Below, in pieces: positions 1-42,622 of a stretch of DNA of 42,622 nt. Location: the NCBI GenBank assembly GCA_010906935.1, contig JAAFHC010000017.1:1-42622 (forward strand), in the 5' to 3' direction. The DNA is from Gelidibacter sp. (GTDB lineage Bacteria; Bacteroidota; Bacteroidia; Flavobacteriales; Flavobacteriaceae). The notes below the pieces were generated by a model, which was given only the letters and a program-made list of their open reading frames with translations, was not told where the DNA came from and made no database searches. Numbering within the stretch: the stretch's first letter is position 1; each line of letters opens with the position of its first letter. Position numbers and translations under genes: made by a program.

Positions 1-1824
1 GCTTTAAAATCATTGCCGGCAGGTTCTATTGAAAAAATTGAAGTCATCACAAATCCGGGCGCAAAGTATGATGCTTCTGCATTAAGTGTTATCAATATCA
101 TTCTAAAAAAAGGAAAAGACGAAGGTTTAAACTCTTCAATAACAGCAACTGGCGGTTATAAAGATTATTATGGAGGATTAATTACTTTAAACAATAAATC
201 AAAAAACCTAAACTTTTTTTTCAATACGTCCTTCAATCACAGCAATCCAGTGATATCAGCCTCTTCAGAAAATGAATATTTTTTGAATAATGTTACAACT
301 TCATTTTTGAATGAAAACAGTGAATTCAACAGTAAAAAGGATGCTTTTTACGGTACCATTGGCACAGATTTCTATTTATCAAAAAGCACAACGCTTTCAA
401 CAAGCATAAATTTTCAAAATATAATTAATAAAAGCAACACACTAACGACTTCAAATATTTTTGACGCTTCAATGACTCCTACAACTTCCAATGACAGGAC
501 GCATATTGGAAAATTGGAAAATGAAATGTTTGAATTTGTGGTTGATTTTGAACACAATTTTAAAAAAGAAGGCCAGCAGTTAACTTCCAGCATCTTATTT
601 TCAAAAGATATTTACGATATCACCAATACAATATCCAACACCAATGCAGCTTTCACTAACCAAGCCTACACCGAAAAAAATAAGCTGCAGAATACTTCAT
701 TTGAAATAAATTTTATAAGTCCAATCGGCAAAACTTCTGCCTATTCTTTTGGATATAAAGGAAATATTGGAAAAGTGCCTTTCAGGTATTCCAGCGTCAC
801 AGATGATCGCAATATTGATTATTCCGAAAATTTGAACGCCGTATTTGTTGAATTTGAAAATGAAAGTGAAAAATTTTATTATGGATTAGGACTCAGAGCT
901 GAATTTTTGGAATTAAAAGCCGATTATTTATATTTAAATACCTCTCAAAAAAACAATTTTGATAAAATTTTTCCAACCGTTTATTTAAAATATACGCTAA
1001 GCGATTCAAAAAGTTTAAGCTTAAGTTATTCCAAAAAAATGTTCTCGCCTTCCTATCAAAGTTTACAGCCTTTTGAACAAAAATATAGCGAGACATCATC
1101 ATATATTGGAAATCCGGCATTGAACCCAATTTATATTGATGCTTCAAATTTAGGATATATGTATAATGGCAATAAAATAATGTTTTCATCTTCACTGTTT
1201 TTTAACAGGTATAATGATTATTGGGAAAATGTGACTTACGAAACTGGCGAACAAATAAATGGGGTAAATAAAATTATCACGACCCCCGTAAATGTTGGAA
1301 AATTAGACTATTATGGTATTGATGTGACAACAACTTATAAACCTGCCAAGATTTTAAACTTTACAGGAAATATAAACCTTTACAATTTGGATCAATCAGG
1401 AATTTATGAATCGGTAAATTTAGCCAATGAAACCATTGTTAAAAATTACAATCACGCCAGTTTTAATGGTTCATTCAGCCTACTTACCCAATTAAAAATA
1501 CCGAAAGCATTTGATTTTCAAATAAATGCAAAACATTTTTTAATTTCAAAAGGTGCCTATTCCACAAGAAAAGCCTATACTTACGCAAGTGCAGCAATCA
1601 ATAAAGATTTCTTCAATAAAGACGCGTCTATTAGTTTAACTGTTGATGATTTATTTAAATCGTACAAAACCGATAGAGATCGATTTGATACCAACTATTT
1701 TTCAAAAAGTGTTATCGAAGATAAATACAGAACCATCTTGCTTTCTTTTACTTATAGATTTAACCAAAGTAAAAAAGACAGAAGAATTGATTTTGAGAAA
1801 AAGGAATTCAAACCCAATTACTAA
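1..1824 (+). CDS. TonB-dependent receptor-like outer-membrane beta-barrel protein, 5' truncated by the window
   Basis: The frame is open from base 1. The track's start at base 13 is an internal TTG, so the real N-terminus (signal peptide, carboxypeptidase-like domain, most of the plug) lies outside the window. The first residues, including IEKIEVITNPGAKYDA and INIILKKGK, match the end of a TonB plug domain. The remaining ~560 residues are rich in alternating aromatic/polar strands and end in SFTYRFNQ, as in the OMP_b-brl_3 barrel family. The protein resembles the complete receptor at 2424-4907 in both the plug end and the C-terminal motif, so the two are paralogs. Family knowledge suggests uptake of a ligand across the outer membrane. 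The substrate cannot be read from the sequence, and no SusD partner is visible. Confidence 0.85.
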   Translation, partial: ALKSLPAGSIEKIEVITNPGAKYDASALSVINIILKKGKDEGLNSSITATGGYKDYYGGLITLNNKSKNLNFFFNTSFNHSNPVISASSENEYFLNNVTTSFLNENSEFNSKKDAFYGTIGTDFYLSKSTTLSTSINFQNIINKSNTLTTSNIFDASMTPTTSNDRTHIGKLENEMFEFVVDFEHNFKKEGQQLTSSILFSKDIYDITNTISNTNAAFTNQAYTEKNKLQNTSFEINFISPIGKTSAYSFGYKGNIGKVPFRYSSVTDDRNIDYSENLNAVFVEFENESEKFYYGLGLRAEFLELKADYLYLNTSQKNNFDKIFPTVYLKYTLSDSKSLSLSYSKKMFSPSYQSLQPFEQKYSETSSYIGNPALNPIYIDASNLGYMYNGNKIMFSSSLFFNRYNDYWENVTYETGEQINGVNKIITTPVNVGKLDYYGIDVTTTYKPAKILNFTGNINLYNLDQSGIYESVNLANETIVKNYNHASFNGSFSLLTQLKIPKAFDFQINAKHFLISKGAYSTRKAYTYASAAINKDFFNKDASISLTVDDLFKSYKTDRDRFDTNYFSKSVIEDKYRTILLSFTYRFNQSKKDRRIDFEKKEFKPNY

Positions 1825-1828
1825 TTGT

Positions 1829-1836
1829 TATTTTTG
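1829..1836 (+). promoter_or_regulatory. Candidate -7 promoter box for arsC
   Basis: TATTTTTG fits the Bacteroidota -7 consensus TAnnTTTG and sits 14 bp before the ArsC-like start codon, giving a leader of about 10 nt. I see no clear -33 TTG. The gene may be co-transcribed with the receptor, expressed from this box, or both. Confidence 0.4.
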
Positions 1837-1850
1837 AACAACTAAAATTC

Positions 1851-2189
1851 ATGAAAATTTATCACAATCCGCGTTGTGGAAAAAGCAGAGAAGGTTTGAC
1901 CATATTACAGGAATCTAAATTATCTTTTGAAATTATCAATTATTTAGAAAATCCACTTTCAACAGTCGAATTAACTGAGATTATTAAATTATTGGGCATT
2001 GCTCCCATTGATTTGGTTCGAAAAAATGAAGCTATTTGGAAAGAAAATTATAAATCCAAAAACCTGTCAGATTCCGAAATCATCAATGCCATGGTTAAAA
2101 ATCCAAAACTCATTGAACGGCCAATTGTAATTAACAATCGCAGAGCTGTAATTGGACGCCCGCCAGAACTCATAAAATCCATTTTATAA
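1851..2189 (+). CDS. arsC: ArsC-family reductase (arsenate reductase, glutaredoxin type)
   Basis: This 112-aa protein has the usual length for the ArsC/Spx thioredoxin-fold family. The N-terminal NPRCGKSR carries the single catalytic Cys at residue 9 in the CxxS-like context of ArsC. RPIV near residue 91 supplies the conserved Arg of the anion pocket. The family reduces arsenate to arsenite with glutathione/glutaredoxin, but Bacteroidota often carry such a gene with no ars operon, as here: no arsB, acr3 or arsR is nearby. The true substrate is therefore uncertain. The gene follows the first receptor by 26 bp on the same strand and may be read through from it. Confidence 0.8.
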   Translation: MKIYHNPRCGKSREGLTILQESKLSFEIINYLENPLSTVELTEIIKLLGIAPIDLVRKNEAIWKENYKSKNLSDSEIINAMVKNPKLIERPIVINNRRAVIGRPPELIKSIL

Positions 2190-2204
2190 ATTTTATGAGT
2201 TTAT

Positions 2205-2223
2205 TAACAGTTTTAGGCTGTTA
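2205..2223 (+). terminator. Weak hairpin after arsC
   Basis: TAACAG and CTGTTA form a short stem around a 7-nt loop 15 bp after the arsC stop. There is no long T tract, so termination here is only possible. Confidence 0.25.
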
Positions 2224-2349
2224 AAAATTGAAATATTCTTTATTATCTATTTCATTCATTTATTTTTTAGTTTACTTATAATCATTAAGTTACATATTTA
2301 TTAAACACTAAATTAGCATCGTTAAAACTTTTCATTTCCATTCGCACTC

Positions 2350-2395
2350 GTTAACACTAGTTAACATAAAAGCATTTGGGCAACCACTATATTTG
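2350..2395 (+). promoter_or_regulatory. Promoter region of the second receptor: GTTAAC repeat plus -7 box
   Basis: TATATTTG at 2388-2395 is a perfect -7 box, 28 bp before the ATG. Just upstream, GTTAAC-ACTA-GTTAAC (2350-2365) places two copies of the 6-bp palindrome GTTAAC 10 bp apart. That covers the expected -33 position, where no TTG is present. Such an arrangement could be an operator; the regulator is unknown. Confidence 0.45.
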
Positions 2396-2423
2396 TACCA
2401 TCATTAAACTTTAAAACCAATTC

Positions 2424-4907
2424 ATGAAAAAAAATATATTTTTATTTATATTTAGCCTATTCATACTTAATTTAGGCGCAACAAATACCACCAATCCTAT
2501 CGAAAAAATTGCTTTAACAGGAAAAGTTGTAGATAAAGACACCAAACAGCCTTTAGAATACGCCACCATCGTTATTAAATCTTTAGATGGCAAAATTATA
2601 ACCGGCGGTATCACTGATGCAAAAGGAGAATTTAATATTCAAGTTGTAAAAGGCGTTTACGATATTTCTGTCGAATTTATTTCCTTTAAAACAAAGACAT
2701 TCAAAAGCAAAGAAATTTCTGGAAATACTGATTTAGATACCATTACGTTGGAAGTTGATGCCCAAACTTTAAATGAAGTGGTGGTTATTGCTGAAAAAAG
2801 CACTGTTGAAATTAGACTAGACAAAAAAATATACAATGTTGGGAAAGACATGACCGTAAAAGGCGGAACTGCCAGCGATGTGTTAGACAATGTGCCTTCG
2901 GTTTCTGTGGATGTAGAAGGAAATGTAAGTTTGAGAGGCAGTGAAAACGTGCGTATTTTAATCAATGGAAAACCATCAGGTTTGGTAGGTATGAGCAGTA
3001 CAGACGCGTTGCGTCAATTGCCAGCTGACGCCATTGAAAAAGTGGAAGTTATTACGAGCCCGTCGGCGCGTTATGATGCTGAAGGAACTGCAGGAATCTT
3101 AAATATCATTCTTAGAAAAGGAAAAGCGATTGGATTTAACGGCTCTGTTTCTGCTTCCGCAGGAATTCCAGATAATTATGGTCTTTCAGCCAATTTAAAT
3201 TACAGAACAAATAAAGCAAATTATTTCGCGAGCGGTGGATATAATTACAGAAATGCTCCGGGAAGCTCAAAAAGCGCTGTAACCTATTTATTTCCTTCAG
3301 TAAACCAGCCAAAGTATAGAAATGAAACTACAGATTACGACCGAAAAAACGACAGCTATAATGCCCGATTTGGGACGGAATATTTTTTAACTGACAAAAC
3401 ATCTTTGACCGGAACCATTTTATATCGTGAATCTGATGGTGAAGACTTGTCAACAAACACAAGTAAGGAATACGATGCCAATAAAATTTTGACCCGCACC
3501 AATAAACGGGTTGAAATTGAAAATGAAAAAGATATCACTAAAGAGTATGCTTTAAACTTTATGCACGATTTTAATAAAGACGGACATAAATTAACGTTAG
3601 ATTTTCAATATGAAAATAGTATTGAAAATAGCAATGCGTTTATTTCCGACAGCAATCCAGAAAGAAATTCAACCGACAATGAAACTAAAAATATTTTAAT
3701 TAAAGGTGATTATGTATTGCCAATAGGTGAAAATTCACAATTTGAATTTGGTTTTAATACCGATTTAAATAAATTAAATGCTGATTATTTGGTTGAAGAA
3801 TTTAATGATTCTACAAATCAATTTGAAAATAATACCAATTTTTCCAATACTTTGGATTTTGAACAAAATGTATATGCCGTTTATTCTCAATATGGAAATA
3901 AAGTCAATAAATTTTCTTACTTGTTAGGGTTGAGGATGGAAAATACAGACAGAAAAATTAGCTTATTGCAAACCAATGAAAATTTCGACAAAAATTTCAC
4001 TGAATTTTTTCCAACAGTTAATTTAGGATTGGAATTTAGCGATTCAGAAAGCGTAACGTTGGGATATAACAGAAGGTTAAGCCGACCGCGCCATTGGTTT
4101 TTAAATCCGTTCGAATCACGCACCAGTCAAACCTATGTCAGAACAGGAAATGTTAATTTAGACCCGACTTATACCAACGCATTCGATTTGGGATATTTAA
4201 AAAGATGGGAAAAATTAACTTTGAATTCATCAGTTTATTATCAACATGCTATTAATAATATTGAAATGGCGCAAAAGGAAGAATGGAGAGATCCCAAAGG
4301 TAATACAATCATATATGATCCATTGAACCCAGATACTGATCCAGAACAAAACCCAGACTTAACACTTGTAATTATTACCACTCCTATTAATTTAAGTTCA
4401 CAAGACCGATATGGTTTTGAATTTACCACCAATTACAGCCCCCTTAAATGGTGGAAAATCACCAACAGTTTCAACTTTTTTAAATCAGTAACTAGTGGAG
4501 ATTATAATGGCATAAATTATGATTCTGAAAATGTGAGTTGGTTTACCCGATTGAATTCCAGAATTTCTTTACCTGGCGGAATAGATTGGCAAACAAGCGG
4601 CATGTATATGGGACCTTCAGAAAGTGCTCGATCTAAAAGAAAAGCCATGGTTAGTTTAAATTTAGCCTTCAGTAAAGATATATTAAAAGAAAAAGGCACT
4701 TTGGCTTTAAATGTTAGTGATTTGTTAAATACACGAAAACGAGAATCTACCGATTATTCTCCAACAACGATTGCTGAAAATGAGTTTCAATGGCGTAAAA
4801 GACAAGTTATGTTGAATTTCACTTATAGATTTAATCAAAAGAAAAAACCACAAAGACAAGAGCGCGACGAAAATGGTGGCGGAGATGACGGAATGTTTGG
4901 AGGATAA
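2424..4907 (+). CDS. TonB-dependent receptor-like outer-membrane beta-barrel protein with carboxypeptidase-like N-terminal domain
   Basis: This 827-aa protein has a typical signal peptide (MKKNIFLFIFSLFILNLGA). A carboxypeptidase-like regulatory domain follows (about residues 28-115, with TGKVVDKDTKQPLEYA and GxxTDAKGEF). Then comes a TonB plug (about 120-235, with SVSVDVEGNVSLRG and IEKVEVITSP), and an OMP_b-brl_3 barrel extends to the end. The C-terminus is FTYRFNQKKK followed by a charged Gly/Asp tail, which is unusual after the last strand. It is paralogous to the truncated gene at the window start. The family imports or binds ligands at the outer membrane with TonB/ExbBD energy. The ligand is not recognisable, and no SusD-like lipoprotein is adjacent. 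A strong terminator follows, so this looks like a single-gene unit. Confidence 0.9.
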   Translation: MKKNIFLFIFSLFILNLGATNTTNPIEKIALTGKVVDKDTKQPLEYATIVIKSLDGKIITGGITDAKGEFNIQVVKGVYDISVEFISFKTKTFKSKEISGNTDLDTITLEVDAQTLNEVVVIAEKSTVEIRLDKKIYNVGKDMTVKGGTASDVLDNVPSVSVDVEGNVSLRGSENVRILINGKPSGLVGMSSTDALRQLPADAIEKVEVITSPSARYDAEGTAGILNIILRKGKAIGFNGSVSASAGIPDNYGLSANLNYRTNKANYFASGGYNYRNAPGSSKSAVTYLFPSVNQPKYRNETTDYDRKNDSYNARFGTEYFLTDKTSLTGTILYRESDGEDLSTNTSKEYDANKILTRTNKRVEIENEKDITKEYALNFMHDFNKDGHKLTLDFQYENSIENSNAFISDSNPERNSTDNETKNILIKGDYVLPIGENSQFEFGFNTDLNKLNADYLVEEFNDSTNQFENNTNFSNTLDFEQNVYAVYSQYGNKVNKFSYLLGLRMENTDRKISLLQTNENFDKNFTEFFPTVNLGLEFSDSESVTLGYNRRLSRPRHWFLNPFESRTSQTYVRTGNVNLDPTYTNAFDLGYLKRWEKLTLNSSVYYQHAINNIEMAQKEEWRDPKGNTIIYDPLNPDTDPEQNPDLTLVIITTPINLSSQDRYGFEFTTNYSPLKWWKITNSFNFFKSVTSGDYNGINYDSENVSWFTRLNSRISLPGGIDWQTSGMYMGPSESARSKRKAMVSLNLAFSKDILKEKGTLALNVSDLLNTRKRESTDYSPTTIAENEFQWRKRQVMLNFTYRFNQKKKPQRQERDENGGGDDGMFGG

Positions 4908-4917
4908 ATTAATCAAC

Positions 4918-4949
4918 AAAAAAGGGCAATTTTTCAATTGCCCTTTTTT
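4918..4949. terminator. Rho-independent terminator, probably bidirectional
   Basis: A 14-bp stem (AAAAAAGGGCAATT / AATTGCCCTTTTTT) closes a 4-nt loop and ends in T tracts on both strands. It follows the receptor gene and also faces the small minus-strand gene at 4970-5140, so it can serve both. Confidence 0.85.
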
Positions 4950-4969
4950 TATATCATATAATTAAAATA

Positions 4970-5140
4970 TTATTGTTTTCTAGCTGCCGCTTTATCTTCC
5001 TTTCTATATTTCCAAGATTCTTTAAAATACCCGAACAACCAATAAGGAATTACGAAGGTTATTAAAAAAATCATTAACCAAAATCCCATCGTGAAAATGG
5101 TTAAGAAAACTAAAAATCCTGAAAACTGCGATAAATCCAT
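4970..5140 (-). CDS. Small membrane protein, 56 aa (not in the ORF track)
   Basis: I translated this frame by hand: ATG at 5140, TAA at 4970. The protein starts MDLSQFSGFLVFL and continues as a strongly hydrophobic stretch of about 35 residues (one long or two short membrane segments). It ends in a basic tail with KESWKYRKEDKAAARKQ. It falls below the track's 60-codon limit. Support for a real gene includes a canonical promoter 30 bp upstream (TTTG-N21-TATTTTTG), a terminator just after the stop, and the positive-inside tail typical of small inner-membrane proteins. No family is recognised. An FNR-like site lies further upstream, so low-oxygen control is possible. Conservation in related genomes would be the deciding test. 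Confidence 0.7.
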   Translation of the reverse strand: MDLSQFSGFLVFLTIFTMGFWLMIFLITFVIPYWLFGYFKESWKYRKEDKAAARKQ

Positions 5141-5169
5141 AACTTTTTAAGGTTGTTTTTTAATAATTA

Positions 5170-5202
5170 CAAAAATAGTGTTTATTTTTAATTTATCACA
5201 AA
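5170..5202 (-). promoter_or_regulatory. Promoter of the 56-aa membrane protein gene
   Basis: Reading the minus strand, TTTG (5199-5202) and TATTTTTG (5170-5177) are separated by 21 bp, within the spacing usual for Flavobacterium promoters (TTG, about 17-23 bp, TAnnTTTG). The predicted leader is about 25 nt. Confidence 0.55.
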
Positions 5203-5222
5203 AATTTTATTTTTTTTAAAAG

Positions 5223-5234
5223 TGATATTTCTCA
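5223..5234. promoter_or_regulatory. Possible FNR-like site between the small membrane gene and fumC
   Basis: TGATATTTCTCA differs by one base from the site in front of ccoS (TGATATTTGTCA) and keeps TGA-N6-TCA. Its centre is 58.5 bp from the downstream edge of the -7 box of the small gene, 23 bp (about two helical turns) further than at the three stronger sites. It could alternatively act on fumC. The geometry is less convincing than at pta, ccoS and ccoI. Confidence 0.35.
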
Positions 5235-5261
5235 CCAAATGAATCAAAAAAAATGGGCAAC

Positions 5262-5296
5262 TTTGATAGACTAAAAAGTGAGAATTGGTAACTTTG
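5262..5296 (+). promoter_or_regulatory. Candidate fumC promoter
   Basis: TTTG (5262-5265), then 23 bp, then TAACTTTG (5289-5296) fits the Bacteroidota promoter pattern and would give a leader of about 95 nt. A second -7-like box, TAAGTTTG, lies at 5315-5322 with TTTG 18 bp upstream. Which one is used cannot be decided from the sequence. Confidence 0.4.
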
Positions 5297-5394
5297 TCAT
5301 TTACTGATGAGTTATAAGTTTGCTAAATACTTGATCCCAGTTACCGAATACTTAAAAATTCAATTGACAAATAAAAAACAATAATTATTTACAT

Positions 5395-6792
5395 ATGAAA
5401 TATAGAATAGAAAAAGACACTATGGGAAATGTTGAAGTTCCTGCCAATAAATATTGGGGTGCCCAAACAGAACGTTCTCGAAACAATTTCAAAATTGGGC
5501 CTACAGCCTCCATGCCATTAGAAATTATTTACGGATTTGCTTACCTTAAAAAAGCGGCTGCTCATGCAAATTGTGAATTAGGCGTGCTTCCAGAAAAAAA
5601 ACGAGATATCATTTCAGCTGTTTGCGATGAAATTTTAGAAGGAAAACACGACGACCAATTTCCATTGGTTATTTGGCAAACCGGCTCCGGAACCCAAAGC
5701 AATATGAATTGCAATGAAGTGATTGCAAATCGCGCCCACGAAATGTTAGGTGGTGTTATTGGCGAAGGCGAAAAAACCATTCAACCTAATGACGATGTAA
5801 ACAAATCACAATCGAGCAATGATACTTTCCCAACAGGAATGCATATTGCCTGTTATAAAATGATTATTGACATTACCATTCCGGGAGTTGAAAAATTGCG
5901 CGATACTTTAAAAGCGAAATCTGAAGCATTTAAAGATGTGGTAAAAATTGGCCGTACACATTTAATGGACGCAACGCCGTTAACAGTCGGACAAGAATTC
6001 TCTGGCTATGTTTCGCAATTAGACCACGGTTTAAGAGCGTTAAAAAACACCCTATCGCATTTATCTGAATTGGCTTTAGGAGGAACCGCTGTTGGTACCG
6101 GAATGAATACGCCAAAAGGATACGATGTTTTGGTAGCTAAAAAAATAGCGGAATTTACCGGATTGCCTTTTATCACTGCCGAAAATAAATTTGAAGCACT
6201 GGCTTCGCACGATGCCATTGTGGAAAGTCACGGTGCCTTAAAATTATTGGCGGTTTCCTTAAACAAAATTGCGAACGATATTCGTATGATGGCTTCCGGA
6301 CCACGCTCAGGTATTGGGGAATTAATTATTCCAGCAAACGAACCAGGAAGTTCAATTATGCCAGGAAAAGTAAATCCAACCCAAGCTGAAGCTTTAACCA
6401 TGGTTTGCGCACAAGTAATGGGTAACGACGTAGCCATAACCATTGGCGGAACTCAAGGCCATTATGAGTTAAATGTTTTTAAACCAATTATGGCTGTTAA
6501 CTTTTTGCAATCGGCCCGTTTACTTGGTGATGCCTGCGCTAGTTTTGACGAACATTGCGCTGTTGGTATTGAACCAAATTATTCGCGTATTACTGAATTG
6601 GTAAACAATTCGTTAATGTTGGTCACTGCCTTAAATACCAAAATCGGATATTATAAAGCCGCCGAAATAGCGAATACCGCGCATACAAACGGAACAACTT
6701 TAAAAGAAGAAGCTGTGCGTTTGGGCTATGTTACTGCGGAAGAATATGATGCTTGGGTAAAACCCGAAGAAATGATTGGTACGCTTAAATAG
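5395..6792 (+). CDS. fumC: Class II fumarate hydratase
   Basis: The protein is 465 aa, the standard length for FumC, and catalyses the reversible hydration of fumarate to L-malate in the citric acid cycle in the cytoplasm. Three conserved superfamily blocks are visible: [10 protein letters not shown] (about residues 97-106), [10 protein letters not shown] (about 186-195) and the signature [11 protein letters not shown] (about 318-328), whose Ser is the catalytic base. The start ATG gives the family N-terminus [14 protein letters not shown], and no better start exists. The gene is alone in its orientation, has its own promoter region, and is followed by a heptamer repeat and a shared palindromic terminator. 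This class is iron-sulfur free and oxygen stable. Confidence 0.97.
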
Positions 6793-6850
6793 TTTGAAGT
6801 TTCAAACTTCAAATTTGAAAATGAAGTTTCAAGTTTCAAGTTTGAAAATT
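6791..6850. repeat. Nested short inverted repeats after fumC
   Basis: The stretch is built from variants of GAAGTTT and AAACTTC, including the perfect GAAGTTT-C-AAACTTC. It runs directly into the TAACTTT array. It could fold into several alternative hairpins. No coding potential is seen. Confidence 0.6.
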
Positions 6851-6951
6851 TAACTTTTAACTTTTAACTTTTAACTTTTAACTTTTAACTTTTAACTTTT
6901 AACTTTTAACTTTTAACTTTTAACTTTTAACTTTTAACTTTTTTTAACTTT
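6851..6951. repeat. Heptamer tandem array (TAACTTT)13 plus one displaced unit
   Basis: Thirteen perfect copies of TAACTTT run from 6851 to 6941, then three extra T, then one more copy (6945-6951). It lies between the convergent fumC and ackA, downstream of both. Arrays of perfect 7-bp units mutate by slippage, so the copy number is likely to vary between strains. Confidence 0.95.
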
Positions 6952-6954
6952 TAA

Positions 6955-6996
6955 TCACAAAAAAAGCATTGAAAATTTTCAATGCTTTTTTTGTGA
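6955..6996. terminator. 42-bp perfect palindrome: bidirectional terminator of fumC and pta-ackA
   Basis: Two 21-bp arms (TCACAAAAAAAGCATTG... and its exact complement) meet with no unpaired spacer. The GC-containing core is flanked by A7/T7 tracts, so it works as an intrinsic terminator in both directions between convergent units. Confidence 0.85.
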
Positions 6997-7010
6997 TTTT
7001 ATTTTTTGAT

Positions 7011-8195
7011 CTAATTTAACAACTCAAAAGACTGTTTTGCAATTTCAACCTCTTCATTGGTTGGCACAATCAAAATTTTTGTTTTTGAATTTTCAGTATG
7101 AATTTCAGTGAGTATTTTTGCCCTGATATTATTTTTTTCTTCATCCAACGCTATTCCGAAATAGTCCATATTAGTACAAACCAACTTTCTAATAAAACTT
7201 GAATTTTCGCCAATTCCGGCAGTAAAAACAATGGCATCTAAACCGTTCATCGCGGCAGCATACGCGCCAATATATTTTTTAATTCGGTAAGCATTCATAT
7301 CCAATGCCAACTGACATTCTTTATTTCCTTTTTCTGCTTCCGATTCAATATCGCGTAAATCGCTGTAACCTGTCAGCCCAAACATACCGCTTTCTTTTTG
7401 AAGCAAATTATTTACTTCATCAAGCGAATAGCCCAAATTATTGACCAAATGAAAAATAATAGCGTGATCAATATCGCCGCTTCTGGTTCCCATAATAAGT
7501 CCGGTAACCGGTCCGAAACCAAGTGTGTGGTCAATACTTTTTCCATTTTTAACCGCAGTCATACTGCAGCCATTTCCCAAATGAATGGTAACTAATTTTG
7601 AATTTTCAATGCCCAAATGTGCAATGGCTTGTTCAGAAACATATTTATGGCTTGTTCCGTGGAAACCATACAAACGAATATTATTTTCGACCAAAAATTT
7701 TGTAGGAATTGCGTATTTATATGCTTCAACCGGAATAGTTTGGTGAAAAGCCGTATCGAAAACGGCAATTTGTTTTGCATTGGGAAAAAATGATTCTGCA
7801 ACAACAATGCCTTCATAATTTGCAGGATTGTGTTGAGGCGCCAACGAAAATAATTTTTTTATTTTGTCTTTAACAACTTGATTGATAATGGTTGTGTTTG
7901 AAAAAGTGCTTCCGCCGTGAACAACTCTGTGCCCAACTGCTTCTATTTCTAAAGTAGATTTTATAACCCCCACTTTTTCATCCAACAAAAAGTTGACAAC
8001 TTTTTCCAAACCAACAGTGTGATTTGGAATATCCATCACTTCATCAATTTTGGTATGATTTGACTTATAATGGATTTCAGCATCTTTTGAGCCAATCCGC
8101 TCCACCAATCCCGAACAAATAACTTCTTCTTCAGGCATCCTAAATAATTGATATTTAATAGATGAACTTCCTGAATTTATAACTAATATCTTCAT
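7011..8195 (-). CDS. ackA: Acetate kinase
   Basis: The protein is 394 aa, normal for AckA. It interconverts acetyl phosphate + ADP and acetate + ATP in the cytoplasm. Conserved blocks of the ASKHA fold are clear: NSGSSSIKYQ at residues 7-16, HGGSTF near 93, GFHGTSHKYV near 174, HLGNGCSM near 205, TRSGD and FTAGIGENS near 325. The start codon abuts the pta stop with no gap, so the two form an operon and are probably translationally coupled. Together they convert acetyl-CoA to acetate with ATP gain. The FNR-like site upstream of pta suggests higher expression at low oxygen. Confidence 0.97.
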   Translation of the reverse strand: MKILVINSGSSSIKYQLFRMPEEEVICSGLVERIGSKDAEIHYKSNHTKIDEVMDIPNHTVGLEKVVNFLLDEKVGVIKSTLEIEAVGHRVVHGGSTFSNTTIINQVVKDKIKKLFSLAPQHNPANYEGIVVAESFFPNAKQIAVFDTAFHQTIPVEAYKYAIPTKFLVENNIRLYGFHGTSHKYVSEQAIAHLGIENSKLVTIHLGNGCSMTAVKNGKSIDHTLGFGPVTGLIMGTRSGDIDHAIIFHLVNNLGYSLDEVNNLLQKESGMFGLTGYSDLRDIESEAEKGNKECQLALDMNAYRIKKYIGAYAAAMNGLDAIVFTAGIGENSSFIRKLVCTNMDYFGIALDEEKNNIRAKILTEIHTENSKTKILIVPTNEEVEIAKQSFELLN

Positions 8196-10289
8196 TTAAA
8201 ATCCTTGTGCTTGTATTGCTGTTAATATTACGGTATTAAAAATATCGTCTACCGTACACCCTCTACTTAAATCGTTTACCGGTTTGTTTAAACCCTGCAA
8301 CATCGGTCCGATTGCCAACGCGCCAGTTTCTCTTTGAACGGCTTTATACGTGTTGTTTCCTGTGTTTAAATCGGGAAAAATTAACACGTTTGCTTGCCCT
8401 GCTACTTCAGAATCGGGCATTTTGCTTTTTCCAATTCTTGCATCAACTGCTGCATCATATTGAATTGGTCCTTCTACTTTTAAATCTGGTCGTTTTTCTT
8501 TAATAATTTCTGTGGCTCTTCTTACTTTTTCAACATCTTCTCCTTTACCGGAGTCTCCCGATGAATAGGAAAGCATCGCTATTTTTGGCTCAATTCCGAA
8601 GTTAATACTTGAATCGGCCGAAGAAATTGCAATTTCTGCCAACTGCTCAGAAGTTGGGTTTGGGTTGATGGCGCAATCGCCAAAAACGGAAACTCTGTCT
8701 TCCAAACACATAAAAAAGATGGAAGAAACCACTGAAACGCCTGGTTTGGTTTTAATAAACTGTAATGCAGGTTTAATAGTGTGCTGTGTGGTATGTGCCG
8801 CCCCAGAAACCATTCCGTCAGCCAAACCTTTGTGTACCATCATGGTTCCAAAATAAGAAACGTCTCCCATTAAATCCTCAGCCATATCAATGGTTAAGCC
8901 TTTAGTTTTCCTTAATTCATATAAAGTATTGCTAAAATCTTTATAATATTCAGATTCAATAGGGTTGATAATTTTCACTTTGTCCAAATCCAATTTCAGC
9001 CCTAAATGAAGTATTTTATTTTCAATATCACTTTTATTTCCTAAAATTGTTAAATCAACAATATCACTTTGAACCAATCGGGCTGCAGCTGTTAAAATTC
9101 TGTCGTCATTTCCTTCAGGAAGCACGATGTGTTTTCGCACTGTTTTTGCACGTTTCAATAAATTATATTGAAACATTCTTGGCGTAATACCGCTGCTTTT
9201 GAAGGTAATTAATTTCTCATTCAGCTTTTCAAATTCAACATATTTGTCAAATGTAGATAATGAAATATTAATCTTTTCTTTATTTTCGGCATACATATGA
9301 GAGCGAACCGCCCCAATTTTATTGGCCACATCAAATGTTCCTTCACCAACTGTTAATATTGGAACAATTTGAGCCAAACCTTCAATTAATCTTATAATAG
9401 GTTCTTCAGGAAGAATTCCGCCAGTTAAAACAATTCCTGAAATTGCAGGATAATTGGTAGAAATATTGGCCTGTAAAGCCCCTAAAATAATGTCGGCTCT
9501 GTCGCCCGGCGTAATAATCAAACAATTTTCTTCCAACTGTTTTAAATAGTTTCGCAATTGCATTGCCCCTACTTTAAAACTTGTGGTTTGGTTATTTATA
9601 AGTTCTTTGCCAAATAAAATTTTGGCATCAATAGCTTTTGCAATTTCTTTTATGGTTGGATTGTTTAACGAAGCTATTAAAGGAATTACATTGACAAAAA
9701 CATCTTTTGGCAAGTTTTTTTCAACGCCGTTTTTTACAATTTCAATATTTCTTTCCTGAACTTTGTTTGCAATAACCGCCAAAACCTCCACTTCTTTTTC
9801 TCTAAATGAATCATAGGCTAAATGCAGTCCTTCAATAAATTCCTCTAAAGTTTTCCCAATACCGCTTGAAACGATGATTGCCGGAATTCCCAAATTTTTT
9901 GCAATTAATATGTTCGCATCCAATTCAATGGCCATTCCTTCTCCAGAAAAGTCAGAGCCTTCAACCAACATAAAGTCATTTTTTTCTTCTAATGCTTTGT
10001 ATTTTGAAATAATAGTGTCGAATATTTCGCCTTCTTTTCCATTATTCCGCATATTTATAAATTCGCTACGCGTAAAAGCAAAAGCATCATTTGGATCGAT
10101 GTCCAATTGAAAATGGGAAATAATGGTGTTGATATGGTTGTCCTTCTTTCCCTTCTTGACATTGTCGATAATCGGCCTAAAATAACCGACTTTTGCGGTT
10201 TTTCCCAACAGCATTCTCATCAATCCCAAAGTGACAATTGACTTACCACTGTTAGCTTCACTTGTTGCTATATATATGGCTTTCTTCAT
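8196..10289 (-). CDS. pta: Phosphate acetyltransferase, long three-domain form
   Basis: This 697-aa protein transfers acetyl from CoA to phosphate. It has the long architecture: an N-terminal P-loop (BioD-like) domain with ATSEANSGKS at residues 8-17, a central DRTGG-type domain (about 215-320), and the catalytic PTA_PTB domain (about 380-690) with LPEGNDDR, GMVSGAAHTT and the terminal IQAQGF. The N-terminal domains are regulatory in E. coli Pta. It is the first gene of pta-ackA. The promoter region upstream has a -7 box without a good -33, plus an FNR-like palindrome placed as at an activated promoter. Confidence 0.96.
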   Translation of the reverse strand: MKKAIYIATSEANSGKSIVTLGLMRMLLGKTAKVGYFRPIIDNVKKGKKDNHINTIISHFQLDIDPNDAFAFTRSEFINMRNNGKEGEIFDTIISKYKALEEKNDFMLVEGSDFSGEGMAIELDANILIAKNLGIPAIIVSSGIGKTLEEFIEGLHLAYDSFREKEVEVLAVIANKVQERNIEIVKNGVEKNLPKDVFVNVIPLIASLNNPTIKEIAKAIDAKILFGKELINNQTTSFKVGAMQLRNYLKQLEENCLIITPGDRADIILGALQANISTNYPAISGIVLTGGILPEEPIIRLIEGLAQIVPILTVGEGTFDVANKIGAVRSHMYAENKEKINISLSTFDKYVEFEKLNEKLITFKSSGITPRMFQYNLLKRAKTVRKHIVLPEGNDDRILTAAARLVQSDIVDLTILGNKSDIENKILHLGLKLDLDKVKIINPIESEYYKDFSNTLYELRKTKGLTIDMAEDLMGDVSYFGTMMVHKGLADGMVSGAAHTTQHTIKPALQFIKTKPGVSVVSSIFFMCLEDRVSVFGDCAINPNPTSEQLAEIAISSADSSINFGIEPKIAMLSYSSGDSGKGEDVEKVRRATEIIKEKRPDLKVEGPIQYDAAVDARIGKSKMPDSEVAGQANVLIFPDLNTGNNTYKAVQRETGALAIGPMLQGLNKPVNDLSRGCTVDDIFNTVILTAIQAQGF

Positions 10290-10305
10290 TTTTTAAAATT
10301 TTGTG

Positions 10306-10313
10306 CAAAGATA
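10306..10313 (-). promoter_or_regulatory. -7 box of pta-ackA
   Basis: TATCTTTG on the minus strand fits TAnnTTTG and lies 17 bp before the pta ATG. No TTG is found at the -33 position, consistent with a promoter that needs an activator. Confidence 0.6.
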
Positions 10314-10335
10314 CGCTATCTAAGCTTTATTTATA

Positions 10336-10347
10336 TGATAAATGTCC
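10336..10347. promoter_or_regulatory. FNR-like operator upstream of pta-ackA
   Basis: TGATAAATGTCC matches 11 of 12 bases of the site upstream of ccoI (TGATAAATGTCA when read in the same direction). Its centre is 35.5 bp upstream of the downstream edge of the pta -7 box, the same distance as at ccoS and ccoI. This corresponds to roughly -41 from the start of transcription, the class II activator position. Confidence 0.6.
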
Positions 10348-10416
10348 TAAAAAACAGCATTTTCCTTAAGTTAAAATCAATATAAAAAGTCTGTTTTATG
10401 CTTTCAAAAATTGCCG

Positions 10417-10424
10417 TATATTTG
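10417..10424 (+). promoter_or_regulatory. -7 box of hutI
   Basis: TATATTTG fits the consensus exactly and sits 20 bp before the hutI ATG, predicting a leader of about 15 nt. No TTG stands at the -33 position. Confidence 0.5.
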
Positions 10425-10444
10425 AGCTAAGATTTTTTGTAAAT

Positions 10445-11680
10445 ATGACAACATTAATTACCAATATTAAAGAATTGCTACAGGTTGAAAGCGTGCCGAA
10501 AAAAATGGTTTGCGGGGCAGCAATGAAATTTCTACCCACCATTAAAAATGCTTTTTTATTGATTGAAAATGAGGTGATAAAAGATTTTGGCAAGATGGAA
10601 AATTTACCCATTATTCTAGCTGAAAACACCCTTGACGCCAGCGAAAAAATAGTGCTTCCAACCTGGTGCGACAGTCATACGCACATTGTTTATGCCGGAA
10701 ATAGGGAACAAGAATTTATTGATAGAATTCATGGACTTTCTTATGAAGAAATTGCGAATAATGGCGGCGGAATTTTAAATTCAGCCATAAAATTACAACA
10801 AACATCCGAAGAAGATTTATACCAACAATCTGCAAAACGCATTGAAGAAGTGATGAAATTGGGCACTGGTGCCGTTGAAATTAAATCGGGTTACGGATTG
10901 ACAAAGGACGCTGAATTAAAAATGTTGCGTGTTATAAAAAAGTTGAATGACAACTACCCAATTACCATCAAGTCCACTTTTTTGGCCGCTCATGCGCTGC
11001 CTTCAGAATTTAAAACCAACAAAAGTGGTTATTTAGATGTTGTGATTCATGAAATTTTACCGATGGTGGCAGTAGAAAATTTAGCCGAATATATTGATGT
11101 TTTTTGCGAAACTGGCTATTTTTCTGTTGATGATACCGACAGAATCCTTGAAGCCGGTGCAAAATACGGACTGATGCCAAAAATTCATGTAAATCAGTTT
11201 ACGGCAATTGGCGGTGTTCAGGTTGGTGTTAAACACAAAGCGCTTTCTGTTGATCATTTGGAATTGATGCGAGATGAAGATATTGAAGTTTTAAAAAATA
11301 CTGATACTATGCCTGTTGCTTTACCTTCATGTTCCTATTTTTTAAGCATTCCTTATACGCCGGCAAGAAAAATAATTGATGCCGGTTTGCCTTTGGCATT
11401 GGCTACCGATTACAATCCGGGTTCAACACCATCAGGAAATATGAACTTTGTAATTTCTACAGCTTGCATTAAAATGAAAATGACTCCGGAAGAAGCTATA
11501 AATGCAGCAACAATTAATGGCGCTTACGCAATGGGTTTGGAAAAAACCCACGGAAGTATTTGTAAAGGAAAAAAAGCAAATTTTATCATTACCAAAGAAA
11601 TTCCAAGCTACGGGTTTATTCCATACTCATTTGGAAATCAACATATTGATAAGGTGTTTATCGAAGGTAAAGAAATTTAA
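10445..11680 (+). CDS. hutI: Imidazolonepropionase
   Basis: The protein is 411 aa and belongs to the amidohydrolase superfamily. It hydrolyses 4-imidazolone-5-propanoate to N-formimino-L-glutamate in histidine degradation. The metal-binding HxH lies in CDSHTHIVYAGNR (about residues 74-86), followed by GLSYEEIANNGGGI typical of HutI. EIKSGYGLT, HVNQFTAIGG and the late metal Asp in ATDYNPGS are also present. No other hut gene (hutH, hutU, hutG) is in the window, so the pathway must be completed elsewhere. It is convergent with ppk2, and the two coding regions overlap by 4 bp at their stop codons. Confidence 0.95.
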   Translation: MTTLITNIKELLQVESVPKKMVCGAAMKFLPTIKNAFLLIENEVIKDFGKMENLPIILAENTLDASEKIVLPTWCDSHTHIVYAGNREQEFIDRIHGLSYEEIANNGGGILNSAIKLQQTSEEDLYQQSAKRIEEVMKLGTGAVEIKSGYGLTKDAELKMLRVIKKLNDNYPITIKSTFLAAHALPSEFKTNKSGYLDVVIHEILPMVAVENLAEYIDVFCETGYFSVDDTDRILEAGAKYGLMPKIHVNQFTAIGGVQVGVKHKALSVDHLELMRDEDIEVLKNTDTMPVALPSCSYFLSIPYTPARKIIDAGLPLALATDYNPGSTPSGNMNFVISTACIKMKMTPEEAINAATINGAYAMGLEKTHGSICKGKKANFIITKEIPSYGFIPYSFGNQHIDKVFIEGKEI

Positions 11681-12465
11681 ATTTCTCTTTTTTTATCGTA
11701 TGGAATACTACTTAAAATATGGTTAATGGCCACTACCCGAGCATACGTTTTTTTATTCGCTTTTATTATTTTCCAGTCAACAATGCCTTCTTTTGTTTTT
11801 GCAAACATTTTATTTTTATAGTAGGTATAAACATCCCATAATTCTTGGGCCTTTTCATCAACAGGCGTTATTTTCCATTGTTTTAATGGGTCGCCTTTTA
11901 ATTCCTCGAAACGTTTGGCCTGCTCTTTTTTGGAGATTGACATATAAATTTTCACCAAATGAATGCCCGATTCTGTAATCATTCGCTCAAATTCGTTTAC
12001 CTGATTCATGAAAATTTCATATTCATGTTGCGTACAAAAACCGTTTACTGGCGCAACTACTGCTCTATTATACCAACTTCTGTCGAAAAAAACGATTTCA
12101 CCGGCCTTTGGAAATTGAATAACATACCGCTGAAAATACCACTGTGAGCGCTCATCTTCCGTAGGTTTTGGCAAAGCCACTATGCGATAATGCCGAGGAT
12201 TCATCCGTTCGGTTGCACGCCTAATGGCACCACCTTTTCCGGCTACATCCCTTCCTTCGAAAATAATCATGATTCGTTCATTTTCTTCAATGGCCCAGGT
12301 TTGTAATCGGATGAGTTCAACCTGAAGTTTTTTTAATTTATTTTCATATTTAACAAAACGAACAGCTTTCTCTAAATTATAGGGCTCTTTTGAAAATAAA
12401 GCCCTTAAACCCTTATTCGTATTAAGAATCTCAACTTCTTCTGCAGTTAATTTATAGGAGTGCAT
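11677..12465 (-). CDS. ppk2: Polyphosphate kinase 2 family protein (downstream paralog)
   Basis: This 262-aa protein is a single-domain PPK2, a P-loop kinase that moves phosphate between polyphosphate and nucleotides. Walker A is GRDVAGKGG (residues 71-79) and Walker B is FFDRSWYNR (126-134). The lid region ERSQWYFQRY and KQWKITPVDEKAQELW are also family-typical. Its start lies 2 bp after the stop of a second PPK2 gene, so the two are an operon of tandem paralogs that differ clearly in sequence. Family knowledge cannot fix whether this copy prefers NDP (class I) or NMP substrates. It ends convergent to hutI with a 4-bp overlap. Confidence 0.92.
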   Translation of the reverse strand: MHSYKLTAEEVEILNTNKGLRALFSKEPYNLEKAVRFVKYENKLKKLQVELIRLQTWAIEENERIMIIFEGRDVAGKGGAIRRATERMNPRHYRIVALPKPTEDERSQWYFQRYVIQFPKAGEIVFFDRSWYNRAVVAPVNGFCTQHEYEIFMNQVNEFERMITESGIHLVKIYMSISKKEQAKRFEELKGDPLKQWKITPVDEKAQELWDVYTYYKNKMFAKTKEGIVDWKIIKANKKTYARVVAINHILSSIPYDKKREI

Positions 12466-12467
12466 AA

Positions 12468-13325
12468 TTAATCTATTTGTTTGGCTGAACGGTAATAACG
12501 CATCACAATATTTGGATCTGGAAACAATATGGTTGATGCATTTTCTTTTCCTTCATAGTTAAATTGAGACAACACGTATCGGATACTTTCCAAACGCGCC
12601 AATTTTTTATCGTTTGCCTTAACGGTAATCCATGGACTATAGCTGGTGTGGGTTCGGCTATACATTTGTTCTTTATAATGCGTATATTGATCCCAAAGTT
12701 CCTGACTTTTCCGGTCGACCGGACTAAATTTCCAGCGTTTTAGTGGTGTTGCAATGCGCGCATTAAAACGGGTCAATTGCTCTTCTTTTGAAATAGAAAA
12801 CCAAAATTTTATCAAAACCATTCCGTCTTCATACATCATATGTTCAAATTCAGAAACCTGAACCATAAAATTTCGATATTGAGTTTCTGTGCAAAATCCC
12901 ATAACAGGCTCAACAACTGCTCTATTGTACCAACTTCTGTCGAAAAATACAATTTCTCCAGTGTTTGGCATTTCTTTAATATAACGTCTAAAATACCATT
13001 GGCCACGCTCAATTTCAGTAGGTTTGGTCAAAGCAACTACATTCATTGCCCTTGGATTTAAATGTTCTGTAAACCGGCGAATATTCCCTCCTTTTCCAGC
13101 GGCATCCCTTCCTTCAAAAATGATGGCCACCCGCATTTTATTTTTTGCAATCCACTGTTGTAGCTTCACCAATTCAATTTGTAAATTGCGCAGCTCTTCT
13201 TCATAAAACAATCGTTTTGCCACCTTATCAAAAGGAATATTTTTTTCCTTAATAAGTTTTAAAAGTTCTTCGTTTGATGACACTCTTTCAAAATCTTCGA
13301 TGGTCAATTTAGGAGTTTCTTTCAT
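12468..13325 (-). CDS. ppk2: Polyphosphate kinase 2 family protein (upstream paralog)
   Basis: The protein is 285 aa with the same fold as its neighbour: Walker A GRDAAGKGG (72-80), Walker B FFDRSWYNR, RGQWYFRRYI and KRWKFSPVDRKSQELW. It has a longer C-terminal tail (SPWITVKANDKK, then DPNIVMRYYRSA) than the downstream copy, closer to the usual PPK2 length of about 290 aa. It is the first gene of the pair. The upstream intergenic DNA is occupied by a dispersed repeat element rather than a recognisable promoter. The likely role is nucleotide rephosphorylation from polyphosphate, or polyphosphate storage. Two paralogs may split the NMP-to-NDP and NDP-to-NTP steps; that split is inference. Confidence 0.93.
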   Translation of the reverse strand: MKETPKLTIEDFERVSSNEELLKLIKEKNIPFDKVAKRLFYEEELRNLQIELVKLQQWIAKNKMRVAIIFEGRDAAGKGGNIRRFTEHLNPRAMNVVALTKPTEIERGQWYFRRYIKEMPNTGEIVFFDRSWYNRAVVEPVMGFCTETQYRNFMVQVSEFEHMMYEDGMVLIKFWFSISKEEQLTRFNARIATPLKRWKFSPVDRKSQELWDQYTHYKEQMYSRTHTSYSPWITVKANDKKLARLESIRYVLSQFNYEGKENASTILFPDPNIVMRYYRSAKQID

Positions 13326-13330
13326 CTTTT

Positions 13331-13429
13331 TAAATTTTGTTTTTTAGCTGTAACAGTTGCAGCCTGCCTGCCGGCAGGTTCGCCAATAATCATTTCTTTA
13401 AGCATCAAAATTCGATATGTTCGTTTTAC
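13331..13429. repeat. Dispersed intergenic element, copy A (with GC-rich palindromic insert)
   Basis: The sequence from TAAATTTTGTTTTTTAGC to ATGTTCGTTTTA matches copy B at 33468-33549 in order and orientation: about 27/30 bases in the first block, 7/7 in TTCGCCA and 19/22 in the last block. Copy A carries 18 bp containing CCTGCCGGCAGG, a perfect palindrome and by far the most GC-rich spot nearby, where copy B has 2 bp. The element reaches into the last codons of the SafE-like gene. Confidence 0.7.
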
Positions 13430-14153
13430 AATGGTCTATTTTTTCATAGGTCATACAAATTTCTGGATCACTCAATGGTTGCAGTTTTGCATCAGAAGGT
13501 GAAAAATAAGGAATTCCTAGTCCAAGACCACGCAAAATAAATAATAATCCGATGATAATCACAAAAACAGGGATTATTTTTTGAAATTTAGTACGTAAAG
13601 ACACGCTAACAAAATTCCCCAACAATACTGCTGCGGTCATCATTGGAATTGTTCCAACCCCAAATAATGCCATATATAATGCTCCCTGAACAGGATTTCC
13701 AGTTGAAATTGAGCCAATTACAGCAATATAAACCAAGCCACAAGGCAAAAAACCGTTAAAAAAACCTATTGAGAATAAGGCTTTATTTGTTTTTTTATTT
13801 AGATAAATTCCTAGATTGTATTTGACCTTGGCAATAATTTTATACAGCGGTTTTGAAAAATTGTATTTATTAAAAACAGAAACCGGAGTTAGGATGGTTA
13901 GAATCATTATAACGCCCATTAAAATTGATAAACGTTGCTGAAAACCAGCCAAATACAATCCTTTTCCTATAAAACCAAAAAGCAACCCTATGATAGAATA
14001 ACTTAATAATCGACCAAAATGATATAAGAATGTTTGGAAAATTAATGATGTTTTTGACGACCTGTTTACCGGAATAATGAATGCGATTGGCCCGCACATT
14101 CCAATACAGTGAAAACCGCCTGCCAAACCAAAAATAAGCGCAGTCCAAAGCAT
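13398..14153 (-). CDS. SafE/DsbD_2-like membrane protein of the cbb3 oxidase locus
   Basis: The protein is 251 aa with about six hydrophobic segments. It opens with GGFHCIGMCGPI, whose Cys pair (CxxxC) in the first membrane segment is characteristic of the sulfite-exporter TauE/SafE and urease-accessory UreH-like (DsbD_2) family. FNGFLPCGLVY in the second half is the matching repeat motif. It starts 1 bp after ccoH, at the end of ccoG-ccoH-safE. Family members next to ccoG/ccoH are thought to take part in copper or electron supply to the oxidase; that role is inferred from position. The last ~10 codons lie inside dispersed element A, so the C-terminus may have been altered by it. Confidence 0.85.
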   Translation of the reverse strand: MLWTALIFGLAGGFHCIGMCGPIAFIIPVNRSSKTSLIFQTFLYHFGRLLSYSIIGLLFGFIGKGLYLAGFQQRLSILMGVIMILTILTPVSVFNKYNFSKPLYKIIAKVKYNLGIYLNKKTNKALFSIGFFNGFLPCGLVYIAVIGSISTGNPVQGALYMALFGVGTIPMMTAAVLLGNFVSVSLRTKFQKIIPVFVIIIGLLFILRGLGLGIPYFSPSDAKLQPLSDPEICMTYEKIDHCKTNISNFDA

Positions 14154-14154
14154 A

Positions 14155-14607
14155 TTAGTACATTAATTTCTCCTTAAATAAATAAGTATTGCTGTTAATA
14201 GTCCATTCAATTTTCACATTCCAAATTCCTTGCACCAAATTATCATCCGATATTAAATAGTCAGTGGATGTTAATTTTATGGGAAGTTGAAAATCAATTT
14301 TATCGTTAGATGGTCTTTGAAATGAAATTGTTCCAGTTATTTTTTCGGGATCAAATTCCGCAGGAAATTTAATTAACAAGCCTTCAGCAACTTTGGTTAA
14401 AGAGACATCTTCATTTAAGGCTGCAGCTTTATTCAATTTATCAATTTCCTGTTGGTAATTCATTTCGTCTTTATAATAATCATCGGAAACCAAATGATGG
14501 TCATATTCAGGCAAAAAAGTAGCCTTAAAAACGAATGACAAAATGAATATGATAAATGCCGATAAGGCAAGAACAATGCCTGTAGGCCAACTAATTTTAA
14601 ACTTCAT
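14155..14607 (-). CDS. ccoH: FixH/CcoH family protein
   Basis: This 150-aa protein has one N-terminal membrane anchor (about residues 9-30) and a periplasmic domain starting LVSDDYYKDEMNYQQEIDK, the hallmark of FixH. CcoH is an assembly or stability factor of cbb3 cytochrome oxidase in the inner membrane. The gene abuts ccoG with no gap and is followed 1 bp later by the SafE-like gene, so the three are one unit. Confidence 0.9.
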   Translation of the reverse strand: MKFKISWPTGIVLALSAFIIFILSFVFKATFLPEYDHHLVSDDYYKDEMNYQQEIDKLNKAAALNEDVSLTKVAEGLLIKFPAEFDPEKITGTISFQRPSNDKIDFQLPIKLTSTDYLISDDNLVQGIWNVKIEWTINSNTYLFKEKLMY

Positions 14608-16023
14608 CTAATTAATTTTTATAGGTCCTGCAAAATTGGTGGAGGTTGCTTCAATAAGTTTTCCTTCTGAATACACCCCAACTTTTAACTTTTCATTTGA
14701 CGAATTTAGGTCTTTTTTTTCAATTTCAATAAACAATGTACCTTCCTTCAATCCTTGTTTTTCCACTTTGGAAAGTCCGCCTATCATGTCAACTTTTCCG
14801 TTATGTGAAATTAATTTAATATCAATATTCTCAATATTCTTATTGGTTTTATTAATCAATTTAAATGTATAAACATTTTTTACGGTAGTTTCCGTAGTTT
14901 GAAATATTTGCCCTGGCAGTCTTAAAATAGTGGCTTCCACATCATTTCGTAAAAACAACATTGTAATAAGAACAACGACCAATACCGTTAATAACGCCGA
15001 ATAAGCGATTAAACGTGCATTAAATTTAAATTTTTCCTTTTTTTCTATATCATCTTCGGAAGCATAGCGTATCAACCCTCTTTCAAAACCAACTTTGTCC
15101 ATGATTTCATCGCAAGCATCAATACAAGCTGTGCAATTTATGCATTCCAATTGCGTTCCGTTTCTGATGTCGATTCCTGTTGGGCATACCTGAACGCATT
15201 GCATACATTCAACACAATCTCCATAACCGGATTGATCCCTATTTTCGCCTTTACGAAGAGGTTTTCTGCCCTTTTCGCCCTCACCTCTCACAAAATCATA
15301 CGCCACATTAATGGATTTATTGTCTAAAAGAACGCCTTGCAATCTTCCGTACGGACAAACAATGATACATACTTGTTCCCTAAACCAAGCGAAAACAAAA
15401 TAGAATACCATGGTAAAAACCAACAGCTTTACCAAAGTTCCAATATGGTTAAAAGGGCCATCGGTAATGTGTTCAATTAAAACATCGCTGCCAATAAAAT
15501 AAGCAAAGAAAACATTTGCAATTATAAATGATATTAGAAAAAAAGCAATCCATTTTGTAACGCGTTTTCTAATTTTCTCCCCGTTCCAAGCTTGTTTATC
15601 TAGTTTAATTTGTTTGGTTCTGTCTCCATCAATTAAATATTCCACTTTTCTGAAAATCATTTCCATAAAAATAGTTTGCGGACAAATCCATCCACAAAAT
15701 ATTCGGCCAAAAACCACGGTGAATAAAATGATAAACACCACACTCACTAACAAAGAAATGACCAGTAAGTGAAAATCTTGCGGCCAAAAAGGGAATCCGA
15801 AGATGTGAAATTTCCTTTCAATGACATTAAAAAGCAAAAACTGATTTCCATTAATTTTAACAAATGGCGCCGCAAACATAAATGCCAAAAGCACCCAACC
15901 CACCATTGTTCTATAATTGTAAAATTTTCCTTTTGGTTTCTTCGGAAAAATAAAATTACGTTTTCCGCTTTCGTCTATGGTTCCAATGGAGTCTCTAAAT
16001 CTTTCTTTATTTTCTGTTTTCAT
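14608..16023 (-). CDS. ccoG: Cytochrome c oxidase accessory protein CcoG
   Basis: The track begins at a TTG (16059). The ATG at 16023 gives MKTENKERFRDSIGTIDE, the family N-terminus, so I use that start (471 aa). Membrane segments surround GRIFCGWICPQTIF. Two 4Fe-4S ferredoxin clusters follow: CVECMQCVQVCP and CINCTACIDACDE. The C-terminus is an Ig-like FixG domain in the periplasm. CcoG is needed for maturation of the CuB site of cbb3 oxidase, probably by reducing copper. A strong terminator separates it from ccoP, so it starts a second unit (ccoG-ccoH-safE) with its own promoter. I could not find a convincing -7 box or FNR-like site for it. Confidence 0.95.
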   Translation of the reverse strand: MKTENKERFRDSIGTIDESGKRNFIFPKKPKGKFYNYRTMVGWVLLAFMFAAPFVKINGNQFLLFNVIERKFHIFGFPFWPQDFHLLVISLLVSVVFIILFTVVFGRIFCGWICPQTIFMEMIFRKVEYLIDGDRTKQIKLDKQAWNGEKIRKRVTKWIAFFLISFIIANVFFAYFIGSDVLIEHITDGPFNHIGTLVKLLVFTMVFYFVFAWFREQVCIIVCPYGRLQGVLLDNKSINVAYDFVRGEGEKGRKPLRKGENRDQSGYGDCVECMQCVQVCPTGIDIRNGTQLECINCTACIDACDEIMDKVGFERGLIRYASEDDIEKKEKFKFNARLIAYSALLTVLVVVLITMLFLRNDVEATILRLPGQIFQTTETTVKNVYTFKLINKTNKNIENIDIKLISHNGKVDMIGGLSKVEKQGLKEGTLFIEIEKKDLNSSNEKLKVGVYSEGKLIEATSTNFAGPIKIN

Positions 16024-16142
16024 GCTAAGTTTAAAAGGCAATTCACTATTTTTAATCAATCTGTAAAATTAAGATTAATTAATCAACCTTCTGGTTACAA
16101 ATACAACAAAATAAAAAAAGAGTCTATTTTTAACTTATTATA

Positions 16143-16184
16143 TTTAAATAGAAAAACCCTCAAAAGAGGGTTTTTCTATTTAAA
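16143..16184. terminator. Terminator after ccoP
   Basis: A 19-bp perfect stem (TTTAAATAGAAAAACCCTC and its complement) with an AAAA loop ends the ccoS-ccoNO-ccoQ-ccoP unit on the minus strand and isolates ccoG. T tracts occur on both sides. Confidence 0.85.
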
Positions 16185-16199
16185 ATATGATCCTCTCTA

Positions 16200-16844
16200 T
16201 TATTCTGCCGGCCAAACAATATCACCTTCTGCCGGTTTTGGTACTGCGGGTGTTGTTCCCTGCATGGATATAACATAACTTGCCAATTGGATTCTTTCTT
16301 CTCTTGTAATGGTACTTTCCCAAGCAATCATTCCTTTTCCTGGTCTTCCTCCATTTGTTAAAGTGTTAAATATACTTTTTACGTCACCTCCTAAAATCCA
16401 TTTATTGTCTGTTAAATTTGGACCAATACTTCCGCCTAAATCTGCTAAATGACAAACAACACAAGTTTTGGCGGTAAACAGTTCTTTTCCTTTTGCCAAA
16501 TTTTCAGGATCCGTAAAAGCAACAATGTTAGCATCATCAAATAACTGAGGATTTGCGGCTTTATAAGCTTCAATTTCAGTTTTTGCATTGGTCATTTCAT
16601 CATTAAACTCGTCGGCCTGGCTGTATTTATTGAAACCAAATACCATTATCAAATAAAAAATACTAATAGCTATGGTGATGTAAAAACCTGCCAGCCACCA
16701 AGGCGGCAAAACATTGTCGAGTTCCTTAATGCCATCATAATCGTGATCGAGCATAATGTCTTCTTCGGTTCCTAAATCGTGTGCTTTTGTCATAGATTTC
16801 ATAAATCTCTTCCACCACGATGTATTTTCTGAATTCTTATTCAT
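16200..16844 (-). CDS. ccoP: cbb3 oxidase subunit CcoP, single-heme form
   Basis: The protein is 214 aa. The N-terminal CcoP domain (DGIKELDNVLPPWW, about 37-50) precedes one membrane helix (about 51-71). One cytochrome c domain follows, with CVVCH at 128-132 and a likely Met ligand in GKGMIAW. Only one CxxCH exists, whereas proteobacterial CcoP has two haem c groups. The length fits loss of one domain rather than truncation, and the gene ends cleanly before a terminator. It passes electrons from soluble carriers to CcoO. It overlaps ccoQ by 8 bp. Confidence 0.94.
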   Translation of the reverse strand: MNKNSENTSWWKRFMKSMTKAHDLGTEEDIMLDHDYDGIKELDNVLPPWWLAGFYITIAISIFYLIMVFGFNKYSQADEFNDEMTNAKTEIEAYKAANPQLFDDANIVAFTDPENLAKGKELFTAKTCVVCHLADLGGSIGPNLTDNKWILGGDVKSIFNTLTNGGRPGKGMIAWESTITREERIQLASYVISMQGTTPAVPKPAEGDIVWPAE

Positions 16845-17034
16845 AATTATTTTCTTTACTGTTAGTGTTGTTATCTAAAGGAAATTGGCTTATTTCATCG
16901 ATATTTTTTTTAGGCATTTTTATAACAATGATTAACATTGTGACAAAAACAATAAAAAACAGCAACAATGCAACTATGGGGTAAATTTCAATTCCTTCCA
17001 TTCCATCAAAATTATGTGATATAAATCTTAACAT
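16837..17034 (-). CDS. ccoQ: CcoQ-like small subunit of cbb3 oxidase
   Basis: This 65-aa protein has one membrane helix (about 17-40) followed by a polar tail with KMPKKNIDE. The position between ccoNO and ccoP, the size and the overlap with ccoP (8 bp) identify it as the CcoQ/FixQ component. Sequence identity in this family is low, so the call rests mainly on context. CcoQ stabilises the complex in other bacteria. Confidence 0.8.
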   Translation of the reverse strand: MLRFISHNFDGMEGIEIYPIVALLLFFIVFVTMLIIVIKMPKKNIDEISQFPLDNNTNSKENNYE

Positions 17035-17039
17035 ATTAA

Positions 17040-19214
17040 TTATTTTTTTAATGCTGTTGAAGTATTTGCTTTAATATCGGTTCCTAAACGTTGTAAATAG
17101 GCAATAAGAGCTACAATTTCCTTATTTTGAATATTGCTTGAGCCATAATTTTTTACATATTCAGGATCTTGTCTTAAATTATTTTCTATTTCTTTTGCCT
17201 GAGTTAACAATGCTTGTTTGGCGCCAGCAATTTCTTCATCAGTATAAGGAACTCCCAATGTCACCAATGCTTTCATTTTGCTTTCTAAATTTGAGGCATT
17301 CATATCATTTTTAATCAACCATGAATAACGTGGCATAATGGAACCCGGTGATGTAGAACGCGGATCTAACATATGGTTAAAGTGCCAGTTATCATTATAC
17401 TTTCCTCCTATTCTGTGAACATCAGGCCCAGTTCTTCGTGAACCCCACAAGAATGGGAAATCGTAAATAAACTCACCTGCTTTTGAATATTCACCATAGC
17501 GCTCAACTTCTGAACGGAATGGACGAATCATTTGAGAGTGGCAATTGTTACATCCTTCGCGAATATAAATATCCCTTCCTTCCAATTCCAATGGCGTATA
17601 TGGTTTTACGCTTGAAATTGTAGGAACATTTGATTTCACCAACATCACAGGAATAATTTCAACCAACCCTCCAATTAAAATGGCTACAGTAGTTAATATT
17701 GTAAACAATACGGTTCTTCTTTCTAACCAAGTATGCCATCCTTCACCGGCAACTCTCTGTCCGCTAATTTTTTTCAAAGGCGCAGCTTCAGCCAATTCAT
17801 CTTCAACAGGAGAACCTGCTCTGGCAGTTTTAATCACATTAATTGCCAATAAAATAAAACCTGTTAAATAAAGTGTGCCACCAATAGCACGCATCATATA
17901 CATTGGGATTATTTTTGTTACAGTTTCTAAAAAGTTACCGTAAACCAATGTTCCATCTGGATTAAAATCTTTCCACATTAAAGCTTGCATAAAGCCAGCT
18001 ACATAAAGCGGAATTGCATAGAATAGAATACCTATTGTGCCAATCCAAAAATGTGCATTTGCCAATTTTTTTGAATATAATGGGGTTTTCCAAAGTTTTT
18101 CAGCCAACCAATAAACAATACCTGCAGCCATAAATCCGTTCCAGGCTAAGGCGGCAATATGTACGTGACCAACAATCCAATCGGTATAATGTCCAATTGC
18201 ATTTACATTTTTGAATGATAACATTGGCCCTTCAAAAGTTGCCATGCCATAACCGGTAATTGCAACTACAAAGAATTTTAAAACCGGATTTTCCCTAACT
18301 TTATCCCAGGCGCCACGTAACGTAAGCAATCCGTTAATCATACCTCCCCATGATGGGAAAATTAACATTACAGAAAATACAGTTCCAAGGTTTTGTGCCC
18401 ATTCCGGCAAAGCTGTGTATAATAAATGGTGAGGTCCAGCCCAGATATACAAAAATATCAATGTCCAAAAGTGAATAATTGACAATCTGTATGAATAAAT
18501 CGGTCTGTTTGCAACTTTTGGAACAAAATAATACATTAAACCCAAAACTGGTGTGGTTAAGAAAAATGCAACTGCATTATGTCCATACCACCACTGTATA
18601 AGCGCATCTTGAACACCTGAATAAACCGAGTAGCTTTTAAACGCCGATACAGGCATTTCTAAATTGTTAAAAATATAAAGTACCGCTATGGTTATAAAGG
18701 TTGCTATGTAGAACCAAATAGCAACGTAAATATGGCGTTGTCTTCTTTTTAGTATGGTTCCAATCAAATTAATACCAAATACCACCCAAATTACAACTAC
18801 AGCAATGTCAATAGGCCACTCTAATTCAGCATATTCTTTTGATGAGGTAAAACCTAATGGCAAAGTAATTGCCGCCGCAACAATAATTGCCTGCCAACCC
18901 CAAAAATGAATTCTGCTTAAAACATCGTTAAACATTCTCGCTTTAAGCAATCTTTGTGTAGAATAATAAATTCCTAAAAAAATTGAATTGCCTACAAAAG
19001 CAAAAATTACTGCATTTGTGTGCAATGGTCTTAAACGGCCAAAGCTTAACCAGGAAATGGCGTTATCCGATCCTGTAAATTCCAATAAACCCGGGTATAT
19101 AAAAAGCAACGCTACTGTAAGCCCTACCAACATACCTACAATTCCCCATAGAACTGTGGCCCAAAGAAACATTTTTACGATTTTATTGTCATAATAAAAT
19201 TGTTCTTTTTCCAT
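17040..19214 (-). CDS. ccoN: Fused CcoN-CcoO, catalytic and monohaem subunits of cbb3 oxidase
   Basis: The protein is 724 aa, the sum of CcoN (about 1-490) and CcoO (about 500-724). The CcoN part has the haem and copper ligand regions LRPLHTNAVIFAF, QWWYGHNAVAFF, GPHHLLYTALP and TDWIVGHVHIAALAW. The CcoO part starts with a membrane anchor (VLFTILTTVAIL) and carries CNNCHSQMIRPFRSE (near 555). WGSRRTGPDVHRIGG and MPRYSWL follow. The fusion is known from Bacteroidota and keeps the two subunits in fixed ratio. It reduces oxygen to water with high affinity and pumps protons in the inner membrane. It lies between ccoS and ccoQ in one unit. Confidence 0.97.
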   Translation of the reverse strand: MEKEQFYYDNKIVKMFLWATVLWGIVGMLVGLTVALLFIYPGLLEFTGSDNAISWLSFGRLRPLHTNAVIFAFVGNSIFLGIYYSTQRLLKARMFNDVLSRIHFWGWQAIIVAAAITLPLGFTSSKEYAELEWPIDIAVVVIWVVFGINLIGTILKRRQRHIYVAIWFYIATFITIAVLYIFNNLEMPVSAFKSYSVYSGVQDALIQWWYGHNAVAFFLTTPVLGLMYYFVPKVANRPIYSYRLSIIHFWTLIFLYIWAGPHHLLYTALPEWAQNLGTVFSVMLIFPSWGGMINGLLTLRGAWDKVRENPVLKFFVVAITGYGMATFEGPMLSFKNVNAIGHYTDWIVGHVHIAALAWNGFMAAGIVYWLAEKLWKTPLYSKKLANAHFWIGTIGILFYAIPLYVAGFMQALMWKDFNPDGTLVYGNFLETVTKIIPMYMMRAIGGTLYLTGFILLAINVIKTARAGSPVEDELAEAAPLKKISGQRVAGEGWHTWLERRTVLFTILTTVAILIGGLVEIIPVMLVKSNVPTISSVKPYTPLELEGRDIYIREGCNNCHSQMIRPFRSEVERYGEYSKAGEFIYDFPFLWGSRRTGPDVHRIGGKYNDNWHFNHMLDPRSTSPGSIMPRYSWLIKNDMNASNLESKMKALVTLGVPYTDEEIAGAKQALLTQAKEIENNLRQDPEYVKNYGSSNIQNKEIVALIAYLQRLGTDIKANTSTALKK

Positions 19215-19224
19215 ACTTGTTTGA

Positions 19225-19437
19225 TTAATTGTTAGTTATTTTTGATTGATTTTGATTGCTATTTGATTCCTTTTCATCTTTTTTCTTACCAATAACCAAT
19301 TCGTCATCAAACAACATGCGAACAGAAGGCGTATAGGTGTCATCGTACTGACCAGATTTAACTGACTTGATAAATGCAAAGAAAAAAATTAAGGCCACAA
19401 CAATGCTTACGCCTATTGTGATATAAAGTACTTCCAT
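19225..19437 (-). CDS. ccoS: CcoS, cbb3 oxidase assembly protein
   Basis: This 70-aa protein has one N-terminal membrane helix and the family motif GQYDDTYTPSVRMLFDDE. CcoS is required for haem and copper insertion into the oxidase. It is the first gene of ccoS-ccoNO-ccoQ-ccoP, 10 bp before ccoNO. The upstream gap holds a -7 box and an FNR-like palindrome. Confidence 0.93.
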   Translation of the reverse strand: MEVLYITIGVSIVVALIFFFAFIKSVKSGQYDDTYTPSVRMLFDDELVIGKKKDEKESNSNQNQSKITNN

Positions 19438-19479
19438 TTTTTAGTTAATAAAAATTTAAGCTGTTGGATTAAATTAATA

Positions 19480-19487
19480 CAAATATA
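19480..19487 (-). promoter_or_regulatory. -7 box of the ccoS-ccoNOQP operon
   Basis: TATATTTG on the minus strand fits TAnnTTTG, 43 bp before the ccoS ATG. There is no TTG at -33, consistent with activation from the palindrome upstream. Confidence 0.6.
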
Positions 19488-19509
19488 GATTTTACTTCCG
19501 ATAATAAAA

Positions 19510-19521
19510 TGATATTTGTCA
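19510..19521. promoter_or_regulatory. FNR-like operator upstream of ccoS-ccoNOQP
   Basis: TGATATTTGTCA (TGA-N6-TCA) lies in the gap between the ccoI stop and ccoS. Its centre is 35.5 bp from the downstream edge of the -7 box, identical to the pta and ccoI promoters. Confidence 0.65.
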
Positions 19522-19528
19522 CACAAAC

Positions 19529-21931
19529 TTAAGTCTTTTTCTGATTGAATCTGAACTCTTTCAAATATTTTTTTGATACTATATTTGTCATAATTGTCAC
19601 AAAAATCACAATGGTTATAGAACTTATAGGCATTAAAATAGCAGCAACTATAGGCGTTAATGCGCCTGTTAATGCAAAATACAATCCTATTACATTATAA
19701 CAAAACGCCAACAAAAAACTAGTCTTAATAATTGTCATGGTTTTATTCGAAATAGTTAACAACTTTGGCAAATTGTTAAAAAATTGCGCATCAAGTATGC
19801 CATCACATGCAGGCGAAAATACATTTACATTTTCAGAGATTACAATTCCAACATTGCTTTGCGCCAATGCCCCTGCATCATTTAGCCCATCTCCAACCAT
19901 CATTACTTTCTCTCCGTTTTGCTGCAATTTTTTAATATACTCCAATTTATTTTCAGGTTTCTGATTAAATTGAAATAAGGTGTTTTTAGGCAGAAATTTT
20001 TCTAAATATTCTTTTTCCCCATCATTATCACCTGAAAGAATTACCAATTTATATTTTTTTGAAAGTGCTTCAAAAACGCCTTTTGTTCCTTCCCTATAAC
20101 TATTTTTGAAAATGTAACTTCCTTTAAACTGATTGTTTATTGCGATATGAATGGCTGTTTCGTTGGTTTCAGAAGAAGTTGCACCAACAAAACTTGCAGA
20201 GCCTAATTTGATATCCATCGTATTTAAGATTGCATGGATGCCTTTTCCAAGCTGTTCGTCAAAATAAGACGGTTTTTCTGTTGAAATTTCGTCCTGAATA
20301 TAATCGTAAAGCGATCTGCTTAAAGGATGGTTTGAAGCTCTTAAAACACTTTTAACAGCTTTAATTTCCTCTATGCTTAATATATCACCCCTATAAATCA
20401 AATGTGATTTATCTGTAGAAGTTATGGTGCCGGTTTTATCAAAAATAATGGTGTCAATTTTAGCAAGGTTTTCAACGGTTTCGGCATTTTTCAAATAAAA
20501 TTTATGATAACCGAAAATTCGTAAAATATTACCGATTGCAAATGGCGCCGACAATGCCAAAGCACAAGGACAGGCAATAATGAGTACGGCGGTAACCACA
20601 TTAAATACCATGGAAGCATTATAAAAATACCAAAAAACTCCTCCTAAAAATGAAATGGTTAAAATATTGATGGTGAACAGTTTACTTATCGTGTCGGTGA
20701 TGTTTTTTATAGAGTGATCGGTTGTTTTATTAAAAACATCGTTGCTCCACAACTGTGTTAAATAACTTTGTGAAATTGTGTTTATAACTTCCATTTCTAT
20801 AGCGCCTGCTGTTTGTTTTCCTCCCGCAAAAAGTTTATCGCCCGATTGTTTGGTTACCGGCATCGACTCCCCGGTTACAAAGCTGTAATCAATCGATGCA
20901 TTTCCGTTGATCAAAATTCCGTCAACAGGAATTAACTCTTGATTTCTAATTAATAACCGATTGCCTTTTTCAATATCTTGTACGGGAATATTTTTTTCTA
21001 TTCCGTCTGCCAATTTTGTGACTGCAATTGGAAAATAGGATTTATAGTCGCGTTCAAAGGACAAAAAGTTGTAGGTTTTTTGCTGAAAAAATTTACCCAA
21101 TAGCAAAAAGAACACCAATCCAGCCAAACTGTCAAAAAAACCTGTGCCAATATCAAATGCAATTTCAATGGTACTTCTTATAAACAATACAGAAACTCCT
21201 AAGGCGATGGGAACATCAATGTTTAAAATTTTATGTGAAAGTCCTTTATAGGCAGAAATATAATAATTTTTAGCAGAATAGAAAACTACCGGAATGGCCA
21301 TAGCAAACATGAGCCATCTAAATAGATGCTTGTATTTTTCCAACCAAAATTCATCTGCATCAAAATATTCCGGGAACGACAACAACATAATATTTCCGAA
21401 ACAAAAAGCTGCTATAGAAACCTGATAAATCAGCGTTTTATCAACCTTATTTTTAATGGCATCCGCATCATCCAAACTTATATAAGGCTCATAACCTATT
21501 GAAGTCATTAATTCTGCCAGTTGTTTTAAACTGGTTGCTTTATTTTTGAACGTAATTCTTACAGTTTTTTTCGGAAAATTAACCATTGAAGTAGTCACTC
21601 CACTATTTAATTTCGTTAAATTTTCGAGAATCCAAATACAAGAACTGCAATGAATACTTGGGATAAAAAATTCAACTACGGAAGTTTCCGTATCATTAAA
21701 TTCGAGCAGTTTTTCAATGATAGCTTCATTTTCGAGATAATTGTACTTGCCTTTTATATCGGATGGAATCGTTCCTGGTGTAGATTGTAAGTCGTAATAA
21801 CAACCTAACTCGTTGTTGCTTAGTATTTCATAAACTGTTTTACATCCATTGCAGCAAAATTGCTTTTCATCAAAAATTTTTAGCGTTTTTCCGCAGGATG
21901 CACCGCAATGATAACAATTGTTTATATTCAT
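19529..21931 (-). CDS. ccoI: Copper-transporting P1B ATPase of the cbb3 locus (CcoI/FixI)
   Basis: The protein is 800 aa. A Cys-rich N-terminal metal-binding segment (CYHCGASC and CCNGC) precedes an HMA domain with CSSC (near 95). The P1B ATPase core follows: TGES actuator loop, the CPC transport motif in CPCALALSAPF (about 452), DKTGTIT (about 496) and GDGLNDAGAL. CcoI exports or delivers copper for insertion into cbb3 oxidase. It has its own promoter with an FNR-like site and lies upstream of ccoS on the same strand, separated by about 90 bp that contain the ccoS promoter. It is divergent from the Crp/Fnr gene. Confidence 0.96.
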   Translation of the reverse strand: MNINNCYHCGASCGKTLKIFDEKQFCCNGCKTVYEILSNNELGCYYDLQSTPGTIPSDIKGKYNYLENEAIIEKLLEFNDTETSVVEFFIPSIHCSSCIWILENLTKLNSGVTTSMVNFPKKTVRITFKNKATSLKQLAELMTSIGYEPYISLDDADAIKNKVDKTLIYQVSIAAFCFGNIMLLSFPEYFDADEFWLEKYKHLFRWLMFAMAIPVVFYSAKNYYISAYKGLSHKILNIDVPIALGVSVLFIRSTIEIAFDIGTGFFDSLAGLVFFLLLGKFFQQKTYNFLSFERDYKSYFPIAVTKLADGIEKNIPVQDIEKGNRLLIRNQELIPVDGILINGNASIDYSFVTGESMPVTKQSGDKLFAGGKQTAGAIEMEVINTISQSYLTQLWSNDVFNKTTDHSIKNITDTISKLFTINILTISFLGGVFWYFYNASMVFNVVTAVLIIACPCALALSAPFAIGNILRIFGYHKFYLKNAETVENLAKIDTIIFDKTGTITSTDKSHLIYRGDILSIEEIKAVKSVLRASNHPLSRSLYDYIQDEISTEKPSYFDEQLGKGIHAILNTMDIKLGSASFVGATSSETNETAIHIAINNQFKGSYIFKNSYREGTKGVFEALSKKYKLVILSGDNDGEKEYLEKFLPKNTLFQFNQKPENKLEYIKKLQQNGEKVMMVGDGLNDAGALAQSNVGIVISENVNVFSPACDGILDAQFFNNLPKLLTISNKTMTIIKTSFLLAFCYNVIGLYFALTGALTPIVAAILMPISSITIVIFVTIMTNIVSKKYLKEFRFNQKKT

Positions 21932-21950
21932 TCTAAATTCTAATTCCCCG

Positions 21951-21958
21951 CAAAAATA
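21951..21958 (-). promoter_or_regulatory. -7 box of ccoI
   Basis: TATTTTTG on the minus strand fits TAnnTTTG, 19 bp before the ccoI ATG, with a predicted leader of about 15 nt. I see no -33 TTG. Confidence 0.6.
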
Positions 21959-21980
21959 TTCATTTATTATTTCCTATAAA

Positions 21981-21992
21981 TGACATTTATCA
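21981..21992. promoter_or_regulatory. FNR-like operator between ccoI and the Crp/Fnr gene
   Basis: TGACATTTATCA, inside ATGA-N6-TCAT, lies in the 114-bp divergent gap. Its centre is 35.5 bp from the downstream edge of the ccoI -7 box. On the regulator's side it is about 23.5 bp from a weak -7-like TACCTTTA (22003-22010), so it could repress or modulate the regulator's own gene. Confidence 0.65.
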
Positions 21993-22045
21993 TTTATTTT
22001 TGTACCTTTACAAATGTTACTACTTAACTAAATTCTTTTTTTAGT

Positions 22046-22732
22046 ATGTCAAATTGTTCACATTGTATTATGAAGCGTTTTAACGCTCTTAAAACTTTAA
22101 CGCATGACGAATTAGAAAGATTTTCAGATCACAAAACATCACTTATCATAAAGAAAGGTGAGAATCTAATGACTGAAGGTAATTCTATCAACGGATTATA
22201 TTGTATTCAGGATGGAAAATGTAAATTGACTAAATTGAATACAAATGGTAAAGAACAAATTATAAAATTTGTTAAAGGCGGTGATATTTTAGGGCACCGC
22301 TCTATTTTAAGTGAAGAACCTGTTGGATTAAATGCAACCGCTTTGGAAGATATGCGCGTTTGTTTTATACCTAAAGGTGATATTTTAGAATCTATCAAGG
22401 ATAATCCCCAATTTTCTTTAAATTTAATCAAAAATATTTCGCTTCAATTAAGCCATGCTAATACTGCTATTTCACAAATGGCCCAAAAACCAGTAAAAGA
22501 CAGGTTAGCGGAGACTCTATTAAGTTTGGAAGAAATATTTGGTGTTGACAATGAAGATTGCATAGATGTTATTTTAACAAGGGAAGAAATTGCAAATACC
22601 ATTGGCACTGCTACTGAATCTGCCATAAGATTGTTATCCAACTTAAAAAAGGATGGCGTAATTGATTTACTTGGCAAAAAAATTAAAATTTTAAACAAAA
22701 ATTCGCTTAAAAATATCTCTGAAGGATATTGA
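22046..22732 (+). CDS. Crp/Fnr family regulator, probable oxygen-responsive FNR type
   Basis: The protein is 228 aa with a cyclic-nucleotide-type beta-roll (about 20-120), a dimer helix and a C-terminal winged helix. Cys4 and Cys7 (CSHC) sit at the N-terminus. Cys106, in DMRVCFIP, aligns by eye with Cys122 of E. coli FNR (SMVCEIP), and Cys53 and Cys59 lie between. This suggests an Fe-S cluster, though the pattern is not identical to FNR. The recognition helix has TESAIRLL against VETISRLL of FNR: the Glu and Arg that read TGA are kept, while the Ser is replaced. The gene is divergent from ccoI and shares an intergenic FNR-like site. Likely targets in this window are ccoI, ccoS-ccoNOQP and pta-ackA. 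Confidence 0.88.
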   Translation: MSNCSHCIMKRFNALKTLTHDELERFSDHKTSLIIKKGENLMTEGNSINGLYCIQDGKCKLTKLNTNGKEQIIKFVKGGDILGHRSILSEEPVGLNATALEDMRVCFIPKGDILESIKDNPQFSLNLIKNISLQLSHANTAISQMAQKPVKDRLAETLLSLEEIFGVDNEDCIDVILTREEIANTIGTATESAIRLLSNLKKDGVIDLLGKKIKILNKNSLKNISEGY

Positions 22733-22754
22733 TAATGAATTGATTCTCCTTCAT

Positions 22755-22795
22755 AAAAAAAAGCCTTTTAGATTTTGTCTAAAAGGCTTTTTTTT
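22755..22795. terminator. Bidirectional terminator between the Crp/Fnr gene and the oxoamine synthase gene
   Basis: An 18-bp perfect stem (AAAAAAAAGCCTTTTAGA and its complement) with a 5-nt loop has T tracts on both strands. It serves the convergent genes on either side. Confidence 0.9.
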
Positions 22796-22809
22796 GAATA
22801 TGCTTTTTT

Positions 22810-24060
22810 TTATTGCGCCATCATAGCTGCTGCAATGCGTTTGTAAATACCAGCTTCTAATTTAGACCGAATGGCTGAAAAAGCTTCAATAGTTACTTTA
22901 ACATCTTCCAAATTATGTGTTGTTGTTGGGATCAATCTCAAAATAATCAATCCTTTTGGAATTACGGGATAAACTACAATGGAACAAAATATGCCATAAT
23001 TTTCACGTAAGTCATTTACCATGGCCATAGCTTCAGGAATATCACCTTCTAAAAACACTGGAGTGACACAAGAATTTGTTTTTCCAATGTTAAAACCTTG
23101 ATCTTTTAAACCATTTTGAAGTGCATGAACATTCTCCCACAACTTTTCTTTAAGTTCGGGCATTGTTCTTAACATATCTAGGCGTTTTAATGCACCAATT
23201 ACCATTGGCATTGGCAAAGATTTGGCAAACATTTGTGAACGCATATTGTATTTTAAATACTGAATAATATCCTTATCTGCAGCGAAAAATGCGCCAAATC
23301 CGGCCATAGATTTAGCAAATGTTGAAAAATATACATCTATACCATCTTGCACGCCTTGCTCAAAACCTGTACCTCTTCCGTCTTCACCTTGTGTTCCAAA
23401 TCCGTGAGCGTCATCAACTAAAAATCTAAAGTCGTATTTTTCTTTAAGCGCAACAATTTCTTTTAATTTTCCCTGCTCACCACGCATTCCAAAAACACCT
23501 TCAGAAATAACAAGTATTCCTCCATTTGTTTCCTCGGCAATTTTTGTGGCTCTTTGCAAGTTTTTTTCTAAACTTTCAATGTTGTTGTGTTGAAATGTAA
23601 ATCTTTTTCCGGGATGTAATCTAACGCCGTCAATAATACAAGCATGCGCATCCATATCATAAACAATTACATCATTTTTGGTAACTAGAGCATCTATGGC
23701 GGAAACCATTCCCTGATAACCGAAATTCACCAAATATGCAGATTCTTTATGTTCAAATTCTGCCAATTCTTTTTCTAATTGTTCGTGGTATTTTGTATGG
23801 CCCGACATCATTCTCGCACCCATTGGGTAAGCCATTCCGTATTGTGCAGCAGCTTCAGCATCTGCTTTTCTAACTTCTGGGTGATTTGCCAATCCGAGGT
23901 AATCATTAATACTCCAAGTGATTACATCTTTACCGTTGAAAGTCATTCTATTAGAGATTTCCCCCTCTAATTTTGGAAAAACGTAGTATCCTTCAGCTTG
24001 TTCAGCCCATTTCCCTAATGGACCCTTATCTTTTATAATTCTTTCAAATAAATCTTTCAT
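22810..24060 (-). CDS. Alpha-oxoamine synthase family PLP enzyme; candidate cysteate- or serine-acyltransferase (sulfonolipid or sphingolipid synthesis)
   Basis: The protein is 416 aa, fold type I PLP. Visible motifs are NDYLGLANHPEV, the YPMGARMMSGHT block, VDDAHGFGTQGEDGRG (PLP-contacting Asp and His) and the lysine region STFAKSMAGFGAFF. The family joins an acyl thioester to an amino acid with loss of CO2. Members include serine palmitoyltransferase, KBL, BioF and the flavobacterial cysteate acyltransferase of capnine synthesis. No threonine dehydrogenase or biotin gene is near. The next gene upstream on the same strand is a cysteine-synthase-like enzyme, which favours the cysteate route. 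The two are separated by a terminator and are not one transcript. The substrate is inferred. Confidence 0.85.
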   Translation of the reverse strand: MKDLFERIIKDKGPLGKWAEQAEGYYVFPKLEGEISNRMTFNGKDVITWSINDYLGLANHPEVRKADAEAAAQYGMAYPMGARMMSGHTKYHEQLEKELAEFEHKESAYLVNFGYQGMVSAIDALVTKNDVIVYDMDAHACIIDGVRLHPGKRFTFQHNNIESLEKNLQRATKIAEETNGGILVISEGVFGMRGEQGKLKEIVALKEKYDFRFLVDDAHGFGTQGEDGRGTGFEQGVQDGIDVYFSTFAKSMAGFGAFFAADKDIIQYLKYNMRSQMFAKSLPMPMVIGALKRLDMLRTMPELKEKLWENVHALQNGLKDQGFNIGKTNSCVTPVFLEGDIPEAMAMVNDLRENYGIFCSIVVYPVIPKGLIILRLIPTTTHNLEDVKVTIEAFSAIRSKLEAGIYKRIAAAMMAQ

Positions 24061-24155
24061 TATATGTTTTTTTTGATAAAATATAATTTACCTACTTACA
24101 TTTATAAGCGTACAAAGTACGTGATTTTTTTTCTCCTAATCAAATGTTATGAAAC

Positions 24156-24196
24156 AAAAAAAGGGGTTAGAAATTAATTTCTAAACCCTTTTTTGA
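24156..24196 (-). terminator. Terminator after the cysteine-synthase-like gene
   Basis: The hairpin AAAGGGGTTAGAAATT / AATTTCTAAACCCTTT, with one mismatch, lies 13 bp after the stop and is flanked by A/T tracts. It separates the transcript from the oxoamine synthase gene downstream. Confidence 0.75.
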
Positions 24197-24208
24197 CATA
24201 TTTATTGG

Positions 24209-25246
24209 CTACTTAATATATTCAACTACAAGTAGCTCTTGCTTTTGTGAGTCAAAAAAGCCTTGCTCTTTCATCCATTCATCGCTGTAAATTTTTTCCA
24301 TATAACGAGAACCATGATCTGGTAAAATTAAGACTACTTTGGAATTTTCATCAAACATTCCCTGCTCGGCGTATTGCATAGCTGCCTGCATTACAGCACC
24401 ACTTGTATAACCGGTAAATAAACCTTCCGTTAGTGCAAGTTCTCTGGCTCTATGAGCTGCTGCTTCATCTGTTACTTTTTCAAAAACGTCAATAGAATCA
24501 AAATCTGTGGCAGTAGGAATTAAATTTTTTCCCAACCCTTCAATTCTATATGGATAAATTTCATTTTTATCGAACTCTCCTGTTTCGTGAAATTTCTTTA
24601 AAATTGAGCCAAACGCATCAACACCTAAAGTTTTAATGTTGGGATTTTGTTCTTTTAAATATTTAGAAACGCCTGAAATTGTTCCACCGGTGCCACTTGC
24701 GGCTATCAAATGCGTTATTTTGCCATTGGTTTGTTTCCAAATTTCCGGTCCGGTTGAACTGTAATGCGCATCCACATTTAACTTGTTAAAATATTGATTG
24801 ATATATACTGAATTTGCTGTTTCTGCATGCAATCTTTTAGCAACTTGATAATATGAGCGTGGGTCGTCTGCATCTACATGTGCCGGACAAACATACACTT
24901 TAGCGCCCATAGCTTTCAACATATTTATTTTACCCGGTGAAGCTTTAGAACTTACTGCCAATATACAGTTATATCCTTTTATCACACTCACCATCGCAAG
25001 GCTAAATCCTGTATTGCCAGAGGTAGTTTCAATTATTGTACTGCCTGGTTTTAATATCCCTTGCTTCTCAGCTTCTTCAATAATATGAACGGCAATCCTA
25101 TCTTTCATAGAATGCCCAGGATTAAATCCTTCATACTTTACATAAAAAGTGCCGGGAAGGTCTTTGGTGATTTTGTTTAGCTTAATTAAGGGAGTATTGC
25201 CTATTAGGTCTAAAATATTGTTACTTATACCTATATTTTCTGCCAT
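24209..25246 (-). CDS. Cysteine synthase / cystathionine beta-synthase family PLP enzyme; candidate cysteate synthase
   Basis: The protein is 345 aa, fold type II PLP. It has the Schiff-base lysine in [11 protein letters not shown] (about residues 43-53), the substrate loop [11 protein letters not shown], the phosphate-binding GTGGTISGV and the C-terminal YTSGAV. It lacks a CBS regulatory domain. GHSMKD differs from the NPxxSVKDR of ordinary CysK, suggesting another substrate. With the neighbouring alpha-oxoamine synthase, a role in making cysteate from phosphoserine and sulfite for sulfonolipids is plausible. Plain cysteine synthesis is the main alternative. A -7 box (25310-25317) precedes it and a terminator follows. 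Confidence 0.83.
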
Positions 25247-25309
25247 TTTTTAAAATTTAATTCAGATATAATATTTTAAATACGAATTTATGAATAATAA
25301 TCTATTCTG

Positions 25310-25317
25310 CAAATTTA
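25310..25317 (-). promoter_or_regulatory. -7 box of the cysteine-synthase-like gene
   Basis: TAAATTTG on the minus strand fits the consensus and lies about 63 bp before the ATG. The -33 position falls at the end of the oligopeptidase gene and is not a clear TTG. Confidence 0.4.
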
Positions 25318-25333
25318 ATAATTTTTTTTAAAT

Positions 25334-27394
25334 TTACGTTCTTCCTTCCAAATCAATCACAAAACTGTAATCTCTTGCCGTTTCTTTTAAGGAATCAAAT
25401 CGTCCTGAAGCCCCACCATGACCGGCTTCCATGTCAATATGTATGATTAAAATATTTTCATCAATTTTTAATTCTCGGAGCTTGGCTACCCATTTTGCAG
25501 GTTCAAAATATTGAACTTGTGAATCATGCAAACCTGTTGTAACCAACATATTAGGGTATTTTTGCTTAGAAACATTGTCGTAAGGCGAATATGATTTCAT
25601 ATAATCATAATAGGTTTTTTTATTCGGATTTCCCCATTCATCATATTCTCCGGTAGTTAGGGGTATACTATCATCTAACATTGTTGTCACAATATCAACA
25701 AAAGGCACCGCTGCGATGATTCCGTTAAACAATTCAGGATTCATATTAATGACAGTTCCCACTAATAATCCACCAGCAGAACCGCCACTTGCATATAAAT
25801 GTGCACTTGAAGTATATTGTTTTTCAATTAAAAATTTTGCGCAATCAATAAAATCTGTGAAAGTATTTTTTTTATGCAATAACTTGCCTTTTTCGTACCA
25901 TTTACGACCTAAATATTCGCCGCCTCTTACGTGGGCAATTGCAAATACAAAACCTCTATCCAATAAACTTAAACGTGTTGTGCTAAATCCCGCATCAATA
26001 GAGTGTCCGTAAGAACCATATCCATATAAAAGCAACGGGGTGTCTTTTGTCAATGGCGTATTTTTATGATGCACCAATGATATCGGAATTTTACTTCCGT
26101 CATGGGATGTTGCCCAAACGCGCTCACTGATGTAATTTTTTTTATCAAACTTTCCACCCAATACTTCCTGTTCTTTTTTTATTTCCTTTGTTTTTGACAC
26201 TACATCAAAATCTATAATTGAACTTGGAGTTGTCATTGAATTATATACGTAACGAATCACATTGGTATCAAATTCCGGATTGTTATAAACACCTGCGGAA
26301 TAAGTTTCTTCATTAAAAGGAAGGTAAAAATCTTCAGTTTTATCCCAACGAATAATTCTAATTTTATTCAACCCGTTTGAACGCTCTTCAACCACCAAAA
26401 AATCTTTAAAAATAGAAATATCTTCCAACAAAACATCTTCTCTGTGCGGTAAAACCTCCACCCAATTTTCTACGGAAGTTGCGTTTTCAGAGGTTTTCAT
26501 TAATTTAAAATTGGTAGCCTTATCTTTATTGGTAAGTATGTAAAAATCGCCGTTGTAATGTGCAATATCATACTCAAGATTTCGCGCTCTTTTTTGAAAT
26601 AGTCTGAATTCCCCTGTTGGATTGTCGGCTTCCAAAATACGGTATTCGGATGAAACTGTGCTGTGAGAGCCAATAATAATATATTTTTCAGATTTTGAAG
26701 TGTAAACAAACGCATTAAATGCCGCTCCCGTTTCACAATAAACTTCAACGTCCTGAGATGGATCTGTTCCCAAAACATGCCGAAATATTTTTTCGCTTCT
26801 TAAGGTCTTTGGATTTTGAAGCGTATAAAACACGGTTTTATTGTCACTTGCCCAAGCTGCGCCTCCTGTGGTGTTTTCAATTTTTTCAGGAAACAATTCG
26901 CCTGTTTCCAAATTTTTAAATTGCAAAGCATACTGCCTTCCGCCAACGGTATCCACAGCGTAAACAGCCAATTCATTGTTTGGGCTAATGGACAATCCAG
27001 CCAATTTAAAATGGTTAAATCCTTTTCCCAGTTCGTTCACATCGAACATAATTTGCTCCTGTGTATCTAAACTTTCTTTTTTACGGGAATAAATTGGGTA
27101 CTGATTGCCTTTTTCAAAACGGGTAATATAATAGTAGTTCTTTTTTTTATAAGGAACCGACTCATCATCTTCCTTAATCCGGGATTTCATCTCTTGAAAC
27201 AAATCTTCCTGAAATTGCTTTGTATGAGCCGTTTTAGCTTCATAATAGGCATTTTCAGAATTTAAATAATCTATTACCTCTTGGTTTTTCCGATCATTTA
27301 ACCAATAATAATTGTCAATTCTTACATCCCCATGAATTTCCAACTTCTTCGCTAACTTTTTCGCTTTTGGGGGCAATATATTTTTCTTCGTCAT
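25334..27394 (-). CDS. ptrB: S9 family oligopeptidase (oligopeptidase B / protease II type)
   Basis: The protein is 686 aa, the usual length for oligopeptidase B. It has an N-terminal segment with DNYYWLNDR, a seven-bladed propeller (about 75-400) and a C-terminal alpha/beta hydrolase. The catalytic Ser is in GGSAGGLLVG, the Asp in GLHDSQVQYFEPAKW and the His in EAGHGGASGRFD. No signal peptide is visible, so it is probably cytoplasmic. It cleaves short peptides, in this clan after basic residues or proline; the exact specificity is inferred. The gene stands alone with a -7 box (27416-27423) upstream. Confidence 0.93.
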   Translation of the reverse strand: MTKKNILPPKAKKLAKKLEIHGDVRIDNYYWLNDRKNQEVIDYLNSENAYYEAKTAHTKQFQEDLFQEMKSRIKEDDESVPYKKKNYYYITRFEKGNQYPIYSRKKESLDTQEQIMFDVNELGKGFNHFKLAGLSISPNNELAVYAVDTVGGRQYALQFKNLETGELFPEKIENTTGGAAWASDNKTVFYTLQNPKTLRSEKIFRHVLGTDPSQDVEVYCETGAAFNAFVYTSKSEKYIIIGSHSTVSSEYRILEADNPTGEFRLFQKRARNLEYDIAHYNGDFYILTNKDKATNFKLMKTSENATSVENWVEVLPHREDVLLEDISIFKDFLVVEERSNGLNKIRIIRWDKTEDFYLPFNEETYSAGVYNNPEFDTNVIRYVYNSMTTPSSIIDFDVVSKTKEIKKEQEVLGGKFDKKNYISERVWATSHDGSKIPISLVHHKNTPLTKDTPLLLYGYGSYGHSIDAGFSTTRLSLLDRGFVFAIAHVRGGEYLGRKWYEKGKLLHKKNTFTDFIDCAKFLIEKQYTSSAHLYASGGSAGGLLVGTVINMNPELFNGIIAAVPFVDIVTTMLDDSIPLTTGEYDEWGNPNKKTYYDYMKSYSPYDNVSKQKYPNMLVTTGLHDSQVQYFEPAKWVAKLRELKIDENILIIHIDMEAGHGGASGRFDSLKETARDYSFVIDLEGRT

Positions 27395-27415
27395 CTAAAT
27401 AATTTCAATAATTTG

Positions 27416-27423
27416 CAAAAATA
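27416..27423 (-). promoter_or_regulatory. -7 box of the oligopeptidase gene
   Basis: TATTTTTG on the minus strand fits the consensus, 21 bp before the ATG. A TTG lies 24 bp further upstream (27448-27450), slightly beyond the usual spacing. Confidence 0.5.
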
Positions 27424-27525
27424 ATCATTTTGAGTGGGTTACGGATGCAATTGCGCTAAAATGTTTGTAGTATGATCGCATAAGAAACAAAAGTTGCCAA
27501 GTTTGTTTTTTGTTATTACGCGGCA

Positions 27526-28953
27526 TTATTCATTAAAAAAAGCATCGGTAAAACCAATTAAATACACTTTTTCCTGAGCTCTAGTTACGGCAGTGTACAA
27601 CCATCTTAAATATTCAATATTTTGGCCGTCGGGTAAATAAGGCTGTTCAATAAATACCGTTTTCCATTGTCCGCCCTGAGATTTATGGCAAGTAACGGCA
27701 TAGGCGAATTTAATTTGTAAAGCATTGAAGAAATTGTTTTTTTTTATGGACAATAACTGCTTGTATTTGGATTTTTCTTGAGCATAATCTTTGGCAACTT
27801 CCTGATACAATCTGTTAGATTCATCATAAGAAAGTGAAGGCGATTCAGATGTTAAGGTATCCAATAACAATACGGTTTCAAATGGTTTTTGATTCGGATA
27901 ATCTATCATCCTAATTTTTACTTCAGCAAATCGAAAACCATATAATTCCTTAATACTGAAAATTTCCAATATTTCACAAATATCACCATTGGCAATAAAT
28001 CCGGCTTCACTTGAATCTTCCAACCAAAAATAATTGTTTTTAACAATCATAATATAGTCGCCCGAGGAGATTTCGTTTTCCTGCCCGCGGATTTTACTTC
28101 TAATTTGTTGGTTGTATTGGTTGGCGCGTTTATTTGAACGCACAATAAAAGTGGTGTCTTCCACGCCAATATTTGTATAGGCGGTATTTATGGCGTCTTC
28201 AATATCATATCCATCAATTAAACGGATTAAATCAGGATAACCCAATTGAAATTGAAAATCAGTAAATCCGTTATTTGCCAAAATAAGTCGCAATTCCGTA
28301 GCGTTCAATAAAATTCCAGAGTCGGCATGCTGACGCATCACTTCGCTTAATTCAATTTCTACCACTTCTTTTTGGTAGTTTAAAGCAAGCTTATGTGCAT
28401 CTAATGCCGGACTAATTGCTAATTTTACCGGAGGCAACTGGGCGGTATCACCTATTAAAACCAATTTACAGTTCACACCAGCGTACACATAGGAGATTAA
28501 ATCATCTAATAAAGACCCAGCTTCAAACAATTTTGCACCAATAGGCGCGTCGGAAATCATAGAAGCTTCATCAACAAAAAATATGGTGTTTGAATGTTTA
28601 TTTGTTTGCAATGTAAAATCAACACCACCCGATTTATTTTTTTTTGGAAAATAAATTTTTTTATGAATTGTAAATGCCGGTTTGCTTGAATATCCAGAAA
28701 TAACCTTCGCCGCTCTGCCCGTTGGGGCCAGTAAAATCGACTTTTTTCCAATCCGCCATAAATTATTCACCACGGTGCTAATGGTAGTAGTTTTACCGGT
28801 TCCGGCATATCCCTTGATAATAAATATGGCATTATTATTATTTTCAAGAATAAAATCTGTCAGCTTTGTAAGTAAAGAATCTTGAGAATTTGTGGGTTCA
28901 AAGGGAAACTTTTCAACCAGATTGCTATAGAATTCATGTGCCGTTTTTGTCAT
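27526..28953 (-). CDS. SF1 helicase with RecD/Pif1-like AAA core
   Basis: The track start (28971) is a TTG that lies inside a perfect -7 box, so I use the ATG at 28953 (475 aa). Helicase motifs in order are GYAGTGKTTT (I), APTGRAAKV (Ia), FFVDEASMI (II), LIGDTAQLPPV (III), SEVMRQ, the UvrD_C_2 motif YAVTCHKSQGGQW and YTAVTRA (VI). No nuclease domain is present. It resembles the short RecD2-like ATPases annotated as AAA family in Flavobacteriaceae, probably acting in DNA repair or replication restart in the cytoplasm. The exact role is not known. It is monocistronic. Confidence 0.88.
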   Translation of the reverse strand: MTKTAHEFYSNLVEKFPFEPTNSQDSLLTKLTDFILENNNNAIFIIKGYAGTGKTTTISTVVNNLWRIGKKSILLAPTGRAAKVISGYSSKPAFTIHKKIYFPKKNKSGGVDFTLQTNKHSNTIFFVDEASMISDAPIGAKLFEAGSLLDDLISYVYAGVNCKLVLIGDTAQLPPVKLAISPALDAHKLALNYQKEVVEIELSEVMRQHADSGILLNATELRLILANNGFTDFQFQLGYPDLIRLIDGYDIEDAINTAYTNIGVEDTTFIVRSNKRANQYNQQIRSKIRGQENEISSGDYIMIVKNNYFWLEDSSEAGFIANGDICEILEIFSIKELYGFRFAEVKIRMIDYPNQKPFETVLLLDTLTSESPSLSYDESNRLYQEVAKDYAQEKSKYKQLLSIKKNNFFNALQIKFAYAVTCHKSQGGQWKTVFIEQPYLPDGQNIEYLRWLYTAVTRAQEKVYLIGFTDAFFNE

Positions 28954-28968
28954 ATTTAAAATAAAAAC

Positions 28969-28976
28969 CAAATATA
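28969..28976 (-). promoter_or_regulatory. -7 box that decides the helicase start
   Basis: TATATTTG on the minus strand covers the TTG at 28971 used by the ORF track. Transcription would begin near 28964, leaving the ATG at 28953 as the first usable start with a leader of about 10 nt. Confidence 0.55.
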
Positions 28977-29021
28977 CAAATTGATTTATGCTTAAAAATT
29001 TTTCTCATTAAAAAAAATTTG

Positions 29022-29029
29022 TAGATTTG
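29022..29029 (+). promoter_or_regulatory. -7 box of the DUF3822/rsmD unit
   Basis: TAGATTTG fits TAnnTTTG, 29 bp before the ATG of the hypothetical membrane protein that heads the operon. No clear -33 TTG is seen. Confidence 0.45.
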
Positions 29030-29058
29030 CGTACACACATAAAAAAAGAAAAATACAG

Positions 29059-29790
29059 ATGATAACAGTTTTGATTATAGTAATAGGCATTGTAGTTACA
29101 GCTTTTCTAGCGTATGCAATAGTAAATTTTATTCCAAGAAAATTGCATTGGGTAATTTCAATACTATTGATTGCCATCGCAATTTTTTTAGTTTACAAAA
29201 TTAATTTTGAAATTACTAAACCGATAAAATTCAATACAGAAAAAAAGGAAAAGTATGCTAAAGTAATCAATAAATTAAAAATTATTCGTGATGCAGAAGT
29301 TGCGTACAAAAAAGTAAACGGAAATTACACTACTGATGGCGAGGCACTTATACAATTTATTGAAAACGGAAAATATGCATTAACCCAAACTAGATACGTT
29401 CCTAAAACGATATCAATTGGTGGCGGAATCACAAAAACAGTTGAAGAAAGAGTTGTAGATACCATTGGATACGAAGACGTGAAAAACGCCTTTAGTGGTA
29501 AAGATTATAAAAATATGATGAAAATTCCTGGAACCGATCAAAATTTCAAAATTGAAATTGGTGAAATTGAAAAAATTGTAGGCTTAAAAGCGCCAGTTTT
29601 TGAAGTGAAAGTTGATAAATCTTTAATTTTGGCCGGTATGGATGAAAATCTTATGAAACAAGAAAAAGAGGCCATTGGCGGTGAAGAAGTTAGAGGGGAA
29701 TTTATTAGAGTTGGTTCATTAACCGATGTTAGTGAGGACGGTAACTGGCCTCCATATTATGATAAAGGAGATAAAAAGATTAACGAATAA
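29059..29790 (+). CDS. Hypothetical membrane-anchored protein
   Basis: The protein is 243 aa with two N-terminal hydrophobic helices (about 3-25 and 31-48) and a soluble remainder, which probably faces the periplasm. The soluble part begins KVINKLKIIRDAEVAYKKVNGNYT, a pattern like the start of type II secretion pseudopilins (residues after the helix, then xxxYxxxxGxY). No prepilin cleavage site precedes it, so this similarity may be superficial. I recognise no named family. It heads an operon: the DUF3822 gene overlaps its end by 32 bp and rsmD follows. Conservation beside DUF3822/rsmD in relatives would support a shared role. Confidence 0.8.
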   Translation: MITVLIIVIGIVVTAFLAYAIVNFIPRKLHWVISILLIAIAIFLVYKINFEITKPIKFNTEKKEKYAKVINKLKIIRDAEVAYKKVNGNYTTDGEALIQFIENGKYALTQTRYVPKTISIGGGITKTVEERVVDTIGYEDVKNAFSGKDYKNMMKIPGTDQNFKIEIGEIEKIVGLKAPVFEVKVDKSLILAGMDENLMKQEKEAIGGEEVRGEFIRVGSLTDVSEDGNWPPYYDKGDKKINE

Positions 29791-30604
29791 CGATATAGAT
29801 TTTTTAAATCTAGAAGATAACTATTTATCCATCCAACTTAGTTTGGATGGATTTTCTTTTTGTGTTTATAATAAAATTCATGATAAAGTTGGTGCCTTTG
29901 GGGTTTATGAATTTGATAACAGCAAGGGTTCTCCATTTAAACAACTGGAATGCGTTAAAGAATTGTTTGCCAAAGAAAAAGTACTTCAACTAAACTATAA
30001 ATCGGTATTTGTTACCCATTTTAACAATTTGGTCACCCAAGTTCCTCGCCCATTATTTAACAAAAACAGCTTAGAACAATATTTACAGTATACGGTAAAA
30101 GTTCTTGAAAACGATTTTATTGCATATGATGAACTGAACAATTCAGAAATCATAAATGTGTACATTCCGTTTGTAAATGTCAATAATTTTTTGCTGGATA
30201 CTTATGAATCATTCACTTACAAACACTCCTCAACGGTATTGATTGAAAATTTACTGAACGAATACAAAAATTCAGAAGGTAGTTTTTGCTTTGTGAATGT
30301 CACAGGCAAACATTTTGAAATTGTGGTCATTCAAAATAAAAAATTAGCACTGTATAATTTTTTCAGTTTCACCACCAAAGAAGATTTTATTTACTATATC
30401 CTTTTTACAGCCGAGCAATTAAATTTAAATCCGGAAGAATTTGAGTTGATTCTTATGGGAGATATTGAAAAAGAATCTGAAATATTTGATATTGTGTATC
30501 AATATATCAGAAATATAAAGTTTTATGTTCCAAACAATGCCGATTTGCAATTAAATGAAATACCCTCACATTCAAATTTTACCTTATTAAACCAATTTAA
30601 ATAA
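29759..30604 (+). CDS. DUF3822 family protein
   Basis: I prefer the ATG at 29759 (281 aa) over the track's upstream TTG (29726), because it overlaps the previous gene less and fits the family N-terminus leading to NYLSIQLSLDGFSFCVYN. The fold looks like two actin-like/RNase H-like lobes (SIQLSLDGFSF, then SFCFVNVTGKHFEIVVI in the second lobe), which is what DUF3822 is suspected to be. That structural reading is inference. Function is unknown. The gene lies directly before rsmD with no spacing (TAA then ATG), an arrangement I know from Bacteroidota. Confidence 0.85.
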   Translation: MIKEIKRLTNNDIDFLNLEDNYLSIQLSLDGFSFCVYNKIHDKVGAFGVYEFDNSKGSPFKQLECVKELFAKEKVLQLNYKSVFVTHFNNLVTQVPRPLFNKNSLEQYLQYTVKVLENDFIAYDELNNSEIINVYIPFVNVNNFLLDTYESFTYKHSSTVLIENLLNEYKNSEGSFCFVNVTGKHFEIVVIQNKKLALYNFFSFTTKEDFIYYILFTAEQLNLNPEEFELILMGDIEKESEIFDIVYQYIRNIKFYVPNNADLQLNEIPSHSNFTLLNQFK

Positions 30605-31153
30605 ATGCGCATTATTTCAGGAATACATAAAAGCAAACGCATACAGGCACCTAAAAATTTACCTGTAAGGCCAACAACCGACATGGCCAAGGAGGCGTTG
30701 TTTAACATTCTTAATAATTTGTATTATTTTAATGATATTTCGGTGTTGGATTTATTTTCGGGAACCGGAAATATAAGTTACGAATTTGGATCGAGAGGCA
30801 CAGAAAATATTACGGCGGTTGATGTTCATGCCGGTTGCATCCAATTTATCAACACCACGGCCAAATCACTGGATTTATCTATTACCACAGTTAAAAGTGA
30901 TGTTTTTAACTATTTAGAAAAGACCAATTCAAAATTTGATATCATTTTTGCCGATGCACCTTATGAATTTGAACTTGCGTTGTTTGAAAAAATTGTTGCG
31001 TTGGTTTTTGACAATAATTTGCTCACGGAAGATGGCATTTTGGTTGTAGAGCACTCAAAACAAACCGATTTTAAAAACCACGAACGATTAAGTTACCAAA
31101 AAAAATATGGCGGTAACATGTTCAGTTTTTTTGAAAATACAGCGTTGGTCTAG
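30605..31153 (+). CDS. rsmD: 16S rRNA (guanine966-N2)-methyltransferase RsmD
   Basis: The protein is 182 aa, a Rossmann-fold methyltransferase. It starts MRIISGIHKSKRIQAP with RPTTDMAKEALFNIL, the typical RsmD N-terminus. SAM-binding motif I is DLFSGTGNISYEF. The catalytic motif IV reads FADAPYE, where most N-methyltransferases have DPPY; Ala replaces the first Pro. It modifies G966 of 16S rRNA on the 30S subunit. It follows DUF3822 without a gap and ends convergent with the MoxR gene, overlapping it by 4 bp. Confidence 0.93.
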   Translation: MRIISGIHKSKRIQAPKNLPVRPTTDMAKEALFNILNNLYYFNDISVLDLFSGTGNISYEFGSRGTENITAVDVHAGCIQFINTTAKSLDLSITTVKSDVFNYLEKTNSKFDIIFADAPYEFELALFEKIVALVFDNNLLTEDGILVVEHSKQTDFKNHERLSYQKKYGGNMFSFFENTALV

Positions 31154-32103
31154 AATAAAGATTCTATAATTTGTTTTTCGGTAATTCCCTCCGCTTCAGC
31201 TTTGTAATTTCGCACTATTCGGTGGCGCAATATGGCATAAGCCACAGATTGCACATCTTCAATATCTGGTGAATATTTGTTACTTACGGCCGCATTTGCT
31301 TTTGCCCCTAAAATTAAGAATTGCGAAGCTCTTGGTCCTGCACCCCAATCTATATAATCATTGACCATTTTGGTTGAATAAGATGTGTTTGGACGCGTTT
31401 TAGACACCAATGTCACTGCATATTCTATCACATTGTCAGCAACAGGGATTCTTCTGATTAACCGTTGAAAATTTATAATTTCTTCGGCAGAAAGAATGGT
31501 GCCAACAACTTTTTTAACATCGTTGGTGGTGCTTTTTACCACTTCAACTTCTTCGCTAAAACTTGGATAATCTAAATTTATGGAAAACATAAATCGGTCT
31601 AATTGGGCTTCAGGCAACGGGTATGTTCCCTCCTGCTCAATCGGATTTTGTGTGGCCAATACAAAAAACGGGGTTGCCAATTTGTGTTGATGACCAGAAA
31701 TGGTTATAGACCGCTCTTGCATCGCTTCCAATAAAGCGGCTTGCGTTTTTGGCGGTGTTCTGTTGATTTCGTCAGCCAAAATAATATTGCTGAAAATAGG
31801 TCCTTTTAAAAACTTGAAATGCGTTGTTTCATCTAAAATTTCACTTCCTAAAATATCGGAAGGCATTAAATCGGGTGTAAACTGAATACGTTTAAAATCG
31901 AGTCCCAACGTTTCTGAAATGGTTTGCACCATAAGTGTTTTGGCCAAGCCTGGAACGCCGATAAGCAATGAATGTCCGCCGCATAAAATGGAAAGCAAAA
32001 TATGGTTTACGGCTTCTTGTTGCCCAATAATTACCTTCCCAATTTCTTGTTTAAGCGCTTTATGTTTTTCAACCAATTCCTTTAATGCAGCAACATCTGA
32101 CAT
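31150..32103 (-). CDS. MoxR-family AAA ATPase
   Basis: The protein is 317 aa. Walker A is GVPGLAKT (about 49-56). Walker B is ILADEINRTPP and sensor 1 is ATQNPIEQEGTYPLPEAQLDRF, which is diagnostic for MoxR. MoxR ATPases act as chaperones with von Willebrand factor A proteins in other bacteria. No VWA or DUF58 gene is adjacent here, so a partner would have to be elsewhere. It starts 2 bp after the surA stop, as is common in Flavobacteriaceae, pointing to envelope-related co-expression. Confidence 0.94.
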   Translation of the reverse strand: MSDVAALKELVEKHKALKQEIGKVIIGQQEAVNHILLSILCGGHSLLIGVPGLAKTLMVQTISETLGLDFKRIQFTPDLMPSDILGSEILDETTHFKFLKGPIFSNIILADEINRTPPKTQAALLEAMQERSITISGHQHKLATPFFVLATQNPIEQEGTYPLPEAQLDRFMFSINLDYPSFSEEVEVVKSTTNDVKKVVGTILSAEEIINFQRLIRRIPVADNVIEYAVTLVSKTRPNTSYSTKMVNDYIDWGAGPRASQFLILGAKANAAVSNKYSPDIEDVQSVAYAILRHRIVRNYKAEAEGITEKQIIESLF

Positions 32104-32105
32104 AT

Positions 32106-33464
32106 TTAGTCCTTTTTCCAGTTATTTTTAAAATCGCAGGCTTTATAATCGTTGTTTATTTTAATGTAAGTATCCTTAATTTTGTCTTTCGACCACTTTT
32201 CTACAGTTTCTTCCTGTTTTTTCTGCAAGGTTAATTGTTGAATTTTTTCGTAATCTTTGGTGAAATTTGCGGTATGCGCATCGTCTTTGCTTTTTACTAA
32301 AATTATTTTGTGCATTTTAGATTCTCCCCTTACTTCATCATAAAAAGGCAGGGTAATTTCAGCAGTTTTTAAGCTGCTAATTTTATTGTAAAGATTTGGA
32401 TCCATTCTTGTTAAATCAAAACGGGTATCATTTGTTTGCGGATTCAATAACAAGCCGCTATTGTTTTTGGTGTCTTTATCTTCAGAGTATTTTACCACCG
32501 CTTCTTCAAAAGTAATTTCTGCATTAAGTATTTGTTCCCTAATTTTTGCCAATTCATTAAATGACGTTTCTAATTCAGCCTTGCTTATTTTTGGCTGAAT
32601 TAAAATATGTCGAACATCGCGTTCTTGGCCTTTAATTTTTTCAACTTGAATAATATGAAATCCAAATCCCGATTCAAAAGGTTCTGAAATTTCGCCTTCA
32701 TCCAAACTAAAAGCCACTTCTTTAAACTCTTTTATAAAACCGCTTTCTCTTGTAATAGTATACAATCCTGCTGCTCCGGGTCCAGTTCCTGAAACTGCTG
32801 GATCATCAGAATTAATGATTGCTTTCAATCTAAAGCTGAAACCGCTTTCAATTTCTTTTTTTATTTCATTCAATTTATCAATCACCCTGTTGGTTTCTTC
32901 TTCGGAAGGCTTAATATATTTCACAATTTGAGCCAATTCAATTTCAGCACTAAATTCTGGCAAATTGCCGTCTTTTTCAAGATTTTTAAAATAAGTTCTC
33001 ACCTCTTCTGGCGTCACATCAATTTTTTCGGTAATACTCGCTCTTTCTTTTTGAATAAGCAATTGTTCCTTTTGGATTTCGTACAATTCTTTCCTTAAAT
33101 CTTCTTCATCATTAAATCCATACATTTTCACCACTTTTTCCATGCTTCCAAGTTGTTGTGTGAAGTAAGAAATATTGCGTTCAACCTCAGTATTTATTTC
33201 AACATCAGAAACCACCATACTGTCAATTACTGCATGATGTGCAATCAGTTTCTGAGTCATAATTTCTTCCAATATTTCACAATCGGTAATGTCTAATTTG
33301 CCTTCAATACGCTGTTGTAATTCTTTTTTAAATTTTTCAATATCAGAATCAAGCACAATGTTTTTGCCAACTACCACAGCTACGCCATCTAATTTTATTC
33401 TGTCCTGTGCATTTATTCCCGTAATCAATAACAGTAATGCTATTACAATTGTATTTTGTTTCAT
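32106..33464 (-). CDS. surA: SurA-like periplasmic peptidyl-prolyl isomerase
   Basis: The protein is 452 aa with a signal peptide (MKQNTIVIALLLLITGINAQ). A SurA N-terminal chaperone region follows (about 25-165, DGVAVVVGKNIVLDSDIE). Two parvulin domains come next: about 170-275 (LAQIVKYIKPSEEE, ending GFGFHIIQVE) and about 285-395 (RHILIQPKISKAE). SurA helps outer-membrane proteins fold. It lies between a second, broken SurA-like lipoprotein gene upstream and moxR downstream. The upstream gap is filled by dispersed element B instead of a clear promoter. Confidence 0.93.
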   Translation of the reverse strand: MKQNTIVIALLLLITGINAQDRIKLDGVAVVVGKNIVLDSDIEKFKKELQQRIEGKLDITDCEILEEIMTQKLIAHHAVIDSMVVSDVEINTEVERNISYFTQQLGSMEKVVKMYGFNDEEDLRKELYEIQKEQLLIQKERASITEKIDVTPEEVRTYFKNLEKDGNLPEFSAEIELAQIVKYIKPSEEETNRVIDKLNEIKKEIESGFSFRLKAIINSDDPAVSGTGPGAAGLYTITRESGFIKEFKEVAFSLDEGEISEPFESGFGFHIIQVEKIKGQERDVRHILIQPKISKAELETSFNELAKIREQILNAEITFEEAVVKYSEDKDTKNNSGLLLNPQTNDTRFDLTRMDPNLYNKISSLKTAEITLPFYDEVRGESKMHKIILVKSKDDAHTANFTKDYEKIQQLTLQKKQEETVEKWSKDKIKDTYIKINNDYKACDFKNNWKKD

Positions 33465-33467
33465 TTG

Positions 33468-33549
33468 TTTAAATTTTATTTTTTAGCGGGAACAGTTGCT
33501 GTTCGCCATTTATTATTCGTTTATATGTCAAAATTTGAAATGCTCGTTT
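33468..33549. repeat. Dispersed intergenic element, copy B
   Basis: This matches copy A (13331-13429) in the same order and in the same orientation relative to the genes: it lies just upstream of a minus-strand start codon (surA here, ppk2 there). It lacks the GC-rich palindromic insert of copy A and instead contains GAACAG-CAA-CTGTTC when read on the minus strand. A 27-codon frame crosses it, but the corresponding frame in copy A is not preserved to a stop, so coding is unlikely. Confidence 0.7.
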
Positions 33550-33553
33550 CATG

Positions 33554-33868
33554 CTAATATATTTCAAATTGTTGTTTTTTTGTTGCATCTTTAATTAATG
33601 TTTCTTCAATATTTCTTAATAATAATAATTTTCGTTGGTGTAAAATCATTTGCTTAATTGCAGGTGTAATATAGCTTTTTGGCGCAATTTCATTACTTTG
33701 TAAAACCTTTTTAATAGTGACCAAATATAAGCTTAATGAATCTTCTTTTTGAATAAAATGATCTTTTTTTAACAACAGCTGTTTGTCTTCTGTTTTTAAA
33801 ACTGGAATCTCATTTATTAAATCGCTATACTTAATCCAAATTGAATCATTTAAATGATGTGAATTCAT
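33554..33868 (-). pseudogene. C-terminal part of a SurA-like lipoprotein, cut off by an in-frame stop
   Basis: This 104-aa reading frame (LNDSIWIKYSDLINEIP, ending KQQFEIY) looks like the C-terminal chaperone segment of the flavobacterial PPIase lipoprotein. It is in the same frame as the ORF ending at 33881; only a TAA and four further codons separate them. Its apparent ATG is simply the first Met after that stop. It might be translated on its own by reinitiation, but it has no signal peptide and would stay in the cytoplasm. Confidence 0.75.
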
Positions 33869-33880
33869 AAACAGCGACTT

Positions 33881-34414
33881 TTACTTTTCCTTAAGTTTTT
33901 CAAAATCTTTATTACTTGTTGATTTAAATAGTTTTAATAACTCATTTTTATTTGAATCCTCCTTACCAATTTTTATATACTTTAACTTAATTAATTCTTC
34001 ATTCAATTTGAAAATTTCGTTGTTATTCAAATAAAACTGGTCAATATCATCATTCGTAATTACAGTGTCCAAATATTGTTTTACCACAGCTTCTTTGTAG
34101 GAATTAATAAACAAATCTTCCCGGTATTTTTTAACAAGATCTTCAAACTCGTTTTTCTTGTTTTCTAAATTTAATTGCGCTTTAGACAGCAATAATTGTT
34201 GCTTAATCCAATTATTTATAAAATTATTCACCAAATTAATACTGTCTTGCTTGCTAATGTCTTTTGTAAAAATTGTCATCAAATCATCCTTGTACAAATA
34301 AGTGTCATTCACCCTTGCCACAGTTTGGGGCGTCACCTTTTTTTTGAATGTAAAATAATCACAGGATTGCAAAAGAATTAATGACAATGCTAAATAAAAA
34401 AATATTGGTTTCAT
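33881..34414 (-). pseudogene. N-terminal part of a SurA-like peptidyl-prolyl isomerase lipoprotein, interrupted
   Basis: The 177-aa frame starts with a lipoprotein signal peptide (lipobox LLQSC, Cys18). VARVNDTYLYKDDL is the SurA N-terminal pattern, followed by a helix-rich chaperone part. It stops after DFEKLKEK at TAA, and the frame then continues as the C-terminal part at 33554-33868. The joined product would be about 285 aa. No PpiC catalytic domain is obvious, so the intact protein may act as a periplasmic chaperone rather than an isomerase. The lesion is a single codon: a sequencing error, a recent mutation or a real split. Confidence 0.78.
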
Positions 34415-34594
34415 CTGTTCTTTTTTATTTGATTTTTATAAGTCATATGGAATTCCCAAAAAACATATCTGTTGGGTTTATAAATCGGTTTATGGTCATT
34501 TCATAAAAGATTTTTCTGCTCTAAAAAGACTTGTTTAAATTTAACAAAATCGGTGCAATTTATTTTTTATTTTCGGTATGTGCTGTTAAAGGAA

Positions 34595-34876
34595 TCACAA
34601 AGAAATAATCCCTTCAATTTTTTCTGCTTCTAAATAAATTGAAATAATATCATCTGAATTTTTCATAATCACATGAATGGAAATACTTGTAAATTTTCCG
34701 GTTTTTGAAGCCGTCTTTGTAATCACAGCGCCTTTAAAATCGAATAAATCCTCCACTTGTTTTATTTTTTTTTCATGGGTGGAAACAATAAATTTAAAAA
34801 GGTATTCCGACGGAAAAATATTGCTTTCGTCCAATTTATTCTTTAACTTTTCGTAAAATTCTGTTCTATTGTCCAT
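34595..34876 (-). CDS. DUF493 (YbeD-like) family protein
   Basis: The protein is 93 aa with the DUF493 pattern: FYEKLKNKLDES, FPSEYLFKFIVST and SKTGKFTSISIHVIMKN in a small alpha/beta ferredoxin-like fold. E. coli YbeD is in this family, with a possible regulatory or lipoate-related role that is unproven. The gene stands alone, with a -7 box just upstream. Confidence 0.88.
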   Translation of the reverse strand: MDNRTEFYEKLKNKLDESNIFPSEYLFKFIVSTHEKKIKQVEDLFDFKGAVITKTASKTGKFTSISIHVIMKNSDDIISIYLEAEKIEGIISL

Positions 34877-34898
34877 TTCTTTTTTTAATATCGGTTTG

Positions 34899-34906
34899 CA
34901 AATATA
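34899..34906 (-). promoter_or_regulatory. -7 box of the DUF493 gene
   Basis: TATATTTG on the minus strand, 22 bp before the ATG, fits the consensus. Confidence 0.45.
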
Positions 34907-34980
34907 ATACCGTTTTACGGCTGTTGATATTTAGCTGACAAAATTACAAGATTATATTTAGTATAATTTAACGAATATCT

Positions 34981-34988
34981 TATTTTTG
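34981..34988 (+). promoter_or_regulatory. -7 box placed for a leaderless transcript of the AAA_28 gene
   Basis: TATTTTTG ends only 4 bp before the ATG at 34993. With the usual start 5-7 bp after the box, the mRNA would begin at or within a few bases of the ATG. Confidence 0.45.
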
Positions 34989-34992
34989 CAGA

Positions 34993-35526
34993 ATGCAAAC
35001 AAAAATTGTTATCACTGGCGGTCCCGGTACCGGTAAATCGACTGTAATAGAAGAATTGTCCAAACGTAATTTTACGTGTATGCCTGAAATCTCGAGGGAG
35101 GTTACGCTAAATGCCCGACAAAATGGCACAGAACAATTATTTTTGACAAAACCTTTACTGTTTAGTGAATTGTTGTTAGAAGGGCGCGTAAATCAGTATC
35201 TTGAAGCCGAAACAAAAAATAGTGCCATCATTTTTTTCGACAGAGGCATTCCAGATGTGCATGCTTATATGAATTATATCAGCATCGATTACCCAAAAAC
35301 CTATATAAATACAAGCAATTTTTACCGTTACAATTATATTTTTTTGATGGCTCCGTGGGAAGAAATTTATATTACGGACAATGAGCGTTATGAAAATTTT
35401 GAGCAGGCATTGGCCATTCACAACCATCTTGAAAGAACTTATGCCGCCTTAAATTATGTAATTATTGAAGTTCCTACGGGAACCATTAAAGAAAGAACCG
35501 ATTTTATACTAGCTTCCATAAAATAA
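34993..35526 (+). CDS. AAA_28-family ATP-binding protein (NadR/Ttd14-like kinase fold)
   Basis: The protein is 177 aa with Walker A GGPGTGKST (9-17), a central PEISREV segment and FFDRGIPDVHAYM (Walker B region), typical of the AAA_28/NadR-like P-loop kinases. The substrate is unknown. Family members are annotated as predicted nucleotide or phosphoinositide-binding kinases. Its stop codon overlaps the recQ start by 1 bp (TAATG), and recQ overlaps fmt in the same way, so the three form an operon. Transcription may be leaderless. Confidence 0.85.
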   Translation: MQTKIVITGGPGTGKSTVIEELSKRNFTCMPEISREVTLNARQNGTEQLFLTKPLLFSELLLEGRVNQYLEAETKNSAIIFFDRGIPDVHAYMNYISIDYPKTYINTSNFYRYNYIFLMAPWEEIYITDNERYENFEQALAIHNHLERTYAALNYVIIEVPTGTIKERTDFILASIK

Positions 35527-37421
35527 TGAGTGCGCCGCTTGAAATACTTAAAAAATATTGGGGCTACGACCAATTTATAAGCCCGCAGGAGGAAATTATC
35601 TCGTCCGTTTTAAAGGGTGAAAACACCATTGTTTTATTGCCTACAAGCGGCGGAAAATCAATTTGCTATCAGGTGCCTGCCATGCTTTTAGAAGGTGTTT
35701 GCATTGTAATTTCGCCATTAATTGCCTTGATTCATGACCAAGTTAATTATTTAAAGGAAAAAAATATTAAAGCCATCGCTTTAACGTCACAACTTTCCCA
35801 AGACGAAATTATTATTGCATTTGACAACCTACAGTTTGGCGGTTTTAAATTTTTATACCTTTCTCCTGAAAAACTGCAATCGGATTTTATTCAAGAAAAA
35901 ATTAAACAATTAAACGTTTCGCTTATCGCCATTGATGAAGCACATTGCATTTCGGAATGGGGACACGATTTTAGGCCTTCTTATTTAAAATTAAGCCTGC
36001 TTAAAGAATTGAAACCAGATGCCACTTTTATTGCGCTCACCGCAACTGCTACGCAACGAGTTTTGGAAGACATCCAGCATAACTTAGGGTTAAAAGAAGC
36101 AAAAATCATTAAAAAATCATTCAAACGGGAAAACCTCATTTATCACGTTCGACTTACGGAGGATATTTACGGCAAACTGATTCAAATTTTAGCCAAAATA
36201 AACGCTTCAGTAATCGTTTACACCAACAACCGAAAACAAACCAAAGAAGTTTGCAATTTTTTACTGAAAAATAATTTCAAAAGCAGTTTTTACCACGGCG
36301 GATTGTCCAATACTGAAAAAAACGAAGCCTATACCAATTGGATGAGCGACAAAACACCCATTATGGTGGCGACAAATGCATTTGGAATGGGCATCAATAA
36401 ATCGAATGTTAGGGCTGTTATTCACATAAATATACCAAACAGTCTGGAAAATTACATTCAGGAAGCGGGAAGAGCCGGAAGAGACGGAAAAACCTCTTAC
36501 GCCATCATTTTAGCCAATAAAACAACCCTTTATGAAGCTTCGGCCAAATTTGAAGCCAATACGGCCACAACCAAAACGGTAAAACTAGTTTACAATCATT
36601 TAAATCAGTATTATGCCATTTCATTTGGTGAAATGCCCACACAGTTGTTCAGCTTTTCCTTGCAGGAATTTTGTGTAACCTATACCCTAAACTTGTTGTT
36701 AACCTACAATGCCATTAAAGTTTTGGAGCGGGAAAATATTGTTTTGCTCGATGAAAATTACAACAAAAAATCAACGCTCAAATTTTTGGTCAACAATCAT
36801 CAAATTTTTGATTATTTATACAATCATCCTTCAACAAATGAACTTATTAAACTCATTTTAAGAAGTTATGGAGGCATTTTTGAACATTACACCATTATTA
36901 ATGAATACAAACTTTCCAAAAAATTAAGTTGTTCAAAAAATGAGGTGGTTAGGCAGTTAAAGGAATTACACAACAATGGCATTGTATATTACAGTTATGA
37001 AAACACAACTTCCCGGCTTTCATTTTTAATTGCGAGGGATGATAATTATACCATGAACAGTATTTCAAAAAATATTGAGCAGCAGAATAATTTAAAATCG
37101 GAAAAACTTAAGGCCGTTATTTCCTATATTGAAAACACAAAAACATGCAGAACCAATCAGTTTCTCTCCTATTTTAACGAATATGTAACCGAGCCTTGCG
37201 GCACTTGTGACAATTGTTTGTCGAAAAAAACAAAAAACAATTCAACACAAACCATTTTGGACCAAATCATTGAATTGCTAAAAGATCGCGTGCTTTCTTC
37301 CCAGGAATTGGTTGTGTTGTTAGATTATTCGGAAACTGAAATTTTAAATTCCTTGAAAATCTTATTAGAAAAAAATAAAATAACGATAACTTCGCAAAAT
37401 AAATTTAAACGCACTTTTTAA
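35526..37421 (+). CDS. recQ: RecQ-family ATP-dependent DNA helicase
   Basis: The protein is 631 aa. Motif I is LPTSGGKS (38-45), with Ser where most RecQ have Gly. Motif II is DEAH in IAIDEAHCISEWGHDFRP. TALTATAT, GMGINKSNVRAV and QEAGRAGRDG complete the core. The RQC zinc-binding Cys are in KTCRTNQFLSYF and PCGTCDNC (about 540-565), with a winged helix after that. No HRDC domain is present, so this is the shorter RecQ type that often coexists with a second, HRDC-containing copy. It unwinds DNA 3'-5' in recombination repair. It overlaps its neighbours by 1 bp on both sides. Confidence 0.95.
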   Translation: MSAPLEILKKYWGYDQFISPQEEIISSVLKGENTIVLLPTSGGKSICYQVPAMLLEGVCIVISPLIALIHDQVNYLKEKNIKAIALTSQLSQDEIIIAFDNLQFGGFKFLYLSPEKLQSDFIQEKIKQLNVSLIAIDEAHCISEWGHDFRPSYLKLSLLKELKPDATFIALTATATQRVLEDIQHNLGLKEAKIIKKSFKRENLIYHVRLTEDIYGKLIQILAKINASVIVYTNNRKQTKEVCNFLLKNNFKSSFYHGGLSNTEKNEAYTNWMSDKTPIMVATNAFGMGINKSNVRAVIHINIPNSLENYIQEAGRAGRDGKTSYAIILANKTTLYEASAKFEANTATTKTVKLVYNHLNQYYAISFGEMPTQLFSFSLQEFCVTYTLNLLLTYNAIKVLERENIVLLDENYNKKSTLKFLVNNHQIFDYLYNHPSTNELIKLILRSYGGIFEHYTIINEYKLSKKLSCSKNEVVRQLKELHNNGIVYYSYENTTSRLSFLIARDDNYTMNSISKNIEQQNNLKSEKLKAVISYIENTKTCRTNQFLSYFNEYVTEPCGTCDNCLSKKTKNNSTQTILDQIIELLKDRVLSSQELVVLLDYSETEILNSLKILLEKNKITITSQNKFKRTF

Positions 37422-38365
37422 TGAGAGATCTACGACTTGTATTTATGGGTACTCCAGATTTTGCTGTTGCAACGTTAAACGCTCTTATAAAAGCAAAATT
37501 TAACGTGGTTGGCGTTATTACCGCGCCCGACAAACCTGCCGGAAGAGGCCAAAAAATACAAGAATCTCCCGTAAAAAAATACGCATTAGCGCACAACTTA
37601 ACTGTTTTACAGCCCAGCAATTTAAAAAGTGAAGAATTTTTGACCCAATTAAAAAACTTAAACGCCAATTTACATATTGTTGTTGCTTTTAGAATGTTGC
37701 CGAAAGCTGTATGGCAACTTCCCGAATACGGTACCTTTAATTTACACGCATCGCTTTTGCCAAATTACAGAGGAGCTGCACCCATAAATTGGGCCATCAT
37801 AAACGGTGAAACAAAAACTGGGGTCTCCACTTTTTTTATAGATGAAAAAATTGATACCGGAAACATTATTTTACAAGAGGAAGTTACCATTGGCGATGAT
37901 GAAACTTTAGGGGAATTGCACGACAAATTGATGGAAGTTGGCAGCAGATTGGTGGTAAAAACGGTTCAGCAGATAGAAAAAGGAATTGTAAAAACAATAA
38001 AACAGCCAGAAATTGAAGAAAACCCGGCACCAAAGATATTTACTGAAACGTGTAAAATTAATTGGCATGATTCTTTATCCAATATTTACAACTTAATAAG
38101 AGGTTTAAATCCTTTTCCTACTGCCTGGACAACCTTAATAAATAACAACGAAGAAATTAAGGTTAAAATTTACCATGTAAAAAAGGAGTTAGCATCACAT
38201 CAACATAAAACCGGAACCTTAATTACTTCCAAAAATGAGATCAAAGTCGCGGTAACTGGAGGTTATATCATTCTTGAAAGTTTACAGCTCGCCGGCAAAA
38301 AACAAATGGACAGCAAAAGTTTGTTAAATGGCTTCCGATTTCATGAAAATGCACACATGCAATAA
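37421..38365 (+). CDS. fmt: Methionyl-tRNA formyltransferase
   Basis: The protein is 314 aa, the normal length. It transfers formyl from 10-formyl-THF to initiator Met-tRNA. Motifs are VFMGTPDFAV at the start, TAPDKPAGRGQK, the catalytic region FNLHASLLPNYRGAAPINWAI (about 106-126; His with the Asn/Asp of the active site) and KIDTGNII with the catalytic Asp. The C-terminal OB fold binds tRNA. The start overlaps the recQ stop by 1 bp. It is the last gene of the operon, and HU downstream has its own promoter. Confidence 0.97.
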   Translation: MRDLRLVFMGTPDFAVATLNALIKAKFNVVGVITAPDKPAGRGQKIQESPVKKYALAHNLTVLQPSNLKSEEFLTQLKNLNANLHIVVAFRMLPKAVWQLPEYGTFNLHASLLPNYRGAAPINWAIINGETKTGVSTFFIDEKIDTGNIILQEEVTIGDDETLGELHDKLMEVGSRLVVKTVQQIEKGIVKTIKQPEIEENPAPKIFTETCKINWHDSLSNIYNLIRGLNPFPTAWTTLINNNEEIKVKIYHVKKELASHQHKTGTLITSKNEIKVAVTGGYIILESLQLAGKKQMDSKSLLNGFRFHENAHMQ

Positions 38366-38470
38366 ACCCTATATTTTATTGGGCTTCAGGCATATTTCAC
38401 CAATAATGGCTTAGGTTATTAACATTTACCCTTATTTATTAACAAAAAGTTCACTTTTTTGGGCAAAAAC

Positions 38471-38500
38471 TTGCACAAACCCTTATTCCGTATAACTTTG
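38471..38500 (+). promoter_or_regulatory. Promoter of the HU gene
   Basis: TTG (38471-38473), 19 bp, TAACTTTG (38493-38500) is a complete Bacteroidota promoter. It predicts a leader of about 50 nt, long for this window and AT-rich, as is usual for highly expressed genes. Confidence 0.6.
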
Positions 38501-38554
38501 TTAAGCTAATTAGTAGCAAAATATGTTTAACCAATTAATTTAACATTTAAATTT

Positions 38555-38827
38555 ATGAACAAATCAGATTTAATTGATGCAATGGCAGCTGATGCCGGTA
38601 TCACAAAAGCAGCCGCGAAAGCAGCTTTAGAATCATTAACAGAAAATGTAACTGGCGCTCTTAAAAAAGGAGATAAAGTAGCTTTAGTTGGATGGGGAAC
38701 TTGGTCTGTTTCTAAAAGAGCAGCAAGAGAAGGAAGAAATCCTCAAACTGGAAAAACAATTAAAATTGCAGCAAAAAACGTTGTAAAATTTAAAGCAGGA
38801 GCTGGACTTAGCGATGCCGTAAACTAA
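38555..38827 (+). CDS. hup: HU family DNA-binding protein
   Basis: This 90-aa protein is a standard HU/IHF subunit: [50 protein letters not shown] (DNA-binding arm) and the closing [12 protein letters not shown]. It bends and compacts DNA. A dedicated promoter and a terminator frame it. Sequence alone does not tell HU from an IHF-like paralog. Confidence 0.97.
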
Positions 38828-38854
38828 TATGTAAGAATTATTTCTTATAACACT

Positions 38855-38888
38855 AAACTCTCTAAAAAATACTTAGAGAGTTTTTTTT
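38855..38888 (+). terminator. Terminator of the HU gene
   Basis: An 11-bp stem (AAACTCTCTAA / TTAGAGAGTTT), a 7-nt loop and a run of T (38881-38888) lie 27 bp after the stop. Confidence 0.9.
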
Positions 38889-38928
38889 ATTGATAAATTT
38901 TATTATATTTATTAATTCATAATACGAT

Positions 38929-39432
38929 ATGCTAACAAAAAATCCAACAAAAGGGCAATTATTGGTCGCAGAACCTTCTATTTTAAATGACAAAGCATTT
39001 AACCGATCGGTTATTTATTTAACGGAACATGGGGAAGATGGATGTATTGGTTTTATTTTAAACCGACCTTCTAAATTTGTCTTAAACGATTTAATTCCTG
39101 AAATAAATTGTGATTTCAAAATATATAATGGCGGTCCTGTTGAACAAGAAAACCTTTATTTTATTCATAATTCACCCGATTTAATTCCCAACAGCATTCA
39201 AATTGACAAAAATATGTATTGGGGAGGAAATTTTGAGACTTTAACGGCGTTGTTGAACAACCAAGATCTAAAATCTTCCGACATCCGTTTTTTCTTAGGA
39301 TATTCAGGCTGGTCTGTTGATCAGTTGAAAGAAGAATTAGACGAATCTTCATGGGTGGTCACAGAAAATAAATATCCCAATTTACTGCAGGTAAACAGCG
39401 CTACTTTGTGGAAAAATCAATTGATGGATTGA
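38929..39432 (+). CDS. yqgE: YqgE/AlgH family protein, C-terminally frameshifted
   Basis: The protein is 167 aa with the family core: KGQLLVAEPSILNDKAFNRSV, GFILNRPS, YNGGPVEQENLYFIH and FFLGYSGWSVDQLKEEL. It stops at LWKNQLMD. An 8-bp tandem duplication (TTGATGGA twice, 39421-39436) shifts the frame. Without the second copy the frame would read LWKNQLMEFGGEYQIWANAP and continue to a TAG at 39494, giving about 185 aa, the expected size. About 20 residues are therefore lost. YqgE function is poorly known (AlgH was linked to regulation). The core is intact, so the protein may still fold. Confidence 0.9.
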   Translation: MLTKNPTKGQLLVAEPSILNDKAFNRSVIYLTEHGEDGCIGFILNRPSKFVLNDLIPEINCDFKIYNGGPVEQENLYFIHNSPDLIPNSIQIDKNMYWGGNFETLTALLNNQDLKSSDIRFFLGYSGWSVDQLKEELDESSWVVTENKYPNLLQVNSATLWKNQLMD

Positions 39433-39436
39433 TGGA
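39421..39436 (+). repeat. 8-bp tandem duplication truncating yqgE
   Basis: TTGATGGATTGATGGA is a perfect two-copy repeat at the point where the reading frame is lost. Removing one copy restores a family-like C-terminus, which makes slipped-strand duplication the simplest explanation. Confidence 0.85.
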
Positions 39437-39485
39437 GTTTGGCGGCGAATACCAAATTTGGGCAAATGCGCCAAAAAACCCAGCA

Positions 39486-40304
39486 TTAAATTAGCTTATT
39501 TAAGGCCAGAGCCAATTCTTTTGAAACTTTTGTATTGAAGGTGACTTTTTTATACTGTGTTATCGGCTGAATGCCCACAATAACATTCGTGATAAAAATC
39601 TCATCGGCTTTTTGCAAATCGAAAGGTGAAATTTCAGTTTCTTCTATGATGTAATCCTCACTTTTTGAAACCAGCTCGATTATTTTCTTTCTTGTGATTC
39701 CTTTAATACAACCTTCTGTAATTGAAGGTGTTTTAATAGTATTTCCTTTTACCACAAAAATATTTCCGTTGATGGCTTCTACCACTTGTTTTCTTTCATT
39801 CACCAAAATACAATTGTCAAAACCATTTTCAGAAGCATAAATACTGGCCAAAACATTGGTTATTTTGTTGGTTGTTTTTAAAGTTGACAAAATATCGGAA
39901 TTGAGGTAATAATCCTTAAATAGGTCAACACAATAAGTTTCTTTCACCAAAATATGCAATGGTGAAGCAACTATTAAATAATCAATTTGGTTACTGATTG
40001 GATTGTAAAGTCCGCCATCTTTTCTAAAAACAGTCAATCGAACCCTTGCACTTTCCAATTTATTTTCTGTTGCAGTTTTCAGCAATTCACTTTCAAAAAA
40101 TTCCATCGTAAAATTTAATGGAATCTCCAAACGTAACATTCTCATGGAAGCCATTAACCTAAAATAATGGTCTTCTAAAAAATATATTTTTGAATTTACT
40201 ATTTTAATCGTTTCAAAAAGGCCATCGCCATAGTTAAAAACCCTGTTATTGGCATTTAACATTGCTTTCGATTTATCTATCATGATACCATTAAAATTGA
40301 CCAT
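39486..40304 (-). CDS. Class IV aminotransferase (PabC / branched-chain / D-amino-acid type)
   Basis: The protein is 272 aa with the fold type IV PLP enzyme pattern: RVFNYGDGLFETIKI, RVRLTVFR, the lysine region LKTTNKITNVLAS and EGCIKGITRKKIIEL. Family options are aminodeoxychorismate lyase (folate), D-amino-acid or branched-chain aminotransferase. The length and single-domain form favour a PabC-like or D-amino-acid enzyme, but no pabA/pabB is nearby. The gene is convergent with yqgE. The intact yqgE frame would have overlapped it by 9 bp. Confidence 0.87.
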   Translation of the reverse strand: MVNFNGIMIDKSKAMLNANNRVFNYGDGLFETIKIVNSKIYFLEDHYFRLMASMRMLRLEIPLNFTMEFFESELLKTATENKLESARVRLTVFRKDGGLYNPISNQIDYLIVASPLHILVKETYCVDLFKDYYLNSDILSTLKTTNKITNVLASIYASENGFDNCILVNERKQVVEAINGNIFVVKGNTIKTPSITEGCIKGITRKKIIELVSKSEDYIIEETEISPFDLQKADEIFITNVIVGIQPITQYKKVTFNTKVSKELALALNKLI

Positions 40305-40336
40305 ATTTTAAATATTTTGACACAAAACTACATAAA

Positions 40337-40362
40337 AAAACCTTGAAGCTCGTCAAGGTTTT
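40337..40362 (-). terminator. Terminator of the START-like gene
   Basis: A 10-bp stem (AAAACCTTGA / TCAAGGTTTT) with a 6-nt loop lies 18 bp after the minus-strand stop at 40381. On the minus strand the stem is followed by T residues. Confidence 0.7.
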
Positions 40363-40380
40363 ATATAACTCGCTTATTTT

Positions 40381-40764
40381 TTAAGCGCCAATAGTTCTTT
40401 TTAGTTCGTCAATTTGGCTTTCCCAAAACATTTTTGATTCTTCAATGTCATCTTCTATAGCAAAATCGGTAATAATTAATGAAACATCTTTGGTGATTTC
40501 ATCCACTTCAATCTTAAACTCGAAGAAGGTTTTATCATCACCGTCATTGAGCCATTTAAATTTAATTTTTTCATCGGGACGCTCCTGAAGCACTTTGGCT
40601 TTTTCTTCTGACCCATTCCAGATAAAAGTATATATTTCTCCTCTGGAATTTACGTTATCTGCAAACCATTCTGAAAGTCCAGAAGGTGATCCAAAATACT
40701 GGTATAACATATGTGGCGAAGCCTGTATCGGAAATTCCATTTCAAATTTTAATTTTGTAATCAT
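40381..40764 (-). CDS. START-like domain (SRPBCC superfamily) protein
   Basis: The 127-aa protein has the helix-grip pattern FEMEFPIQASPHMLYQYFGSPSGLSEWFADNV, found in Bacteroidota START-like proteins, with a C-terminal amphipathic helix (FWESQIDELKRTIGA). Ligand and function are unknown; related AHSA1 proteins bind Hsp90-type chaperones or hydrophobic ligands. It lies next to the class IV aminotransferase gene, as in relatives, with a terminator between, and marks the end of the conserved chromosome before the tRNA. Confidence 0.87.
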   Translation of the reverse strand: MITKLKFEMEFPIQASPHMLYQYFGSPSGLSEWFADNVNSRGEIYTFIWNGSEEKAKVLQERPDEKIKFKWLNDGDDKTFFEFKIEVDEITKDVSLIITDFAIEDDIEESKMFWESQIDELKRTIGA

Positions 40765-40841
40765 AGTCTATTTTTAAAAAGCACAATATATATAAATATT
40801 CTATTTAAAAAAAATTATATTTTATAAATAAACCGGATAAT

Positions 40842-40875
40842 TTTGTTTTAAGCAAGTTTATTTTTTTTATATTTG
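40842..40875 (+). promoter_or_regulatory. Promoter of tRNA-Met
   Basis: TTTG (40842-40845), 22 bp, TATATTTG (40868-40875) fits the Bacteroidota promoter pattern and ends 14 bp before the tRNA. Confidence 0.6.
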
Positions 40876-40889
40876 CACCCTTAATAAAT

Positions 40890-40963
40890 GGCGTGGTAGC
40901 TCAGTTGGTTAGAGCGTCGGATTCATAACCCGGAGGTCTCCAGTTCAATTCTGGATCACGCTA
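40890..40963 (+). tRNA. tRNA-Met (CAT), probably elongator
   Basis: The 74-nt sequence folds as a cloverleaf. The acceptor stem GGCGTGG pairs with TCACGCT (two G-U pairs). The D arm is GCTC/GAGC, the anticodon loop is TTCATAA and the T arm is TCCAG/CTGGA. The 31-39 pair of the anticodon stem is A-C. The discriminator is A, and CCA is not encoded. The anticodon stem is not the GGG/CCC type of initiator tRNA, so elongator Met is likely; a lysidine-modified tRNA-Ile is the alternative. The 3' half serves as the attachment site of the following element. Confidence 0.93.
40921..40932 (+). repeat. Direct repeat (left attachment copy within tRNA-Met)
   Basis: ATTCATAACCCG covers the anticodon loop and is repeated at 42611-42622. 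The full repeat may extend through the rest of the tRNA if the copy continues past the window edge. Confidence 0.6.
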
Positions 40964-40982
40964 CAAAATTAACTACTTAATT

Positions 40983-41014
40983 AAAAAAGGTTTAGCTTTC
41001 GCTAAACCTTTTTT
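40983..41014 (+). terminator. Terminator after tRNA-Met
   Basis: A 14-bp perfect stem (AAAAAAGGTTTAGC / GCTAAACCTTTTTT) with loop TTTC lies 20 bp after the tRNA. It is probably the original tRNA terminator or one carried in by the island. Confidence 0.85.
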
Positions 41015-41067
41015 ACACTCCTATTTAGAAAGAAACCACTACTACTTATAATTAATACATTTATAAA

Positions 41068-41193
41068 TTATTCAAGGAAACCATTATTTTGCCAAGTTTT
41101 AAGATTTTGAATTTGTGTTGCAGATAACATCGACCTATTTTTTGGCATAGTACCTGTTTCAATTTGGTTTAACTGATGAAGGAGGAAATTTAA
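41068..41193 (-). pseudogene. Possible remnant of a c-type cytochrome C-terminus
   Basis: The minus-strand frame between an upstream stop and the stop at 41068 reads FLLHQLNQIETGTMPKNR, then SMLSATQIQNLKTWQNNGF. The pattern G-x-MP...LS..QI..L..W...G is the usual end of haem-binding cytochrome domains, where the Met ligates haem. No CxxCH or upstream part exists, so it can only be a scar. At 41 codons the match could be chance. Confidence 0.3.
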
Positions 41194-41229
41194 TTAGAAC
41201 TGAGTTGTTTTAATACTTACCAATAATCA

Positions 41230-41826
41230 TTACGATTTTGCAAAAGAAATAAGCGGTTCAATTTTATTTATATCTGCTAATTTAACCGCTTTTATATAAT
41301 TCTCTCTTGCATTAGATTCTTTTACTAAACTGGATCCTCCCCAGGTAAAAAATGATTTTTTAAATAATTTTTCCATAATTAAATCTGCCATCAAGCGAGA
41401 ATGCCTTCCGTTTCCATTTGAGAAACAATGTATGCTAACCAATCTGTGCTTGAAGCGAATTGCTATTTCTTCTTCAGAATACTTGTTGTTTTCTATCCAA
41501 AACAAACAATCATCCAACAATTGTTTTAAGGAAGTTGGAATTAAATAGCTTATTACTCCAATATTTTTTTCTGATTGCCTGAATTTACCAGCCCAATTCC
41601 AAACATCACCATACATTTTTTTGTGAAGATTTTTTATATACTTTTCTGAAAGTAATTGCTCCTTATTTAACTTTCTATTAAACATCCATTGTATAGCTTT
41701 TTCAATATTTTGCTGTTCAAACTCATCTAATTCCTGCTGAGTACTAATGGATTTTATAATCAGCCCATCATTCTCTTCTTCATCAAGTGGTGTTTGCCCA
41801 TCAATATATTCAATATTTAGTCCCAT
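41230..41826 (-). CDS. Fic-domain protein, mobile mystery protein B
   Basis: The protein is 198 aa. The Fic motif reads HCFSNGNGRHSR (about 134-145), and the upstream KKMYGDVWNWAGKFRQSEKNIGV is the typical flap region. The canonical motif is HxFx(D/E)GNGRxxR; here Asn replaces the acidic metal ligand. As I recall, mobile mystery protein B members commonly have this form. Fic enzymes usually attach AMP or similar groups to proteins. Whether this variant is active is unknown. The N-terminus LNIEYIDGQTPLDEEE also fits the family. It overlaps mobile mystery protein A by 10 bp, so the two are co-translated. Its target is unknown. Confidence 0.9.
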   Translation of the reverse strand: MGLNIEYIDGQTPLDEEENDGLIIKSISTQQELDEFEQQNIEKAIQWMFNRKLNKEQLLSEKYIKNLHKKMYGDVWNWAGKFRQSEKNIGVISYLIPTSLKQLLDDCLFWIENNKYSEEEIAIRFKHRLVSIHCFSNGNGRHSRLMADLIMEKLFKKSFFTWGGSSLVKESNARENYIKAVKLADINKIEPLISFAKS

Positions 41827-42281
41827 AAATACTTCGGCATTTCGTTTTTAATCTCCATTGTTTTTTGAGCAATCGACTTTTTTATGCGTTCGTTAGAATT
41901 TTGTTGGTCTTCCAAAGTCATCGTTACATTAGTACGCATCACAATTTGTCTTGCAATTTCTTGTGCTCTTTGTTCTATCATTTCCTCCAAACTATTATGT
42001 TTAGAGACAAAACCATATACCAATTTCATATCCAACCCACGTGCAGTTTCGCTTAATGAATTTAATGTAATTGTTCCATTGGCTTCCCTTTCCTCAATTT
42101 CCTTGGTACTTTGGGCAGTAATATTTAAACGATTACCCAACTGTCTTAATGACATTTTGAGTGTTGTACGAATGGTATGTATCCACCCATTTGGAGGTAT
42201 GATTATTGTTCCTAACTCTTTAAATGGAGCTAATTTTCGCTCTGTTTGGTCTAATAATAATAATCTATTTGCATTTTTCAT
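41817..42281 (-). CDS. Xre-type HTH protein, mobile mystery protein A
   Basis: The 154-aa protein has an HTH near residues 38-80 (KMSLRQLGNRLNITAQSTKEIEERE) and GWIHTIRTTL just before it, as in mobile mystery protein A. A helix-rich C-terminal half contains EEMIEQRAQEIARQIV and ends near MPKYLWD. The family is named for its repeated occurrence on mobile DNA with a Fic protein, which is exactly the arrangement here. It probably represses its own promoter, which is covered by three matching palindromes, and may bind and control the Fic protein in a toxin-antitoxin-like manner; this is inference. The ATG at 42281 directly abuts the first palindrome. Confidence 0.9.
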   Translation of the reverse strand: MKNANRLLLLDQTERKLAPFKELGTIIIPPNGWIHTIRTTLKMSLRQLGNRLNITAQSTKEIEEREANGTITLNSLSETARGLDMKLVYGFVSKHNSLEEMIEQRAQEIARQIVMRTNVTMTLEDQQNSNERIKKSIAQKTMEIKNEMPKYLWD

Positions 42282-42295
42282 AAGGGTATAGCCTT
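42282..42295. promoter_or_regulatory. Operator 1 of the Xre-Fic pair
   Basis: AAGGGTATAGCCTT, an imperfect copy of AAGGTTATAACCTT, lies between the predicted transcription start and the ATG. Confidence 0.65.
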
Positions 42296-42307
42296 AAAAT
42301 TATATCA

Positions 42308-42338
42308 CAAATATAAGGTTATAACCTTAAAAAACAAA
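42308..42338 (-). promoter_or_regulatory. Promoter of the Xre-Fic pair
   Basis: On the minus strand TTTG (42335-42338), 19 bp, TATATTTG (42308-42315) is a full Bacteroidota promoter. The spacer contains almost all of operator 2, so binding there must block RNA polymerase. The start of transcription would be near 42302, giving a leader of about 20 nt. Confidence 0.7.
42315..42328. promoter_or_regulatory. Operator 2 of the Xre-Fic pair
   Basis: AAGGTTATAACCTT is a perfect 14-bp palindrome, the best of the three copies. It sits in the -33/-7 spacer, 33 bp from operator 1 and 33 bp from operator 3. Confidence 0.75.
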
Positions 42339-42347
42339 TTTTATTTT

Positions 42348-42361
42348 AAGGCTATAACCTT
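42348..42361. promoter_or_regulatory. Operator 3 of the Xre-Fic pair
   Basis: AAGGCTATAACCTT has one mismatch to a perfect palindrome and lies upstream of the -33 box, 33 bp from operator 2. Confidence 0.7.
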
Positions 42362-42519
42362 AAAATACTAAAATACATTACTAACTATGCAACTTCCTCA
42401 AAATTTGATGAAAAAGCCAATATCTAAAAATTTATGGTTTGTAAATTGCAATTAATTAAGAATAATTATAATAACTGACTGTTTTTAAGTAAATTGCAGT
42501 ACAAATATTGTTTAACAAA
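42362..42519. other. AT-rich non-coding stretch inside the island
   Basis: No convincing gene is seen. The only plus-strand frame with an ATG (42387) is 22 codons long. The stretch holds poly-A/T-rich DNA between the operator array and the arm-like repeats. Confidence 0.5.
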
Positions 42520-42543
42520 CGAGTACGAAATCGAGTACGATTT
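42520..42543. repeat. CGAGTACGA direct repeat with inverted repeat near the island end
   Basis: CGAGTACGA occurs at 42520-42528 and 42532-42540 (12-bp period). AAATCG-AGTA-CGATTT (42528-42543) is an inverted repeat. About 70 bp from the putative attachment site, this is where integrase arm-type binding sites are expected. Confidence 0.5.
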
Positions 42544-42610
42544 CCACAAATATTAAATTAAAGCACTCTAATTATCAATTGTTTACCTTTTTTAAGATTG
42601 TAATTTAATA

Positions 42611-42622
42611 ATTCATAACCCG
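42611..42622 (+). repeat. Direct repeat (right attachment copy, cut by the window edge)
   Basis: ATTCATAACCCG matches 40921-40932 over all 12 available bases, and the window ends inside the match. Confidence 0.6.

Follow-up and report, generated by a model that had tools for sequence, protein, structure and literature searches.

The window, by which we mean the whole 42,622-nucleotide stretch of Gelidibacter sp. DNA that was analysed, carries two intergenic look-alikes (copies A and B, Table 1) that are copies of a family of dispersed mobile DNA elements of about 90 bases, which insert and in doing so duplicate the start codon of the gene behind them. We hold it as very probable that the element is mobile, that its target is an ATGAA start codon and that this codon is rebuilt on insertion. 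An earlier reading of the window from its letters alone (the sequence-only reading) had reported the two stretches, and a check of both sequences found them at the places given; their location on start codons and the duplication of the codon are a point beyond that reader's view.

The sequence-only reading had proposed a whole-genome search with both copies and had named the absence of further copies as what would refute it. In the window's genome (G000; 3.32 Mb in 296 contigs) copy A as a query found 30 places at E≤7e-4 and copy B about 40 places at E<1e-8, for a family total of about 50 copies, so dozens of further copies exist and the refuting condition is clearly not met. A pattern for the right end of the element (AAATAAAATTTAAACAGATGAAA, 23 bases, up to three mismatches allowed) occurred at 51 places in this genome and its reversed form, used as a control, at none; in three sister genomes we counted at least 116, 69 and 41 right ends. 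A chance resemblance in A/T-rich intergenic DNA would be in keeping with the composition of the region and with the many differences between the two window copies, but this explanation is refuted by dozens of copies, whose identity to the query consensus reaches 100%, against a control of zero, and by the empty orthologous sites described below. The similarity is thus real, being far above chance both in the genome searches and in the pattern control.

Reading all copies jointly, in gene orientation, set the limits of the element, which ranges from about 85 to 115 bp and has the short form ATGAA(A)CGAGCATAACAAATTTTGATACACAAAGGAATGATTAATGGCGAACAGCATCTGTTACCGCTAAAAAATAAAATTTAAACAG followed by ATGAA(A). 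Two earlier descriptions had to be amended here. The copies had been said to lie always upstream of a minus-strand start; their orientation does follow the downstream gene, but they occupy both strands (22 forward and 29 reverse among the right-end matches in G000). They had also been said to touch the leader of the downstream gene, which they do adjoin, but the limits in Table 1 take in its start codon as well.

Table 1. Location of the two element copies, their parts and their neighbouring genes (window positions unless a locus is named)
Feature	Position	Strand	Basis or remark
Copy A, whole element	13320..13429	minus	genome copies and junctions; empty site in sister species
Copy A, right-end ATGAAA (start and second codon of PPK2 gene)	13320..13325	minus	sequence, ORF list, empty sites
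Copy A, left-end repeat, ATGAAA decayed to GTAAAA	13424..13429	minus	comparison with family consensus
Copy A, optional palindromic insert CCTGCCTGCCGGCAGG, between stem P1 and guide position	13363..13378	.	sequence; presence/absence at orthologous site
Copy A, guide position, CAACTG, right-end pairing partly lost	13354..13359	minus	alignment with guide-covarying copies
Gene downstream of copy A: polyphosphate kinase 2 (PPK2)	12468..13325	minus	Pfam PF03976, E 1.6e-93
Gene upstream of copy A: DsbD_2/SafE-like membrane protein	13398..14153	minus	Pfam PF13386
Copy B, whole element	33459..33552	minus	genome copies and junctions; empty site in 17 relatives
Copy B, right-end ATGAAA (start of SurA-like foldase gene)	33459..33464	minus	ORF list, empty sites
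Copy B, left-end ATGAAA (former start codon)	33547..33552	minus	flank ..TATATTAGC then ATGAAA in empty relatives
Gene downstream of copy B: PPIC-type (SurA-like) foldase	32106..33464	minus	Pfam PF00639
Gene upstream of copy B, function unknown	33554..33868	minus	ends one base before element
Palindrome-interrupted copies	L023 near 1557, L025 near 1562, L029 near 1564		contigs C152, C121, C46

We conclude that the element is an insertion duplicating the start codon because sister species show clean empty sites, with a single ATG, for both window copies. At the copy B site the element was present in G000, G002, G015 and G029, and in two of the relatives without it (G003 and G005) the flank ..GAAATATATTAGC is directly joined to ATGAAA. 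The PPK2 start occupied by copy A in G000 is likewise occupied in G001, G005 and G009, and is empty in G021, G002, G026, G003, G023, G029, G015, G014 and more distant species. One further genome, G034, carries a member of a different subfamily (..GTACCAAT..) at this PPK2 start, so two independent insertions seem to have struck the same ppk2 start codon. Further pairs of empty and occupied sites were found at other genes (mnmA and others). With many copies, unrelated neighbouring genes and empty versus occupied orthologous sites, the short mobile repeat that the sequence-only reading had offered as one of its two interpretations is borne out. In a tree of PPK2 and its neighbour, the empty G021 is the sister of the occupied G009 and both share the codons ATGATA, which suggests a precise loss of the element at the G021 site (L319, versus the occupied L318 of G009), although recombination is possible and the node joining G021/G009 to G005/G001 is weak. 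On its other side, copy A now contains the stop codon of the DsbD_2/SafE-like gene. The PPK2 gene downstream of copy A is one of two adjacent PPK2 genes on the minus strand (window 11677-13325), each with a match to PF03976 and the pair about 71% identical across 262 bp.

Among non-tandem copies the left hexamer was ATGAAA in 104/129 and the right hexamer in 122/129, the latter figure being biased, as part of the collection was gathered with the right-end pattern. Three copies with a left end ATGAAA have right ends ATGAAT or ATGAAC (L130, whose empty partner is L221; L286; and L291), and therefore only the five bases ATGAA matter. Start codons are preferred: the right end opens a real gene in 79 of 100 non-tandem copies, whereas 136 of 301 (45%) non-genic ATGAAA sites in the background are gene starts (Fisher p 2e-9). 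A start codon is not the universal target, since a triple tandem copy on contig C96 lies on the last codons of a gene (..LLMK, then stop). Between 51 and 65 of 228 copies belong to head-to-tail arrays that share one ATGAAA between units, the longest array noted having five units in a row (L268). Normally the second ATGAAA of the element supplies the first two codons of the next gene. Judged by their N-terminal sequences, the target genes include lipB, dapA, lpxD, ddl and purN. Start codons are about the last place where a mobile element would be expected to survive; this one lives there by duplicating the codon, and its numbers have risen to between 50 and more than 100 per genome, with copies also before genes that look essential. 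We also considered a conserved leader peptide read from the left-end ATG and rejected it, since its length varies widely, 4, 14 and 27 codons all being large classes.

Divergent relatives gave the plan of the element as ATGAAACG, a 5' arm of a stem (P1), an A/T-rich stretch, ACACAAGGGAATGATTAT, the P1 3' arm followed by GAGTTCCATCTGAC, an A-rich linker and AAACAGATGAA. The P1 arms vary between genera and pair within each genus, as in Pedobacter (GCCATGATTT/AAATCATGGC), a Prevotellaceae genome (ACACGA/TCGTGT) and Marinifilum (ATGAATTT/AAATTCAT). RNAalifold returned no consensus structure for the Lutibacter copies, and the structure was therefore tested by arm swapping between genera: when 3' arms were swapped among 11 lineages, 1 of 200000 permutations attained the total stem length observed. 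The loop of P1, at 30 nt or more, is long and also conserved, and Lutibacter copies have additional sequence between the hairpin and a second paired part, the guide.

This guide, internal TTCCATCTG, is complementary to the right-end junction CAGATGAA and covaries with it, the variable part of the guide following the three bases before the start codon. CATCTG occurs with CAG in 90 copies, CATATG with CAT in L080, L119, L166 and the L263 subfamily, and CATTTG with CAA in L081 and in a second element family; a further 68 copies have CAGCTG with CAG, in which the covarying part is kept and one base of ATG is mismatched. In tight families TTCCAT is also able to pair with the left-end ATGAA, extending P1 (GAAACGCCC/GGGCGTTCC). 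Copies A and B of the window are old, and the guide pairing is partly lost in both. The second element family just mentioned (ATGAAACGCCTA..GCGTTCCATTTGAC..CAAATGAAA) has the same plan and lies in tandem with the first at L266, L267, L269, L273 and L277 (G002).

A guide complementary to the start codon and covarying with the bases before it could also belong to a cis-regulatory RNA leader, in which an anti-start (TTCCAUCUG) would pair either with the AUGAA upstream or with CAGAUGAA of the gene and so switch translation, the copies having spread because they are useful. The ability of the guide sequence to pair with the left-end ATGAA as well, and the location of copies at gene starts, would suit such a leader, but sister species have these genes without the element, its targets are unrelated to one another, some copies lie away from start codons, the frame opened by the left-end ATG is not conserved and there is no Rfam match; we regard this explanation as improbable. 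A search of Rfam release 15 (4227 families) with 8 loci carrying divergent copies found no match to the element at E≤5, the only two matches being chance ones off the elements. The other interpretation in the sequence-only reading, an mRNA leader structure, is not excluded as a by-product, because transcription of the leader must include the element, but in sister species the leaders of these genes lack it.

Read on the strand opposite the gene, the element runs from TTCAT (the target) and CTG through an A/T-rich linker, the guide CAGATGGAA and the hairpin P1 to CGT and a second TTCAT, with the guide immediately 5' of P1 and able to pair with either TTCAT end. Y1 enzymes of the IS200/605 and REP type act on substrates in which a guide 5' of the hairpin foot pairs with the sequence at the cleavage point (PMC6006769), and the guide-hairpin layout of the opposite strand resembles this description, the long loop and the additional Lutibacter sequence apart; we propose an HUH enzyme. 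In our best account a non-autonomous element inserts in one fixed orientation at ATGAA, mostly a start codon, and leaves ATGAA-element-ATGAA-rest of gene. The original start codon and the signals before it are moved about 90 bp upstream, and the new start codon, behind the element's own A-rich leader, fronts an intact coding sequence. The movement may occur by single-strand transposition in trans, carried out by an HUH/Y1 enzyme of IS200/605 or REP type, and the internal guide would select ATGAA by base pairing, as IS200/605-type guides do. We lean, by no great degree, towards this statement as a whole, namely a non-autonomous start-codon element that chooses ATGAA by base pairing and is moved in trans by an HUH/Y1 enzyme. 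Its mobility, target, orientation, start-codon duplication and internal base pairing were demonstrated by the comparisons above; the HUH step is inferred, and taken alone remains tentative.

Y1 genes were detected in 14 of the 16 Lutibacter genomes with young copies versus 4 of the 21 others (p 5e-5), the young-copy classes having been assigned by the analyst from copy searches and Y1 detection. This association is confounded by phylogeny, the young-copy carriers being largely one clade. No Y1 gene with the element's ends was present among the Y1 loci examined, two carriers had no detected Y1 gene (G027, an incomplete genome, and G443), and searches for candidates did not find the mobilising enzyme. 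The IS200-type Y1 transposases examined were set aside as mobilisers, as their ends do not match and they have palindromes of their own, and RAYT was set aside since RAYT genes have their own repeats. The RAYT-type genes seen in Lutibacter (L243, L249, L255, L258) are accompanied by CTTCGAAGTCTCCCGACTTCGAAG and others by GCACGGATTGCAAATCCGCGC, not by this element. A reverse transcriptase acting in trans showed no association (6/16 vs 9/21), and its gene is absent from G009, G014, G034, G003, G005 and others. A longer, autonomous copy was sought in G026, where only two left and two right ends were unpaired within 130 bp; inspection traced them to variant copies, to a neighbouring tandem unit or to a stray right end that follows a gene.

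The presence of ATGAA at both ends is compatible with target duplication and with a conserved right end. The same start-codon-targeting element might accordingly be moved by another enzyme, either a site-specific recombinase with an ATGAA(A) crossover core and a circular form, or a transposase duplicating a 5-6 bp target, and the internal pairing would then serve another step. ATGAA is identical at both ends and one copy of it is common to tandem units, as for a crossover core or a duplication; the G009 ppk2 copy has ATAAT at its left end and ATGAT at its right, as if an imperfect target had been duplicated; and the lack of a Y1 gene with matching ends points the same way. Against this, neither terminal inverted repeats nor symmetric recombinase sites were seen by eye (the flanks of ATGAA, which bear on the integron/tyrosine-recombinase question, were judged by eye only and are not inverted repeats of each other), and such mechanisms leave the covariation of guide and junction unexplained. 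We consider another enzyme a possibility to be kept in mind, if a rather doubtful one. A broader statement, that minimal elements of about 90 bp with their own ATGAA guide occur phylum-wide, rebuild the codon, have as targets genes that are unrelated and often essential, and depend for their movement on an unrecognised enzyme system, is offered speculatively.

Among known systems, IS200/IS605 elements share with this one the lack of terminal inverted repeats, a fixed orientation and insertion beside a short fixed target (a feature found here). They also have a hairpin whose foot is preceded on its 5' side by a guide pairing with the cleavage site (PMC6006769); a layout of this kind, with covariation, is present on the non-gene strand of the element, although the loop is atypically long and, in Lutibacter, guide and hairpin are not adjacent. 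Unlike them, the copies described here have no transposase gene, a single main hairpin whose long conserved loop sets it apart from the compact hairpins of IS200/605 and REP, ATGAA at both ends, and no Y1 gene found with their ends. IS200/605 elements are not known to duplicate their targets, and the repeated ATGAA seen here fits either a duplication or a conserved right end. The element works most like a non-autonomous IS200/605-type element, and membership is not claimed because no Y1 transposase with the same ends was found. With REP/REPIN sequences and their RAYT (TnpA-REP) it has in common short length, many intergenic copies, hairpins, a single-hairpin unit and probable movement in trans, whereas REPs are palindromes of 20-65 nt with a GTAG/GTGG-type guide and the element is about 90 nt and inserts at ATGAA; membership is not met, the repeats beside the RAYT genes here being different sequences. 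MITEs (DDE-type) are also small, non-autonomous and multi-copy with short direct end repeats, but the direct repeat of a MITE is its variable target and here it is fixed (ATGAA), and the terminal inverted repeats of MITEs are missing, as the ends ATGAAACGAGC.. and ..AAACAGATGAAA are not inverted repeats. HEARO and IsrB-IscB (omega RNA) elements insert next to ATGA/GTGA, often just before start codons, and carry a structured RNA; in contrast to HEARO, the element has no nuclease gene, measures only about 90 nt and has ATGAA on both sides. The Rfam library searched above is one that we expect to include the HEARO model. The searchable literature held no description of a start-codon-inserting repeat of this kind, with subscription papers and ISfinder outside our scope, so that an earlier description is not excluded.

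The family is found across the phylum Bacteroidota, and some Lutibacter genomes contain from 50 to more than 100 copies. Matches at E≤0.001 occurred in 33 of the 60 genomes searched, 31 of the 33 belonging to the window's genus, and a strict two-ended pattern identified true members in four other genomes among 396 Bacteroidota genomes scanned (control, 0); matches to this pattern in G139, G062 and G329 look like chance. Members were also found in Marinifilum, Labilibacter, Pedobacter, Flavobacterium jejuense and a Prevotellaceae genome. The relatives in Marinifilum, Labilibacter, Pedobacter, Prevotellaceae and Mu-like phage contigs differ in sequence, have covarying stems and also lie at gene starts. 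In viral contigs the right-end pattern found nothing and the two-ended pattern gave 39 matches, two of them true copies (L395:8771-8866 and L367:185-281), each before an open reading frame; the others are without a guide and look like chance, most lying within coding frames. The gene order of the contigs bearing L367 and L395 looks Mu-like, and such contigs are a possible route between hosts. The plasmid records searched had no match to the element.

The sequence-only reading had noted 18 bp in copy A where copy B has 2 bp, as if a second, smaller element had entered the first. The difference is real and is due to the palindromic insert of Table 1; a separate search for CCTGCCGGCAGG, which that reading had also proposed, found a single occurrence in the window, inside copy A. 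At the ppk2 site the G000 and G001 copies have the palindrome and the G005 and G009 copies lack it, and unrelated palindromes stand at the same internal place in HGW-Bacteroidetes-3 (TCCCGAATTTTCGGGA) and Marinifilum (CCTGAAAGCTTTCGGG). About 25 loci in G000 have such palindromes, of which roughly 15 lie within elements and 10 stand alone. The CCTGCCGGCAGG palindrome is an optional hairpin, gained and lost within a copy, and these observations support the nesting that had been supposed. A second, smaller element inside the first explains them well; the alternative is that replication slippage in the hairpin adds and removes it. Three G000 copies (Table 1) are broken inside the palindrome by a sequence beginning CAGCTACCGTGTACCCACA, each near a contig end; the interrupting sequence is probably an insertion sequence targeting the palindrome.

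Through this element the 5' leaders of many genes were rewritten at once, and many 5' regions in carrier genomes are element-derived. Bacteroidota rely little on Shine-Dalgarno sequences, and the absence of the element from the same genes in close relatives offers a natural experiment on translation initiation in this phylum. If the internal guide sets the target, a few base changes should shift the insertion site, with a possible use in genome engineering. Elsewhere in the window we noted a tandem AACTTTT array adjoining a perfect palindrome, AATCACAAAAAAAGCATTGAAAATTTTCAATGCTTTTTTTGTGATT (6824-6998), and a pair of adjacent 41-nt inverted-repeat arms, 76% complementary and rich in TAAGG/CCTTA (42281-42362).
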